Assembly: GCA_016208305.1 (NCBI GenBank)
Contig: JACQYI010000085.1
Location: forward strand, 1 to 47,980
Length of the DNA stretch: 47,980 nt
Source of the DNA: Oscillatoriophycideae cyanobacterium NC_groundwater_1537_Pr4_S-0.65um_50_18
GTDB lineage: Bacteria; Cyanobacteriota; Cyanobacteriia; Elainellales; Elainellaceae
Reading direction: 5' to 3'
Shown: positions 1 through 47,980 of the stretch, piece after piece
How the letters are laid out: the number at the start of each line of letters is the position of its first letter
How positions within the stretch are numbered: the stretch's first letter is position 1
Notes under the pieces: generated by a model
What the model was told of the DNA's origin: nothing
Database searches by the model: none
The model's input: only the letters and a program-made list of their open reading frames with translations
Translations under genes and position numbers: made by a program

Positions 1-2
1 CG

Positions 3-83
3 GTAGAGTTGTTCATCAAATGTGCTGCGCTCAACCGCATGATTCAGATCGCCAAGCCCGATAGCTACGAAGTTGAAGCCTAA
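3..83 (+). CDS. 3' end of an unrecognised gene running in from the left edge
   Basis: An open frame enters from the left edge and gives a 26-residue C-terminus ending in SYEVEA before TAA. The same frame continues after that TAA for 19 more sensible residues to a TAG at 141-143. A CAA-to-TAA change could therefore have shortened the protein. No family is recognised and the coding call is weak because so little is visible. Confidence 0.35.
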   Translation, partial: VELFIKCAALNRMIQIAKPDSYEVEA

Positions 84-148
84 CACCAAGACTACCTCAA
101 GACGGATCTGACCGCTTTTCTAATCATGCAACAAAGCCGTTAGGTATT

Positions 149-177
149 AAAAAACCCCCACTGATCTGCAGTGAGGG
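149..177 (-). terminator. Rho-independent terminator of the 206-562 gene
   Basis: On the minus strand a 9-bp stem (one G-T pair, loop CAGAT) is followed by six T. It begins 28 bases after the stop codon of the 206-562 gene. Confidence 0.8.
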
Positions 178-205
178 AAAGGTCTACTAAATTAGGGGCT
201 TTGGC

Positions 206-562
206 TTAAAGAGTCGCGTGGACTGCCACTGACAGGACTTCGAGCGCTTGCAGATAGGTAGCGTCTACCCAGCTATCGAAATCAGGGTGAGAATTAGACT
301 CAACTTTGAGCATGTCTCTTAGTTCGTCATCCTGCAGATAGTGGTAGTCGATGACGAGATTGTGCAGGGGGCTGATAATTTGTAGGAGACAGTTTAGAGT
401 TCCAGAGTCAATCTGACCAATAAGGCTATTGCTGGTGTTCCATTCGCTAACAGGCTTATGGATGATGCTGATTAGATCTTCTGGTAGTTCATCTAATCTG
501 TTGGCGTAGTGAAGGGTCAGTACTTGCTCTAGGTTAGCGGTGTCAATATAAGAAGTTTTCAT
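206..562 (-). CDS. Hypothetical acidic protein, 118 aa
   Basis: The family is not recognised. The protein is 118 residues, acidic (many D and E), probably soluble and helical, with no signal peptide, membrane segment or metal motif. The start is the ATG at 560-562; no clear Shine-Dalgarno precedes it, which is common in cyanobacteria. It is followed by a convincing terminator, so it looks like a real independent unit. It points the same way as the two genes to its right, and all three belong to the accessory region. It could be a small regulatory or anti-defence protein, but nothing in the sequence shows this. Confidence 0.6.
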   Translation of the reverse strand: MKTSYIDTANLEQVLTLHYANRLDELPEDLISIIHKPVSEWNTSNSLIGQIDSGTLNCLLQIISPLHNLVIDYHYLQDDELRDMLKVESNSHPDFDSWVDATYLQALEVLSVAVHATL

Positions 563-614
563 AATAAGTTAGAGATTTTTATAGTGGTTTGAATAGGGTG
601 GAGAGTTTTAAGGA

Positions 615-1028
615 TTAGGGATAAAGATAGGTATCGAATAGTTGTCGATAGTCATTCTTTCCTCTGGAGCATTCAGCGTAGGTTAGAGCTTGCTCTTGTT
701 TAGAAGTGAGAAGGCGGGTACCTTTTTGGGCTTGATCAACACTAATGATTCGTTCAATGTTATTGACTTTCCACTGGTGAATCTCTTGGCGCTGTCTCTC
801 TGAAAGCTTGAGAGTGTGAATGGCTTCGTCAATTATTAGAAGGGTTCCATTAGGAGTTTTGACTTTGGCGTAGTCTTTGCCGTAGCGAGATTTGAAGTTG
901 TATTCAAGTGCTCCGCGAGAAATACCAAAGTGGGCGGCAAGTTGACGTAAGGTTGACCCTTGTTGATACATTGCCCAGGCTCTTCTATAGATGAATTCTT
1001 TATCTGATTTCGTAGTAGTAGGTTTCAT
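615..1028 (-). CDS. Small helix-turn-helix DNA-binding protein, likely autoregulated
   Basis: A 137-residue protein with a resolvase/transposase-type helix-turn-helix near residues 15-45 (AWAMYQQGSTLRQLAAHFGI, then SRGALEYN), so it probably binds DNA. A longer reading from 1100 is possible. The ATG at 1026-1028 is preferred because a promoter-like pair (TTGTCA, 17 bases, TGTATT at 1050-1078) and a perfect inverted repeat lie immediately upstream of it. The extra N-terminal residues would be read through those elements. The C-terminal half is a basic helical region of unknown role. It is probably a repressor or copy-control protein of the element; that is inference from the operator position. 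Confidence 0.65.
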   Translation of the reverse strand: MKPTTTKSDKEFIYRRAWAMYQQGSTLRQLAAHFGISRGALEYNFKSRYGKDYAKVKTPNGTLLIIDEAIHTLKLSERQRQEIHQWKVNNIERIISVDQAQKGTRLLTSKQEQALTYAECSRGKNDYRQLFDTYLYP

Positions 1029-1030
1029 AG

Positions 1031-1059
1031 ATCTTGTATTTGCTTTATGAATACAAGAT
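1031..1059 (-). promoter_or_regulatory. Perfect inverted-repeat operator over the -10 of the HTH gene
   Basis: ATCTTGTATT and AATACAAGAT form perfect 10-base arms separated by 9 bases. The repeat begins 3 bases upstream of the ATG at 1026-1028 and covers the putative -10 (TGTATT, minus strand 1055-1050). The matching -35 is TTGTCA at 1078-1073. This geometry is typical of an autorepressor site. A 5'-UTR hairpin is the alternative. Confidence 0.65.
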
Positions 1060-1101
1060 ACGAAATAGTTGATGACAATTAGTAGGATGTTTAGGCGCAT
1101 T

Positions 1102-1132
1102 AAAAAACCAGCCTGGTTAGGGCTGGTTTTTT
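1102..1132 (-). terminator. Terminator after the 1144-1551 gene (bidirectional form)
   Basis: AAAAAACCAGCC and GGCTGGTTTTTT pair around a 7-base loop. The symmetric A/T tracts would work on either strand. It lies 12 bases beyond the minus-strand stop at 1144. Confidence 0.85.
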
Positions 1133-1143
1133 AGCTAAGAAGT

Positions 1144-1551
1144 TTAGAAGTCTATTAGCCGCTTTAGATGTTGAGTAATATACTCTTGATCTGCAATGTG
1201 TTCTCGATAGGCTTCTACTTCACTTCCTATTAATTTAGTAATGTAAGTTTTTTCCTTAAGATGAAGGATAACGGCTAGATCCATTGCAAGTATGATTTCA
1301 TAAATCTCTAGGACGATAGAAGGAGTAATAAAATCCTGTCCCGCAGTATATTTTTCAATAACATCAAGGTGGCGGATCTCCTGAGGATAGTATGCAGCAA
1401 ACATACGCAGCCCTTCTTTTGTGGGAATTTGAACTCCATAAGATTCAACGATACCCTTTAATACCTGCTGTCTATCTAATTCAATCTGAGAATCATTAGA
1501 TGTGACGTTTAATGTTACCTGTAATTTGGTTAGGAGCGTATTGTATTTCAT
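1144..1551 (-). CDS. Hypothetical protein, 135 aa
   Basis: An unrecognised, mostly helical soluble protein starting MKYNTLLTKLQ. A longer frame opens at 1629, but ATG 1549-1551 is preferred because the extra stretch crosses a 7-base inverted repeat (CTAATTG/CAATTAG at 1602-1622). That stretch also holds a 16-base element (1611-1626) almost identical to the promoter part at 1071-1086 of the neighbouring HTH gene. The shared upstream element suggests both genes are controlled together. A strong terminator follows. No catalytic motif, signal peptide or membrane segment is visible. Confidence 0.6.
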   Translation of the reverse strand: MKYNTLLTKLQVTLNVTSNDSQIELDRQQVLKGIVESYGVQIPTKEGLRMFAAYYPQEIRHLDVIEKYTAGQDFITPSIVLEIYEIILAMDLAVILHLKEKTYITKLIGSEVEAYREHIADQEYITQHLKRLIDF

Positions 1552-1776
1552 AGTAATTAAGTTAAGGGGTGAATTGCTTGGCTCTATAATTACAACTCTA
1601 TCTAATTGCCGATAACAATTAGTAGGCATTAAATCCTAGCCAGATCATTGGCAATTCATATGTTTATCTGGATATCGATCCACATAAGTTATCGATAGAA
1701 ATTAAGTGATTTATTCGCCCCATTTGAGATTAAGCCAAGACTATAATAGTAGAAGGATTAACAAAGTTATTACAGA

Positions 1777-1914
1777 ATGAAAACTAAAGACGACCAGATC
1801 ATTTTTAAGGTATCAGCTATCAAGAAAGGTGAATTGAAGGCTGAGGCCGCTAAAAGAGGCATCTCACTCTCTGCCCTTATTACGATTAGCTTGAACGATT
1901 ACTTGAACAAGTAG
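1777..1914 (+). CDS. Ribbon-helix-helix (CopG/Arc-like) micro-protein, 45 aa
   Basis: This 45-residue gene has the layout of a minimal ribbon-helix-helix repressor: a beta strand near residues 8-13 (IIFKVS), helix A (KKGELKAEAAKRG), a turn, and helix B (LSALITISLNDYLN). A TATAAT box at 1742-1747 without a good -35 lies upstream. It sits 143 bases before the polymerase-like replication gene on the same strand. In small plasmids, CopG-type proteins in this position repress rep transcription. By analogy this is a candidate copy-number regulator; the fold assignment is by pattern only. Confidence 0.7.
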   Translation: MKTKDDQIIFKVSAIKKGELKAEAAKRGISLSALITISLNDYLNK

Positions 1915-2057
1915 AAGCAGCACTTAGTTGCCTACATGATGTGCCTAGCTTTAGGTCAATATTGAATTATAGAGGGGATAGAGATTGCAACTCGATAAGG
2001 TCTGGTAAACCTTCCCCCTACTAAAACTTACCAAATATAAAAAACCCGTTATTAAAA

Positions 2058-3527
2058 ATGTTTCTAACTAAAGCTTACGTCAGCAGAGAATTCAGAGATC
2101 AGATGTTCCGCTTCTACCCTGCCATGAAGGGCAATGAAGCTTACATTAAGATGATGGAGTACCTACTGTTCAGCAGTAATTTTGATAAAGATCATGGCGG
2201 CTTGTTTATTTCTCAATCTATTCTTCACAAGATTGAGTTCAACAAAGAGAGAGTCATTAAAGCTGGTGACAAAACAATTAAGAGCAAATACAATAGTCAG
2301 CAATTTTTAGAGAGATTCAAGGCAGAAGTAGATCTGGACTTTGAATATACTCGTTGGGATAAAAACTACTGTCGCCACGTTTTATCTATTAACTTGAAAG
2401 GCCCTCTGGAAGAGATGATTGGAGACGAGCTTAGTAATATGGATAAGACTGGCAAAGTCAGTTTTAGAGATGGTACAGTATGGAATAAGAACACTCCCGG
2501 CGCTATCCGTAAAGAGATCAGAGCTGAGTTGCTTCTTGCTGACCATACTAAGTGTGATGAGGCCAAAGAGATCGTGGATTATTTGAATAGCTTAGATTCT
2601 AGATTGTTTACTAAGTCACAAGAGCGAATGGTGGATGCTCTTAAGAAGGCTTGGGAGGTTGTTCAGCTGCCTACTACTAAAGAAAAAACTTTAAACGTAA
2701 ATGTTAGAGGACTACGAGCTTTCGATACTCAGCCTCAACCTTTTTATGCTGGATCTACAGGTGGAGACACCGTTAGAGTTTTTAGATATGGTGATGGCCT
2801 GTTGAGTCTGAGTAGAGAAATTCGCAAGCAGATTACTGGAGCATGGTGGAGCGTCGATTTACGGTCGGCTCAATTGTCTATTGCTGCTAGAGAATGGAAT
2901 GTTCCTGTGGTGATGGAATTCCTTAGGACTGGCGAATCTGTTTGGAAGGTGCTGTTTGAAAGCTGCGAACTTGACTATGATCTCAAGAATAATAACCCAG
3001 AGTTGTTTGAATCCCTTAAAAATCCTCTTAAGAAAGCTCTGTACAGTTTGATGTACGGAATGGAAATCGCTGATATTAAAAAGCAATTATCTAAATCGCT
3101 AGGTAAAGGGATGGGGGCTAAATTCTTCTCTAACTTCATCATCGAGGCAATGGCTAAGGCGCGTCACAACAGAATGGTAGAGATTGAGGCGGCTAATGGT
3201 GCTACTACGATCTATGGTGAATGGCTAGACTTAGACACTTTAAGCATCAATTCTATCCTGGCCCAACTAGCCCAAGCTACGGAAATGTATTTGATCTACC
3301 CTGTCTATGCAGTGGCGAAGACTACTGAAGATTTCCACATTGTGATCCACCTTCATGATGGACTTTCCATTAACTTTGATTCAGAAGCTAGAAGGGGGCG
3401 CTGGGTGGAAAGAATCAACGCTGCTGTTCAAGAAAGGGCTGATGAACTAGGAGTCATTACCTACTTAGAATGGGAGAAGCCTGTTACTTCTCAGGAAGAG
3501 GCCCCAGGAGTCTGCGACGCTGCCTAG
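2058..3527 (+). CDS. Divergent family-A DNA polymerase-like putative replication protein
   Basis: The C-terminal half carries all three polymerase motifs of family A in order. Motif A is VDLRSAQLSIAA with D267. Motif B is KNPLKKALYSLMYG with K325, Y329 and Y333, aligning with E. coli Pol I K758, F762 and Y766. Motif C is LHDGL with D434. Three usual residues differ: Pol I E710 is Q, R754 is K and E883 is G. The 489-residue protein is much shorter than Pol I, and the first ~230 residues resemble neither a 5' nuclease nor a proofreading domain that I recognise. A ribbon-helix-helix gene precedes it and a long gene-free tract follows, so a plasmid-type initiator-polymerase is the best guess. The start is ATG 2058, without a clear Shine-Dalgarno. 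AGA arginine codons are frequent, unlike the core genes to the right. The family call is firm on motifs; the replication role is inferred. Confidence 0.7.
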   Translation: MFLTKAYVSREFRDQMFRFYPAMKGNEAYIKMMEYLLFSSNFDKDHGGLFISQSILHKIEFNKERVIKAGDKTIKSKYNSQQFLERFKAEVDLDFEYTRWDKNYCRHVLSINLKGPLEEMIGDELSNMDKTGKVSFRDGTVWNKNTPGAIRKEIRAELLLADHTKCDEAKEIVDYLNSLDSRLFTKSQERMVDALKKAWEVVQLPTTKEKTLNVNVRGLRAFDTQPQPFYAGSTGGDTVRVFRYGDGLLSLSREIRKQITGAWWSVDLRSAQLSIAAREWNVPVVMEFLRTGESVWKVLFESCELDYDLKNNNPELFESLKNPLKKALYSLMYGMEIADIKKQLSKSLGKGMGAKFFSNFIIEAMAKARHNRMVEIEAANGATTIYGEWLDLDTLSINSILAQLAQATEMYLIYPVYAVAKTTEDFHIVIHLHDGLSINFDSEARRGRWVERINAAVQERADELGVITYLEWEKPVTSQEEAPGVCDAA

Positions 3528-4181
3528 ATCAATTGCAGATAAATAAGATTGAGCTGTCGTCTAGAAATGGGCGGCGGCTTATTCGTTATGGGCGAGAGCA
3601 GAGCTGAAATCGACCGCTTCCTACTATTTTCTAAGTGACTAATGAAATAGAGATAGGAGATTGAATAGGATATTGAATCAATTTAGGTCTCATATCTAGA
3701 GATATAGGATCTTGAGATCTTTCATCTTACATGAAGTCTTATCTATATATACCAATATTAGAGAAGGAATGTTGATATCACTAGCTTCTAGCGATTTGCA
3801 CTTTGGATCTTCCTGTCGTTTTATTCATCCTAGCCCCTTTACTTGATCAAATCCTTTCAATTTCCTGGTGGTCTGGTAGGTGGAGTTGGGTAGGTGGTAG
3901 GTCTGGTGAGTAGGATTGGGGAGAGTTGAGTTGGGAGAGGGAGAGAGGAAAGAGTGGGGCTATGTATAAGTGATTTTATCAAGATCCTATAACCCATACC
4001 CAGCAAGGGTTTCATCCTCAAAAATTACTTCGTTTTCGTAGCCTGAAACCCTCATTCTACCGTTGGCGAGTTTGCGTCGCTTCAGTTCCAGGAGTCTGAG
4101 ACCTGCTCCTAATGATTCTGAGGTCATTTCATCTTAGATATATTTATAGCAGTAGTCTGAATACCATAAAAAGTTAAAACA
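3528..4181 (+). other. Gene-free tract with inverted repeats and a G-rich skewed segment; candidate replication origin
   Basis: No convincing gene lies in these 654 bases. They hold two short palindromes near 3690-3720 (ATATCT/AGATAT and GATCT/AGATC), then a strongly G-rich, C-poor stretch at about 3868-3960 with many GG and GGG runs (GGTAGGTGG, GGGAGAGGGAGAGAGG). Further on is a perfect 9-base inverted repeat, AGGGTTTCA at 4006-4014 and TGAAACCCT at 4044-4052. Position directly after the polymerase-like gene makes an origin plausible, but this is inference. Confidence 0.35.
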
Positions 4182-4937
4182 ATGAGACATCAAAGTAAAT
4201 CACTGTGTTACTGCTGCGAGCAGCCTGCAACAACAACAGAGCATATTCCGCCCAAGTGCTTTTTTCCCGAAAAGAAGTACCTGCCAGAAGGTAGTCCTGA
4301 TTACAGAAAAAACCTGATAACTGTAGCTTCTTGTGAAATGCACAACACCTCTAGATCCTTTGATGATCAGTATGCAGCAACGTGTATTGCAATGCACTCT
4401 GATAATGAGCTTGCAATGTCTATATTTACCTCTAAGTGGTTCAAAAGCTTACTCAGGCGCGATGGTAGCTTGGGCAAAAGAGTTTTCTCTACTGCTAGAG
4501 AAACAACTATTCTTTCTAGAGAAAACGGCATATTCATTCCTGAGAAAACTCTAGCTATTAGCTGGGAAATGAAGCGAGTTGAGCACGTAATCGAATCTAT
4601 TGCTCGCGGACTTTATTACCATGAGTCATCGGGCAAAGAAAAATGGACAAAAAGTTGTGCTATAAAAAGTTCTAAGCTTCTCATGAAAGATTTAAGTAAG
4701 CCTCAAGATAGTGGCTTAGTAAATCAACTTAATCAAGCTTTTAAACATGGTGAAAAGCACATAGAATTAGGACTAAATAAGAAGGGGGAAAATCCAGATG
4801 CATTCTATTATCAAATCATAAGACTTAAAACAGGTGAGTCCTATATACGAATGGTTTTTTATAACGACTTTGATTTTTTAGCTGTTTTGTATGACGAATG
4901 TATTGTCCCAAAATCTATAATAATTCCTCGAATTTAG
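4182..4937 (+). CDS. HNH-type (treble-clef) putative endonuclease, 251 aa
   Basis: The N-terminus has a zinc-finger-like pair, C9-x2-C12, followed by TTTEHIPPKCFFP and then VASCEMHN...SFDDQYAA. This matches the layout of a widespread HNH-like family in which EH(V/I)PPKC and SC..HN...S.DD recur. The HNH core occupies about residues 9-70; the rest (to 251) is an uncharacterised helical and beta region. It stands alone on the plus strand after the putative origin. Such proteins occur often in mobile and defence contexts, so a nuclease role in element maintenance or defence is possible. DNA cleavage is inferred from the motif only. Confidence 0.6.
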   Translation: MRHQSKSLCYCCEQPATTTEHIPPKCFFPEKKYLPEGSPDYRKNLITVASCEMHNTSRSFDDQYAATCIAMHSDNELAMSIFTSKWFKSLLRRDGSLGKRVFSTARETTILSRENGIFIPEKTLAISWEMKRVEHVIESIARGLYYHESSGKEKWTKSCAIKSSKLLMKDLSKPQDSGLVNQLNQAFKHGEKHIELGLNKKGENPDAFYYQIIRLKTGESYIRMVFYNDFDFLAVLYDECIVPKSIIIPRI

Positions 4938-5040
4938 CAGTTTTCATATTTTTAACTTTAATGCCAGCTATGATCTAAATCACACAGATAATCGAGAATT
5001 CTTTAGATAATTGGGTAAAATCCTCTAAATTGAGATTAAA

Positions 5041-5775
5041 GTGGATAGAAAATTATTGACCTCCGTCCTGAATTTCCTAGCAGGCTTAGGAGGAAATCTT
5101 TTAGCTGGTTGGGTACAGAATGACATCCTACATAATTTATTTAGCCCTTTAAGTATTGCCGCAACTGTTGTCGCCGTTCTTCTAGCCCTGACTCTGGGAG
5201 CTTTATTTGAGGCGCAAAATGCGCCTTCTGAAAAGCTTAACACTGCCCCTTACTGCAATATTCCAAGATCTCAATCGTTCAAGCTAGAAAATATACCTTG
5301 GGGCTGGCTATTAGGAAGCCTGTTATTGAATATATTGGTCGGTTTAAGTTTTAAAGGTTTCTGGGATTTAGCTTTTCCCTATGTTATTGAAGAATCAATC
5401 GTAAAAACATTTTATAATCCAATACTGCCATTATCGATTGGTACCTTGTGGGTTTGGCAAAAACATTGGGTCGAGCCTAACACTAAAGTTCAAGCAGCTG
5501 CTTTGGTCAGTGCTTATTTGGGGGGACTAATAGTAGTTTCCATACTAAAGGCTGGTTATAGCATGGATAAAGCTATCAGACATGATGATGAGCTTTTTGC
5601 ACCCTGGGCAATCTCTATAATGGGTACATTTTTAATCAACCAATGTACTGCAGCAATTCCAGAATCTGTAAGGAGTCAATTGTTCCAAAATTATGGTAAA
5701 GCAAGAGGTTTTTCTATTATCTTGACTATTACCCTATTAGGGTTATCCCTAGGCTGGTTGATTCGTGGTGTTTAA
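5041..5775 (+). CDS. Hypothetical polytopic membrane protein, 244 aa
   Basis: Hydrophobic segments lie near residues 5-25, 34-56, 90-112, 145-167, 185-205 and 223-242, so four to six membrane helices are likely. The start is GTG at 5041; no upstream ATG fits. A polar stretch at about 57-88 (EAQNAPSEKLNTA onward) separates the first two helices from the rest. The family is not recognised. It sits 103 bases after the HNH gene on the same strand, so co-transcription is possible but no motif supports a shared function. Confidence 0.55.
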   Translation: MDRKLLTSVLNFLAGLGGNLLAGWVQNDILHNLFSPLSIAATVVAVLLALTLGALFEAQNAPSEKLNTAPYCNIPRSQSFKLENIPWGWLLGSLLLNILVGLSFKGFWDLAFPYVIEESIVKTFYNPILPLSIGTLWVWQKHWVEPNTKVQAAALVSAYLGGLIVVSILKAGYSMDKAIRHDDELFAPWAISIMGTFLINQCTAAIPESVRSQLFQNYGKARGFSIILTITLLGLSLGWLIRGV

Positions 5776-5830
5776 TGTTGGTAGAATAAGGCACTGATTA
5801 CTAGTGACGGACAGCACCACATCCCCTACC

Positions 5831-5971
5831 ATGCCAGAATCTAGAGCAGAGTTGATTGATCGAGTAGCCAAGGATATGACCGCTCTAGTGAAAGAAGGCT
5901 ACCCAATGGAAGACATTGCCAAGATGGTAAAACAGAATTTACAAAGGTCTAGAGGTGAGAAGCCTGACTGA
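5831..5971 (+). CDS. Small hypothetical protein, 46 aa
   Basis: ATG at 5831 opens a 46-residue frame that reads as a compact charged helical protein (ELIDRVAKDMTALVKEGYPM, then EDIAKMVKQN). The composition looks coding: amphipathic helices and a polar C-terminus. The second half resembles a short helix-turn-helix spacing, too weak to name. The stop lies 17 bases from the end of the convergent gene at 5988. Confidence 0.45.
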   Translation: MPESRAELIDRVAKDMTALVKEGYPMEDIAKMVKQNLQRSRGEKPD

Positions 5972-5987
5972 CAGGGGTGACCACCCT

Positions 5988-6302
5988 TCACTCAATGTTG
6001 CCTATTGCCTTTTCTATAGCCCTTAAGTCATCTGACACTGAGCCAACCATTTCTACTAAATCGCCTGTTTCCAGATTCACGCTTAGGTCTATCTCTTCTA
6101 CCGTACTAGCCTGAGCTAATTGAACGGCCCAATCAAAGAGCTGCTTATCCTCTGCTTCGATCCCTACCATCTTCATCATTTTTAGATGGTTAGAAATCTT
6201 CGACCAAACTCTGAAGGCGGGGGTAGCTCGACCTATCCCTTCAATCTTCCCTTCATTCTCAATTCTCTTCAGTACAGAATCGATTCTTTCACTCAAGCTC
6301 AT
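5988..6302 (-). CDS. Hypothetical protein, 104 aa
   Basis: An unrecognised 104-residue acidic helical protein beginning MSLSERIDSVLKRI. The start at 6300-6302 is supported by GGAG seven bases upstream. A 15-base box, TGCTACTAAGGAGAA in plus-strand reading (6344-6358), lies about 42 bases upstream. It recurs exactly at 6775-6789 and with one change at 6969-6983, which suggests shared control with that duplicated region. No membrane segment, signal peptide or catalytic motif is evident. Confidence 0.6.
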   Translation of the reverse strand: MSLSERIDSVLKRIENEGKIEGIGRATPAFRVWSKISNHLKMMKMVGIEAEDKQLFDWAVQLAQASTVEEIDLSVNLETGDLVEMVGSVSDDLRAIEKAIGNIE

Positions 6303-6403
6303 ACTCTTACTCCAAGGTAGGCTTCAGCCACCATAGCCTAGATTGCTACTAAGGAGAAAGGGAGATATCAGACAACAGAGAAGTGCTGAAGGGATCAGAA
6401 TCC

Positions 6404-6658
6404 TTAATCCTTGGCTTGCTTAGTCTTCGACATATTGGAAGCAACGACGCTGCCCCCAAGAAGACCTAAAAATCCCCCAAACAAGCCCTGCTTTACACGG
6501 TCTTGGAAAAACTTGTCTGGATCATAAGCACTGCCCTCCATAGCACACCCTTCTGAAGCAGTGCCGTACATGCAAATAGTGTTGTATTCCTTCTTCACAG
6601 TCGCAGAGCCAATAACCATACCTACTAAAATCGACACAATCACTAATCCCGTTTTCAT
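6404..6658 (-). CDS. Small membrane protein, 84 aa
   Basis: The N-terminus (residues 3-20, GLVIVSILVGMVIGSATV) is a membrane anchor or uncleaved signal. A glycine-rich hydrophobic stretch at about 58-73 (GLFGGFLGLLGGSVVA) could be a second helix, forming a hairpin with a loop that carries two cysteines (C29, C38). A near-perfect Shine-Dalgarno, AGGAGG, lies 6 bases before the ATG at 6656-6658, so translation is probably efficient. No family is recognised. Small glycine-zipper membrane proteins of this shape occur in phages and plasmids as holin-like or stress proteins, but nothing specific supports that here. Confidence 0.65.
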   Translation of the reverse strand: MKTGLVIVSILVGMVIGSATVKKEYNTICMYGTASEGCAMEGSAYDPDKFFQDRVKQGLFGGFLGLLGGSVVASNMSKTKQAKD

Positions 6659-6835
6659 AACTTTCCTCCTAAAAACCTGCTAAAGCCCAACTGCTTGCAG
6701 ATGCTCCCACTCTAGTCACCCTACCTTTCAACTTCAATCAGCAAGCCCACTGAGCTTTCAATATTCGATCGCCCTGCTACTAAGGAGAAATTAAGCGAGT
6801 TCCTTTTTAATGAACCAGCCCTTAAACAAAGGAAA

Positions 6836-6863
6836 GCGGAGTCAATCTTTTTATTGACTCCGC
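6836..6863 (-). terminator. Stem-loop, probable minus-strand terminator
   Basis: GCGGAGTCAAT (6836-6846) and ATTGACTCCGC (6853-6863) form a perfect 11-bp stem with loop CTTTTT. On the minus strand the stem is followed by a T-rich run (TTTCCTTTGTTT). It lies 13 bases beyond the stop of the small frame at 6876-6998. Confidence 0.6.
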
Positions 6864-6875
6864 CGATTTGATTAC

Positions 6876-6998
6876 TTACTTCACAAAGGAGAAATCCCTG
6901 CGAACTTCTACTCTAACCACTTCACCCCGCTCTTCAATCAGCAAGCCCACTGAGCTTTCAATATCGACTGCTCCTAAGGAGAACCTACACGAGTTCAC
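6876..6998 (-). CDS. Possible 40-aa peptide gene in the right repeat copy
   Basis: A GTG at 6996-6998 opens a 40-residue frame ending ...LLIEERGEVVRVEVRRDFSF-VK at 6876. A terminator-like stem follows after 13 bases. The frame is preserved in the left repeat copy, where no start codon exists and a stop comes early. No Shine-Dalgarno fits the GTG; an AGGAG lies eight bases before an in-frame ATT instead. The coding call is tentative. Confidence 0.3.
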   Translation of the reverse strand: MNSCRFSLGAVDIESSVGLLIEERGEVVRVEVRRDFSFVK

Positions 6999-7262
6999 TT
7001 AAAATGAACTCGCCCTTAAGCGATCGCCACCATATGATGTTTGATATGGTCATTAGCAAAAAGACTCATATACTCCAGCCGCCTACCCCGCTTCATCTTT
7101 TTACCTTCCCCTGAAGTAAATAAACATTCAGCGATTGGCACTCTAAATGATGTTGATTTTGGCTCTAGTTCCAGTTAGGTACAAGCAGCTTTGTAAGGGG
7201 AATATCTCACTGTTGTCAAGCCTTAAAATACCTGCTAGTTTTGTATTTTTGGCAGAGGTAGA

Positions 7263-7655
7263 ATGCCCCGCTCAACTAGAAGAAGCCCTGAACAAATTCA
7301 AATAGATAAGCTAGAGCAGAGAGTATTGGCGCTAGAAGAGTCAATGAAAGCTATGCGCTTAAAGGTTTATTTCCATCAACCCGCTGTGGATGAAGGGGAA
7401 CTGTGGCTAAGCCCACCTCAAGCCGCTTCCCATTTAAGCGTTTCAGCAAGTTTTATTCGAGATCAGATAAAATTCGCTGAATCAAATCCTAGGAAGAGCT
7501 TGCTTAAATTTGGAATCCATTTCAAATATAAAAGCAGCCCGACTGCTCTTAAGTCAATTGACAGTGTATCGGGAATAACCTATCTACACAGGCTTGTGAA
7601 CTTAGTTGAGATCCGCAAAGTACTTTTTAATCACCCTGACAATTTGCTTGGTTAA
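7263..7655 (+). CDS. Excisionase-like/HTH protein with N-terminal coiled coil, 130 aa
   Basis: Residues 8-35 form a short leucine-heptad coiled coil (IDKLEQRVLALEESMKAMRL). Residues 46-105 read as an excisionase/MerR-type winged helix: LWLSPPQAASHLSVSASFIR, then a segment ending KFGIHFKYKSS and TYLHRLVNLVEIRKVL. Such domains recognise primers, att sites or operators. The start ATG 7263 has AGAGGT a few bases upstream, and a weak promoter (TTGTCA 7213, 17 bases, TAGTTT 7236) precedes it. In an element with no visible integrase, an excision or regulatory role is plausible but unproven. Confidence 0.6.
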   Translation: MPRSTRRSPEQIQIDKLEQRVLALEESMKAMRLKVYFHQPAVDEGELWLSPPQAASHLSVSASFIRDQIKFAESNPRKSLLKFGIHFKYKSSPTALKSIDSVSGITYLHRLVNLVEIRKVLFNHPDNLLG

Positions 7656-7835
7656 TCTATTCTCTAAATCCTCATTCAACACCGCTATCTGCCCTTTTTG
7701 CCCCTCTCAACACTGCCATCGCAGTATTAACTGCGTTCAGGATGCGCGTAGACAAGCGTTAATCATCTTCAGGTCAGATAGTACCTAATCCATAATCGCA
7801 TCCAGAGGCACCTACACGGCTCATCAACGTAGATG

Positions 7836-8285
7836 CTAAGTTTCAGTGAGCACTACTCCTTCTTCGGATAGCGTGGCAACAAGCACCATCTTAGGATTCT
7901 TCAAGAAATTCTCTACAAAGGGGCAAAAGATATTCTCAAACTTGTCGCTATCAATCTTTTCCAGTTCCCGCAGCAACCTGCTTCGACTGAATCCATAAAT
8001 CGGCTCAATAAGCGGGTTAACTTCCGAATGACCATACTCAACCGTCACCCCCAGTTCCATGCGCTCCATGAGCCTGAGTAAGATTAAGTCCCCAGCCAAT
8101 AGTGGCTGTTTAGTGGGAAAAATGAGCGCATTCGGATCTGCTTTAAGAGATGCGCGATTAAATACAGTAAACTCTATCCCATACTCACTACACATCTTCA
8201 CAGTACTCTCTAGGTTGAACCCGTCCAGAACATGAGCCCTGTCTCCATCAACTGGTAGATTGTATTCTGCAATTTCGTACTTCAT
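7836..8285 (-). CDS. Hypothetical protein, 149 aa
   Basis: The ATG at 8283-8285 is chosen because AAGGAG lies 8 bases upstream; an in-frame TTG two codons earlier is less likely. The protein is a soluble alpha/beta-looking 149-mer (MKYEIAEYNLPVDGDRAHVL at the start, VEYGHSEVNPLIEPIYGFSR in the middle). I do not recognise the family. It is encoded alone on the minus strand between plus-strand units. The strong Shine-Dalgarno indicates a genuine expressed gene. Confidence 0.6.
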   Translation of the reverse strand: MKYEIAEYNLPVDGDRAHVLDGFNLESTVKMCSEYGIEFTVFNRASLKADPNALIFPTKQPLLAGDLILLRLMERMELGVTVEYGHSEVNPLIEPIYGFSRSRLLRELEKIDSDKFENIFCPFVENFLKNPKMVLVATLSEEGVVLTET

Positions 8286-8434
8286 TTTCAAATCTCCTTG
8301 GGGCTGTCTCTTCTAAACTTAAGGAGATTAGAGTTGATTAGCTTCTGTGCAAACACTGAGTCGCCGCTAAAAGCCTCATGAAGATTCAACAATGTATTCC
8401 TTTAATTAATCAGCTAGTGAGATCTACTGATGAA

Positions 8435-8480
8435 TGCCCACCAAATGTCCTACCCTTTTGATTAAACTGCAAGTATAAAG
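8435..8480 (+). promoter_or_regulatory. Shared upstream motif, copy 1 (before 8504 gene)
   Basis: TGCCCACCAAATG at 8435-8447 is followed 36 bases from its start by AAGTATAAAG (8471-8480), a -10-like box. The same arrangement recurs at 8715 and, less exactly, at 9624, each 57-89 bases before a plus-strand start codon. Confidence 0.5.
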
Positions 8481-8503
8481 TTAATAAGCAACAGGCATCC
8501 ATT

Positions 8504-8626
8504 ATGAATTTCATCAACTCAGTTCTGTCTATTTTCTCCTCTACCCGCCGTCCTTCCAAGCAAGAAGAAGCTGAAATTAAAGAGATGGTCAAAACAGCGA
8601 TCGCATCTTCCTACAGCGACAATTAA
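8504..8626 (+). CDS. Small hypothetical protein, 40 aa
   Basis: ATG 8504 opens a 40-residue frame (MNFINSVLSIFSSTRRPSKQ, then EEAEIKEMVKTA) ending 25 bases before a strong terminator. A shared promoter-like motif lies upstream. Promoter, frame and terminator together make a small independent gene likely, even without homology. The N-terminal dozen residues are amphipathic and hydrophobic, followed by a basic patch and an acidic helix. Confidence 0.5.
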   Translation: MNFINSVLSIFSSTRRPSKQEEAEIKEMVKTAIASSYSDN

Positions 8627-8651
8627 ATTAAAAGTTTTCCTATAACCTCTT

Positions 8652-8680
8652 GAGCTAGCTTAAACGCTAGCTCTTTTTTT
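8652..8680 (+). terminator. Rho-independent terminator
   Basis: GAGCTAGC and GCTAGCTC form a perfect 8-bp stem with loop TTAAAC, followed by seven T. It closes the 8504-8626 unit. Confidence 0.85.
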
Positions 8681-8714
8681 GTGTGGTCTCACTGGTAGTA
8701 GCACCGTCAAATGC

Positions 8715-8760
8715 TGCCCACAAAATGAACATCGTAATCTCTATCTTGTTAAGTATAGAG
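8715..8760 (+). promoter_or_regulatory. Shared upstream motif, copy 2 (before antirepressor gene)
   Basis: TGCCCACAAAATG at 8715-8727 is followed at the same 36-base offset as copy 1 by AAGTATAGAG (8751-8760). Equal spacing of both boxes in two units argues for a common activator or repressor site plus -10. Confidence 0.5.
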
Positions 8761-8803
8761 CGGTAATTCAGCCGCCATTAGCAACAAGAATATTTAAAAG
8801 ATT

Positions 8804-9574
8804 ATGTCTCAATTAACCGTTCAAGTTCAGCAAGCCATCAAGTCCATCGTAGAGTCAGATCAAGAGTTCACTGTTAGCTTTGATGACGCTTGGCAATGGT
8901 TAGGTTACTTTGATAAGGCTACGGCTAAGCGCTCTCTAGTTTCTAACTTTGAATGCGATGTTGACTTCAGCATTTCTGCCGAGGCGACAACCACAGGCAT
9001 TTCAGCCAATCGTAGACAGATTATCACTCTCACCAACGATTGCTTCAAACAACTAGCAATGCTTGCAGGTACAGCGAAGGGCAAGGAAGTTCGCCGCTAC
9101 TTTCTTGATTGTGAAAAAGAGTTAAAAGCAATCAAGCAAGCACCTCAGCCTCAGTTACCTGCCAACTACCTCGACGCTCTGAAAGCTCTTGTAGCATCAG
9201 AAGAAGAGAAGCAGCAGCTGACTCTACAAGCCGCTGTAGCAGAGGAAAAGGTGCAAGAGCTACTACCTCAAGCCGCCATCTATCAAGCGGTCTCAGCAGC
9301 CAAAAGCAACGTCTCTATGGGCGATGTAGCCAAGGTTATCGGAGTCATGGGACGCAATCACCTGTTTGAATTTTTAAGAGGCGAGATGATTCTACAAAGA
9401 GACAATACGCCCTATCAACAATTCATCACCGCTGGGTACTTTACCGTAGTCATCACGCCAAGCAAGCACCAGATGTTCACGAATCATACGACAACTCTGG
9501 CCACTCCAAAGGGCATTGAATTCATCATCAAAAGACTGCAAAAAGCAGGGTACAGCTTGCCCCAAGCAGCTTAA
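8804..9574 (+). CDS. Phage antirepressor with C-terminal KilAC domain
   Basis: The N-terminal ~110 residues resemble an AntA/MSV199-type antirepressor domain: FTVSFDDAWQWLGY, DVDFSIS, then IITLTNDCFKQLAMLAGTAK and GKEVRRYFLDCEKEL. A glutamine- and alanine-rich linker follows, and about residues 155-245 match the KilAC DNA-binding domain (PQAAIYQAVSAAKSNVSMGD, VAKVIG, FEFLRG, ITPKG-like ATPKGIEFI). Antirepressors of this type relieve prophage repression. This is the clearest phage-related gene in the window. It has its own upstream motif and a strong terminator, so it is a single-gene unit. Length (256 aa) is normal for two-domain antirepressors. The target repressor is unknown; the HTH protein at 615-1028 is one candidate. 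Confidence 0.85.
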   Translation: MSQLTVQVQQAIKSIVESDQEFTVSFDDAWQWLGYFDKATAKRSLVSNFECDVDFSISAEATTTGISANRRQIITLTNDCFKQLAMLAGTAKGKEVRRYFLDCEKELKAIKQAPQPQLPANYLDALKALVASEEEKQQLTLQAAVAEEKVQELLPQAAIYQAVSAAKSNVSMGDVAKVIGVMGRNHLFEFLRGEMILQRDNTPYQQFITAGYFTVVITPSKHQMFTNHTTTLATPKGIEFIIKRLQKAGYSLPQAA

Positions 9575-9588
9575 TTTCTAACCTATCG

Positions 9589-9622
9589 AAGAGCCATCTA
9601 AATTAATAGATGGCTCTTTTTT
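9589..9622 (+). terminator. Rho-independent terminator of the antirepressor gene
   Basis: AGAGCCATCTA and TAGATGGCTCT pair around a 6-base loop and end in a T run. It starts 15 bases after the stop codon. Confidence 0.9.
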
Positions 9623-9623
9623 G

Positions 9624-9671
9624 TGCCTACCAAATGTTATGAACTCTTGCGTATCTTGAGGGAGTAAGGAT
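9624..9671 (+). promoter_or_regulatory. Shared upstream motif, copy 3 (before 9697 gene)
   Basis: TGCCTACCAAATG at 9624-9636 repeats the motif of copies 1 and 2. GAGTAAGGAT (9662-9671) stands where the -10-like box is expected, two bases further away. Confidence 0.45.
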
Positions 9672-9696
9672 CAAATTTAACTATTCAAAAGCTCTT

Positions 9697-10143
9697 ATGA
9701 ATAACTTCACCACCAACTTGCTTCTAATCTCATTTTATAGCGCCGATACTGACGCACTCATTGCTGAGCAAACTGCGGCACTTCTGAATCAGCTAAACAT
9801 TAAAGCCACTGTGTTCAATGGAAGAGTAGTCTTCGTCATGAGCGAGGCTTCACGAGCTGTAGGCAACGAGCTGCGAGATTTTGCAAAGAACTTTTGCTTC
9901 CCAGGCAAAGCAGCAGATCTGCCAGGGTGGTACAAACTTATTGAAGGCAACTCGATGAAAGCTTTCAAGCAAGCGTATCTACGCCAGCACAAAGAGAGCC
10001 TGGGCCCCATCCGCTCGATGTACATTGCAGACTGCGAGATGCTCCATAGCTACCTCCAGAGTAAGGTTGCTAAGTCCAGCCTGAATTATGACAGTTTGTA
10101 CGAGCGAATCGATGCCCTCACCCCTGGAGAGAATCCTTTCTAG
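9697..10143 (+). CDS. Hypothetical protein, 148 aa
   Basis: A 148-residue soluble protein, not recognised. The first third is alpha/beta (NNFTTNLLLISFYS, then NIKATVFNGRVVFVMSEASR); the rest is helical. The stretch ASRAVGNELRDFAKNFCFPG and GWYKLIEGNSMKAFKQAYL recalls the small DNA-associated proteins next to antirepressors, but no family can be named. It is a stand-alone unit with the shared upstream motif and its own terminator, so it is probably co-regulated with the antirepressor and the 40-residue gene. Confidence 0.6.
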   Translation: MNNFTTNLLLISFYSADTDALIAEQTAALLNQLNIKATVFNGRVVFVMSEASRAVGNELRDFAKNFCFPGKAADLPGWYKLIEGNSMKAFKQAYLRQHKESLGPIRSMYIADCEMLHSYLQSKVAKSSLNYDSLYERIDALTPGENPF

Positions 10144-10165
10144 GATCAAGCGAAATCGTTGACTG

Positions 10166-10195
10166 AGCCAGCTAAATTGATAGCTGGCTTTTTTA
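10166..10195 (+). terminator. Rho-independent terminator
   Basis: AGCCAGCTA and TAGCTGGCT form a 9-bp stem with a 6-base loop followed by a T run. It starts 23 bases after the stop codon of the 9697 gene. Confidence 0.9.
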
Positions 10196-10340
10196 TTGGA
10201 ATGGTTAGTGGCGTGATTTCTGGAACTTTGAAAAGCCCAGCTTGAGGAAGATTCTATAAAGACAGGTTATCAGCCGGAAGTTGTCGCGTCTACAGTTGGT
10301 ATCCTAGTGAATATATTTTAATTTAGCTAGAAAAATTAAT

Positions 10341-11609
10341 ATGGGAAATGCTTCTATGGAGCAGTTAGACCAGGATTTTGCTGATGAAATCCTTGTTAAA
10401 GCAGTTTGTATGCTTGCCTTAAGTAGATTTGAGCTAGCAAATGCACTTAGGCAGTGTTCAATATCCATTGGTACAACGCCAATTGGTACAATGCCAGATG
10501 ACTGCCCCGATTGGTATATCACTCTTACCATTCCAAAGGATGCTTTCGACCATATTTTCTTTGGTACATATAGAGCCAGAAAAGCTTTTGAGTATCTAGC
10601 CTTCACTGAAGTGGCAAATCTGGTCGATTTCAATGTGGTAGACTCTCCCAAATCTATACAGACAGTTCCTAAAGCAGATTTAGACCAAACAAAAGTTTTG
10701 CGATCGCAACAGCAAGACTTTATCGAGAGGCTGAATCAGTCGCCCCCTAGCTTGCTTAGATGTGCCACAGTAGGTCGCCACAGTGAATCGATAATCATCT
10801 CAACTGAGAGTACAAAACATCTCAGAGACTTTTGCTGGGAGATGAGCGGTAAGTTCAGAGGATCTCAACCTAAAGAGATTTTCATTTCAACTATGAAAGG
10901 AAAGCTAGGGGAAGAGGCTCTAGTCAATCTGTTGGGCGACTATGTTACTGGGGTTGACTATGAACTGAAACTGGGCGGCGATGGCAAGGTAGACTTCAAG
11001 CTGACTTCTGCTCCAGATGTTGGAATTCAGGTAAAGGCGCGTAATGGCTCAGCTGATAACATCTCTTGGTGGATAGACCTAGAAGAGATTGAATCGAATT
11101 CAGTTTTAGTCTGTTTTCTAATCCAGGAGGAGGTTACAGAAGCTCAGTCAGAGTACCACCTAGTTTCAGCAGGTTTTATTCCTACAGCCAATATCGATAA
11201 AAGCCAACTGACTGACTTTCAAGGTAAAAAGAAAGCCGCTCTCAAGATGAGTGAACTTCTGTATATGGGAGGTCTCAAGAGCTATTTAGAATTTTTGGAA
11301 GAAAAAAAGAGTTCAGAATCTAAGCCAGAAGCTGGCAACTTATCCTCTACCTCTTTTGATTCAGACCAGGTGTGGGAAAAAGTAGTCGAGTGTCTAAAAC
11401 CACCAGGGACGCAGATGCTAATGCGTCAGTGCGCGCGATTGCTATCCTTTAATGGGAAAGAAGCTAAAATTGGTTTCTGTAACCCGCCTCTTTTTCCAAT
11501 AGCTTTAGAAAAAGTACCAAACATTGAAGCCGCCTTCCTTGAGACTTGTGAACATAAGGTAATGGTTTCTTTGGAAGTAGTCGCACCTTTACCTAAGCCC
11601 CCTACTTAG
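10341..11609 (+). CDS. PD-(D/E)XK-like protein fused to a DnaX-type C-terminal domain
   Basis: Two parts can be seen in 422 residues. Residues about 185-265 look like a restriction-endonuclease fold: KGKLGEEALVNLLGDY (E191/E192), GKVDFKL (D218) and VGIQVKARNG (Q230, K232), a D...QxK variant, followed by WWIDLEEIESNSVLVCFL. Residues about 344-414 closely resemble the C-terminal domain of cyanobacterial DNA polymerase III tau (DnaX): VWEKVVECLKPPGTQMLMRQ, RLLSFNGKEAKIGF, PNIEAAF, HKVMVSLEV. A charged linker (320-343) separates them. The N-terminal 180 residues are unrecognised. A nuclease-like protein that mimics or contacts the replisome through a tau-like module would be unusual; defence, anti-host or replication roles are all possible. 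The DnaX resemblance is from memory of that family and needs a profile search. The gene stands alone, with 197 bases before it and 168 after. Confidence 0.6.
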   Translation: MGNASMEQLDQDFADEILVKAVCMLALSRFELANALRQCSISIGTTPIGTMPDDCPDWYITLTIPKDAFDHIFFGTYRARKAFEYLAFTEVANLVDFNVVDSPKSIQTVPKADLDQTKVLRSQQQDFIERLNQSPPSLLRCATVGRHSESIIISTESTKHLRDFCWEMSGKFRGSQPKEIFISTMKGKLGEEALVNLLGDYVTGVDYELKLGGDGKVDFKLTSAPDVGIQVKARNGSADNISWWIDLEEIESNSVLVCFLIQEEVTEAQSEYHLVSAGFIPTANIDKSQLTDFQGKKKAALKMSELLYMGGLKSYLEFLEEKKSSESKPEAGNLSSTSFDSDQVWEKVVECLKPPGTQMLMRQCARLLSFNGKEAKIGFCNPPLFPIALEKVPNIEAAFLETCEHKVMVSLEVVAPLPKPPT

Positions 11610-11777
11610 CTTCTGATTTAACTAAATAGAGGCTCACCTTAAGCAGCAGGCAGTAGTTCCGTACAAAACTTCCTGCTCACCACTGGGTGCAAATCGTATG
11701 CATCATAGAAAAGCTAGCGATCGCCGTAGTTGTAGATTGCCCATTATGCCCACTCAATCTTTTCCTACGATGTGGGT

Positions 11778-12260
11778 ATGGCAAGCTTCATACAACTAAA
11801 TATGCTCCCACAACTAAATAATTCTGACTTCCTGCGATTCACAGACAAAATTAGAGTCGCTGATGGATGTTGGGAATGGCAGACCCCTGGAGATCCCAAA
11901 CACTACCCAAAATTCAAGATTTCTAAAGGCAAGATGGTGGATGCCCATAGGCTAAGCTACCAGCTCTTTAAAGGTGCCATAGCTCCTGGACAGTACATTT
12001 GTCATCACTGCGATAATCGCCGCTGTACGAACCCAGAACATTTGTTTGCTGGCACTCCCAAAGACAATGCAATTGATGCTTACCAGAAGGGAAGGATGAC
12101 TCCTCCAAATAGCAGAAAACTTTCTGAGTTCCAGGTCGCTCAGATCAAGAAGGCGCTGAGGGAGAGCAAAACTCATGCAGCGATCGCACTAGAGTTCGGA
12201 GTTTGCCGTTCAACAATTAGCAATATTGCCCAGGCTAGAAATTGGAGAGGAGTGGGATAG
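11778..12260 (+). CDS. HNH endonuclease with C-terminal HTH (homing-type)
   Basis: Residues about 20-105 form an HNH_3-type domain: GCWEW, AHRLSYQLFKG, then ICHHCDNRRCTNPEHLFAGT, followed by DNAIDAYQKGR. The C-terminus has a helix-turn-helix (FQVAQIKKAL, HAAIALEFGVCRSTISNI). This pairing is standard for free-standing HNH homing endonucleases and phage HNH proteins. ATG 11778 is taken as the start; a GTG six bases upstream (11772) and an ATG at 11802 are alternatives. It is the last gene before the truncated tRNA and therefore lies at the probable edge of the element. It makes double-strand breaks or nicks if active; the target is unknown. Confidence 0.85.
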   Translation: MASFIQLNMLPQLNNSDFLRFTDKIRVADGCWEWQTPGDPKHYPKFKISKGKMVDAHRLSYQLFKGAIAPGQYICHHCDNRRCTNPEHLFAGTPKDNAIDAYQKGRMTPPNSRKLSEFQVAQIKKALRESKTHAAIALEFGVCRSTISNIAQARNWRGVG

Positions 12261-12400
12261 AGCTGACAATATTGAGGCTGGAGAGTAGCGGGAGCAGTTT
12301 AAGCATTGTTGCCGTTGTGCCACCCAGTGCCATATACTTGTCCAACAGCCAATTAGGAAATTCTTTAGAATCGTTGCTGGATAGGGGTTTCAGGGCTTGG

Positions 12401-12458
12401 TCGAACCGCTGACCTTCTCAATGCCATTGAGACGCGCTACCAACTGTGCTATAGCCCC
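12401..12458 (-). pseudogene. tRNA-Ala(GGC) truncated in the T-loop
   Basis: Read on the minus strand from 12458, the acceptor 5' strand (GGGGCTA), D-arm (GCAC...GCGC), anticodon stem TCTCA/TGAGA with loop ATGGCAT (anticodon GGC), variable loop and T-stem 5' strand AGCGG with TTCGA are all intact. After TTCGA the sequence changes to CCAAGCCCTGAAACCCC instead of the expected CCGCT T-stem and TAGCTCC acceptor strand. The 3' side of the gene is therefore missing, exactly where the accessory region begins. Another tRNA-Ala must serve the cell if this copy is dead. Confidence 0.7.
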
Positions 12459-12862
12459 TAGATCGATTCCGAGCAAGACTTCGAAATTTTGAGGTTCGCG
12501 CCTTAGCCTGTATCTCCAAAAATTCTATCTCATATTCACCCTAGATAACAGCTTGAAATTGTAAATTGAGGGAATGAGAAGAAACGCGATCGCACGACAG
12601 CCATTTTTATCCTCAGAATTGTACTATGCAGACTACGCAGAGCAGGCTATGCAGAGGCATCGCTGACAGGCTGGAACGATCGCCTCTGTTTACGGCTCCC
12701 AAACCCATCCTCAACCCCAGTGACAGACAGCCTATTACGTTAAATTAAGTCATAACTTTCTAGAAAGTCCCAGGTTCGATCGCCCTCTACGGGTTCTAAT
12801 TACCAGAGTTCCGGCTAAACTTTTCAACCATAGGCAAGAATAAGCTGAAGCAGCAGGTCATT
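12459..12862 (+). other. Intergenic, possible junction of accessory and core DNA
   Basis: No gene is supported. A HIP1-like octamer appears near 12588, and a GC-rich repeat-like stretch with ACTACGCAGAGCAGGC and CTATGCAGAGGCATCGC lies near 12632-12665. That stretch resembles short interspersed repeats of cyanobacteria, without certain assignment. From here on HIP1 sites become frequent. The promoter of the 12863 ABC gene should lie at the right end. Confidence 0.4.
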
Positions 12863-14185
12863 GTGGCGCAGGTTGTAATCGAGAACATCTACAAAAGCTT
12901 TCCGCGTCGGCAGGAGGGCAAGGCAAATCGTCTGACCCCGACCTCTGAGGAAAATCTCAAAGAGTCGGGCAGCGAGCCAAGCTCAGCCGTTAGCGTCTTG
13001 CGCAGGATTAACCTTGCCATTCATGACGGTGAGTTCATGGTGTTGGTGGGGCCGTCGGGCTGTGGTAAAAGCACGTTGCTGCGGCTGATTGCCGGATTGG
13101 AAAGCATCACAGGCGGCAATATTTGGGTGGGCGATCGCCTGATCAATGACCTGCCCCCCAAACAGCGCGACATTGCTATGGTGTTTCAAAGCTATGCCCT
13201 GTATCCGCACATGACGGTCTATGACAATCTGGCCTTTGGGCTACGGCGATCGTCCGGAGAATGGAGAGCCGCAGCGCAGGAAGCCGCAGGGGCTGAATCT
13301 TACACTAAGACGACAACCCAGCGGCCGCTTTGGGCAGAACGCGCGCTCGTGGGCCTGACGCGATCGCTGCCCCAAGGCTTACAATACTGGTCAGCCGAAG
13401 AAAGAGCGATCGCCCAACGGGTGGCTACTGTGGCTCAAATGCTGCAAATTGATGCCTTACTGGATCGCTATCCCAAACAACTTTCTGGCGGGCAAAAGCA
13501 GCGGGTGGCGCTGGGGCGCGCTATGGCGCGCGATCCACAAGTGTTTTTGATGGATGAGCCATTGTCCAACCTGGATGCCAAGTTGCGTAATGAAACCCGC
13601 ACGCAAATCGTCAACCTTCAGCGCAAGTTAGGTACAACAACGGTCTATGTCACCCATGACCAGACTGAAGCGATGACGATGGGCGATCGCATTGCCGTGA
13701 TGAATGCCGGACAAATTCAGCAGATTGCCTCACCCTTAGAGCTATATAACCGTCCTGCCAATCGCTTTGTGGCAGAGTTTATCGGCTCACCGCCGATGAA
13801 CTTTATCCCTGTGCAAGTCAAAGCTCCGCTGTTGATCCAGCATCCCCAGTTTCGGATGACGCTGCCCGAAAGCTGGGAAGCCGCTTTAAAGCCTTATGAT
13901 GGGCGATCGCTGATTTTGGGTATTCGGCCAGAGCATCTTAGCGTCAGCCTTCCGGCTCCCAAAAATCTGCCCGTCCAGGTCAATCACATTGAGGCTTTAG
14001 GGAGCGAGACGTTTCTCACCGTCAGCCTGACGGAAAGCACAAGTTCGGAGGGCAGATCTGATGGCCTATTGCAGGCTCGCATCGAACCCGATCGCACCGT
14101 AACTTTGGGAGAAACGCTGTGGCTATCTGTAGCGATCGATAAAATTCACCTGTTTGATCCCAAAACTACGGTGAGAATTGCGTAA
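12863..14185 (+). CDS. CUT1-type sugar ABC transporter ATPase (MalK/UgpC family)
   Basis: A cytoplasmic ATPase that would energise carbohydrate or polyol uptake. Walker A is GPSGCGKST (63-71), the Q-loop is at Q109, the signature LSGGQKQRVALGRA starts at 207, Walker B is VFLMDEP (227-233) and the H-loop is H265. A TOBE-like regulatory domain follows from about 300. At 440 residues it is longer than typical MalK (about 370) because of two low-conservation inserts, at about 16-46 after the first strand and about 128-185 in the helical subdomain. GTG 12863 is the start. No permease or binding-protein gene is adjacent, so it probably serves as a shared ATPase for transporters encoded elsewhere, a common cyanobacterial arrangement. 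Substrate cannot be told from the sequence. Confidence 0.9.
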   Translation: MAQVVIENIYKSFPRRQEGKANRLTPTSEENLKESGSEPSSAVSVLRRINLAIHDGEFMVLVGPSGCGKSTLLRLIAGLESITGGNIWVGDRLINDLPPKQRDIAMVFQSYALYPHMTVYDNLAFGLRRSSGEWRAAAQEAAGAESYTKTTTQRPLWAERALVGLTRSLPQGLQYWSAEERAIAQRVATVAQMLQIDALLDRYPKQLSGGQKQRVALGRAMARDPQVFLMDEPLSNLDAKLRNETRTQIVNLQRKLGTTTVYVTHDQTEAMTMGDRIAVMNAGQIQQIASPLELYNRPANRFVAEFIGSPPMNFIPVQVKAPLLIQHPQFRMTLPESWEAALKPYDGRSLILGIRPEHLSVSLPAPKNLPVQVNHIEALGSETFLTVSLTESTSSEGRSDGLLQARIEPDRTVTLGETLWLSVAIDKIHLFDPKTTVRIA

Positions 14186-14337
14186 AATTGTCTTAAAAGT
14201 ATCCTACGGGCACAAGATATAGTAGGTCATTCTTGTGGCATGTTGCTAATATTAGTTACTAGGTTTGCTATTTCGGGCAAGCGTGTTGGGAGTCGGAATC
14301 TTCTGTGGCCCAGCCGTGGTGTAGAGGTGGAGAAATA

Positions 14338-15033
14338 ATGGCTGATACTGCGGCATTTTTAGCGGGATGTGCTGTCACAGGGGTTGCAGCTCTATTTTTA
14401 TTGCGAAACGACCTGGCCATTAGCCAGCCCAGAGTGTTGCAGTCATCTCCTGTAGAGCCTGTAGTCATGCCTTCGCAACCATCAGGCATCTTTCAAGACC
14501 CAGGGCAGGGGTGGAAGCTACAAACCCAGGTTGAGCAGCAGCAAGGCATCGCCCGCGATCTAACCGATCAGTTTCGGAAGCAGCAGAGCGACACCCAAGA
14601 TATCAAGAGTCAGCTAGAAAAGCAACAAACCCAATCCGAAGATTTGCGCGTCCAGCTCGAACGGCAGCAGCGACATACCGAGCAGCTCATTACTCAACTG
14701 CAAGAGCAGCAACGCTTGATTGATAACATGGCGGCTCAAAAGCAAGGTGAGCCAACGGCTTTGCTGCGCAACGACCCGTCTTCGGGGCAGATTCAGACCA
14801 CCATTCTCTGGATTGGCGGCGGCATCTTGCTTGTGGTTCTAGTCAGCGGTGGCCTGGTTTTAGTCGGCGTCATTGTGCTAGTGATGATGTCCTCTCGTCG
14901 TCGCCAAACCCGGACGGTACATGTGGTACACCCTGTGCCAACTCCCTACAACTTTGCAGAGCAGCCTCAGCTTTTGCCTCCGGCTCGAACTCGGATTAAG
15001 CCACCCCGGCAGGTAGATTATTACGATGAGTAA
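14338..15033 (+). CDS. Membrane-anchored glutamine-rich coiled-coil protein, 231 aa
   Basis: ATG 14338 is preferred over GTG 14305 because GGTGGAG lies 5 bases upstream. An N-terminal membrane helix (about residues 4-23, AFLAGCAVTGVAALFLL) is followed by a long QQ-rich coiled coil with near-repeats (QLEKQQTQSEDLRVQLERQQ, then HTEQLITQLQEQQ). A second membrane helix lies near residues 155-185 (ILWIGGGILLVVLVSGGLVL). The tail is basic and ends QVDYYDE. The family is not recognised; the topology suggests a coiled coil held between two membrane helices. It is 152 bases after the ABC ATPase but has no visible link to it. Confidence 0.7.
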   Translation: MADTAAFLAGCAVTGVAALFLLRNDLAISQPRVLQSSPVEPVVMPSQPSGIFQDPGQGWKLQTQVEQQQGIARDLTDQFRKQQSDTQDIKSQLEKQQTQSEDLRVQLERQQRHTEQLITQLQEQQRLIDNMAAQKQGEPTALLRNDPSSGQIQTTILWIGGGILLVVLVSGGLVLVGVIVLVMMSSRRRQTRTVHVVHPVPTPYNFAEQPQLLPPARTRIKPPRQVDYYDE

Positions 15034-15229
15034 AGCTTTAAGTAGTATTAAGCAACGGTATACTAATTGAGGCGTACCTGCATTACTAGGGCAAATTTGT
15101 CTTAGAGCATATCTGCCTTAGGTCAGATAATACTCAATATTACTGCGATTATGGCTCTCTCAGTCCGGTTCGCCATTCGCATCGATTCTGTGCGCCTTTT
15201 TTTCTTATAATCAGAGAGTTTCCTAATAC

Positions 15230-16291
15230 ATGACGATATCGACGGCAAAGATTGACAATTCGGCATCGGCCGTAGTTCCCGATCCTTCCGCCCTGAGACT
15301 CAGACATATTCTGCGCACCCTGCCCCGTGAATGCTTCCAGAAAAATCAGTTTAAAGCCTGGATGACGGCCTTAATTACGGTAGCAATGGCAGCGATCGGA
15401 TTTTTAGCTATTGCTTATTCTCCTTGGTATCTGTTGCCAATCGCCTGGATCTACACAGGTACCGCCATTACAGGCTGGTTTGTTGTGGGTCACGACTGTG
15501 GGCATCGCTCATTTGCCAACCGTCGTTGGGTCAACGATTTGGTAGGTCATGTGATGATGGCACCCTTAATCTACCCTTTTCACAGCTGGCGGATTTTGCA
15601 CAACTATCACCATGCCCATACCAACAAGCTAGAGGTAGACAACGCTTGGCAGCCGTTCACGACTGAGTTTTATGAGAGCATCGGTACCGCCAAACGTCAG
15701 GGCTATCAGGCTATTCGCGGCTGGTTTTGGTGGGTTGGGTCGATCGCCCATTGGGGGCTGATGCACTTTGACCTATCCAACTTTGAGCCAAAAGATCGCG
15801 ATAAGGTGAAGCTGTCGATCGCGTCTGTGGTGATTTTTGCGGCGATCGCTTTTCCAGCGCTCATCATCACGACAGGCTTCTGGGGCTTCGTCAAGTTTTG
15901 GCTCATGCCCTGGATGGTCTATCACTTCTGGATGAGCACCTTTACGCTAGTGCACCATACGGATGCTGAGATTCCTTTTACGCCAGCTACCCAGTGGAAT
16001 GAAGCGATGGCGCAGCTTACGGGTACGGTTCACTGCGACTATCCGCGCTGGGTTGAGTTTCTCTGCCATGACATTAACGTGCATGTACCCCACCATATTT
16101 CAACGGCGATTCCTTCCTATAACCTGCGCATGGCGCATCGCATTTTGAAAGAGAACTGGGGCGAATATATTCAAGAGCGCCAGTTCTCGCTAGGGCTAAT
16201 GAAGGAAATTGTGGAGCATTGCCATCTCTATGAGAGCGATCGCTACTACCAATCCTTTAAGGAATATCGTCAAACCTTGCCTCATTCTTAA
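15230..16291 (+). CDS. desA: Acyl-lipid delta-12 fatty acid desaturase
   Basis: An integral thylakoid or plasma-membrane desaturase that inserts the second double bond into lipid-bound C18 acyl chains using ferredoxin. The three diiron histidine boxes are complete: HDCGH (88-92), HNYHH (124-128) and HVPHH (285-289). Hydrophobic pairs lie near 45-85 and 195-240. Length (353 aa) and the spacing of the boxes fit cyanobacterial DesA rather than DesB (omega-3) or DesC (delta-9), though the regiospecificity is inferred. It is an isolated gene with a terminator at its end. The 196-base upstream spacer presumably holds its promoter; desA is usually induced by cold. Confidence 0.9.
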
Positions 16292-16337
16292 GGGCTAGGC
16301 GGCGAATATCCACTGGCTCTGACCATAGCTTACGGTC

Positions 16338-16377
16338 AAAAAAGGCTTGAGAGATGCATTTCTCAAGCCTTTTTTTT
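16338..16377. terminator. Bidirectional terminator between desA and the S9 peptidase
   Basis: AGGCTTGAGA (16343-16352) and TCTCAAGCCT (16361-16370) pair around an 8-base loop, with A and T tracts on both sides. It separates two convergent genes. Confidence 0.9.
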
Positions 16378-16387
16378 GCAGCCGCTT

Positions 16388-18307
16388 TTAGCTGAGAATG
16401 CCCGTACTGCCTGCAATCTCACCCAACGGTTCACAACGTCCGCCCAGGTACTTGGCTAGAAACGCTTCGGCAATGCCATAGAACTGAATGCGGTTTTCGG
16501 GACGAGCAAAGCCATGCCCTTCGTCCGGATACAAAACATATTCAACGGGCTTTCCAGCATCGCGCATAGCCTGAACGATCTGGTCGCTTTCTGGCTGCTT
16601 AACCCGCGGATCGTTTGCCCCCTGACCAATCAGCAAGGGCTTCTGAATGCGATCGATAAAGAACAGGGGCGATCGCGATTTAAGGAAGTCCTCTTCGGTT
16701 TCGAGATTGCCGATGCGGTTGTACATTTGCGCCCTTAAAGGTGCCCAGTAAGGGGGAATGCTTTGCAGCAAAGTCACGATGTTGCTGGGGCCAACTATAT
16801 CTACTCCGGCAGCAAACACCTCAGGGGTAAAGGTTAGCCCCACCAGCGTGGCATAGCCCCCATAGGAGCCACCCATGATGGCAATCTTTGCCGGGTCAGA
16901 AATGCCTTCTTGCACGAGCCAATTCACGGCATCTAGCAGATCATCATGCATTTTTGCCGCCCATTCCCGGTTGCCCGCATTCAAAAACGCCTTGCCAAAG
17001 CCAGTAGAGCCTCGGAAGTTAACCTGCAAAACGGCATAGCCCCGGTTGGTCAGCCATTGGGCTTGAGGATCATAGCCCCAGGTATCTCGCGCCCAAGGCC
17101 CCCCATGCACCAGCAGCACGGTCGGCAGGTTTTGAGCTGCCATGCCGACGGGCGTAGACAGATAGCCGTGAATCGTCAAGCCATCTCTGGCGGCATAGGC
17201 GATCGGCTGCATGGCAGCCAGAGGCAGGTTTTCTAAAACTGGCTTATTGCTAAATAAAAGCTGACTGGTTTTAGTAGCGCGATCGTAGAGGTAATAGTAA
17301 ACAGGGCCATCATCGGTGGTGTACGACACCAGCCAGCGATCGTCTGCCAAAGTTCGGCTGCCAATGCTAAATTCGCCAGGGCGCACCTGGGCGATCGCGG
17401 CAAAGTCGTCGGCAATGCTGGGGTCTAAAATTTGCCATTCCAGCTTGTCTTTGTAGAAAGCAACGGCTTGCAGGGTGTGGTTAGTGGGATGCGTCACGAC
17501 GCCACCCACATCATATTGCTCGTCTTCAGCAATCACCTTTTCGTGTCGCGTGTCTAGCTCCAGAGCGATCAAGCGTTTGGCGTTGGCGTCGTGGCTGCCA
17601 ACAATGTAGAGAATTCTGCCATCTGCCGAGAAGCCGACCGCATAACCTTCGTCTTCGGCTCCCCAATGACGCAAGACATCCCAATCCTCTTCCATCACAG
17701 GCCGATACAGCAGGTCAGAACCACCGTCGGAGGTGGCAGCGATCGCCACGCGTACTCGAAACAGCGGATCGATCGTCCAGCTCACAATATTGCCAGAATT
17801 TTCGGTGTCAAAGTAGACAGCCCCCGTTTGCAAGTCAACCCGATGCACATCGAAGGTTTGGGGGTTTTTCAGGTTTAGCCCCACCAGAAATTCATTGGGA
17901 AAATCGGGGCTGAGTTCGATCGGCTGTGCCTTGACACCCTGAAACGGAGTCAGATCACGCACCCTCTGGGTTTGGATATTGACAGAGTAGCAGTGAAAAT
18001 TCTCATCGCCATCGGCATCCTGAATGTAGATCAGGTGGCTGCCATCATAAGTCCAGAAATAGCTGCGGATGCCGCGTTTTGGGTCGTTGGTAATTTTTTG
18101 GTCGTCCTGTTGGGTCTGTGGTTCCTCAGACAACAGGGTTCGCAACCAGACCTGAAGAATATTTTTGTCGTCGGGCGCAATATATGCCAGATATTGGCCA
18201 TCCGGCGAAAGCTGCGGCCGGGTGCGTTCTGGGTTGCCAAATAGAACATCTCGGGGAATCAACGGGGGTAGAGCTGCCGTTGCTGGAGAAGCGATCGCAG
18301 TTTGCAT
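16388..18307 (-). CDS. S9 family prolyl oligopeptidase-type serine peptidase
   Basis: The first ~390 residues form a beta-propeller with TolB-like repeats (RPQLSPDGQYLAYIAPDDK; VGFSADGRILYIVGSHDAN). The C-terminal alpha/beta-hydrolase domain has nucleophile S481 in GGSYGG, D566 in GANDPRVK and H598 in DEGHGF, with HGGPWARDTWGYDPQAQWL at the oxyanion region. This is the acylaminoacyl-peptidase/dipeptidyl-peptidase layout; length (639 aa) is typical. No clear secretion signal is present, so it is probably cytoplasmic and trims small peptides. It is convergent with desA. The next gene upstream on the same strand is a low-complexity hypothetical. Confidence 0.92.
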   Translation of the reverse strand: MQTAIASPATAALPPLIPRDVLFGNPERTRPQLSPDGQYLAYIAPDDKNILQVWLRTLLSEEPQTQQDDQKITNDPKRGIRSYFWTYDGSHLIYIQDADGDENFHCYSVNIQTQRVRDLTPFQGVKAQPIELSPDFPNEFLVGLNLKNPQTFDVHRVDLQTGAVYFDTENSGNIVSWTIDPLFRVRVAIAATSDGGSDLLYRPVMEEDWDVLRHWGAEDEGYAVGFSADGRILYIVGSHDANAKRLIALELDTRHEKVIAEDEQYDVGGVVTHPTNHTLQAVAFYKDKLEWQILDPSIADDFAAIAQVRPGEFSIGSRTLADDRWLVSYTTDDGPVYYYLYDRATKTSQLLFSNKPVLENLPLAAMQPIAYAARDGLTIHGYLSTPVGMAAQNLPTVLLVHGGPWARDTWGYDPQAQWLTNRGYAVLQVNFRGSTGFGKAFLNAGNREWAAKMHDDLLDAVNWLVQEGISDPAKIAIMGGSYGGYATLVGLTFTPEVFAAGVDIVGPSNIVTLLQSIPPYWAPLRAQMYNRIGNLETEEDFLKSRSPLFFIDRIQKPLLIGQGANDPRVKQPESDQIVQAMRDAGKPVEYVLYPDEGHGFARPENRIQFYGIAEAFLAKYLGGRCEPLGEIAGSTGILS

Positions 18308-18376
18308 AATTTCGCCGTGCTGCCTTGAAAAAACACTTCTTCAAGGCTAGCAACTCTCGCACCCCGATCGCGTTGA

Positions 18377-18757
18377 CTATTCAGGCAAATTTAGCCAAAA
18401 CCCGATATCTAAGAGTCCAGGGTTAGCGTTAGTGTTCTGATTTTGAGCCGGGGTTGGAGTGGGATCTGGCTCACTTGAAGCAGGCTGACTTTCGTAGGCC
18501 ATGCGCTGCAACTCAGTCACCTCCATTTCGATCATTTCTAGGGCTACGCCAATGGCTTCTACTTCAATCGCTGCTACATCGATCGCCTGAGCTTCAGGAT
18601 ATGAGTTTTGATTTTTTTGAGCCTTTCTTGTTATGGCGGGTTCGGTAGGTTGCATCGGATGGCGTTGAGCCGCTGTCCGGTAAGTAAAGCCTGATGATTG
18701 TGAGTGCCAAGCTTCTGAATTTGCGGGAGATAAGCCGTATTTTTGAGTGTCTTTCAT
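18377..18757 (-). CDS. Hypothetical low-complexity protein, 126 aa
   Basis: A polar, possibly disordered protein: the N-terminus is rich in S, Q and T, the middle has an alanine-glutamate helix (AIDVAAIEVEAIGVALEMIE), then a PDPTPTPAQNQNTNANPG linker and a hydrophobic end GLLDIGFWLNLPE. No family is recognised and no Shine-Dalgarno is seen. It points the same way as the PAS-LuxR gene upstream and the S9 peptidase downstream. A 15-base tandem repeat array lies directly upstream. The frame is uninterrupted, but the coding call is moderate. Confidence 0.45.
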   Translation of the reverse strand: MKDTQKYGLSPANSEAWHSQSSGFTYRTAAQRHPMQPTEPAITRKAQKNQNSYPEAQAIDVAAIEVEAIGVALEMIEMEVTELQRMAYESQPASSEPDPTPTPAQNQNTNANPGLLDIGFWLNLPE

Positions 18758-18780
18758 GGGGCTACTGGGGGGCTACAGTT

Positions 18781-18839
18781 TAGCGGTTGATAGATTAGCG
18801 GTTGATAGATCAGCGTTGAGAGATTAGCAGTTGACAGAT
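18781..18839 (+). repeat. Four tandem copies of a 15-base repeat
   Basis: TAGCGGTTGATAGAT occurs twice exactly, then as CAGCGTTGAGAGAT and TAGCAGTTGACAGAT. The array lies 24 bases upstream of the start of the 18377-18757 gene, so it may contain binding sites or be a slippage product. Confidence 0.85.
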
Positions 18840-18870
18840 GAAGGCACTATGGAAAAAGATATGACGCTAT

Positions 18871-18923
18871 CTGCTCAGAGCAGGGGAGATTAAGGGACAA
18901 ATACAACCCTTTGCTCTGAGCAG
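18871..18923 (-). repeat. Perfect 12-base inverted repeat after the PAS-LuxR gene
   Basis: CTGCTCAGAGCA (18871-18882) and TGCTCTGAGCAG (18912-18923) are perfect complements. An inner AAGGG/CCCTT pair could extend the structure. It lies 11 bases after the stop of the PAS-LuxR gene. No T tract follows, so it may be an RNA end-stabilising stem rather than a classic terminator. Confidence 0.6.
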
Positions 18924-18934
18924 TTTAGCTGCCG

Positions 18935-19747
18935 TTAGATGTTTGCCCATTGGGAAGCATCTCGGCGGGCATGGATGTTTTTGATGTGTTTTTTGACCGT
19001 ATCTTCGGCAATATAGAGTTTGGCAGCGATCGCTTTATACGTCAGTCCGATTCGCTTCAAAACCCAAACTTCGGTTTCTCGCTCAGTTAGGCTATAGCGC
19101 TGCGCTTCGGCATAGGCTCTGTATTGGGCAGATTGCTGCTGATCTTCTAAGGTGACTAAGAAAGCAGGATGTTCGACCTGGGGATTAAGCCAGCGAACTC
19201 GAATCCGAATCGTTGTTCCTTCCTCAGTTTGAATTTCGTCTTCAATCACAATGGTTTGCTCAAACTGGCGGCGGCTGTCCATTAAAGCTTGGCAGCATCG
19301 CCATACCTGGTGAGGAACATGCTCTGAAGCTGAGGCAGAAAGTAAGTTTTGGCAAATCTGGCGCGCGCAGCTATTGTCATAGGTAAGTTCGCCGCGATCG
19401 CTCAAGATCATAATGCCATCGGGCAGACCCTCGACTACGCCTTGCAGCAAGGTTAGATTGTTGTCTAACCGCTGAATGGGTGAGTCTGGAATCATCGATA
19501 AGTGAGCAGGTGATTGAGCAGGTGATTGAATGGACAACGGGGCAGATGATTGAAAAGTTAACGGTTTCACAATCGGTTCTGGGGGTGACGTTTTCAAAGA
19601 TGCATTTTCAGGAACGGTGTTTCGTTGAGCCTCAGAAGCTAACCGCGATCGACCTAATTTGCTAGAGGCCGATGGGCTAGCGGCTGATTTCTCAGAAACG
19701 GACTTGTTAACTACTGAGCTGTTGGCAGTTGAAATTGCAAAGTTCAT
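18935..19747 (-). CDS. PAS domain LuxR-type transcriptional regulator
   Basis: The first ~90 residues are a serine- and proline-rich disordered leader with a small repeat (QSPAQSPA). Residues about 95-205 read as a PAS domain (LLQGVVEGLPDGIMILSDRG; ELTYDNSCARQI), which could sense a small ligand or redox state. Residues about 217-265 are a LuxR-type helix-turn-helix (YSLTERETEVWVLKRIGLTY, KAIAAKLYIAEDTVKKHIKN). No receiver domain or histidine kinase is adjacent. This PAS plus LuxR layout is common in cyanobacterial orphan regulators. Targets are unknown. The gene has nearly 900 bases of upstream non-coding DNA. Confidence 0.88.
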   Translation of the reverse strand: MNFAISTANSSVVNKSVSEKSAASPSASSKLGRSRLASEAQRNTVPENASLKTSPPEPIVKPLTFQSSAPLSIQSPAQSPAHLSMIPDSPIQRLDNNLTLLQGVVEGLPDGIMILSDRGELTYDNSCARQICQNLLSASASEHVPHQVWRCCQALMDSRRQFEQTIVIEDEIQTEEGTTIRIRVRWLNPQVEHPAFLVTLEDQQQSAQYRAYAEAQRYSLTERETEVWVLKRIGLTYKAIAAKLYIAEDTVKKHIKNIHARRDASQWANI

Positions 19748-20604
19748 TGTGATGGAGGCTTTTCGCTAATGAACGGTAGATGCCTCGTGAGAACTCCAAC
19801 ATATGACAGTCTAGGACGGCACGCAGAAGGCAAAAGTTGCTCTACGTTTATCCAAATTAACAACAGGGAATTTACGGATTTTTATGGTGGTAGTTCGTTC
19901 CGAGAGGCTTAACAACAGTAAAAGTCACCTAGCCAGTCGAGCATATGTCGTCCTATGCCACTACAACAACTGCGCCTATTCTTTCCGGAAAACTGTCCTG
20001 ATCTCAACCAAGTACGGTGATCAACACTCGACCAGTTGAAAAATTGGTTGGGTTGGAATTTATTTAATTTTGAAATTTCATCCGGATTTGCAAAATGACC
20101 GATCGCTCTGCCGATTATTTTGTCTTCTCTGTTGACCTTTCAACCTTGAGATCGAGTTGCAGAAAAGCGAATGTTATCAATTATTTCGAGTTTCCGTAAT
20201 TGCGCCTCAACGCCTTGATGTCTCTTCTACTCCTCTCTCAGAAACTTACGTTTGATGCCTGTTTGAGGTATCGCCTAGCAAGCGCAACTATACGTCTAGA
20301 TAAAGTCTGGAGAGCGTCTAGAGATCGAGATTTTTGAGTAATGCTGAACTGCTTCAGCAAATCTGTAGTTCGGATCTTAGAGTTAGATCTATAGTCATCC
20401 AAAATCAAGCGTAATTGCATCCTATAGTACGGTCATGATGAACGCGATCGATAGCAAAAGAAACGATCGCACCACAACTTATTACCGCTCAAATCAGCTT
20501 GCAAGATGTTCATCATGTGATGCAAAAATACGTTACAAAAATAACATTTTTAGCTGGGTTCACAGTGGTTAAAATCAGGACATTTGTATAGGCAATATCT
20601 CTGG
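19748..20604 (-). other. Long intergenic region with one doubtful 60-aa frame
   Basis: These 857 bases carry little. A minus-strand frame at 20238-20420 encodes 60 basic helical residues (MQLRLILDDYRSNSKIRTTD onward), plausible as a micro-protein but unsupported. A perfect 10-base inverted repeat, CATGATGAAC (20434-20443) and GTTCATCATG (20508-20517), flanks a GCGATCGA-containing stretch upstream of that frame. The promoter of the PAS-LuxR gene should be near 19800-19900. Confidence 0.35.
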
Positions 20605-20652
20605 TTATTCCTCACGTTATTCATCTAATTATTCCTCACGTTATTCCTCAAG
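20605..20652 (-). repeat. Four tandem 12-base repeats at the helicase stop codon
   Basis: On the minus strand the units are CTTGAGGAATAA, CGTGAGGAATAA, TTAGATGAATAA and CGTGAGGAATAA. The first contains the helicase stop codon, and every further unit repeats an in-frame TAA. Confidence 0.85.
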
Positions 20653-22143
20653 CGTCTCCCCTTCCATCTCAGGGGCGATCGGACTTGGCTCAGTTCCATA
20701 AGAGCCGGGAGCATCGGCAGCGCGAAAGATTTCGGTAGGCTGCACTAGCTCTAGCTGACGCACAGGCTGAGGGGTCTTGGGAGATTGGCGGCGACGACGA
20801 GACACTCCTTCTTCAGTTGTTTCTTCTGCCACTACTTCATAGAGCAGCGCAAATTTTTGAGCTTGCCCCTTGCGCAATACTCGACCCAACCGCTGGATAT
20901 ATTCCCGCGCTGAGCCTGTGCCGGATAGCAAAATGGCAACACTCGCCTCTGGCACATCCACCCCTTCGTTTAGCACATGGGAAGCCACTAGCGTTTTGTA
21001 CTTGCCTTCGCGAAAGTTTTGCAAAATTTCGTGGCGCTCTTTAACGGGAGTCTGATGGGTCAGAGCCGGAATGAGAAATTCCTGCGAGATGCGGTAAACG
21101 GTAGCGTTGTCGTTGGTAAAAATCAGGGTTTGCTCAGGATGATGCTGTGCCAGTAGCTCCGCTAAAATCCGCAGCTTGCCTTCTGTACCCAGGGCGATCG
21201 CTCTGGCTTCGCGATGGGCCAGCATGGCGCGACGTCCGGCTTGAGATTGAGCGCTGGCCTGGACAAACCGCTGCCAACCCTGCATACTGCCCAGCCAAAT
21301 ATTCGATCGCTGCAAAAAGTCGTTGCGCAAGGCCGTGAGGTAATCATAGCGCTGACGTTCCAGAGGAGACAGCTCTACCTTGAGCTGAATAATTTCGTGA
21401 TGAGCCAGCGCCGTACCCGCCAAATCTTCTGCCGTGCGGTGATAGACCGTTGCCCCCAGCAAAGTGTCCAGATCCACATGTCTGCCATCCGAGCGATCGG
21501 GGGTAGCGGTCAAGCCTAAGCGATAGGGCGCGATGGCATATTCGGCAATCACGCGATTAAAGTCGCTGGGCAAATGGTGGCACTCGTCACAAATCAGCAG
21601 GGCATAGCGGTTGCCCAAAGACTCTGCATGAATGGCGGCGCTATCGTAAGTGGCAACCAAAATGGCGGTGCGATCGCGAGAGCCACCCCCCAACAGCCCA
21701 ATTTCAGCATCCGGAAAAGTGACCAGCAGACTGGCATACCACTGGTGCATCAGATCCAGAGTTGGCACGGTGATTAGCGTGCTGCGGGGCGTAGCCTGCA
21801 TCGCCATTTGCGCTAGATAGGTTTTGCCCGCTGCTGTGGGCAAAACCACGACTCCACGCCGCCCTGCTTCTTTCCAAGCCGCCAAAGCCTCCTGCTGATG
21901 CGGATAGGGCGATCGCTCTAGCTTGGCGTTGAGCTGAATTGGCGCAAAGGCTTTGGCCTCGTCAGTGAAGGCCGTACCTTCTGCCTGCAAGGTTTCCACT
22001 AGCGCTCGATATTGGATGGCAGGCACGCGAAACCGCTCAACGCGATCGTCCCAGGTGGCAAAATCGACCCAGGCTTTGCCGCGTGGCGGCGGATGCAGGA
22101 GCAGCGTGCCCCGATCGAATTTCAGCGTCGGCGTGCGGCTCAT
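20641..22143 (-). CDS. XPB/Rad25-like SF2 DNA helicase
   Basis: An ATP-dependent DNA translocase. Walker A is LPTAAGKT (101-108), motif II is DECHH (186-190), motif III LTATP (211-215) and motif VI QRLGRVLRKGQ in the C-terminal RecA fold. The first ~80 residues form a small N-terminal domain like the damage-recognition region of archaeal XPB. The C-terminus beyond about 455 is basic then acidic and probably disordered. Its ATG overlaps the stop of the upstream nuclease gene in ATGA (22140-22143), so the two are translationally coupled. Bacterial XPB is often paired with a nuclease (Bax1 in archaea); here the partner is of another, secreted type. A role in DNA repair or processing is inferred. 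Confidence 0.85.
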   Translation of the reverse strand: MSRTPTLKFDRGTLLLHPPPRGKAWVDFATWDDRVERFRVPAIQYRALVETLQAEGTAFTDEAKAFAPIQLNAKLERSPYPHQQEALAAWKEAGRRGVVVLPTAAGKTYLAQMAMQATPRSTLITVPTLDLMHQWYASLLVTFPDAEIGLLGGGSRDRTAILVATYDSAAIHAESLGNRYALLICDECHHLPSDFNRVIAEYAIAPYRLGLTATPDRSDGRHVDLDTLLGATVYHRTAEDLAGTALAHHEIIQLKVELSPLERQRYDYLTALRNDFLQRSNIWLGSMQGWQRFVQASAQSQAGRRAMLAHREARAIALGTEGKLRILAELLAQHHPEQTLIFTNDNATVYRISQEFLIPALTHQTPVKERHEILQNFREGKYKTLVASHVLNEGVDVPEASVAILLSGTGSAREYIQRLGRVLRKGQAQKFALLYEVVAEETTEEGVSRRRRQSPKTPQPVRQLELVQPTEIFRAADAPGSYGTEPSPIAPEMEGETLEE

Positions 22144-23012
22144 AGGGCTTCGATCACCGTTTGTACGGCAGGGGCAACGTTAGAGAGCAGATCATATCCC
22201 GTCAGTTTTTCTAGGGCATCGATCGAGGTTTTGAAGTCTTGCCACTTGCGATCTTTAATCCCCTGTTGGTTGGGCATATTGACGGCAATGACGCGAGTAG
22301 AGGCCGTAATGTCCGTTAGCCCTAGCCCAGGGCGATCGAGCACTACAACCACTTTCCAAGTGCTGGCTGGAACGGCCACCTTGCCCCGCCCAATCACAGA
22401 CTGCCTGCCTTTTTCGCCTATGCCCCCCGTTCCAGCCGCACCCGCAATGATATAAAGCTCTTTGCCCTGCTTGACCAAGGCGCGGCAGTAGCTTTCGAGC
22501 TGTTCCCAAGGCCCCCGGTTGTTGTCGGCAGCTTGGGGCAGAATGTTGGTCATCAAAAATACGGCTTGGCTGTCGCTGGGGTCACGGTTGCGATCGGCTG
22601 CCGGAATCACATGGCCGCGATCGAAGCCGCTGCCCGTATAGTCATTGGGGCTGACCTGATACCAGCCTTTGGGTAGGGAGGTATCTGCCGTAAACTCTGG
22701 CCGAGGCAGCGATCCCAGCCAGTTTGCATTGAGCTGCCAGCTCACCCAGTTGGGAATTCCTTTATCGCGGTTATAGGACAGGGCATACTGCGGTCGAGAA
22801 ATCAGATAGTTTTCGGGAGTAGAGAGGCTGGCGATCGCAGCGCTGGGGTTGCCCAACAGCAGGTTGGGATTGCCAATGCGGTTAATTTGGCTGACGAGCG
22901 TGGCACACCCTACGAGGCTAAGGGCGATCGCGCCGATAATTAACCCGCCGATCAGCCAGATCCTTGTCCACCTCACCCACGCCATAGCGCCACCCTGCGA
23001 ATGTTCTGCCAT
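22140..23012 (-). CDS. DNA/RNA non-specific endonuclease (NucA family), lipoprotein
   Basis: A beta-beta-alpha-Me nuclease that cuts DNA and RNA with a divalent metal. The DRGH motif is at 131-134 (catalytic H134), followed by TNILPQAADNNRGPWEQLE, the metal-binding asparagine region. Numbering uses ATG 23012; ATG 22985 with a weak AGGG is equally possible, and an earlier reading to 23129 would overlap the permease gene. A membrane helix with lipobox LVGC (C36) indicates export and lipid anchoring on the outer face of the plasma membrane. Length is normal for NucA. The stop overlaps the helicase start. The homologue NucA of Anabaena is secreted; a role in nutrient scavenging or DNA uptake is inferred. 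Confidence 0.88.
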   Translation of the reverse strand: MAEHSQGGAMAWVRWTRIWLIGGLIIGAIALSLVGCATLVSQINRIGNPNLLLGNPSAAIASLSTPENYLISRPQYALSYNRDKGIPNWVSWQLNANWLGSLPRPEFTADTSLPKGWYQVSPNDYTGSGFDRGHVIPAADRNRDPSDSQAVFLMTNILPQAADNNRGPWEQLESYCRALVKQGKELYIIAGAAGTGGIGEKGRQSVIGRGKVAVPASTWKVVVVLDRPGLGLTDITASTRVIAVNMPNQQGIKDRKWQDFKTSIDALEKLTGYDLLSNVAPAVQTVIEAL

Positions 23013-23088
23013 TCTCTCGCATCTGCTCACCCTTAGGATCGCACTGATTGAATTTCCGTTCCTCCAAGAACTGTTTTGAGAGAGGGCA

Positions 23089-24456
23089 TTACTCCCGCGA
23101 CTGCTGCTCGACCCACTGATTAATGCCACGCCAGATTAAACCCACGACCAGCAGCCCCAAGCTGACCAACCAAACTTGCCAATCGACCCAAAAGGCCAGA
23201 AACAGACAGCCCCAAAACACCAACTGCGGAAATAGTCGCGGATAGAGCCGCTCTTGAGCCGATAGCTTGAGCACCGCTAACTGGGTAATCGCACAGTAAA
23301 TGAGTATTGAAAAGGCGCTAAACGACCAGGTTATCTTGACATCGCCTACGGCAATAAAGCAGACGATCGCGCCACTGACCGTCAATATTGCCAAGGTCGG
23401 AGCTGTGCCAGCCGCATTAAAGCGGGCAAAGCTGCGGGGAATATCCTGCTGCTCTGCCATAGACTGCAACATCTGAGCGCAGTCCAGCATTAAATTGAGC
23501 AGCATGGCCAGCATGGCCGTCAGCGCGCCAATGGCCACGATTTGGGCACTTCCCGGTGGGCCAAACTGCCGTACCGCAAGGGTGAGTGGGGCAACATAGA
23601 TTTCGACAGCGCCTCCCAACGCCTCAGCGCCAATGGCACCCATCGCCACGATCGCCACACCCAAGTACAGCAGCATCGCCCCAGCCAGCGTCAGCCACAC
23701 CGAGCAGGGAATGGTGCGGCGAGGCTGGCGCACAGCGTGGCTCAGATAGGCCATGCGCCCATAGCCACCATAGGCCACAAACATCAGAGCCGTTGCCTGC
23801 AAAATCGGCGCGATCGCCTGTCGCCAGTCGGCTGTCTCCCAATCCGTTGATAGCCAATCAGTCCAAATCCCCGATAGAGACAGATAATCGCTTTGAAGGG
23901 CGATCGGCCATCCAGCCCCCAGAAAAACCAACAGCGAAAGCAGCGTCACCGACAGAATTAACCGCTTAGAGAAGCTGGCATGATGCAGCCCCCGCAGCAA
24001 AATTACGGTGAGAACGGCAATGAGGCCAAGGGCGATCGGCATCAGCCAGAAAATTTCAGTTTGCCTCCAGGCATTGAGAAAATACCCCGCAAAGCCCAAG
24101 GCAGCCGTGGCCGCCGAAGCAACCTTAGCCAGCAAAAAAGCCCACCCAGCCGTAAATCTTAGCCAGGGACTGAGGTATTTCTGTCCATATTCATAGGTGC
24201 CGCTCGCCGCCGATTGATTGACCGCAAGCTGGGCGGCATTCAGTTCATGACCCCATGCCAAAAGAGCCGCCAAGACAATAGCGGCGATCGTGCCCGTTCC
24301 GGCAATATCGGCAGCCAGGCCAATTCCCACAAAAACCCCTGTTCCCAAAACGGAACCCAAGCCCAATAGCGTCAGATTCCACACCCCAAATTTTGCAGGG
24401 CTACCAGCAGTAGTCGGGGTTGAAGAAATTAGATCGGGCGTTAGTTTGGGGGACAT
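23089..24456 (-). CDS. APC superfamily amino acid permease
   Basis: A 455-residue plasma-membrane transporter with about 12 hydrophobic helices. The N-terminal motif GVWNLTLLGLGSVLGTGVFV is the APC signature of helix 1. Helix 6 region FVAYGGYGRMAYLSHAVRQP resembles the substrate-binding unwound helix of LeuT-fold carriers. It would exchange or symport amino acids; the substrate is not evident. It ends 76 bases before the nuclease start on the same strand and begins 10 bases after the end of pxcA, so pxcA, permease, nuclease and helicase may form one transcript. Confidence 0.9.
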   Translation of the reverse strand: MSPKLTPDLISSTPTTAGSPAKFGVWNLTLLGLGSVLGTGVFVGIGLAADIAGTGTIAAIVLAALLAWGHELNAAQLAVNQSAASGTYEYGQKYLSPWLRFTAGWAFLLAKVASAATAALGFAGYFLNAWRQTEIFWLMPIALGLIAVLTVILLRGLHHASFSKRLILSVTLLSLLVFLGAGWPIALQSDYLSLSGIWTDWLSTDWETADWRQAIAPILQATALMFVAYGGYGRMAYLSHAVRQPRRTIPCSVWLTLAGAMLLYLGVAIVAMGAIGAEALGGAVEIYVAPLTLAVRQFGPPGSAQIVAIGALTAMLAMLLNLMLDCAQMLQSMAEQQDIPRSFARFNAAGTAPTLAILTVSGAIVCFIAVGDVKITWSFSAFSILIYCAITQLAVLKLSAQERLYPRLFPQLVFWGCLFLAFWVDWQVWLVSLGLLVVGLIWRGINQWVEQQSRE

Positions 24457-24466
24457 GGTGGAAAAT

Positions 24467-25801
24467 CTACTCGTTCATATTCTTGTAAGTTGCAACGGCA
24501 GATGGAGACACCCGGTTGAGATATCTAAAAATCCAGTATTTAAAAATTGTGTCTAAAATGACCGGGAATGTGGCAATAAACAGAAAGATAAAGTCGTGGT
24601 TTGCCGCAATACCCAAATGCTTAGCGGCTCCCTCTAGCAGGACTTCCCAGCCATGCGGCGAGTGAAATCCCACAAAGATGTCGGTAAACAAAATGATGAT
24701 GAAGGCTTTGGCACTGTCGCTCAGCCCATAGACCACCTCATCCATAAAAGACTTGACTACGGCAATTTCGCGCTTGCTAGATACGATGACAATAGCAAAA
24801 GCAGCCAATGAAAGCAGGTCTGAGAAGATGTTTTTAATCGCATTCGATCCCATCAGACGATACTCTGATTCGATTTCTGCCGCCTTTTCTCTCACCTGCT
24901 CCACAATTTCCGACTCTTCTTGTGGCTGAATTTTGCCGATCAGCACTTCAAAGCGCAGTCGCTGCTCAAAGCGCATTAATTCATCTAGCCCTTCCTCTTC
25001 GAGTTCCGTGTTCATGAAAATTTCTGCTGCTTCATGGTCAGCTCTGAAGCGATCGACAATTGGCCCCACCAGGAAATTTTTGGAAATCTGGTGCGTCAGC
25101 AGCGGCACAATCACCAGCAGCAGCATAAACCGAATGGCAATGTTCGTTTTAAACCGGGATTGACGAAAGGTTTGAACCACCTGCTGTTCGGCTTCGGGAT
25201 CGAGATCTCGCCGGATGCGATCGACGGTTTCCAGAATTGAGCGGGGCAGCACGCCAGTTTTGTCGGTAATGGATTTGGAGTTGCGCTCTGCCTCTGGACT
25301 AGCCGGCAGGATCATCCGTCCGGGCAAATCAGTCACGATCGCCTTGGGTTCAGTAACCACCACCTGAGAAAGCGGGTTTGTGGCTCTATTTTCGTAGCGG
25401 GCTAAAATTTCATCAATGAAGCGCAGTTTCTTCAAGATGAGATTGGGTTGGTCTACTACATTTAGGGGGCTTAATTCGCTAGAGTTTTCGTCTAGCTGCA
25501 CCTCGGTGGTGGCCTGATTCGAAAGACGAACAATAGAGCTGCTTGCCCGAAATTCAGCCAGCCGAATCTTGATGATATCTAGATTCTTTTTTAGCTCCGA
25601 CTCAAAATAGCTCTGGGCACTTTTGCTGTAGCTGCCTGAGTCAAAAGCCACCCGGTTGCCGCCAAAATGGGCATCTTCCAAACCTTTGATCAATACGGCA
25701 GCATCATAGGCTTGATTTAGCGCCCGTTCGGGTGTTCTCAACAGCCAACGATTTGAGCTACGTAGATAGCTTCTCACCACCCCCGCCAGTGAATTCCTCA
25801 T
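24467..25801 (-). CDS. pxcA: Proton extrusion protein PxcA (CemA family)
   Basis: PxcA supports light-induced proton extrusion and CO2/nitrate uptake at the cyanobacterial plasma membrane; it is the homologue of chloroplast CemA. The N-terminal ~230 residues are a soluble helical domain. The C-terminal ~220 residues carry four membrane helices (near 233-252, 350-370, 380-400 and 415-430) and the hallmark FHSPHGWEVLLEGAAKHLG. Length (444 aa) is normal. The gene is divergent from the SF1-like gene at 26002, with 200 bases between them that should contain both promoters. Confidence 0.92.
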   Translation of the reverse strand: MRNSLAGVVRSYLRSSNRWLLRTPERALNQAYDAAVLIKGLEDAHFGGNRVAFDSGSYSKSAQSYFESELKKNLDIIKIRLAEFRASSSIVRLSNQATTEVQLDENSSELSPLNVVDQPNLILKKLRFIDEILARYENRATNPLSQVVVTEPKAIVTDLPGRMILPASPEAERNSKSITDKTGVLPRSILETVDRIRRDLDPEAEQQVVQTFRQSRFKTNIAIRFMLLLVIVPLLTHQISKNFLVGPIVDRFRADHEAAEIFMNTELEEEGLDELMRFEQRLRFEVLIGKIQPQEESEIVEQVREKAAEIESEYRLMGSNAIKNIFSDLLSLAAFAIVIVSSKREIAVVKSFMDEVVYGLSDSAKAFIIILFTDIFVGFHSPHGWEVLLEGAAKHLGIAANHDFIFLFIATFPVILDTIFKYWIFRYLNRVSPSAVATYKNMNE

Positions 25802-26001
25802 ATTTGACTCAGACGAAATTTAATTGAATAGCCTCTGCTGAGATCGAAAAAGTAGGGCTGAGATAGGATGAAGAAGCGCTACATCCTGAAATCTACGTCC
25901 CCAAGCTGTCAAATAAAACCTGTCATAAAACCCCGTTGAATCTTTCAACAAAGTATCCATAAAGTCCGTTGTATCATAACAAATTCGTTAAAGGGCAATG
26001 A

Positions 26002-28179
26002 GTGACTCCTGACTCTGTTTGGATTACGGGTTCTACTGCGAGCGGTAAAACAACGCGCCTAATTGAGCAGTTTCGCCGCTGGGCTGAGGTTTCGCTGCCG
26101 CAGCTACGCCATCAGCTACCGCCTCGCATCCTGGTGTTTGCCGCGATCGGGGACAATCGGCTAGATTTGGCCGATCGAATTACGGCAGAAGCCACAGGAT
26201 TATTTTCCTGCGATTCTGCAACACCCCTAGGTTTTTTTCAGGACGAGGTGCGGTTATTTTATCCGCTACTGGCAGAGAAATTGGCTCAGAACTTACAGGT
26301 TCGATCGCAATTTCCGGTTCGGCTACGCCCCGAAACTGAACAAGAGCTAGCCACGCGGCTATGGCGATCGCATCTTAGCAGCGGTCGGCTACGCCTAGAG
26401 GGGGTCAGCGACTATTTTATGGTGCGTCGGGCACTCGATCTGTTGCAGCTCAGTGCGGCGAGCGGCACGCCCCACGAAGAGATTGCCTGGGTGCTAAAAC
26501 AGGGTCTGCCGGAGCAGGAAGGCCCCTCTGAGCTGTGGGACGCTGTGGGTGAGGCGCTGCAACAGTGGTGGAACTGGTGCCTAGAGCATGGACTCCTCAC
26601 CTATGGCATCATCACGGAGCTGTACTGGCGCTATTTGCTGCCCCATCCGCTTTATCAAAAAAACTTGCAGCAGCGCTATCGGGCCGTGTTGGCCGATGAT
26701 CTGGATGAATATCCGGCGATCGCCCGCCTGCTGTTTGAGTTTTTCCTCGATCGACAGATTCCCTGTGCCTTTACCTACAATCCAGATGGAGCGATTCGGC
26801 TGGGTCTGGGGGCTGACCCTCATTATCTGGCTAGCCTGAGCGATCGCTGCACCCAGACAGAAACGCTGGCGCAAAGGCCGGGTGACAGCCTGGGAGCCAC
26901 CTGGGGCGGACTCGTCACGGCCTGGATTGCCGAACCGCTAGTGTTGCCGCAGTTGCCGACCTCTATCCAGACGATTCAAACTACTTCGAGAGCTGAGCTG
27001 CTGCGCCAGACCGCCGAAATGATTGCAACCGCCATCCAGTCGGGGCAGGTGCGTCCAGAGGAGGTGGCAATTATCGCTCCCGGCATGGATGCGATCGCCC
27101 GGTATACCCTGCGAGAAATTTTAGGGCGAAAAAACATTGCGGTGCGATCGCTCAATGATCAGCAGCCGTTGGCCAGTTCTCCCATTATTCGGGCGCTGTT
27201 GACCTTGCTGGCCTGGATTTATCCGGGGCTGGGTCGCTTGGTCGATCGAGAATCTGTGGCGGCTCTGTTGGTGTTGCTGAGTCCAGCGGCGGCACCGGAA
27301 GACTGGGCGAGTCATGCCGCAGAAGCACCTGTGGCCTCTGCGGCCTCTGCCACCCCTCGGATTGATCCCGTGCGGGCTGGGCTGTTAATCGATCACTGTT
27401 TTGTGCCCGATCCAGACTTGCCGCAACTCCTGGCCGTGACAGCGTTTCCCCGATGGGATCGATTGGGCTATCAGGCCACTCAAGCCTATGAAGAGATTGG
27501 GCAATGGCTAGAATCGCAGCGATCGCAACAGCAGCAGCATTTGCTCCCTAGCCCGATTGTGCTGCTCGATCGCGCCATTCAACGATTTTTGTATGGGGGC
27601 AGCCATTTGCCCTACGACCAGCTGTCGGCGCTGCGAGAGCTGATGGAAACCATGCAGCACTATTGGGAAGTCGAGACGCGGCTGCGGCAGGTGGCTGAGC
27701 AGGCGCAGTCTGAACTAGCGGGATGGGCGATCGCTGACGCGGTGGGGCAGTTTATTCAGCTTTTGCGGGATGGAACGATTACGGCTGATCCCTATCCGGT
27801 GCGTCCCGTGGGCACCAGCGGTGCCGTGACGCTGGCAACGATCTATCAATATCGCAGTGATCGCCAGGCTCACCGCTGGCAGTTTTGGCTCGATGCCGGG
27901 TCGCCATTTTGGCTGACGGGTGGCGGAGCGCTGTTTGGGGCACCGCTATTTTTCCAAGATAGAATCGGGCGGCTTTGGACACCCGAAGACACGTTAGCAA
28001 TGGATCAACAGCGCCTCCAGCGGCAGGTGCTAGATTTGCTGCACCGAGCAGGCGATCGGATTTATCTCTGCCACAGTGATTTGGCGACCGGGGGGCAAGA
28101 GCAGGCTGGAGCGCTGCTGAATTTGGTTAATGCAGCGGTGGCGGTCAATCCTGCTCAAGGCGAGACGAAATCCGCCTAA
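26002..28179 (+). CDS. SF1/AddB-like P-loop ATPase (cyanobacterial recombinase family)
   Basis: Walker A GSTASGKTT is at residues 10-18, and AVLADDLDEYPA (229-239) looks like a UvrD/AddB-type Walker B. A segment near 340-400 (RPEEVAIIAPGMDAIARYTL, REIL..KNIAVRSLNDQQPL) matches the SF1 motif IV-V region. A C-terminal QSELAGWAIADAV...RQAHRWQFW region is less clear, and no RecB-type nuclease triad was seen. The cyanobacterial family is usually annotated only as recombinase or helicase-like. It probably acts in DNA recombination or repair. GTG 26002 is the only suitable start, directly after an in-frame TGA. Its stop overlaps that of the convergent ABC gene by two bases. Confidence 0.6.
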   Translation: MTPDSVWITGSTASGKTTRLIEQFRRWAEVSLPQLRHQLPPRILVFAAIGDNRLDLADRITAEATGLFSCDSATPLGFFQDEVRLFYPLLAEKLAQNLQVRSQFPVRLRPETEQELATRLWRSHLSSGRLRLEGVSDYFMVRRALDLLQLSAASGTPHEEIAWVLKQGLPEQEGPSELWDAVGEALQQWWNWCLEHGLLTYGIITELYWRYLLPHPLYQKNLQQRYRAVLADDLDEYPAIARLLFEFFLDRQIPCAFTYNPDGAIRLGLGADPHYLASLSDRCTQTETLAQRPGDSLGATWGGLVTAWIAEPLVLPQLPTSIQTIQTTSRAELLRQTAEMIATAIQSGQVRPEEVAIIAPGMDAIARYTLREILGRKNIAVRSLNDQQPLASSPIIRALLTLLAWIYPGLGRLVDRESVAALLVLLSPAAAPEDWASHAAEAPVASAASATPRIDPVRAGLLIDHCFVPDPDLPQLLAVTAFPRWDRLGYQATQAYEEIGQWLESQRSQQQQHLLPSPIVLLDRAIQRFLYGGSHLPYDQLSALRELMETMQHYWEVETRLRQVAEQAQSELAGWAIADAVGQFIQLLRDGTITADPYPVRPVGTSGAVTLATIYQYRSDRQAHRWQFWLDAGSPFWLTGGGALFGAPLFFQDRIGRLWTPEDTLAMDQQRLQRQVLDLLHRAGDRIYLCHSDLATGGQEQAGALLNLVNAAVAVNPAQGETKSA

Positions 28180-29720
28180 TGCCCTGCCATGCTGTGGCTA
28201 ATGGCCGAGAAGTCGGCTTTGGCAATCTCGCTCTCATAGGAAAACTTGCCGCCGCTAATGACAATGAGGCGATCGCTCAGCTTCAGCAGCTCATCCAGGT
28301 CTTCACTCACCAGCAGCACCGCAACGCCCCGATTGCGAGCCTCGACAATTTGGCCATGAATGAATTCCACGGCAGCAAAGTCTAAACCGAAGCAGGGGTT
28401 AGCGGCAATCAACAAGTTGATGTGTTCTGAGGAAAGTTCGCGGGCTAGAACAGCGCGCTGAACGTTACCGCCTGAAAGGTTGCTGATCGGCGTTTCGGGT
28501 GAAGGCGTTTTGACCGAGAACTGCTTGATCAGCGTATCCGCCGTATTGCGAATCGCATTCAAGATCAGCATGAAACCTTTGGCCTGGGGGGGGCGATCGA
28601 ACGTCCGCAACGCCATGTTTTCCGCCACGCTCATATGAGGCACACAGGCATTCCGCAGTGGCTCTTCAGGCAGGGCAAACACCTTATTGCTGTACATCTC
28701 AGCACGAGTGGCCTTGTAGGGCTTGCCGTTGACCAAGACTTCTCCAGAGGTGGGCGATCGCTGTCCCGCCAGAACCTCGACCAGCTCTTTTTGGCCGTTG
28801 CCAGAGATGCCCGCAATGCCGACAATTTCACCGCTATGCACCGTCAGGCTCAGCCCATTCACCGCAGGCAAACCGCTGTCTTTGATCGCATGAATATCGC
28901 GAGCCTCTAGCACCGGAACTGCGTTGAGATGCGTCACCTTGGAGACAGGCTGCGGCTCTTTGCGCTCGCCCATCATCATCTCTGCCATGTCAGACACGCT
29001 CAGATCCTTGACTGAGCCAGTTCCGGCAAACTTACCCTTACGCAATACCGTCACTTCATCTGCAAAGCTTGTGACCTCGCGAAACTTGTGGGTGATGATC
29101 AGCACGCTGAGCTTGCCTGCCGTCACCTGCTGCCGAATCAGCCCTAGCACTTCATCGGCTTCATCTGGGGTCAGGACAGAGGTAGGTTCATCCAGAATCA
29201 AAATTTTGCTCTTGAGATAGAGCTGCTTCAAAATCTCTAGCTTTTGCTTTTGTCCGGCGGCAAGCTGCGAGATCGGCAGTTCTAGCGGCACTCGAAAGGG
29301 AGCCGTCGCCATGAAGGCACTTAGCTTGTCGTACTCATCTTTCCAGTTGATCAGCGCGGGGCTATCAATGCGAGAGAGCACCAAATTTTCGGCAACGGTC
29401 ATGGCCGGAACCGAGGTGAAATGCTGATACACCATGCCCACGCCGTAGCGCTGTGCATCCCTGGGGCTGTCGATCGTCCGAGCGCTTTTGCCAATTAACA
29501 CATCGCCTTGATCGGGTCGGTAGAAGCCCATGATGCATTTGACCAGGGTGCTTTTGCCTGCGCCATTTTCTCCCAGGAGGGCATGAAAGGTGCCAGGTTT
29601 GAGCAGCATAGAAACATTGTCTAGGGCGACCAGCTTGCCGAACTGCTTCGTCATGTTGACAACTTCTAGTTCGGGCGGCGCTTCCGTTTCGATCGCGAGC
29701 GGGGTGGTGGCAATAGTCAT
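28176..29720 (-). CDS. Double-domain ABC ATPase of a BMP-type (nucleoside/purine-like) importer
   Basis: Two ABC modules in one chain, as in NupO/RbsA-type importers. Domain 1 has Walker A GENGAGKST and ILILDEPTS with a degenerate signature LAAGQKQ. Domain 2 (from about residue 265) has the degenerate P-loop GISGNGQKE and the signature LSGGNVQ followed by LLIAANPCFGLD in place of Walker B. This asymmetry is normal for the family. It sits at the end of the minus-strand cluster with the two permeases and the BMP lipoprotein and would power that importer. It is separated from biuH by 67 bases. The substrate, by context, is a nitrogenous compound. Confidence 0.9.
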   Translation of the reverse strand: MTIATTPLAIETEAPPELEVVNMTKQFGKLVALDNVSMLLKPGTFHALLGENGAGKSTLVKCIMGFYRPDQGDVLIGKSARTIDSPRDAQRYGVGMVYQHFTSVPAMTVAENLVLSRIDSPALINWKDEYDKLSAFMATAPFRVPLELPISQLAAGQKQKLEILKQLYLKSKILILDEPTSVLTPDEADEVLGLIRQQVTAGKLSVLIITHKFREVTSFADEVTVLRKGKFAGTGSVKDLSVSDMAEMMMGERKEPQPVSKVTHLNAVPVLEARDIHAIKDSGLPAVNGLSLTVHSGEIVGIAGISGNGQKELVEVLAGQRSPTSGEVLVNGKPYKATRAEMYSNKVFALPEEPLRNACVPHMSVAENMALRTFDRPPQAKGFMLILNAIRNTADTLIKQFSVKTPSPETPISNLSGGNVQRAVLARELSSEHINLLIAANPCFGLDFAAVEFIHGQIVEARNRGVAVLLVSEDLDELLKLSDRLIVISGGKFSYESEIAKADFSAISHSMAGH

Positions 29721-29764
29721 AGGAATTTGAATGTATAGAGAGAATGAATGAGAGATAACAATGA

Positions 29765-29794
29765 ATGGATACTACAAAGGATGGATACTACAAA
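29765..29794 (+). repeat. 16-base tandem duplication over the biuH stop
   Basis: ATGGATACTACAAA occurs at 29765-29778 and 29781-29794. The second copy contains the biuH stop codon (29788-29790). Confidence 0.8.
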
Positions 29795-30474
29795 CTTTGT
29801 AGCGCCTTAAGCACAGCAGCAGAATCGGCGACAGCGCCAAAGACACCACCCTGCATGGTCACCATCTTGAGGGCAGCCTGGTGGTTGCCTAAATCGGTGG
29901 CGGCAGTGCAGTCAGAGAGGATGAGGCATTCGTAGCCGCGATCGTTGGCATCTCGCATGGTGGTATGGACACAAACATCAGTCGTGATGCCCGTCAGGAT
30001 GATGTTTTGAATGCCTTTGCTCTTGAGCAACAAATTCAGATCGGTGGCGTAGAAAGAGCCTTTGCCTGGTTTGTCGATGATGGCTTCGCCAGGGAGGGGA
30101 GCCAGTTCGGGAATAATTTCCCAGCCTGGTTCGCCCCGCACCAAAATTTTGCCGCAAGGGCCAGGGTCGCCGATGCCAGCCCCCATTTGTCGCGATCGCC
30201 AACGCTTGTTTTCTGGCAGGTCGGCCAGGTCGGGGCGATGTCCCTCACGGGTGTGCAGGATGTGAAAACCATGCGATCGCATGGCTGGCAGCAGAGTTTG
30301 CAGAGGGGCGATCGGCGCACGGGTCAGCGTCAGGTCATAGCCCATCTTGTCTACATAGCCCCCTTCGCCACAAAAATCGATCTGCATGTCAATAATCAGC
30401 AGCGCGGTGTTTTGCGGTTTCAGATCGCCGTTAAAAGGATAGGGGTAGGGGTTAGCTTCGATGAATAGTCCCAT
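29788..30474 (-). CDS. biuH: Biuret amidohydrolase (cysteine hydrolase, isochorismatase fold)
   Basis: Cytoplasmic hydrolase that converts biuret to allophanate and ammonia. The sequence matches Rhizobium BiuH almost throughout, including [61 protein letters not shown] and [13 protein letters not shown]. The catalytic triad is D29, K135 and C168 (in TGITTDVCV), aligned with D36, K142 and C175 of the Rhizobium enzyme with a constant offset of seven. Length is 228 residues, as expected. It lies between amiF and the ABC ATPase on the same strand. No allophanate hydrolase gene is visible nearby. Ureidoacrylate or related amides are alternative substrates. Confidence 0.85.
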
Positions 30475-30526
30475 TTGACTCCAGTGGGGTCTAGAAGTTT
30501 GGCTCTAGAAAAGTTCAGCTTTGAAC

Positions 30527-30608
30527 AGACCTCTTGCAGATTAGAGTTTTAGATGAGGATGAATAGGAGCGGTGCCCCCATCAACCCTCATTTGCAAGAG
30601 GTTTAATG
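30527..30608. repeat. Intergenic repeat, copy 1 (between biuH and amiF)
   Basis: About 82 bases bounded by CCTCTTGCA (30530-30538) and TGCAAGAGG (30593-30601), a perfect 9-base inverted repeat. The internal TTAGAG...TTT and the end AGAGGTTTAA match the repeat at 31800-31887. Confidence 0.6.
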
Positions 30609-30720
30609 GCCGAGCTGAAAGCCAAAATGCGCATCCGTCATGCGAACCAGAGGCTTGAACGACGTTAGAGAACTGCTTTGAGAGAACGCCCATAGCGAAA
30701 TCCCCGTTAAAGAACTCCGC

Positions 30721-31743
30721 TTAGTTCGCGACATCGACCACATGCAGCGCTTCTCCCTCATAGGTGCGGCTCGGAGCCGGAAATCCACAAGAAGTGCCGT
30801 CTTTGTAGACGACCTCCTCTTCCCAGGGCAACCGATAGTTGCCATGCACCAGATCTTTCATATAGGTGTAAGGACAGTCCTGTGCTCCCCCCTTGACAGC
30901 CGTGTAGCCGCGATGGCCAAACTGGTAGATGTTGTTCTCAACGCTCCAGTGCTGGCGGGCTTCGCGGACGAGATCGGGGCGCAGCTCAGCCGTAATAATT
31001 TCGTCGGGGCGGTGGCTGCCCATGACGAGGGGCACGCCATCAAAGTTGACAAACATCCCCTCACCCATTGAGTCAAAGCTGCCGTCAGTGCCGCACATGC
31101 AGACGGAGGCCGTGTACATCAAATTACAGAAGGCATTGGACTGATTGGTAATCTGCCAAGAGTGCCGAATGGGAGCCGTGTACCCTGCCGTGCGAATCAT
31201 GATTTCGGCTCCTTTATAGGCACACTCGCGCGCCATTTCAGGAAACATGCCGTCATGGCAAATAATCAGGGCGATCGTGCTGCCATTTGGCCCTTCGCAG
31301 ACGGGAATCCCCAAATTGCCCGGCTCCCAAGGCTCGACAGGCACCCAAGGATGCAGCTTGCGATAGTACAGCTTCAGCTCACCCTTATCATCAATGATGA
31401 TGCCGCTGTTGTAAGGGTAGCCTTGGGGGTTGTACTCCATGATCGAGAAGCAGCCCCAAATCTGGTTATCGCGACAGGCTTGCTGAAAGGCTGCCACTTC
31501 AGGGCCTTCCAGCCGACACATGATGTCGGGGTTGGTATCCATCGACAGCCCATGCAGAGAATATTCTGGAAACACCACGAGATCCATCGTCGGCATATTC
31601 CGCCTTGCCTTAGCCACCATCGCGCAGATGCGATCGGTCTGAGCTGCCAGGTCGTCAGGGGTAACGACTGTAGGCAACTGCGACTGCACCAGTCCTAGCA
31701 CCACGCCGTTGGGGGATTTGTTGAGTCCACCGAGTCCGCTCAC
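30721..31743 (-). CDS. amiF: Formamidase AmiF (nitrilase superfamily)
   Basis: Cytoplasmic hydrolase of formamide to formate and ammonia. Catalytic residues are E60 (VVFPEYS), K129 (YYRKLHPW) and C162 (ICHDGM), fitting Helicobacter AmiF E60, K133 and C166. The family-typical stretches CFSIMEYNP, EPGNLGIPVCEGP, RTAGYTAPIRHSW and ENNIYQFGHRGY are present. Length (340 aa) fits formamidase better than aliphatic amidase. It is flanked on both sides by related intergenic repeats and lies within the importer cluster. It probably shares the NtcA-controlled transcript, releasing ammonium from formamide or from a product of an upstream step. Confidence 0.88.
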   Translation of the reverse strand: MSGLGGLNKSPNGVVLGLVQSQLPTVVTPDDLAAQTDRICAMVAKARRNMPTMDLVVFPEYSLHGLSMDTNPDIMCRLEGPEVAAFQQACRDNQIWGCFSIMEYNPQGYPYNSGIIIDDKGELKLYYRKLHPWVPVEPWEPGNLGIPVCEGPNGSTIALIICHDGMFPEMARECAYKGAEIMIRTAGYTAPIRHSWQITNQSNAFCNLMYTASVCMCGTDGSFDSMGEGMFVNFDGVPLVMGSHRPDEIITAELRPDLVREARQHWSVENNIYQFGHRGYTAVKGGAQDCPYTYMKDLVHGNYRLPWEEEVVYKDGTSCGFPAPSRTYEGEALHVVDVAN

Positions 31744-31799
31744 AATCTCTCTCCTAAAAATATGCCTGAATGGACGTTATGTACCTGAATGTGCGTTTG

Positions 31800-31887
31800 C
31801 AAGACCGCCTGCAAGTTAGAGCTTTGAGAGGCGGTTGAGTAGAGGCTACGCCCTTACCAAACCGCCTGTGCCAGGAGGTTTAAGCCT
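31800..31887. repeat. Intergenic repeat, copy 2 (upstream of amiF)
   Basis: About 88 bases containing ACCGCCT and AGGCGGT as an inverted repeat, TTAGAGCTTT, and the end AGGAGGTTTAA. It aligns over its length with the repeat at 30527-30608 but is diverged in the stems, with compensating changes. Confidence 0.55.
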
Positions 31888-31893
31888 GGGATA

Positions 31894-32823
31894 CTAGGTA
31901 TCGGTGCCCAAAGCGCCGGGTGCGCCCGTGAGCGATCGCTTCGGTGAGCAAGTAAAGATCATGATCACCAGCGTCAGAATATAGGGCGCAGCGTTAAAGA
32001 GGTAATAGCCTTCCTTAATACCGACCGACTGCAACGCAGGCCCTAAAGCTTGTGCGCCGCCAAACAGCAGCGAAGCCCAAAGACACTGAATCGGATTCCA
32101 GCGGGCAAAAATCACCAGCGCCACCGCCATCAAACCCTGACCGCTAGAGATTCGCTCTGTCCACAGCCCCGGATAGTAAAGCGATAAGGATGCACCGCCG
32201 ATACCCGCCAAAAAGCTGCCCGCAACCACGCTCAGGAGGCGCACCTTAAAGATAGACATGCCCATTGCCTTGGCGGCATCGGGGCTATCGCCAACCGCCC
32301 GAATAAACAGCCCCCAGCGTGTCGATTTAAAAAACCAATGCATGATCGGGGCAATGAGAACGCCCAGCAAAAAGAGGGGGCTAATTTGCAAAGCTGCCTC
32401 TACTGCCGGAATGCCGCTCCAAGCGCCCAGATCGATCGTGGGCAATTGAGCCGCCTTAGGCTGAATAAAGGGCTTGCCGAAGAAAAAAGCAACTCCACTA
32501 CCAAAAATAATCATGGCAATGCCGACTGCCACATCATTGACCCGAAACTGCTGAGATAGCCAGCCATGAATCACGCCCAGCGCTGCTCCGGCTAGTCCGG
32601 CGGCCAAGACGCCAATCCAAGGAGATCCGGTCAGGTAGGAGGTGCCGTAGGCCGCCATCGCACCCGTTAATAAAGTGCCCTCTAAACCCAGGTTGATCTT
32701 GCCACTCTTCTCAGTTAAGCATTCACCCAAGCTGACAAACAAGAACGGCGTACCGCCCCGCATGGTGCCTGCGGCGATCGCCAACGGTACGCCCCACCAT
32801 CCCAATGCTGCTTCAGTTGCCAT
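31894..32823 (-). CDS. ABC importer permease, BMP/NupQ type
   Basis: A 309-residue membrane protein of the branched-type permease family (BPD_transp_2) with about 8-9 helices. The stretch FLFVSLGECLTEKSGKINLG, then LEGTLLTGAM is the typical N-terminal motif of the second permease of BMP-linked nucleoside importers; VALVIFARWNPIQCLWASLL is the typical EAA-like cytoplasmic loop. It pairs with the permease at 32960 to form the membrane channel for the lipoprotein at 34091. It lies 136 bases after that permease gene and 150 bases before amiF. Confidence 0.9.
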   Translation of the reverse strand: MATEAALGWWGVPLAIAAGTMRGGTPFLFVSLGECLTEKSGKINLGLEGTLLTGAMAAYGTSYLTGSPWIGVLAAGLAGAALGVIHGWLSQQFRVNDVAVGIAMIIFGSGVAFFFGKPFIQPKAAQLPTIDLGAWSGIPAVEAALQISPLFLLGVLIAPIMHWFFKSTRWGLFIRAVGDSPDAAKAMGMSIFKVRLLSVVAGSFLAGIGGASLSLYYPGLWTERISSGQGLMAVALVIFARWNPIQCLWASLLFGGAQALGPALQSVGIKEGYYLFNAAPYILTLVIMIFTCSPKRSLTGAPGALGTDT

Positions 32824-32959
32824 GTTGCTCCATTACCATATTGCTCCAAGGGATCATTCACCTATTGCGCCAACCGGAAAGTTGGCCGTCACTCCGTCAT
32901 ATCCAGATGGATGGATTGAGAGATGGGGTGAGCAGCGCCCACCCTCATCACGCCTGTGT

Positions 32960-34069
32960 TTAGCTAATCACAACAGGCTCTTGCCCAGGGCTTGTTGGCG
33001 GGTTGGGGGGAGCCGCAATCAGCGGCTTTTCTTTGAACCAGGGAATCTTGCCATAGAGCGAATCGCTATATAGCACCGCCAAAAAGACAATTCCCTCAAA
33101 CACCAGCACTGTCGCATCGGGCAGGTTATGCGCCCGCTGCAAAATACCGCCGCTTGCCAAAATGCCTCCGACCAGCAGCGAGATCAGAATCGCGGCTAGT
33201 GGATTGTGCCTAGCCGCAAAGGCCACCAGAATACCGCCATAGCCATAGCCCACATTCAACGACTCATTAGCGCTACCTTGAACCGCCGCAACCTCAACCA
33301 TGCCCGCCAGTCCCGCACAGGAACCCGCCAAAAAACAGACCGTTAGCGTGAGCTGACCCACCGGAAGTCCGGCAATCCGAGCTGCTCGAATGTTGCCGCC
33401 TGCCGTACGTGCCGCAAAGCCAAAGGTCGTGCGCTGAATCAAGAAATAGGCGATCGCACAGGCCACGATGCCATAGAGCAAACCCCAATGCACCCGCGAA
33501 CCGGGAATATTACCCAGCATGATCGCTTCTGGCAGAGGAAAGGTGGAAGGCTTGTTGAGCGAACTGGGGTCGCGCATTGGCCCGCCCACCAAATGGTTGA
33601 GCAGCGCAATCGCCACATAGTTCAACAGCAGGCTGCTAATGGTTTCATTCACGGCACGGTAATGCTTGAGCGCCCCTGCCGCCATAATCCAGAGTCCGCC
33701 TGCAATCATGCCAGCGATCGCCATAGCCACTTGAGCAATCACCGGAGGCAGAGCAGTGCCCAAACCCAGGCCGATCGCCACAGCTGCGATTCCACCGACT
33801 ACCAGCGCCCCCTCATTGCCAATAATCACCAGCCCCAACCGAGCGGGAAGCGCGGTACAGAGTGCCGTCAACATCAAAGGAGCCGCTCGAATTAGGGTAT
33901 TTTGGAAGGTCTGCCAGCTGCCAAAGGCAGACTTCCAAATTGAGCCATAGACCGCAAACGGGTTTTGCCCCACTGCTGCACAAAAAACTCCAAACAGCAG
34001 CAGTCCTGCAAAGATTGCGCCAAAGGACAAACTAATCGATTCAAAACTTCTACGCCAGCTATTCATCAC
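32960..34069 (-). CDS. ABC importer permease, BMP/NupP type
   Basis: A 369-residue branched-type permease with about 9-10 hydrophobic helices. ALCTALPARLGLVIIGNEGA is the helix-3 motif of this family, and YGYGGILVAFAARHNPLAAI is the cytoplasmic loop that contacts the ATPase. The C-terminal tail is short and proline-rich (PPNPPTSPGQEP). It starts 21 bases after the lipoprotein gene, so the two are surely co-transcribed. It forms a heterodimer with the product of 31894-32823. Confidence 0.9.
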   Translation of the reverse strand: MMNSWRRSFESISLSFGAIFAGLLLFGVFCAAVGQNPFAVYGSIWKSAFGSWQTFQNTLIRAAPLMLTALCTALPARLGLVIIGNEGALVVGGIAAVAIGLGLGTALPPVIAQVAMAIAGMIAGGLWIMAAGALKHYRAVNETISSLLLNYVAIALLNHLVGGPMRDPSSLNKPSTFPLPEAIMLGNIPGSRVHWGLLYGIVACAIAYFLIQRTTFGFAARTAGGNIRAARIAGLPVGQLTLTVCFLAGSCAGLAGMVEVAAVQGSANESLNVGYGYGGILVAFAARHNPLAAILISLLVGGILASGGILQRAHNLPDATVLVFEGIVFLAVLYSDSLYGKIPWFKEKPLIAAPPNPPTSPGQEPVVIS

Positions 34070-34090
34070 CTTCTCCCCTTGCGCTGCGGT

Positions 34091-35293
34091 TTAGCTACCG
34101 ATCGAACCCAACACACCATCGACCAGATAGTTCATGGATTCCAGCGTCGGATCATCCTGCTTCAGGGTGGTTCCGGCTGGGATGACAACCTTGCCCGTAT
34201 TGTCCTTCAGCCCGCCTGGATAAATCGTCAGGCTGCCATCCATCAGCTTGGCTTGAGCCTCATCGGCTGCTTTCTTCGCTTCTGCACCGACGGCAGGGCC
34301 ATAGGGTGAGATTTTACAGAACCCATCTTTCAAGCCACCTCGCAGGATGTGAGGAATTCCCCCATCCATCAGCTTTTTGCCTGCATAGATCTCTTCTGCC
34401 AGCTTGGAATAGATGTTTGTCCAATCCCACTCGGCTCCGGTCAAGTAACCCTTGGGCGCTAGAGCAATCTGGTCGGCATGGTATCCCGAAGAGAAAATAC
34501 CGCGTTTTTCAGCCGTTTCAATCACGACTTTAGGGCTGTCTACGTGACAGGTGACCACATCAATGCCCTGATCTGCCATGCTGTTGGTGGCTTCAGCTTC
34601 TTTAATCGGTTCTGCCCAGTTGCCCGTAAACACAACCTGCGTAGTGATCGCTGGCTTGACGCTACGTGCCCCTAGAGTAAAGGCGTTGATGTTCCGCAAG
34701 ACTTGTGGAATCGGCTTGGCACCCACAAAACCCAGCTTGCCGCTCTTAGAGGTGAGCGCAGCCACAATGCCTGCAATGTACTGAGCTTCGTCAATGTAGC
34801 CAAAGTAGCTACCCACGTTTTTGGGTGTTTTCCCTTCCTGGTACAGTCCACCTGCGTGGAAAAACTGAACGTCAGGATACTCAGCCGCCATCTTAAGCAC
34901 ATGGGGGTCAAAGTAGCCGAAAGACGTGGGGAAAAGCGCCACAGCTCCATCAATGTCAATCATGCTACGCATGGATTCGGCCACGGCGGCAGTTTCAGGA
35001 ACGTTCGCTTCTTCGACCAGCTTGACCCAGGAGAATTTCTTGGCCATGCCCGCTGCACCCGCAGCATGCGCTTGGTTATATCCATAGTCGTCTTTAGGCC
35101 CCACATAGATGAAGCCAATGGTGATGGGATTGCCACCCGCAGCGGCAGGACTCGCCCCAGTGCTAGCATCGGAGGTGCTAGGGGTGGAGGCGCAGCCTAT
35201 GCCGTACTTTGAGGCAATGCCAAAAGCGCCAGTGGCTAACAGACCCCTCAGAATTTGGCGGCGCGACAGGCGAACAACTCTTTTTTGACTCAC
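34091..35293 (-). CDS. BMP family substrate-binding lipoprotein with Tat-like signal
   Basis: The extracytoplasmic receptor of the importer. A twin-arginine-like motif SRRQILRG (residues 10-17) is followed by a hydrophobic stretch and a lipobox ending at C34 (KYGIGCAS), then a low-complexity S/T/A linker. The mature part (from about 55) is a periplasmic-binding fold of the BmpA/PnrA class: IGFIYVGPKDDYGYNQAHAA, GAVALFPTSFGYFDPHVLKM, HAGG, KLGFVGAKPIPQVLRNINAF. This class binds nucleosides, purines or related compounds. It is the first gene of the cluster, with an NtcA box 234 bases upstream. Confidence 0.92.
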   Translation of the reverse strand: MSQKRVVRLSRRQILRGLLATGAFGIASKYGIGCASTPSTSDASTGASPAAAGGNPITIGFIYVGPKDDYGYNQAHAAGAAGMAKKFSWVKLVEEANVPETAAVAESMRSMIDIDGAVALFPTSFGYFDPHVLKMAAEYPDVQFFHAGGLYQEGKTPKNVGSYFGYIDEAQYIAGIVAALTSKSGKLGFVGAKPIPQVLRNINAFTLGARSVKPAITTQVVFTGNWAEPIKEAEATNSMADQGIDVVTCHVDSPKVVIETAEKRGIFSSGYHADQIALAPKGYLTGAEWDWTNIYSKLAEEIYAGKKLMDGGIPHILRGGLKDGFCKISPYGPAVGAEAKKAADEAQAKLMDGSLTIYPGGLKDNTGKVVIPAGTTLKQDDPTLESMNYLVDGVLGSIGS

Positions 35294-35479
35294 TTCCTCG
35301 ACTCCCTTTTGTTGGTGCTTAATGTGTTGTGAAACCGTTAGGTGCTATTGGGAAGATTATGCGGCTAATTGCGCGATCGCCAACTTGATTAATCCCCGTA
35401 TTTTTAATTAAATTTTGTGTCAACTTTCTTACTTGACACGATTTCGGGGTTGAGCGAATCTAAGCGGGCTGATTTTGCG

Positions 35480-35511
35480 TGTGACCTTGCATGTGACCTT
35501 ACATGTGACCT
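35480..35511 (-). repeat. Three 12-base direct repeats in the cluster's promoter region
   Basis: TGTGACCT recurs at 35480, 35492 and 35504, in exact 12-base phase. It lies between the NtcA box and the lipoprotein start. A -10-like TAAGGT (minus strand 35501-35496) lies inside it. Possible sites for a second regulator. Confidence 0.7.
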
Positions 35512-35526
35512 CGAATTTTCACCCCT

Positions 35527-35540
35527 GTACCAAGGTGTAC
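35527..35540 (-). promoter_or_regulatory. NtcA binding site upstream of the importer-amidase cluster
   Basis: GTACCAAGGTGTAC is a perfect GTA-N8-TAC match to the NtcA consensus. NtcA activates nitrogen-assimilation genes when 2-oxoglutarate is high. The site reads on both strands. On the minus strand a TAN3T -10 (TAAGGT) lies 25 bases downstream, close to the usual 20-24, and the lipoprotein gene follows. This links the cluster to nitrogen limitation. Confidence 0.7.
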
Positions 35541-36245
35541 TAAAGGAAATTTTTTATCCGTAACTGACAATACCCTTTTAGAAGGATGACAGTTCTCTAA
35601 ATTTAAGTTATGCAAATGTTACTCTCTCAAAACCAAAGTAAAACTCAGACTAGCTCAGCCGTTTTTTTGAGAAAATCTTTGTAAGATCTCAGCAGTGGAC
35701 ATACAAAAGTACGGGATTGTAGTGTAAACTTCTTGTCATTGAATTAATACTTCTTTATCTTGTGCGTACTAAATAGTTAGGGCACTAACTTCTGGGTAAG
35801 TATCTCTGATCATGAGGTTGTGCAACTCATTCATGCGATTACTGACCGCATACTTACCCAAGCTTTCGCTGCATTATCGATACGACCTGCGGCATATTTC
35901 TAGGATTTGCAATGCAGCATTCGGAAGCAGTTCTTCATTACAGGCTCTGTCACTTATGGGGGTTTTCAAGATGATGGCTCGTGGCAATGGAGAAGCGGTC
36001 TCCTTGGGGTCTTCGATCTGATCCGCGCTTACCCCTGATGTGATTTAGGTCTTAACTCACTGAGGTAATCTCCCTCAAGACTCCTGTTTAGTCACTGGCT
36101 TGACGATCGCTTTCCCTTAACACCTATACAGCTAACACGTCGGCAGGCGATCGGCTATCGAAGCTTCTAGGGAAATCCAGCCCTGTGCTTTTGCACCCCA
36201 AAATCCTTAATTACCCTGAAACCTCTCCACACAGTTAGGTGGCTA
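35541..36245 (+). other. Intergenic region before the RND efflux genes
   Basis: About 705 bases without a convincing gene. A 69-residue plus frame at 35812 has poor composition and was not accepted. The left part is AT-rich. The promoter of the efflux operon is expected somewhere in this stretch, but no box stands out. No riboswitch fold was recognised. Confidence 0.4.
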
Positions 36246-37622
36246 ATGAAAAAATTCAGCATTCTCCATAGCTCTCTTGATTCCGGCAGTCATGCTCTTG
36301 CTAGGCGACTGCCCCAACGAATATCCGGTCAATTAACTGGGCTATCTGGGCGGCTCATCAGCGCTACCTTGTTGCTCTCAGTCTTAGTAAGCAGCTGCGG
36401 TGGCGGTGCACCTACTGCCCAAGCGCCACCGCCTACCCCTGTAGAGCTGCAAGAGGTGAAAGCCAGCACGGTGCAAGACAGCTCTGAATTTGTGGGCGCA
36501 TTAGAAGCCCAAAATCGCGTAGAGCTGCGGCCAGAGGTCGATGGGCGCATCGTGCAGATTTTTGTTGCACCCGGCCAATCTGTAGCCGCAGGAGAACCGA
36601 TCGCTGAATTAAAAGCCGATCGCAACGTGGCTCAGGTTACTGGCGCTGCTGCGGATGTAGATGCGGCTGTTGCAGCCCGCAACACAACAGCTGCCCAATT
36701 ACAAGCCGCTCAAGCTGACGTAGAAAAAGCGCAAGCCGATGTGGCTCTGCAAAACACAGAATATCGGCGCACAGCGTCTTTGGTCAGCGAGGGTGCCCAA
36801 GCGCAGCAAACGCTTGATCAAGCTGCAAATCAGCGTGATACGGCCTTGGCAGCACTCAAGGCGGCTCAAGAACAGGTAAGGGCAAACCAGGCAGCGCTTT
36901 CTGAAGCAGATGCCAGACTCTCTAGCACGCAGGCTGCGCAAGATGTGGCGACAACCGATTTAGACGATAACTTGGTTAGGGCACCGATCGCCGGGGTTGT
37001 GGGCAATGTGCCTGCCAAAGTCGGGGATTATGCCCAAACAGATACCACCATTACCAGCATTATTCAAAACGGTGCGCTAGACCTAAATCTCTCAGTGCCG
37101 ATCGAGCGCACCGTCGATCTGCGAACGGGGTTGGCAGTAGAACTTCTCGATCAACAAGGCAAGCCTCTCACCACAGGGCGGATCTCTTTCGTTTCTCCAG
37201 AAGTTAATGCGACCGATCAGGCTGTACTGGCCAAAGCCACCTTTCCCAACAATGGCAGACTCAAGGATGGTCAGCTGGTTCGTGCCAAAATCATTTGGCA
37301 GACCTCTCCAGGTATCCTAGTGCCGACCAATGCCATTACTCGCATTGCCGGACAAACGTTTGTCTATGTGGCGGGCACTGGCTCAGGTGAAAAACCAGAA
37401 GGAGCCGCTGCTGAGACACCCGCACCCACAGAGGGGCAGCCCCAGCAGGTAGCGCAGCAACGGCTCGTGCGCTTGGGCGATATTCAGGGAAATAGCTATC
37501 AGGTGCTAGAAGGACTTAAGCCTGGAGAGCAAATTGTGGTTTCCGGCATTCTTAATCTTCAAGATGGTTCGCCCATTACGGTAGCGCAAGCCCAGCCTGT
37601 AGGGGCGCAGCAGCCTCAGTAG
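36246..37622 (+). CDS. RND efflux periplasmic adaptor (AcrA/MexA family)
   Basis: The membrane-fusion subunit that links an RND pump to an outer-membrane channel. After an N-terminal hydrophobic helix (36-50) comes a lipobox SSC (C51), unusually far from the start, so the true start may be internal. Then come a lipoyl-type half (VDGRIVQIFVAPGQSVAAGE), a long alanine- and glutamine-rich coiled-coil hairpin (about 130-230), the second lipoyl half (NLVRAPIAGVVGNVPAKVGD) and beta-barrel and membrane-proximal domains (GLAVELLDQQG, LVPTNAIT, GLKPGEQIVVSGIL). Length (458) is at the upper end for the family. It lies 127 bases before the pump gene, forming an operon. Confidence 0.92.
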   Translation: MKKFSILHSSLDSGSHALARRLPQRISGQLTGLSGRLISATLLLSVLVSSCGGGAPTAQAPPPTPVELQEVKASTVQDSSEFVGALEAQNRVELRPEVDGRIVQIFVAPGQSVAAGEPIAELKADRNVAQVTGAAADVDAAVAARNTTAAQLQAAQADVEKAQADVALQNTEYRRTASLVSEGAQAQQTLDQAANQRDTALAALKAAQEQVRANQAALSEADARLSSTQAAQDVATTDLDDNLVRAPIAGVVGNVPAKVGDYAQTDTTITSIIQNGALDLNLSVPIERTVDLRTGLAVELLDQQGKPLTTGRISFVSPEVNATDQAVLAKATFPNNGRLKDGQLVRAKIIWQTSPGILVPTNAITRIAGQTFVYVAGTGSGEKPEGAAAETPAPTEGQPQQVAQQRLVRLGDIQGNSYQVLEGLKPGEQIVVSGILNLQDGSPITVAQAQPVGAQQPQ

Positions 37623-37749
37623 GACACGTCTTCTGACGTTATTAGGAGTTGTTTATCTCTAGGAGTTGTTTATCGTCTGAGGCAGCCAGCGACTCTCTCA
37701 GGCGATAAGCGAGGCATTGGAAACACGACCTTACACCCCCACTTCACCC

Positions 37750-40700
37750 ATGTTTGCTGACTTTTTTATCAAGCGACCGATTTTTACTTCCGTCTGCTCG
37801 ATTATTATCTTGCTGTTGGGGATTATTGCTGGACTGACCCTCCCGATCGCCCAATTCCCAGATATTTCACCGAAACAGGTGGTTGTAACGGCCAACTACG
37901 CCGGAGCCGATGCGGAAACGGTAGAAAGTGGCATTACTAACCTGCTAGAGCAGGAAATCAACGGCGTAAAAGGGTTGCGGTACATGAGTTCTGCCAGCAG
38001 CAGCGACGGCACCAGCCAGATTACCGTCACCTTTGATGCTGCTCAAGACCCCGACATTGCCACGGTTAACGTGCAAAATCGCGTGTCTAGGGCGCAGGCT
38101 CGACTGCCGGGTCAAGTCGTACAGACCGGAGTTACAGTTAGCCAACAGGAAAGCAACTTCTTGATGGCGGTAGCGCTTTACACCGAAAACGGCGAGTACG
38201 ACAACCTATTTTTGAGTAACTATGCCGACCTTTACATTCTCAATAATCTCAAGCGGTTGAATGGGATAGGCGGGATTCAAATCTTTGGAGAACGCAAATA
38301 TGCCATGCGCATCTGGCTTGATCCTAATCGCCTCGCCAGCCGGGGCTTAACTGCGCAGGATGTTAGTCAGGCGATTCAGGAGCAAAATATTCAGGTGGGG
38401 GCGGGTCAGCTTGGACAAGAGCCTTCTTCGAGTGATCAAGACTACCAGCTCAACCTACGAGCCATTAGCCGCCTCAAGGATGTTTCAGAGTTTGAAAATA
38501 TTGTCCTGAAAACCGGAGCCAATGGCTCTCTGGTGCAGCTCAAAGATGTAGGACGGGTGGAGCTAGGCGCTGAAAACTATGGTACCGATCTTACCTACAA
38601 CAATCTGGAGGCTGTAGGGCTAGGGGTAACACAGCGTCCGGGCAGCAACGCTCTGCAAACGAGTGAAGCGATTCGGGAAGAAATGGAGCGCCTGAGCGAA
38701 ACATTTCCACCCGGCATGAAGTATGCGATCGCCTTCGATACCACCATGTTTGTGGAAGCCTCGCTTGAAGAAGTTGTAATTACGCTGATCACTTCCTTCT
38801 TGCTGGTGGTGCTGGTGATGTACATCTTTTTGCAAGACTGGCGGGCAACGCTGATTCCAACGGCGGCAATTCCAGTTTCGCTGCTGGGGGTGTTTCTGTT
38901 CACTAAGCTGTTCGGGTTTTCTATTAACACCCTGACGCTGTTTGGCCTGACCCTGGGAACTGGGATAGTCGTAGATGATGCCATCGTCGTTGTAGAAGCC
39001 GTTGCTGCAAAAGTTCAAGATCGGGGAATGCATCCGCTTCCAGCAGCCATTGAAGCCATGCGAGAGCTTTCGGGCGCGGTGATTGCGACTTCGCTGGTGC
39101 TAATGGCGGTGTTCATTCCGGTCGCCTTTTTTCCCGGTACTACAGGCGCAATTTATCAGCAGTTTGCCCTGACAATCGCCTTTTCGATCGCCATTTCTAC
39201 CTTTAATGCCCTGACGCTGTCCCCAATGATGTCAGCGCTGCTGCTGCGCCCTCGGCAGGAAAATCACTCTTTTCTGGGCAGGTTCTTTGACGGCTTCAAC
39301 CGGGTTTTTGATAGAATCCGGCGTGCCTATGAGCGATCGCTCGGCTTTTTGGGGAGAATTCGCTACATCATTTTGGCGGTCTTCATCGCGTCTTTGGGGT
39401 TGACGGCCTGGCTGTACGGCATTGTCCCTTCAGCCTTTTTGCCGGAAGAAGATCAAGGCTATTTCATTACGATCGTGCAGGCTCCAGAAGGATCTTCTTT
39501 GAGCTATACCAAGAAGATCCTGGATGAGGCTTCCGAAACCGTGCGAACACTGCCTGAAGTGGCATCTAATTTTGCGATTACGGGATTCAGCTTTACGGGT
39601 GTTGCATCCAATCAGGGGGTTATGTTCACGTTGCTCAAGCCTTGGGGCGATCGCAAACAGGCGGCTCAGCAGGTCAAGGCGCTGATTGGACAGATACAAA
39701 TGAAGTATTTTGCCGATACCCGCGCCCGCATCTTTGCCGTGAACCCCCCTGCAATTCAAGGTCTGGGCAACTTTGGCGGCTTCCAGATGGAGATGCAGGA
39801 TCGGCGGGGCAATTTACCTCTTGATCAGTTTGTCGGCTATCTCTATCAACTCATGGGAGCTTCAAACCAAAATCCTAACCTCAGTGGGGTCTTTAGCACC
39901 TACTCGGCTGGCTCACCGCAGCTGCTGGTGGAAGTGAACCGCAACCGCGCCAAATCCCTGAATGTGGGCGTAGATACCGTTTTTGAGACGTTGCAAACTT
40001 TCTTGGGTTCGCAATATGTCAACGACTTTAGCCTCGATCAGCGCAACTACCGGGTTTACATTCAAGCCGATCAGCAGTTTCGCTCTAAGCCAGCTGATAT
40101 TCAGCAGCTTTATGTGCGATCGGATGATAACCAAATGATTCCTTTGAGCAATCTGGTGACGATTACCCCTGCAACCAGCGCCCAGACCATCACCCACTAC
40201 AACCTCTACCGCTCCATTTCGGTGCAGGGGGCAGCCGCTCCCGGCAAGAGTTCGGGTCAAGCTTTGCAGGCAATGGAAGAGACTGCCAAGCAAATCTTCC
40301 CACCCGGTCTAGGTTATGAATGGACAGGTACTGCCCTTGAAGAAGTGGAATCAGGCGGTCAAGCGTCGCTGATTTTCGGCATTGGCTTACTGATGGTGTT
40401 TTTGGTGTTGGCAGCTCAGTACGAGAGCTACATTGATCCGGTCATTATTATGCTGACGGTGCCATTGGCGGTGCTGGGCGCACTGAGCGGGCAATATTTT
40501 CGCGGCTTTGCCAATGATGCCTACTGTCAGATTGGTCTGGTGATGCTGATTGGCTTGGCGAGTAAAAACGCCATTCTGATCGTCGAGTATGCCAATCAAC
40601 TTCGAGAGAAAGGTTTGAGCATTACGCAGGCGGCAATCGAGGCTTCTGAAAGTCGTTTGCGCCCCATTTTAATGACGGCAATTTCGGGGTTGGTGGGCTT

Positions 40701-40917
40701 CTTTCCGCTGGCGATCGCCACGGGTGCCGGAGCCGCCAGCCGCCAGTCTTTGGGAACTGCCGTTTTTGGAGGCTACCTGCTATCCACGTTCCTCAGTCTG
40801 TTTTTAGTGCCCATTCTCTACATCATTACCAAGAGCTTGAACGATCGCTTCTTTCCGCCCAATAAAGAGCGTAAAGAGCAAGAGCGGCTGATGGAAACTT
40901 CTAAGTCAGCTTCCTAA
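37750..40917 (+). CDS. RND efflux pump, HAE1 family (AcrB-like)
   Basis: A 1055-residue inner-membrane proton antiporter for hydrophobic and amphiphilic compounds. ATG 37750 gives the canonical N-terminus MFADFFIKRPIFTSVCSIII; an upstream TTG at 37717 adds eleven unlikely residues. The layout is helix 1, large periplasmic loop, helices 2-7 with the proton-relay pair in TGIVVDDAIVVVEAV, a second periplasmic loop and helices 8-12 with GLASKNAILIVEYANQLREK. Substrate range is not deducible. No TolC-like gene is adjacent, so a shared outer-membrane channel is likely. A terminator follows. Confidence 0.95.
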   Translation: MFADFFIKRPIFTSVCSIIILLLGIIAGLTLPIAQFPDISPKQVVVTANYAGADAETVESGITNLLEQEINGVKGLRYMSSASSSDGTSQITVTFDAAQDPDIATVNVQNRVSRAQARLPGQVVQTGVTVSQQESNFLMAVALYTENGEYDNLFLSNYADLYILNNLKRLNGIGGIQIFGERKYAMRIWLDPNRLASRGLTAQDVSQAIQEQNIQVGAGQLGQEPSSSDQDYQLNLRAISRLKDVSEFENIVLKTGANGSLVQLKDVGRVELGAENYGTDLTYNNLEAVGLGVTQRPGSNALQTSEAIREEMERLSETFPPGMKYAIAFDTTMFVEASLEEVVITLITSFLLVVLVMYIFLQDWRATLIPTAAIPVSLLGVFLFTKLFGFSINTLTLFGLTLGTGIVVDDAIVVVEAVAAKVQDRGMHPLPAAIEAMRELSGAVIATSLVLMAVFIPVAFFPGTTGAIYQQFALTIAFSIAISTFNALTLSPMMSALLLRPRQENHSFLGRFFDGFNRVFDRIRRAYERSLGFLGRIRYIILAVFIASLGLTAWLYGIVPSAFLPEEDQGYFITIVQAPEGSSLSYTKKILDEASETVRTLPEVASNFAITGFSFTGVASNQGVMFTLLKPWGDRKQAAQQVKALIGQIQMKYFADTRARIFAVNPPAIQGLGNFGGFQMEMQDRRGNLPLDQFVGYLYQLMGASNQNPNLSGVFSTYSAGSPQLLVEVNRNRAKSLNVGVDTVFETLQTFLGSQYVNDFSLDQRNYRVYIQADQQFRSKPADIQQLYVRSDDNQMIPLSNLVTITPATSAQTITHYNLYRSISVQGAAAPGKSSGQALQAMEETAKQIFPPGLGYEWTGTALEEVESGGQASLIFGIGLLMVFLVLAAQYESYIDPVIIMLTVPLAVLGALSGQYFRGFANDAYCQIGLVMLIGLASKNAILIVEYANQLREKGLSITQAAIEASESRLRPILMTAISGLVGFFPLAIATGAGAASRQSLGTAVFGGYLLSTFLSLFLVPILYIITKSLNDRFFPPNKERKEQERLMETSKSAS

Positions 40918-40937
40918 CCGATAGAAGTAAAGCCCCA

Positions 40938-40965
40938 AAAAGCTCGCCGCTGGCGAGCTTTTTTT
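40938..40965 (+). terminator. Rho-independent terminator of the RND operon
   Basis: AAGCTCGCC and GGCGAGCTT form a 9-bp stem with loop GCT, followed by a T run. It starts 21 bases after the stop codon. Confidence 0.9.
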
Positions 40966-41389
40966 CAACTCTCTTTTGAGTGGACACTGCTGTAGCAGCT
41001 TGGGTATGCAACGGTCTTTTGTCCTGAATACTGTGCCTGCGGTACAAAAAATCATTAGCTTAAAATCGTCATCCTGTTGAAGACTCCCTAGAACCAAAAT
41101 CTCTAACGGAATCTCAGCATGCTAGAGTCGAATGAGCCTGTTTTATGGCTGTAGCTGATTTAGGGTTGTATTAAAGCTAGATTTCCCCGTCTGGACACTC
41201 TCTCAAAAAGATTTTGGCGAAGCTATCATCAGGGGCAAATCTAAATGAGATGGGTAGCATTGGACTCAGGCAAAACAGCAGAGGAACTCACCAAAAGACA
41301 GATGGTGGAATTCTAGAAACAGCCAAACAATAGCTAAGGCTCGACTTTTTTGTCGTGTTACTCTAACCCACTCGTTGCTCCTAATTTTT
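40966..41389 (+). other. Intergenic region upstream of malQ
   Basis: 424 bases without a supported gene. The sequence is AT-rich near 41240-41380 and probably holds the malQ promoter. I see no repeat or box that stands out. Confidence 0.4.
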
Positions 41390-42904
41390 ATGCCCTTCTC
41401 CAGAGCAAGCGGTATCCTGCTGCACCCCACTTCTTTCCCTAGTCGGTTTGGCATTGGCGATTTGGGCACCGAAGCCTATCGCTTTATAGACTTCTTGGCT
41501 GCTAGCGGACAGCAGATTTGGCAGATTTTGCCGCTTGGCCCTACGGCTTATGGCGATTCGCCTTATCAGTGTTTCTCAGCGATCGCGGGCAACCCCATGC
41601 TGATTAGCCCTGAAGTCCTCAGCGGCAAAGGGCTATTGAGCGAAGAAGATTTTAACGACTTTCCTGATCTGCCGCTACGGATTGATTTTGGCTGGGTCAT
41701 CCATGTCAAAACGCTGCTGCTACGCAAAGCCTCCGACAACTTTAAGCAGCGGGCGACCCCTGAGCAACACCAAGAATTTGAGGCTTTTTGTCAGGGCGCT
41801 GCCGACTGGCTTGAAGACTATGCTCTGTTTCGAGCCGTCAAAGATGCTCATGGGGGCGCTAGCTGGAATACTTGGGATCAGGCGATCGCTCAGCGCAAGC
41901 CAGAAGCCGTAGAGCAATGGCAGCAGCAGTTGGTTCCCCAGATTTTCTTCCACAAATATCTTCAGTTTGAGTTTGCGCAACAGTGGGCAAATGTAAAGCG
42001 TTATGCCAACGAAAAAGGCGTTCAGATCTTAGGAGATCTGCCGATCTACGTGGCACATGACAGTGCCGAAGTCTGGGCACACCCCGAATATTTTTGCCTC
42101 GACCCAGAATTGGGCATTCCTTCGCTGATGGCAGGGGTGCCACCCGACTATTTCAGCCCGACAGGTCAGCTTTGGGGCAATCCGATCTACGACTGGGATC
42201 GGCTTCAGCAGGATAACTTCAAATGGTGGGTACAGCGGTTTCAGGCAATGCTTGACTGCGTTGATCTAATCCGAATTGACCACTTCCGAGGGTTTGAGTC
42301 CTACTGGGCGGTTCAGGAGAGCGAAACGACTGCCATCAACGGCGAATGGATGAAGGCTCCTGGTGAGGCGCTGTTTCAAGTTTTGGCAAACCAGCTTGGC
42401 GTTTTGCCCATCATTGCTGAAGATTTGGGCTTTATCACGCCCGAAGTGGAGGCATTGCGCGACCAGTTTGAGTTTCCGGGTATGAAGATTCTGCATTTTG
42501 CCTTCGACTCAGATTCTCAAAACCCTTATCTGCCGTTTCAGTACAGTGCCAACACGGTGGTTTACACCGGGACACATGACAACGACACAACGGTAGGCTG
42601 GTTTAATGCTCGCAGTCCTCAAGAGCAGCATCGAGTTTGGAATTATATGGGCTGTGGCGATATGCATGAAATCCATTGGCAAATGATTCGCCTTGCCTTT
42701 AGCTCGGTTTCCAATCAGGCGATCGTCCCACTTCAGGATGTCTTGGGTCTAGATACCGGATCGCGGATGAATGCCCCCGGCCAAGCGATCGGTAACTGGG
42801 GCTGGCGCTATGAGTCGGGCGCTTTGACCTCAGAACTGAGCGATCGCCTACGAGAATTGACCGATCTGTATGGGCGCTTGCGTCAATCTGACCTTTATAG
42901 TTAA
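41390..42904 (+). CDS. malQ: 4-alpha-glucanotransferase (amylomaltase, GH77)
   Basis: Cytoplasmic enzyme that transfers glucan segments between maltodextrins, used in glycogen turnover. ATG 41390 is preferred to a TTG at 41375, giving 504 residues, the family norm. The N-terminus RASGILLHPTSFPSRFGIGD, the loop PLGPTAYGDSPYQCFSAIAG, the nucleophile region LIRIDHFRGFESYW, the acid/base region PIIAEDLG and THDNDTTVGW are all typical of GH77. It is a single gene. A perfect stem-loop follows the stop. Confidence 0.95.
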   Translation: MPFSRASGILLHPTSFPSRFGIGDLGTEAYRFIDFLAASGQQIWQILPLGPTAYGDSPYQCFSAIAGNPMLISPEVLSGKGLLSEEDFNDFPDLPLRIDFGWVIHVKTLLLRKASDNFKQRATPEQHQEFEAFCQGAADWLEDYALFRAVKDAHGGASWNTWDQAIAQRKPEAVEQWQQQLVPQIFFHKYLQFEFAQQWANVKRYANEKGVQILGDLPIYVAHDSAEVWAHPEYFCLDPELGIPSLMAGVPPDYFSPTGQLWGNPIYDWDRLQQDNFKWWVQRFQAMLDCVDLIRIDHFRGFESYWAVQESETTAINGEWMKAPGEALFQVLANQLGVLPIIAEDLGFITPEVEALRDQFEFPGMKILHFAFDSDSQNPYLPFQYSANTVVYTGTHDNDTTVGWFNARSPQEQHRVWNYMGCGDMHEIHWQMIRLAFSSVSNQAIVPLQDVLGLDTGSRMNAPGQAIGNWGWRYESGALTSELSDRLRELTDLYGRLRQSDLYS

Positions 42905-42910
42905 AGGCGC

Positions 42911-42955
42911 GTTGCTGATTGAGAGGATCGCGATGTGATCCTCTCAATCAGCAAC
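42911..42955 (+). terminator. Perfect 19-bp stem-loop after malQ
   Basis: The arms 42911-42929 and 42937-42955 (GTTGCTGATTG...GATC and its complement) are perfectly paired, with a 7-base loop GCGATGT. No T run follows, so termination is possible but RNA stabilisation or a repeat element is equally likely. Confidence 0.55.
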
Positions 42956-43104
42956 ACCCACCCGCAAAACTGCCAGCACCACCCAAAGTACCCCTATGGG
43001 GAATGTGGGGATCTGATTGAGTTGTCCAGAATGGAAAGTGTGTTCAGCACACCCGTTCTAGAAAAGACAACTTTGATCCCTCCTCTGAACCCAAGGGTAT
43101 TCTG

Positions 43105-43866
43105 ATGGCCTCTCAAAATCCCATAACACTTAAATCAGTTGTAGGCATAGTGACTTTGCTAGGAGCCATTACGGGGTTGATCACGGCTATTGTGGGGCCA
43201 GAGGGTTTTCCAAAATTAGTTGCAACCTTGCGGGATCAGGGGAGTGAGCCAATACAGACTCCAACCCTCACAGTTAAGCCTTCAGGCTCTCACAACGTTG
43301 AAGCTATGGGAAACGGCAATATCGCGATTGGCGGCTCCAATTCCTCCGTAGGGTCGATTCAACAGTCTGGAGACGGTAACTGTAATAATATTCAGGCTTC
43401 GGGGCAGAGCGTCACCATCATTTGTACACCTGCTTCTAGTGGAACCTCTTTTCCAGGATCGGGACTAGAGAATTTTCCATTCGGTATGCCGTCGGGCAAC
43501 CAGGCTAGTGCATCTCCAGTGAAACTCCAGGCATCGGTCGAGGGGCTACAGCGGGAGAGCGATCGCTTCACTCTCTGGCTAGTCAATGCCACGCCTGATC
43601 AGTCTGTTGAGATTCAAACCAAACAGCTTACTCTATCGGACGATCAGGGCAACACTTACGAACTCGATCCCTGGACAGGTCACAGCATGGGCTTGAATAA
43701 AGTCGTTCCCCCCAACGGTCGGATCAAATTGGAGTATACGCTGACTAGCCCGATCGCTCCAGGCGCAGCCACTGTCACCTTCACCCTCGATAATGTTTGG
43801 ACGCAACCCACAGGCAGCCAATTCAAAGCCCCCCTGCCTTCTGTGCAATGGACGACTCCGCTATAA
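43105..43866 (+). CDS. Hypothetical membrane-anchored extracytoplasmic protein, 253 aa
   Basis: One N-terminal membrane helix (about 11-29, VVGIVTLLGAITGLITAIVG) is followed by a low-complexity segment rich in G, S and N (NVEAMGNGNIAIGGSNSSVG, then SIQQSGDGNCNNIQ) with two cysteines, C92 and C106, that could form a disulfide. The C-terminal ~120 residues look like an immunoglobulin-like beta-sandwich (LQASVEGLQRESDRFTLWLV, LTLSDDQGNTYEL, GAATVTFTLDNVW), resembling DUF-type secreted domains. The family is not recognised. It stands alone. Confidence 0.65.
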   Translation: MASQNPITLKSVVGIVTLLGAITGLITAIVGPEGFPKLVATLRDQGSEPIQTPTLTVKPSGSHNVEAMGNGNIAIGGSNSSVGSIQQSGDGNCNNIQASGQSVTIICTPASSGTSFPGSGLENFPFGMPSGNQASASPVKLQASVEGLQRESDRFTLWLVNATPDQSVEIQTKQLTLSDDQGNTYELDPWTGHSMGLNKVVPPNGRIKLEYTLTSPIAPGAATVTFTLDNVWTQPTGSQFKAPLPSVQWTTPL

Positions 43867-44060
43867 GTCATCCTTTACAATCCCCTTGGCTTAGTTGAAG
43901 GCTGCTAAAAGCTTTTTAGGACACATTTTGATGGAGCCGGATTTTGATGCCATTGCAACTCAGATTCAACTCCAGATTGAGTTTTTGGTCATTCCAACTG
44001 CGCGTCACTCCTTGGGTTCTGAGCCTCCGCCATGTTCCAACAGAAGCACTCAAAGAACTC

Positions 44061-44230
44061 TTACCGACTACGCCATTTCTTTGGGTCTTGAGAAGAGTAG
44101 ACTGAATACAAGCATCGACACAACGAAGAAACTCTTCGCCCAAGCCAAACTCCTGATCTTCATACCAGCCATATGCTTGGGCTGCATCTTGTTCCACCTC
44201 TGGTAGAATAATCAGATTTCTAAGCACCAT
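44061..44230 (-). pseudogene. ParE/RelE-type toxin gene, internally deleted and frameshifted
   Basis: From ATG 44228-44230 the frame reads MVLRNLIILPEVEQDAAQAY and on to CVDACIQS, a standard ParE beginning. In another frame immediately after, SQDPKKWRSR and a stop appear, the standard ParE C-terminus (expected ...HCSQDPKKWRSR). About 40 central residues, including the catalytic-groove strands, are missing. The gene is therefore dead. The wrong frame continues to 43916 without meaning. Confidence 0.75.
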
Positions 44231-44446
44231 GCTGCCCGTTGCGAATCGCTCCTTAGCTGCTTCCCATGAGCTGCCTGAACTAGGATTCTGCGAGTAGGCA
44301 GCCTTTCTCTTAGCCAGTTCTTCTTTTTGCCAATCAAGCACGGGAATTTGCTCTGGAACTTGGGCGATACTGTCCCACAAGTCTTCAACAAGCTGCAATT
44401 TTTCCGAGAGGGTTAACTCAAAAACTTGAGTGAACTCTGTATTCAT
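44231..44446 (-). pseudogene. Addiction-module antitoxin, stop lost by a 1-base deletion
   Basis: Residues MNTEFTQVFELTLSEKLQLV, EDLWDSI and SSGSSWEAAKER match the ~75-residue antitoxin of the adjacent ParE type. The expected end, IRNGQHGA then TAG overlapping the toxin start, is present one frame over. A one-base loss at the KER position merges antitoxin and toxin into a single frame. The N-terminal DNA-binding part may still be made. Confidence 0.7.
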
Positions 44447-44952
44447 GCTGACCTCGCCAAAGATTACTTACCTTGCTCTCAGTCGACCACTGACAACGAT
44501 ATCGCCTACTCAGTAACGTTTAGGGGCTATTTACCCTACCGCCGTGTGGGCAAATCTAATGGTGACCATTGACAATCCTAGAAGAGGTAGTCTAGATCAG
44601 GTGGCAAGATTTACATCGCTCAGGCAGCAGGGATTGAGGAGGCGTTCGCGTAGCATGTGCGAAGCACGTAAGCTTTCCGAAGGACTCGCCAAAGTCAAGA
44701 CTCAGTATCTCCAGGAAACTGAAAATCTCGAAGTTATCACAGTCGGAGGTATTCTGGCACCCGATCAGATAATCTCTCTGGATACAAGCCTGTTGTAAAA
44801 GTTTTTTTGAGAAGAACCTCTGAGAAGAACCTCCCAGAGTGAGGATAACACTCCGCTTCACCTGTCGCTGAGAATCATTTGTTACTCAGCCAACCATCTC
44901 GATACGGTCGGCGTGTAAGCAGATTGTTAGACCGCGCAATTGAGCATTTTCC
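44447..44952 (+). other. Intergenic region with a cyanobacterial interspersed repeat
   Basis: No gene is accepted here: overlapping frames on both strands (44544-44798 and 44592-44861) run through a repeat and have poor composition. The repeat is given separately. The right end holds the LysR terminator region. Confidence 0.4.
44641..44690 (+). repeat. Short interspersed repeat of the GGCGTTCGCGTAGC type
   Basis: GGCGTTCGCGTAGCATGTGC, then hairpins GTGC-GAA-GCAC and TCC-GAA-GGA, ending ACTCGCC. This pattern belongs to the dispersed palindromic repeats common in filamentous cyanobacteria. The inverted ends GGCG/CGCC close it. Confidence 0.6.
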
Positions 44953-45882
44953 TTAACTCATATTTGATTGAGAGGGTTGCCCATAGTCTGACAGATAGGG
45001 ATTATGTTTAAACTCAGCAGCTAAGAAGTCAATAAAGCAATGAACCTTTGCGGGTCGAAAGCGACCTCTTGAGTGAATGGCATAGATTGGCAGCAGAGTA
45101 GGTTCATAGTCTTTTAGCACGACCTTAAGCTCTCCTTGATCGAGGATATCAACGAATAACCAGATAGGGGATACAGCGATTCCTAAACCGGATAAAACAG
45201 CCTCACGAATGGCGGTTGAATTGTCCGCTCGAAGATTACCCTTTACGGCAACTTTGATCACCTTTTGGTCTTTCTGAAAGTGCCACTCGTTGCCGGTTGC
45301 TAGTGGTGTGTAAACAATGCAATTGTGATGCAACAAATCATCCGGTGTTTGAGGTTCACTTGCCTGCTCAAAGTAGGAAACAGCGGCGATCGCAACGCGC
45401 CTTGTCACGCCGATTTGCTGCGAAATTAGTGAAGTATCTTGAACGTTGCCAATTCTGATGGATAGGTCAACGCCTTCTTCCACCAGATTGATGAAGTGAT
45501 CTGCCATTGTCAAATCAATCTTGATATCTGGATAGCGATCGAGAAATTTCTTCAACCGTGGCACGATTTGAAATTGCCCAAACGAGATCGGACAACTTAC
45601 CCGTAACAGACCTGAAGGTTTCTGTTGTCGCCCGACACTGGCTTCTGCTTCTGCCATGACCTCTAGAACTTGCTGGCAATGTTGATAAAATTGCGCGCCT
45701 TCATCCGTCAGGTTGAGACTGCGGGTCGATCGCCGCAGCAGTTGCACGCCCAAGTGCTCCTCCAATGCTGCGATTTGCTTACTGATAGTCGGCTGTGTCG
45801 TTTCCAGTTCTCTCGCCACAGCAGAGAAACTACCTACCTCTACAACCCGCACAAATGTTTGCAAGCATTCAATTCGATCCAT
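44953..45882 (-). CDS. LysR-family transcriptional regulator
   Basis: The N-terminus MDRIECLQTFVRVVEVGSFS, AVARELETTQPTISKQIAAL is the LysR winged helix; a substrate-binding effector domain follows (about 90-300, GLLRVSCPISFGQFQIVPRL). ATG 45882 is chosen over 45912 because this is the usual LysR start. The gene is divergent from the peroxiredoxin-like gene, with about 107 bases between the starts, the classic arrangement for a LysR regulator of its neighbours. The best candidate operator is ATTATTAGTAAT at 45936-45947. Effector unknown; an oxidative or electrophile signal is plausible from the peroxiredoxin context. Confidence 0.92.
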   Translation of the reverse strand: MDRIECLQTFVRVVEVGSFSAVARELETTQPTISKQIAALEEHLGVQLLRRSTRSLNLTDEGAQFYQHCQQVLEVMAEAEASVGRQQKPSGLLRVSCPISFGQFQIVPRLKKFLDRYPDIKIDLTMADHFINLVEEGVDLSIRIGNVQDTSLISQQIGVTRRVAIAAVSYFEQASEPQTPDDLLHHNCIVYTPLATGNEWHFQKDQKVIKVAVKGNLRADNSTAIREAVLSGLGIAVSPIWLFVDILDQGELKVVLKDYEPTLLPIYAIHSRGRFRPAKVHCFIDFLAAEFKHNPYLSDYGQPSQSNMS

Positions 45883-45935
45883 GATCAGCGATTCCGTTTT
45901 GGAATAAATCATATTCTATTTTGCCGTCTTCTCAA

Positions 45936-45947
45936 ATTATTAGTAAT
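45936..45947. promoter_or_regulatory. Candidate LysR operator
   Basis: ATTATTAGTAAT is a short palindrome (ATTA-4-TAAT) in the divergent spacer. It fits the loose T-N11-A class of LysR sites but is short, so the call is weak. Confidence 0.25.
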
Positions 45948-45989
45948 CAATCATTCTGAGAGTAGGTACACAACTCAACGGTGAATCTG

Positions 45990-46649
45990 ATGAACTTAGA
46001 AGCAGCACTAAACGTCTTTCGGGCTGAGTTTTTGAAAAAGTTTCCGGCTGAAAAAGCTGCAATCATGCAGCAAGCTACCGATACACTGGCACGGAAATTC
46101 AAAGACACCCCTCTGCTGCAAGTTGGCGATTTGGCTCCTGATTTTACGCTTCCCAACGCGATCGGCACTCCCATTCGCTTGGCCGATCGCCTGTCGCAAG
46201 CCCCAGTAATTTTGACGTTCTATCGCGGCGGTTGGTGTCCCTACTGCAATCTAGAACTGCGGGCTTATCAGCAGGCTTTACCGCAAATTCAGGCGGCAGG
46301 TGCTACGTTGATTGCCGTTTCGCCCCAAACGCCGGATGCCTCACTCAGCACAGCCGAGAAGAATAACCTATCGTTTGAGGTTTTGAGTGATGTCGGTTCA
46401 ACCGTTGCCGATGCCTATGGCATTGCGTTTGAGCTGCCCGATGCGTTGAAGGCACTATACACCGAGCTAGGGCACCCACTACCCGACCACAACGGCACGA
46501 ATGATTGGAAGCTACCCGTTCCAGCCACGTTTGTGATTGATCCGCAGCGTCGAATTCTGCTGGCGCATATCGATGTCGATTACCGCAACCGACTGGAACC
46601 CACAGAAGCAATTCGGGCAATCACTCAGACGACAACGCTACAAGCCTAA
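45990..46649 (+). CDS. Peroxiredoxin-like (AhpC/TSA) thiol peroxidase
   Basis: A cytoplasmic thioredoxin-fold protein that probably reduces hydroperoxides. TFYRGGWCPYCNLELRAYQQ carries C83 (peroxidatic position) and C86, with PDFTLPNAIG and LIAVSPQTP as further family markers. The N-terminal ~40 residues are a helical extension. The CPYC arrangement is that of the peroxiredoxin-like subgroup, not the classic 2-Cys type. ATG 45990 is preferred over GTG 45981. It is the first plus-strand gene opposite the LysR regulator; the crotonase gene follows 77 bases later. Confidence 0.88.
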   Translation: MNLEAALNVFRAEFLKKFPAEKAAIMQQATDTLARKFKDTPLLQVGDLAPDFTLPNAIGTPIRLADRLSQAPVILTFYRGGWCPYCNLELRAYQQALPQIQAAGATLIAVSPQTPDASLSTAEKNNLSFEVLSDVGSTVADAYGIAFELPDALKALYTELGHPLPDHNGTNDWKLPVPATFVIDPQRRILLAHIDVDYRNRLEPTEAIRAITQTTTLQA

Positions 46650-46726
46650 AAAGCGATCGCTACACCGAATCGCAGCTAGACCCAAGCAACATCAGAACAT
46701 CAGCAACTTTTATGGAGGATTCAACC

Positions 46727-47485
46727 ATGGCAACTCAACCCGACTATTTCACCAAGTACGAAAACTTGCACTTCTATCGTGATGAAAACGGCATTCTTGA
46801 AGTCAGAATGCATACCAATGGTGGATCACTCGTCTTTACTGGAAAAACGCATAGAGAGTTTCCAGATGCCTTTTATGACATTAGCCGCGATCGCGACAAC
46901 CGAGTGGTCATCCTGACAGGCACAGGTGATGCTTGGATGGCGCAAATTGATTTCAACAGCTTAGGAGATGTCACCAACCCGCGTGAGTGGGACAAAACAT
47001 TTTGGGAAGGTAAGAAAGTGCTGCAAAATCTGCTTGATATTGAAGTGCCAGTCATTTCTGCCGTCAATGGACCAGCACTGCTGCATACAGAATATATTCT
47101 GACAACCGATATTGTTCTCGCCGCAGAGACTGCCACATTCCAGGATATGCCACACCTGAATGCCGGAATTGTGCCTGGTGATGGGGTACATGTGCTGTGG
47201 CCTCACGTTTTGGGTTCGTCGCGTGGGCGTTATTTCCTCCTGACGCAGGAGACGCTCACCGCCCAGCAAGCGCATCAACTCGGAGTGGTCAATGAAGTGC
47301 TGCCTCCCGATCGCCTTATGGAACGAGCCTGGGAATTGGCTAGACAACTCGCAAAACAGCCCACGCTCAACTTGCGCTATACCCGTGTTGTCCTCACTCA
47401 ACGCCTAAAGCGTTTAGTTAATGAAGGCATAGGCTATGGTCTTGCGCTGGAAGGCATTACGGCAACCGACCTGCGTAATGCTTAA
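46727..47485 (+). CDS. Enoyl-CoA hydratase/isomerase (crotonase) superfamily protein
   Basis: A 252-residue crotonase-fold protein. GGAGG lies 8 bases before ATG 46727, so this start is firm (an ATG at 46712 is less likely). The loop ISAVNGPALLHTEYILTTDI holds the oxyanion region, and FQDMPHLNAGIVPGDGVHVL, WPHVLGSSRGRYFLLT resembles 6-oxocamphor hydrolase-type members that cleave C-C bonds in beta-diketones, rather than classic hydratases (the usual catalytic glutamates are not obvious). It lies between the peroxiredoxin-like gene and a truncated SDR, suggesting a small catabolic or detoxification set under LysR control. Confidence 0.85.
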   Translation: MATQPDYFTKYENLHFYRDENGILEVRMHTNGGSLVFTGKTHREFPDAFYDISRDRDNRVVILTGTGDAWMAQIDFNSLGDVTNPREWDKTFWEGKKVLQNLLDIEVPVISAVNGPALLHTEYILTTDIVLAAETATFQDMPHLNAGIVPGDGVHVLWPHVLGSSRGRYFLLTQETLTAQQAHQLGVVNEVLPPDRLMERAWELARQLAKQPTLNLRYTRVVLTQRLKRLVNEGIGYGLALEGITATDLRNA

Positions 47486-47500
47486 TAGCGAAACTGTCAT

Positions 47501-47525
47501 TGGGCGTTCGTATGACGAACGCCCA
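47501..47525 (+). repeat. Stem-loop between crotonase and SDR genes
   Basis: TGGGCGTTCGT and ACGAACGCCCA form a perfect 11-bp stem with loop ATG. No T run follows, so it is a possible attenuator or RNA end. Confidence 0.6.
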
Positions 47526-47553
47526 AAACCAATAGAAATCAGGTAACAAATCG

Positions 47554-47862
47554 ATGAATATACATTCCACTGAACTACTTCGCAATCGCTGGACATTAGT
47601 CGGCAAGAAAGCTTTGATTACTGGGGCTACCCAAGGAATTGGGCTAGCGATCGCCCAAGAGTTTCTGGCATTGGGTGCAGAAGTCATGATTGTTGCTCGC
47701 AATGCAGAGGCAGTGAAACAGCAGCTTGAACTATGGAATCAACTCGGTTTACCCGCTCATGAGGTTGCTGCCGATGTCACGCAATCAGAGGATCGTCAGG
47801 CAATCTTCGATCAGGTTATGCAGAAGATGGGCGGACTAGATAAAGTGTACCCCTTTGTCTAA
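47554..47862 (+). pseudogene. Short-chain dehydrogenase/reductase, truncated after ~96 residues
   Basis: The Rossmann start is intact: GKKALITGATQGIGLAIAQE, cofactor loop VARN, DVT and the helix ending MGGLD. In SDRs this is followed by (I/V)LVNNAG and the SYK catalytic region; here six unrelated residues and a stop follow (KVYPFV). The break falls at about 47841 and the rest of the gene (about 150 residues) is absent, so it is non-functional. It resembles tropinone-reductase-like SDRs. Confidence 0.75.
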
Positions 47863-47980
47863 ACAGTTTTAGTAGAAGTTTAAGGTGGAATCTCTCATCG
47901 GCTTCAAATGTTCTCCTTTGCAATAATTTATACAAACTTTAAACCTAACTACTGAAGTGTATCTTTGCAGGGGCTTGATA
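47842..47980 (+). mobile_element. Possible left end of an insertion in the SDR gene
   Basis: Sequence from about 47842 (AAGTGTACCCCTTTGTC...) bears no SDR coding sense and is AT-rich. An insertion-sequence end is the simplest reading, but only 139 bases are visible and no transposase or partner repeat is seen. A deletion junction is equally possible. Confidence 0.3.

What the first reader, a model, noticed from the sequence alone, without database searches (positions are those of the whole stretch)
10341..11609. Nuclease-like protein carrying a DnaX (tau) C-terminal domain
Residues 344-414 resemble the cyanobacterial clamp-loader tau C-terminal domain, while residues 185-265 fit a PD-(D/E)XK core with a QxK variant. 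I know of no described protein of this make-up. It could be a replisome-directed nuclease, an anti-phage or anti-host factor, or a decoy for DnaE binding.
Basis: partly seen in the sequence, partly recalled or inferred. Interest (0 to 1): 0.75.

Follow-up and report, generated by a model that had tools for sequence, protein, structure and literature searches.

The report
Nuclease carrying a clamp-loader tau domain
A cyanobacterial gene joins a DNA-cutting domain to a piece copied from the cell's own DNA-replication machine, and related cyanobacteria have made the same kind of join with other defence-type enzymes, which suggests that the piece works as a reusable docking or bait module.

Summary
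The 422-aa protein ends in a DnaX tau-type domain (Pfam PF23007, E 2.4e-10; model matches DnaA domain I at Z 10.2). Its middle is a PD-(D/E)XK-type nuclease with an intact E191-D218-Q230xK232 site; Q and E at the third position are about equally common in aligned relatives (19 and 17 of 36).

It is not a one-off. In 15 cyanobacterial genomes I found non-DnaX proteins carrying this domain: three small stand-alone proteins, and twelve where one to four copies follow a nuclease of four kinds (GKLGE-type PD-(D/E)XK, HamA-like, CoiA-like, GIY-YIG) or TIR. One is a HamA-like protein beside a HamB helicase (Hachiman-like) and transposon genes; one is on a Nostoc plasmid. A tree with AU tests rejects a single origin. 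The copies in this protein, the CoiA protein and the TIR proteins group with DnaX of their own genus or family, so the host's own tau domain was captured repeatedly.

Best reading: an accessory, probably defence-type nuclease placed by its tau domain at the replisome. Binding partner (DnaB, DnaE or a phage protein), trigger and activity are inferred. The boldest reading not excluded is a bacterial integrated decoy: the host domain is bait for phage replication inhibitors.

The parts
10341..11609 (+). gene of the 422-aa nuclease-tau protein (P0001)
   Evidence: open frame; AF2 model mean pLDDT 83
10341..10676 (+). N-terminal domain, residues 1-112, small alpha/beta (KH/OsmC-like arrangement, weak)
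   Evidence: model elements H6-26 ... E93-101; best matches Z <= 7.7 to eS7, Era, RbfA, OsmC; among the loci held, matched only in G008, 25% identity
10677..11315 (+). PD-(D/E)XK-type nuclease domain, residues 113-325
10911..10913 (+). E191 of the GKLGEE motif (motif I)
   Evidence: 36 of 36 aligned members
10992..10994 (+). D218 (motif II)
   Evidence: 32 of 36; A or S in 4, among them those from G059 and G601
11028..11036 (+). Q230-V-K232 (motif III, QxK variant of ExK)
   Evidence: position 230: Q in 19 and E in 17 of 36; K232 in 36 of 36
11316..11354 (+). flexible linker, residues 326-338
   Evidence: pLDDT under 50 at 330-338
11355..11582 (+). DnaX tau-type (STI, DnaA_N-like) domain, residues 339-414
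   Evidence: PF23007 E 2.4e-10; DnaA domain I Z 10.2; sister to same-genus DnaX domains, support 99/90

Best explanation
P0001 is an accessory, probably defence-type nuclease whose C-terminal domain is a captured copy of the host clamp-loader tau domain. Shown: domain make-up, intact nuclease motifs, origin of the domain from DnaX of its own genus, and recurrence of the same join with other nucleases and with TIR. Inferred: the domain binds what it binds in DnaX (DnaB helicase or the DnaE polymerase), so that the nuclease sits tethered by a flexible linker at replication forks; when a fork is taken over or damaged, or when a foreign replicon recruits the host replisome, the nuclease is activated and cuts DNA there.
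For: Domain identity and fold. Catalytic motifs intact. Linker disordered in the model. Twelve effector fusions (and three stand-alone copies) in fifteen genomes, frames read: GKLGE-type nuclease (G000, G008, G059, G073, G086, G601), HamA-like (G497; PADLOC E 0.0015), CoiA_nuc (G247; E 1.1e-4, over cut-off), MUG113 GIY-YIG (G237, G334; E 2.9e-5 and 1.5e-5, over cut-off), TIR_2 (G566, G578; E 1e-21 and 5.1e-24). The HamA-like fusion is followed by a HamB helicase (PADLOC E 5.2e-56), with an HsdM_N fragment, TniB and TniQ upstream. CoiA fusion on plasmid pn4 of Nostoc sp. UHCC 0926. Sporadic: 13 of 388 class genomes (frames read). Repeated capture from resident DnaX: P0001 with own genus 99/90, CoiA inside its family 100/100, TIR inside its family 97/86; one common clade rejected, p 2.7e-8. 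Purifying selection on both halves of related fusions, omega 0.02-0.11.
Against: No partner, activity or trigger was tested. P0001 itself matched no PADLOC model, and its neighbours are a KilAC-type antirepressor and an HNH gene, not a recognised defence operon. P0001 has no near relative, so selection on it could not be measured. Its tau copy differs at 18 of 50 positions invariant in four DnaX of its genus, four of them in SQ(P/Q)LFKM, which reads NPPLFPI; of positions conserved in DnaX generally it keeps 11 of 17 polar and 16 of 19 hydrophobic ones, so partner binding may have changed. GKLGE-type fusions in two families (G059, G073, G086 and G601) lie directly beside ubiD, and this subgroup has lost D218 yet, where measurable, is under strong selection, which looks domesticated rather than mobile. 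For the GIY-YIG, HamA-like, G059-type and stand-alone copies, descent from own-lineage DnaX was not seen.
Confidence: 0.42

Rival explanations
1. Integrated decoy: the tau domain is bait. A phage protein that disables the host clamp loader or replisome by binding tau binds the copy in the effector instead, and this switches on the nuclease (or TIR). The idea is borrowed from plant NLR receptors with integrated decoys (recalled; search listing only).
For: Repeated independent capture of the resident DnaX domain; tandem copies (two in the G566, G578 and G497 proteins, four in G008); unlike effectors with one domain; change at 18 of 50 genus-invariant positions.
Against: No phage protein is known here to bind cyanobacterial tau; a docking domain would leave the same traces. 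The one search for bacterial integrated decoys listed plant and fungal papers only among the 12 shown.
Confidence: 0.2
2. Housekeeping repair nuclease tethered to the replisome, removing lesions or processing stalled forks, as NucS/EndoMS does by docking on the clamp (recalled).
For: GKLGE-type fusions keep a chromosomal place beside ubiD in two families, with omega 0.03-0.06 over the whole gene in three genomes.
Against: Absent from most genomes (13 of 388 showed a non-DnaX copy); TIR, HamA-like and plasmid-borne CoiA versions do not fit repair; the ubiD-linked subgroup has lost D218.
Confidence: 0.15
3. Homotypic adaptor like the effector-associated domains (EADs) of Kaur et al.: the tau copies of effectors pair with tau of DnaX or with stand-alone tau proteins to assemble a signalling complex.
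For: Small terminal domain coupled to varied effectors; stand-alone copies of 105-113 aa exist in three genomes; same-organism copies being alike is a trait stated for EADs (PMC8195603 passages).
Against: Neither EAD paper's main text contains DnaX or DnaA; apart from DnaX itself, no sensor NTPase with the domain was seen among the frames read; self-association of the domain is not established.
Confidence: 0.1
4. Competitive inhibitor of host replication carried by a mobile element: the fused domain occupies the partner of DnaX and slows host replication.
For: Beside an antirepressor and an HNH gene, 0.8 kb from a truncated tRNA-Ala that may mark an insertion.
Against: The nuclease motifs are intact, which a pure competitor would not need; no match in 50,697 phage records, none in a pattern scan of viral contigs that finds close relatives only.
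Confidence: 0.06

Closest known systems
Cyanobacterial DnaX (tau), STI/DnaA_N-like domain PF23007
   Same: Domain of about 76 residues; P0001's copy is 59% identical to DnaX of a same-genus genome and 51% to its own genome's.
   Different: No AAA+ ATPase part; the acidic xxPF end seen in at least 23 of 38 DnaX loci is absent from the 14 fusion and stand-alone proteins examined, of 15.
Cyanobacterial TPR proteins with the same N-terminal nuclease domain (mostly family f32, which holds the Nostoc genome G247)
   Same: 48-58% identity over about 210 residues, same motifs.
   Different: TPR repeats in place of the tau domain in the six checked with Pfam; no N-terminal domain in the frames read.
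Hachiman HamAB
   Same: A HamA-like nuclease with two tau copies sits beside HamB in G497. HamA is a DUF1837 nuclease with a D-E(X)K motif, activated by HamB when DNA damage is detected (PMC12278908, passages).
   Different: P0001 has a different nuclease family and no helicase neighbour.
Effector-associated domains (EADs) of bacterial conflict systems
   Same: One small non-catalytic domain coupled to many effectors (PMC7159879, PMC8195603, passages).
   Different: This domain comes from a replication protein and was re-captured from the host's own copy.
PD-(D/E)XK nucleases I-Ssp6803I, Eco15I/NhoI, Hjc, DpnI, SPARDA nuclease
   Same: Core fold in the model, Z about 6.5 to 8.4.
   Different: Sequence identity of 6-21% in those rows; function of P0001 untested.

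Membership tests
DnaX tau STI domain (PF23007) | profile score over curated cut-off | tested here: met
   40.8 bits against 27
DnaX tau STI domain (PF23007) | DnaA domain I-like fold | tested here: met
   4tps_B Z 10.2, 2.3 A over 77 residues
DnaX tau STI domain (PF23007) | binding to DnaE or DnaB | not testable with these tools
   -
DnaX protein | whole-protein NCBIfam score, AAA+ part | tested here: not met
   39.5 bits against 593; match limited to 320-413
PD-(D/E)XK nuclease superfamily | E - D - (D/E/Q)xK motifs in order | tested here: met
   E191, D218, Q230-V-K232; 36-member alignment
PD-(D/E)XK nuclease superfamily | restriction-like core fold | tested here: met
   50 rows shown all name nucleases, Z 8.4 to 4.6; Foldseek E no better than 0.011
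PD-(D/E)XK nuclease superfamily | metal-dependent DNA cleavage | not testable with these tools
   -
DUF4365 (accession PF14280 recalled) | profile match | tested here: inconclusive
   no Pfam hit in this part at E up to 10, though HMMER's filters drop weak matches; a plasmid neighbour of the CoiA fusion is annotated DUF4365
Hachiman HamA | HamA profile and adjacent HamB | tested here: not met
   P0001: no PADLOC hit at E up to 1, the neighbours tested are not helicases. For the G497 fusion: HamA1 E 0.0015, HamB 5.2e-56
Effector-associated domains (EADs) | small terminal domain shared by several unlike effectors | tested here: met
   five effector types
Effector-associated domains (EADs) | homotypic pairing with a core sensor protein carrying the same domain | tested here: inconclusive
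   DnaX carries the domain; pairing itself not testable; no other sensor NTPase with the domain seen in the frames read

The most novel reading that the evidence does not exclude
Cyanobacteria repeatedly copy the tau domain of their own clamp loader into immune effectors (several nuclease types, TIR) as an integrated decoy: phage factors that attack the host replisome are caught by the copy and trigger the effector.
Probability: 0.2. Interest if true: 0.92.

Novelty: new variant of a known kind. Interest (0 to 1): 0.74.

Why it matters
If true, a core replication domain serves as an interchangeable docking or bait module for DNA-cutting and TIR effectors. That would link bacterial immunity directly to the state of the replisome, and would give a search rule: look for host replication domains fused to effectors. 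The repeated capture from the resident dnaX makes docking and decoy models directly testable with domain swaps.

Tried and rejected
P0001 as a DnaX or DnaX fragment: rejected, the genome's dnaX is on another contig and the NCBIfam score is far below cut-off. Chance match: rejected by two profile libraries and an independent fold match. Phage gene: no match in phage records, no PHROG hit for P0001 at E up to 0.1, no viral contig hit (close relatives only); the BFVD fold matches (20 with E <= 0.001) were not pursued. Plasmid records: only the nuclease part of P0001 matches (3 records). One ancestral fusion: rejected by AU tests, though P0001 with the G059-type copies only at p 0.02. Own-lineage capture as a rule for all: not supported for the GIY-YIG, HamA-like, G059-type and stand-alone copies; G601's nearest DnaX are from its family, but its own DnaX ranks 46 of 97. 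In the big tree five of 118 domains were left out (G008 copies 1 and 2 as very divergent; three near-duplicates); it has only 76 columns and many open forks. The AU tests used 38 of the 118 domains, chosen by me after the big tree was seen, so the p-values are not for groups named beforehand. The 97 domains labelled DnaX were labelled from frame length or sequence context; most were fetched as short pieces, and several (among them those of G184, G566, G267, G111) lie in short frames or at contig ends and were not tested one by one. Conserved gene neighbourhood of the fusions: none seen beyond ubiD in the G059/G601 subgroup. A regex for a C-terminal helix in DnaX was too narrow and is not used; the tail count there is a lower bound. 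Naming relatives through genome contigs found nothing. Survey limits: a genome whose only PF23007 match is a fusion would be missed unless its frame was short enough to be noticed; the tables of places are capped; second or third matches in G272, G305, G369, G375 and G247 were not read; the second DnaX of f32 was read in 3 of 6 listed genomes (G151, G161, G397). The N-terminal domain's fold matches are too weak to name a family.

Full report
THE GENE. Window 10341-11609 (+) encodes 422 residues. The window is a whole contig (C77) of a 6.9-Mb cyanobacterial genome, G000. Three domains and a linker are visible in the sequence and in an AlphaFold2 model of mean pLDDT 83: a small alpha/beta domain (1-112), a nuclease domain (113-325), a disordered linker (330-338 under pLDDT 50) and a C-terminal domain (339-414).

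THE C-TERMINAL DOMAIN IS REALLY A DnaX tau DOMAIN. Pfam PF23007 matches 338-412 at E 2.4e-10, over its cut-off; NCBIfam's DnaX model matches 320-413 at E 3e-10 but far below its whole-protein cut-off. In the own genome the only other match is dnaX itself, 49% identical there. The modelled domain matches DnaA domain I (Z 10.2) and the DnaB loader DciA (Z 8.5). DnaA domain I and DciA both bind the replicative helicase (general knowledge; 8a3v is the DnaB-DciA complex). In E. coli, tau domain V contacts the polymerase alpha subunit and domain IV binds DnaB (PMC11869525, passages). Which of these the cyanobacterial domain binds was not established here.

THE MIDDLE IS A PD-(D/E)XK-TYPE NUCLEASE DOMAIN. 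It has no Pfam name at E up to 10. Relatives are common: 52 of 386 phylum genomes, the own one included, many in one family (f32), where it is the N-terminal part of TPR proteins; six proteins were checked with Pfam, other frames I read by eye. In 36 aligned members E191 and K232 are invariant, D218 is present in 32, and position 230 is Q in 19 and E in 17, so the QxK form is an ordinary alternative here. Modelled alone (pLDDT 82), the domain's matches are led by I-Ssp6803I (Z 8.4), D212, Eco15I, a Holliday junction resolving enzyme, NhoI, SPARDA and DpnI, with PvuII, NaeI, HincII and EcoRV below; all 50 rows shown name nucleases, six of them DXO/Rai1 entries. Each Z is moderate and Foldseek's E-values are weak (0.011 at best); it is the agreement of the rows with the conserved motifs that persuades.

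THE SAME JOIN RECURS. Two surveys with PF23007 covered 386 phylum and 388 class genomes, overlapping. In the class survey 14 of 388 genomes had more than one match at E <= 1e-6; in one of these (G014) both lie in DnaX-sized frames, and in the other 13 a non-DnaX protein was read. With G334 and G404 from the phylum survey this makes 15 genomes. Architectures: N-domain + nuclease + one tau copy (P0001); N-domain + nuclease + four copies (G008); nuclease + one copy (G059, G073, G086, G601); MUG113 GIY-YIG + one copy (G237, G334); CoiA_nuc + one copy (G247); TIR_2 + two copies (G566); TIR_2 + two copies + PcrA/UvrD tudor domain (G578); HamA-like + two copies (G497); and stand-alone proteins of 105-113 aa (G184, G404, G128). 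Pfam was run on 13 of the 15; the G073 and G128 proteins were not scanned and are near-identical to scanned ones. The MUG113, CoiA and HamA assignments rest on modest scores (E 2.9e-5 and 1.5e-5, 1.1e-4, 0.0015); TIR is strong (1e-21, 5.1e-24).

DEFENCE CONTEXT OF SOME RELATIVES. In G497 the fusion (PADLOC HamA1 E 0.0015) is followed by HamB (E 5.2e-56, its frame broken in two) and preceded by an HsdM_N fragment, TniQ and TniB: a Hachiman-like pair beside transposon genes; the transposon's ends were not sought. HamA is the effector nuclease of Hachiman, a complex that responds to DNA damage (PMC12278908, passages). The G247 fusion lies on plasmid pn4 of Nostoc sp. UHCC 0926 (99.8% over the whole protein). 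In G566 the neighbouring gene is a second TIR protein. P0001 itself gives no PADLOC hit, and the G059- and G601-type fusions give none either.

REPEATED CAPTURE FROM THE HOST'S OWN dnaX. I compared 21 fused or stand-alone copies with 97 DnaX domains. P0001's three nearest DnaX are of its own genus (59, 51 and 51% identity). The CoiA copy's nearest are of its family (AUC 1.00). The four TIR copies' nearest are of their family (AUC 0.94-0.95). The fourth copy of G008 is nearest to G008's own DnaX (62%), while its copies 1 to 3 are not. A tree of 113 domains places P0001 as sister to its genus's DnaX (99/90), CoiA inside its family (100/100), the TIR copies inside theirs (97/86), and G008 copy 4 in a group with G008's DnaX (92/84, not starred). 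Holding nine fused copies as one clade is rejected (p 2.7e-8), as are P0001 with G008 copy 4 (0.007), with CoiA (0.0008), with TIR (0.003) and, more weakly, with the G059 type (0.02) (38 domains). As control, for 78 of 87 DnaX domains the nearest other DnaX is of the same family. Against a general rule: GIY-YIG, HamA-like, G059-type and stand-alone copies show no own-lineage link.

ARE THEY LIVE GENES? Near-identical fusions are under purifying selection: omega 0.03-0.06 (G059, G073, G086) and 0.09 (G237, G334) over the whole gene, 0.02-0.11 for either half; stand-alone copies 0.20-0.36. P0001 has no near relative to measure. The G059 and G601 type has lost D218 and carries a shared insert of about 32 columns, yet is kept and sits directly beside ubiD in all four genomes; in a sample of 338 class genomes this type was found in those four only. 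It may be a non-cutting or re-wired offshoot.

SURROUNDINGS OF P0001. Upstream lies a phage-type antirepressor (8804-9574, KilAC E 5.9e-21; PHROG Ant 1.4e-39), downstream an HNH gene (11772-12260). At 12401-12458 the first 58 bases of tRNA-Ala(GGC) are present, identical to an intact copy on contig C55, and the 3' end is missing. This fits an insertion boundary, so P0001 may lie on a small mobile island; the other boundary was not sought.

HOW IT MOST LIKELY WORKS. A domain captured anew from the resident DnaX, in several lineages and onto unlike effectors, is presumably useful for what that domain meets in that host. The simplest meaning is docking: the fused enzyme is held at the replisome by the DnaX partner. 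The bait reading explains the same facts, plus tandem copies and change of the copy, but needs an unknown phage factor. Mixed TIR, HamA-like and plasmid-borne relatives and patchy presence speak for defence over repair; the ubiD-linked subgroup speaks for at least one domesticated branch. P0001's tau copy differs at 18 of 50 genus-invariant positions and keeps 11 of 17 polar against 16 of 19 hydrophobic positions conserved in DnaX, so its partner may differ from that of DnaX.

NOVELTY. Searches for DnaX or tau with STICHEL/cyanobacteria, EAD/TIR, domain V/DnaE, TIR/nuclease/fusion and cyanobacterial clamp loader listed no paper whose title or abstract start concerns such fusions (lists capped at 10-15), and the main texts of two EAD papers do not contain DnaX or DnaA. 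Subscription journals and preprints are mostly outside that library. A single domain shared by many effectors is a known principle; its origin by repeated capture of a host replication domain appears new.

Noticed in passing
L075, L004, L008, L016 and others (DnaX C-termini): Cyanobacterial DnaX often ends in an acidic xxPF tail (DDDDVPF and the like) resembling the SSB C-terminal tip (recalled): at least 23 of 38 DnaX loci. Absent from the fusions examined and from two second DnaX proteins (L073, L074).
   Followed up: partly
L073, L074, L076: A second, shorter DnaX of about 500-512 aa with a divergent tau domain in family f32 genomes (G151, G161, G397).
   Followed up: partly
window 12401-12458 (-): First 58 bases of tRNA-Ala(GGC), identical to an intact copy on contig C55; 3' end missing. 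Possible island boundary.
   Followed up: partly
window 8804-9574 and 11772-12260 (+): KilAC-type antirepressor and HNH endonuclease, flanking the P0001 gene.
   Followed up: no
L062, L063, L064, L082: Nuclease-tau subgroup with D218 lost and a shared insert of about 32 columns, directly beside ubiD in two families; strongly conserved among G059, G073 and G086.
   Followed up: partly
L081 1-10694: Hachiman-like pair beside TniB and TniQ genes: HamA-like protein fused to two tau domains, HamB frame broken in two, HsdM_N fragment.
   Followed up: partly
L080 6483-7745: TIR + two tau domains + a PcrA/UvrD tudor domain (E 2.8e-6): a second replication/repair-type module in one protein.
   Followed up: no
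L066, L067, L068: Stand-alone tau-domain proteins of 105-113 aa in one family (f33); in L066 a GUN4 gene lies close by.
   Followed up: no
L061 13306-14028: A separate GIY-YIG (MUG113/T5orf172) + SH3 gene directly upstream of the four-tau nuclease of G008, while other genomes fuse a GIY-YIG domain to tau.
   Followed up: no
L064 8102-9211: A weakly TIR-like gene (CAP12/PCTIR E 0.003, under cut-off) beside the nuclease-tau gene in G086; not in the same place in G059.
   Followed up: no
L158 3851-5458 (Calothrix brevissima NIES-22 plasmid6): A gene annotated as DnaJ domain-containing protein overlaps the match to the nuclease part (residues 159-311, 44% identity): another possible partner of the module.
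   Followed up: no
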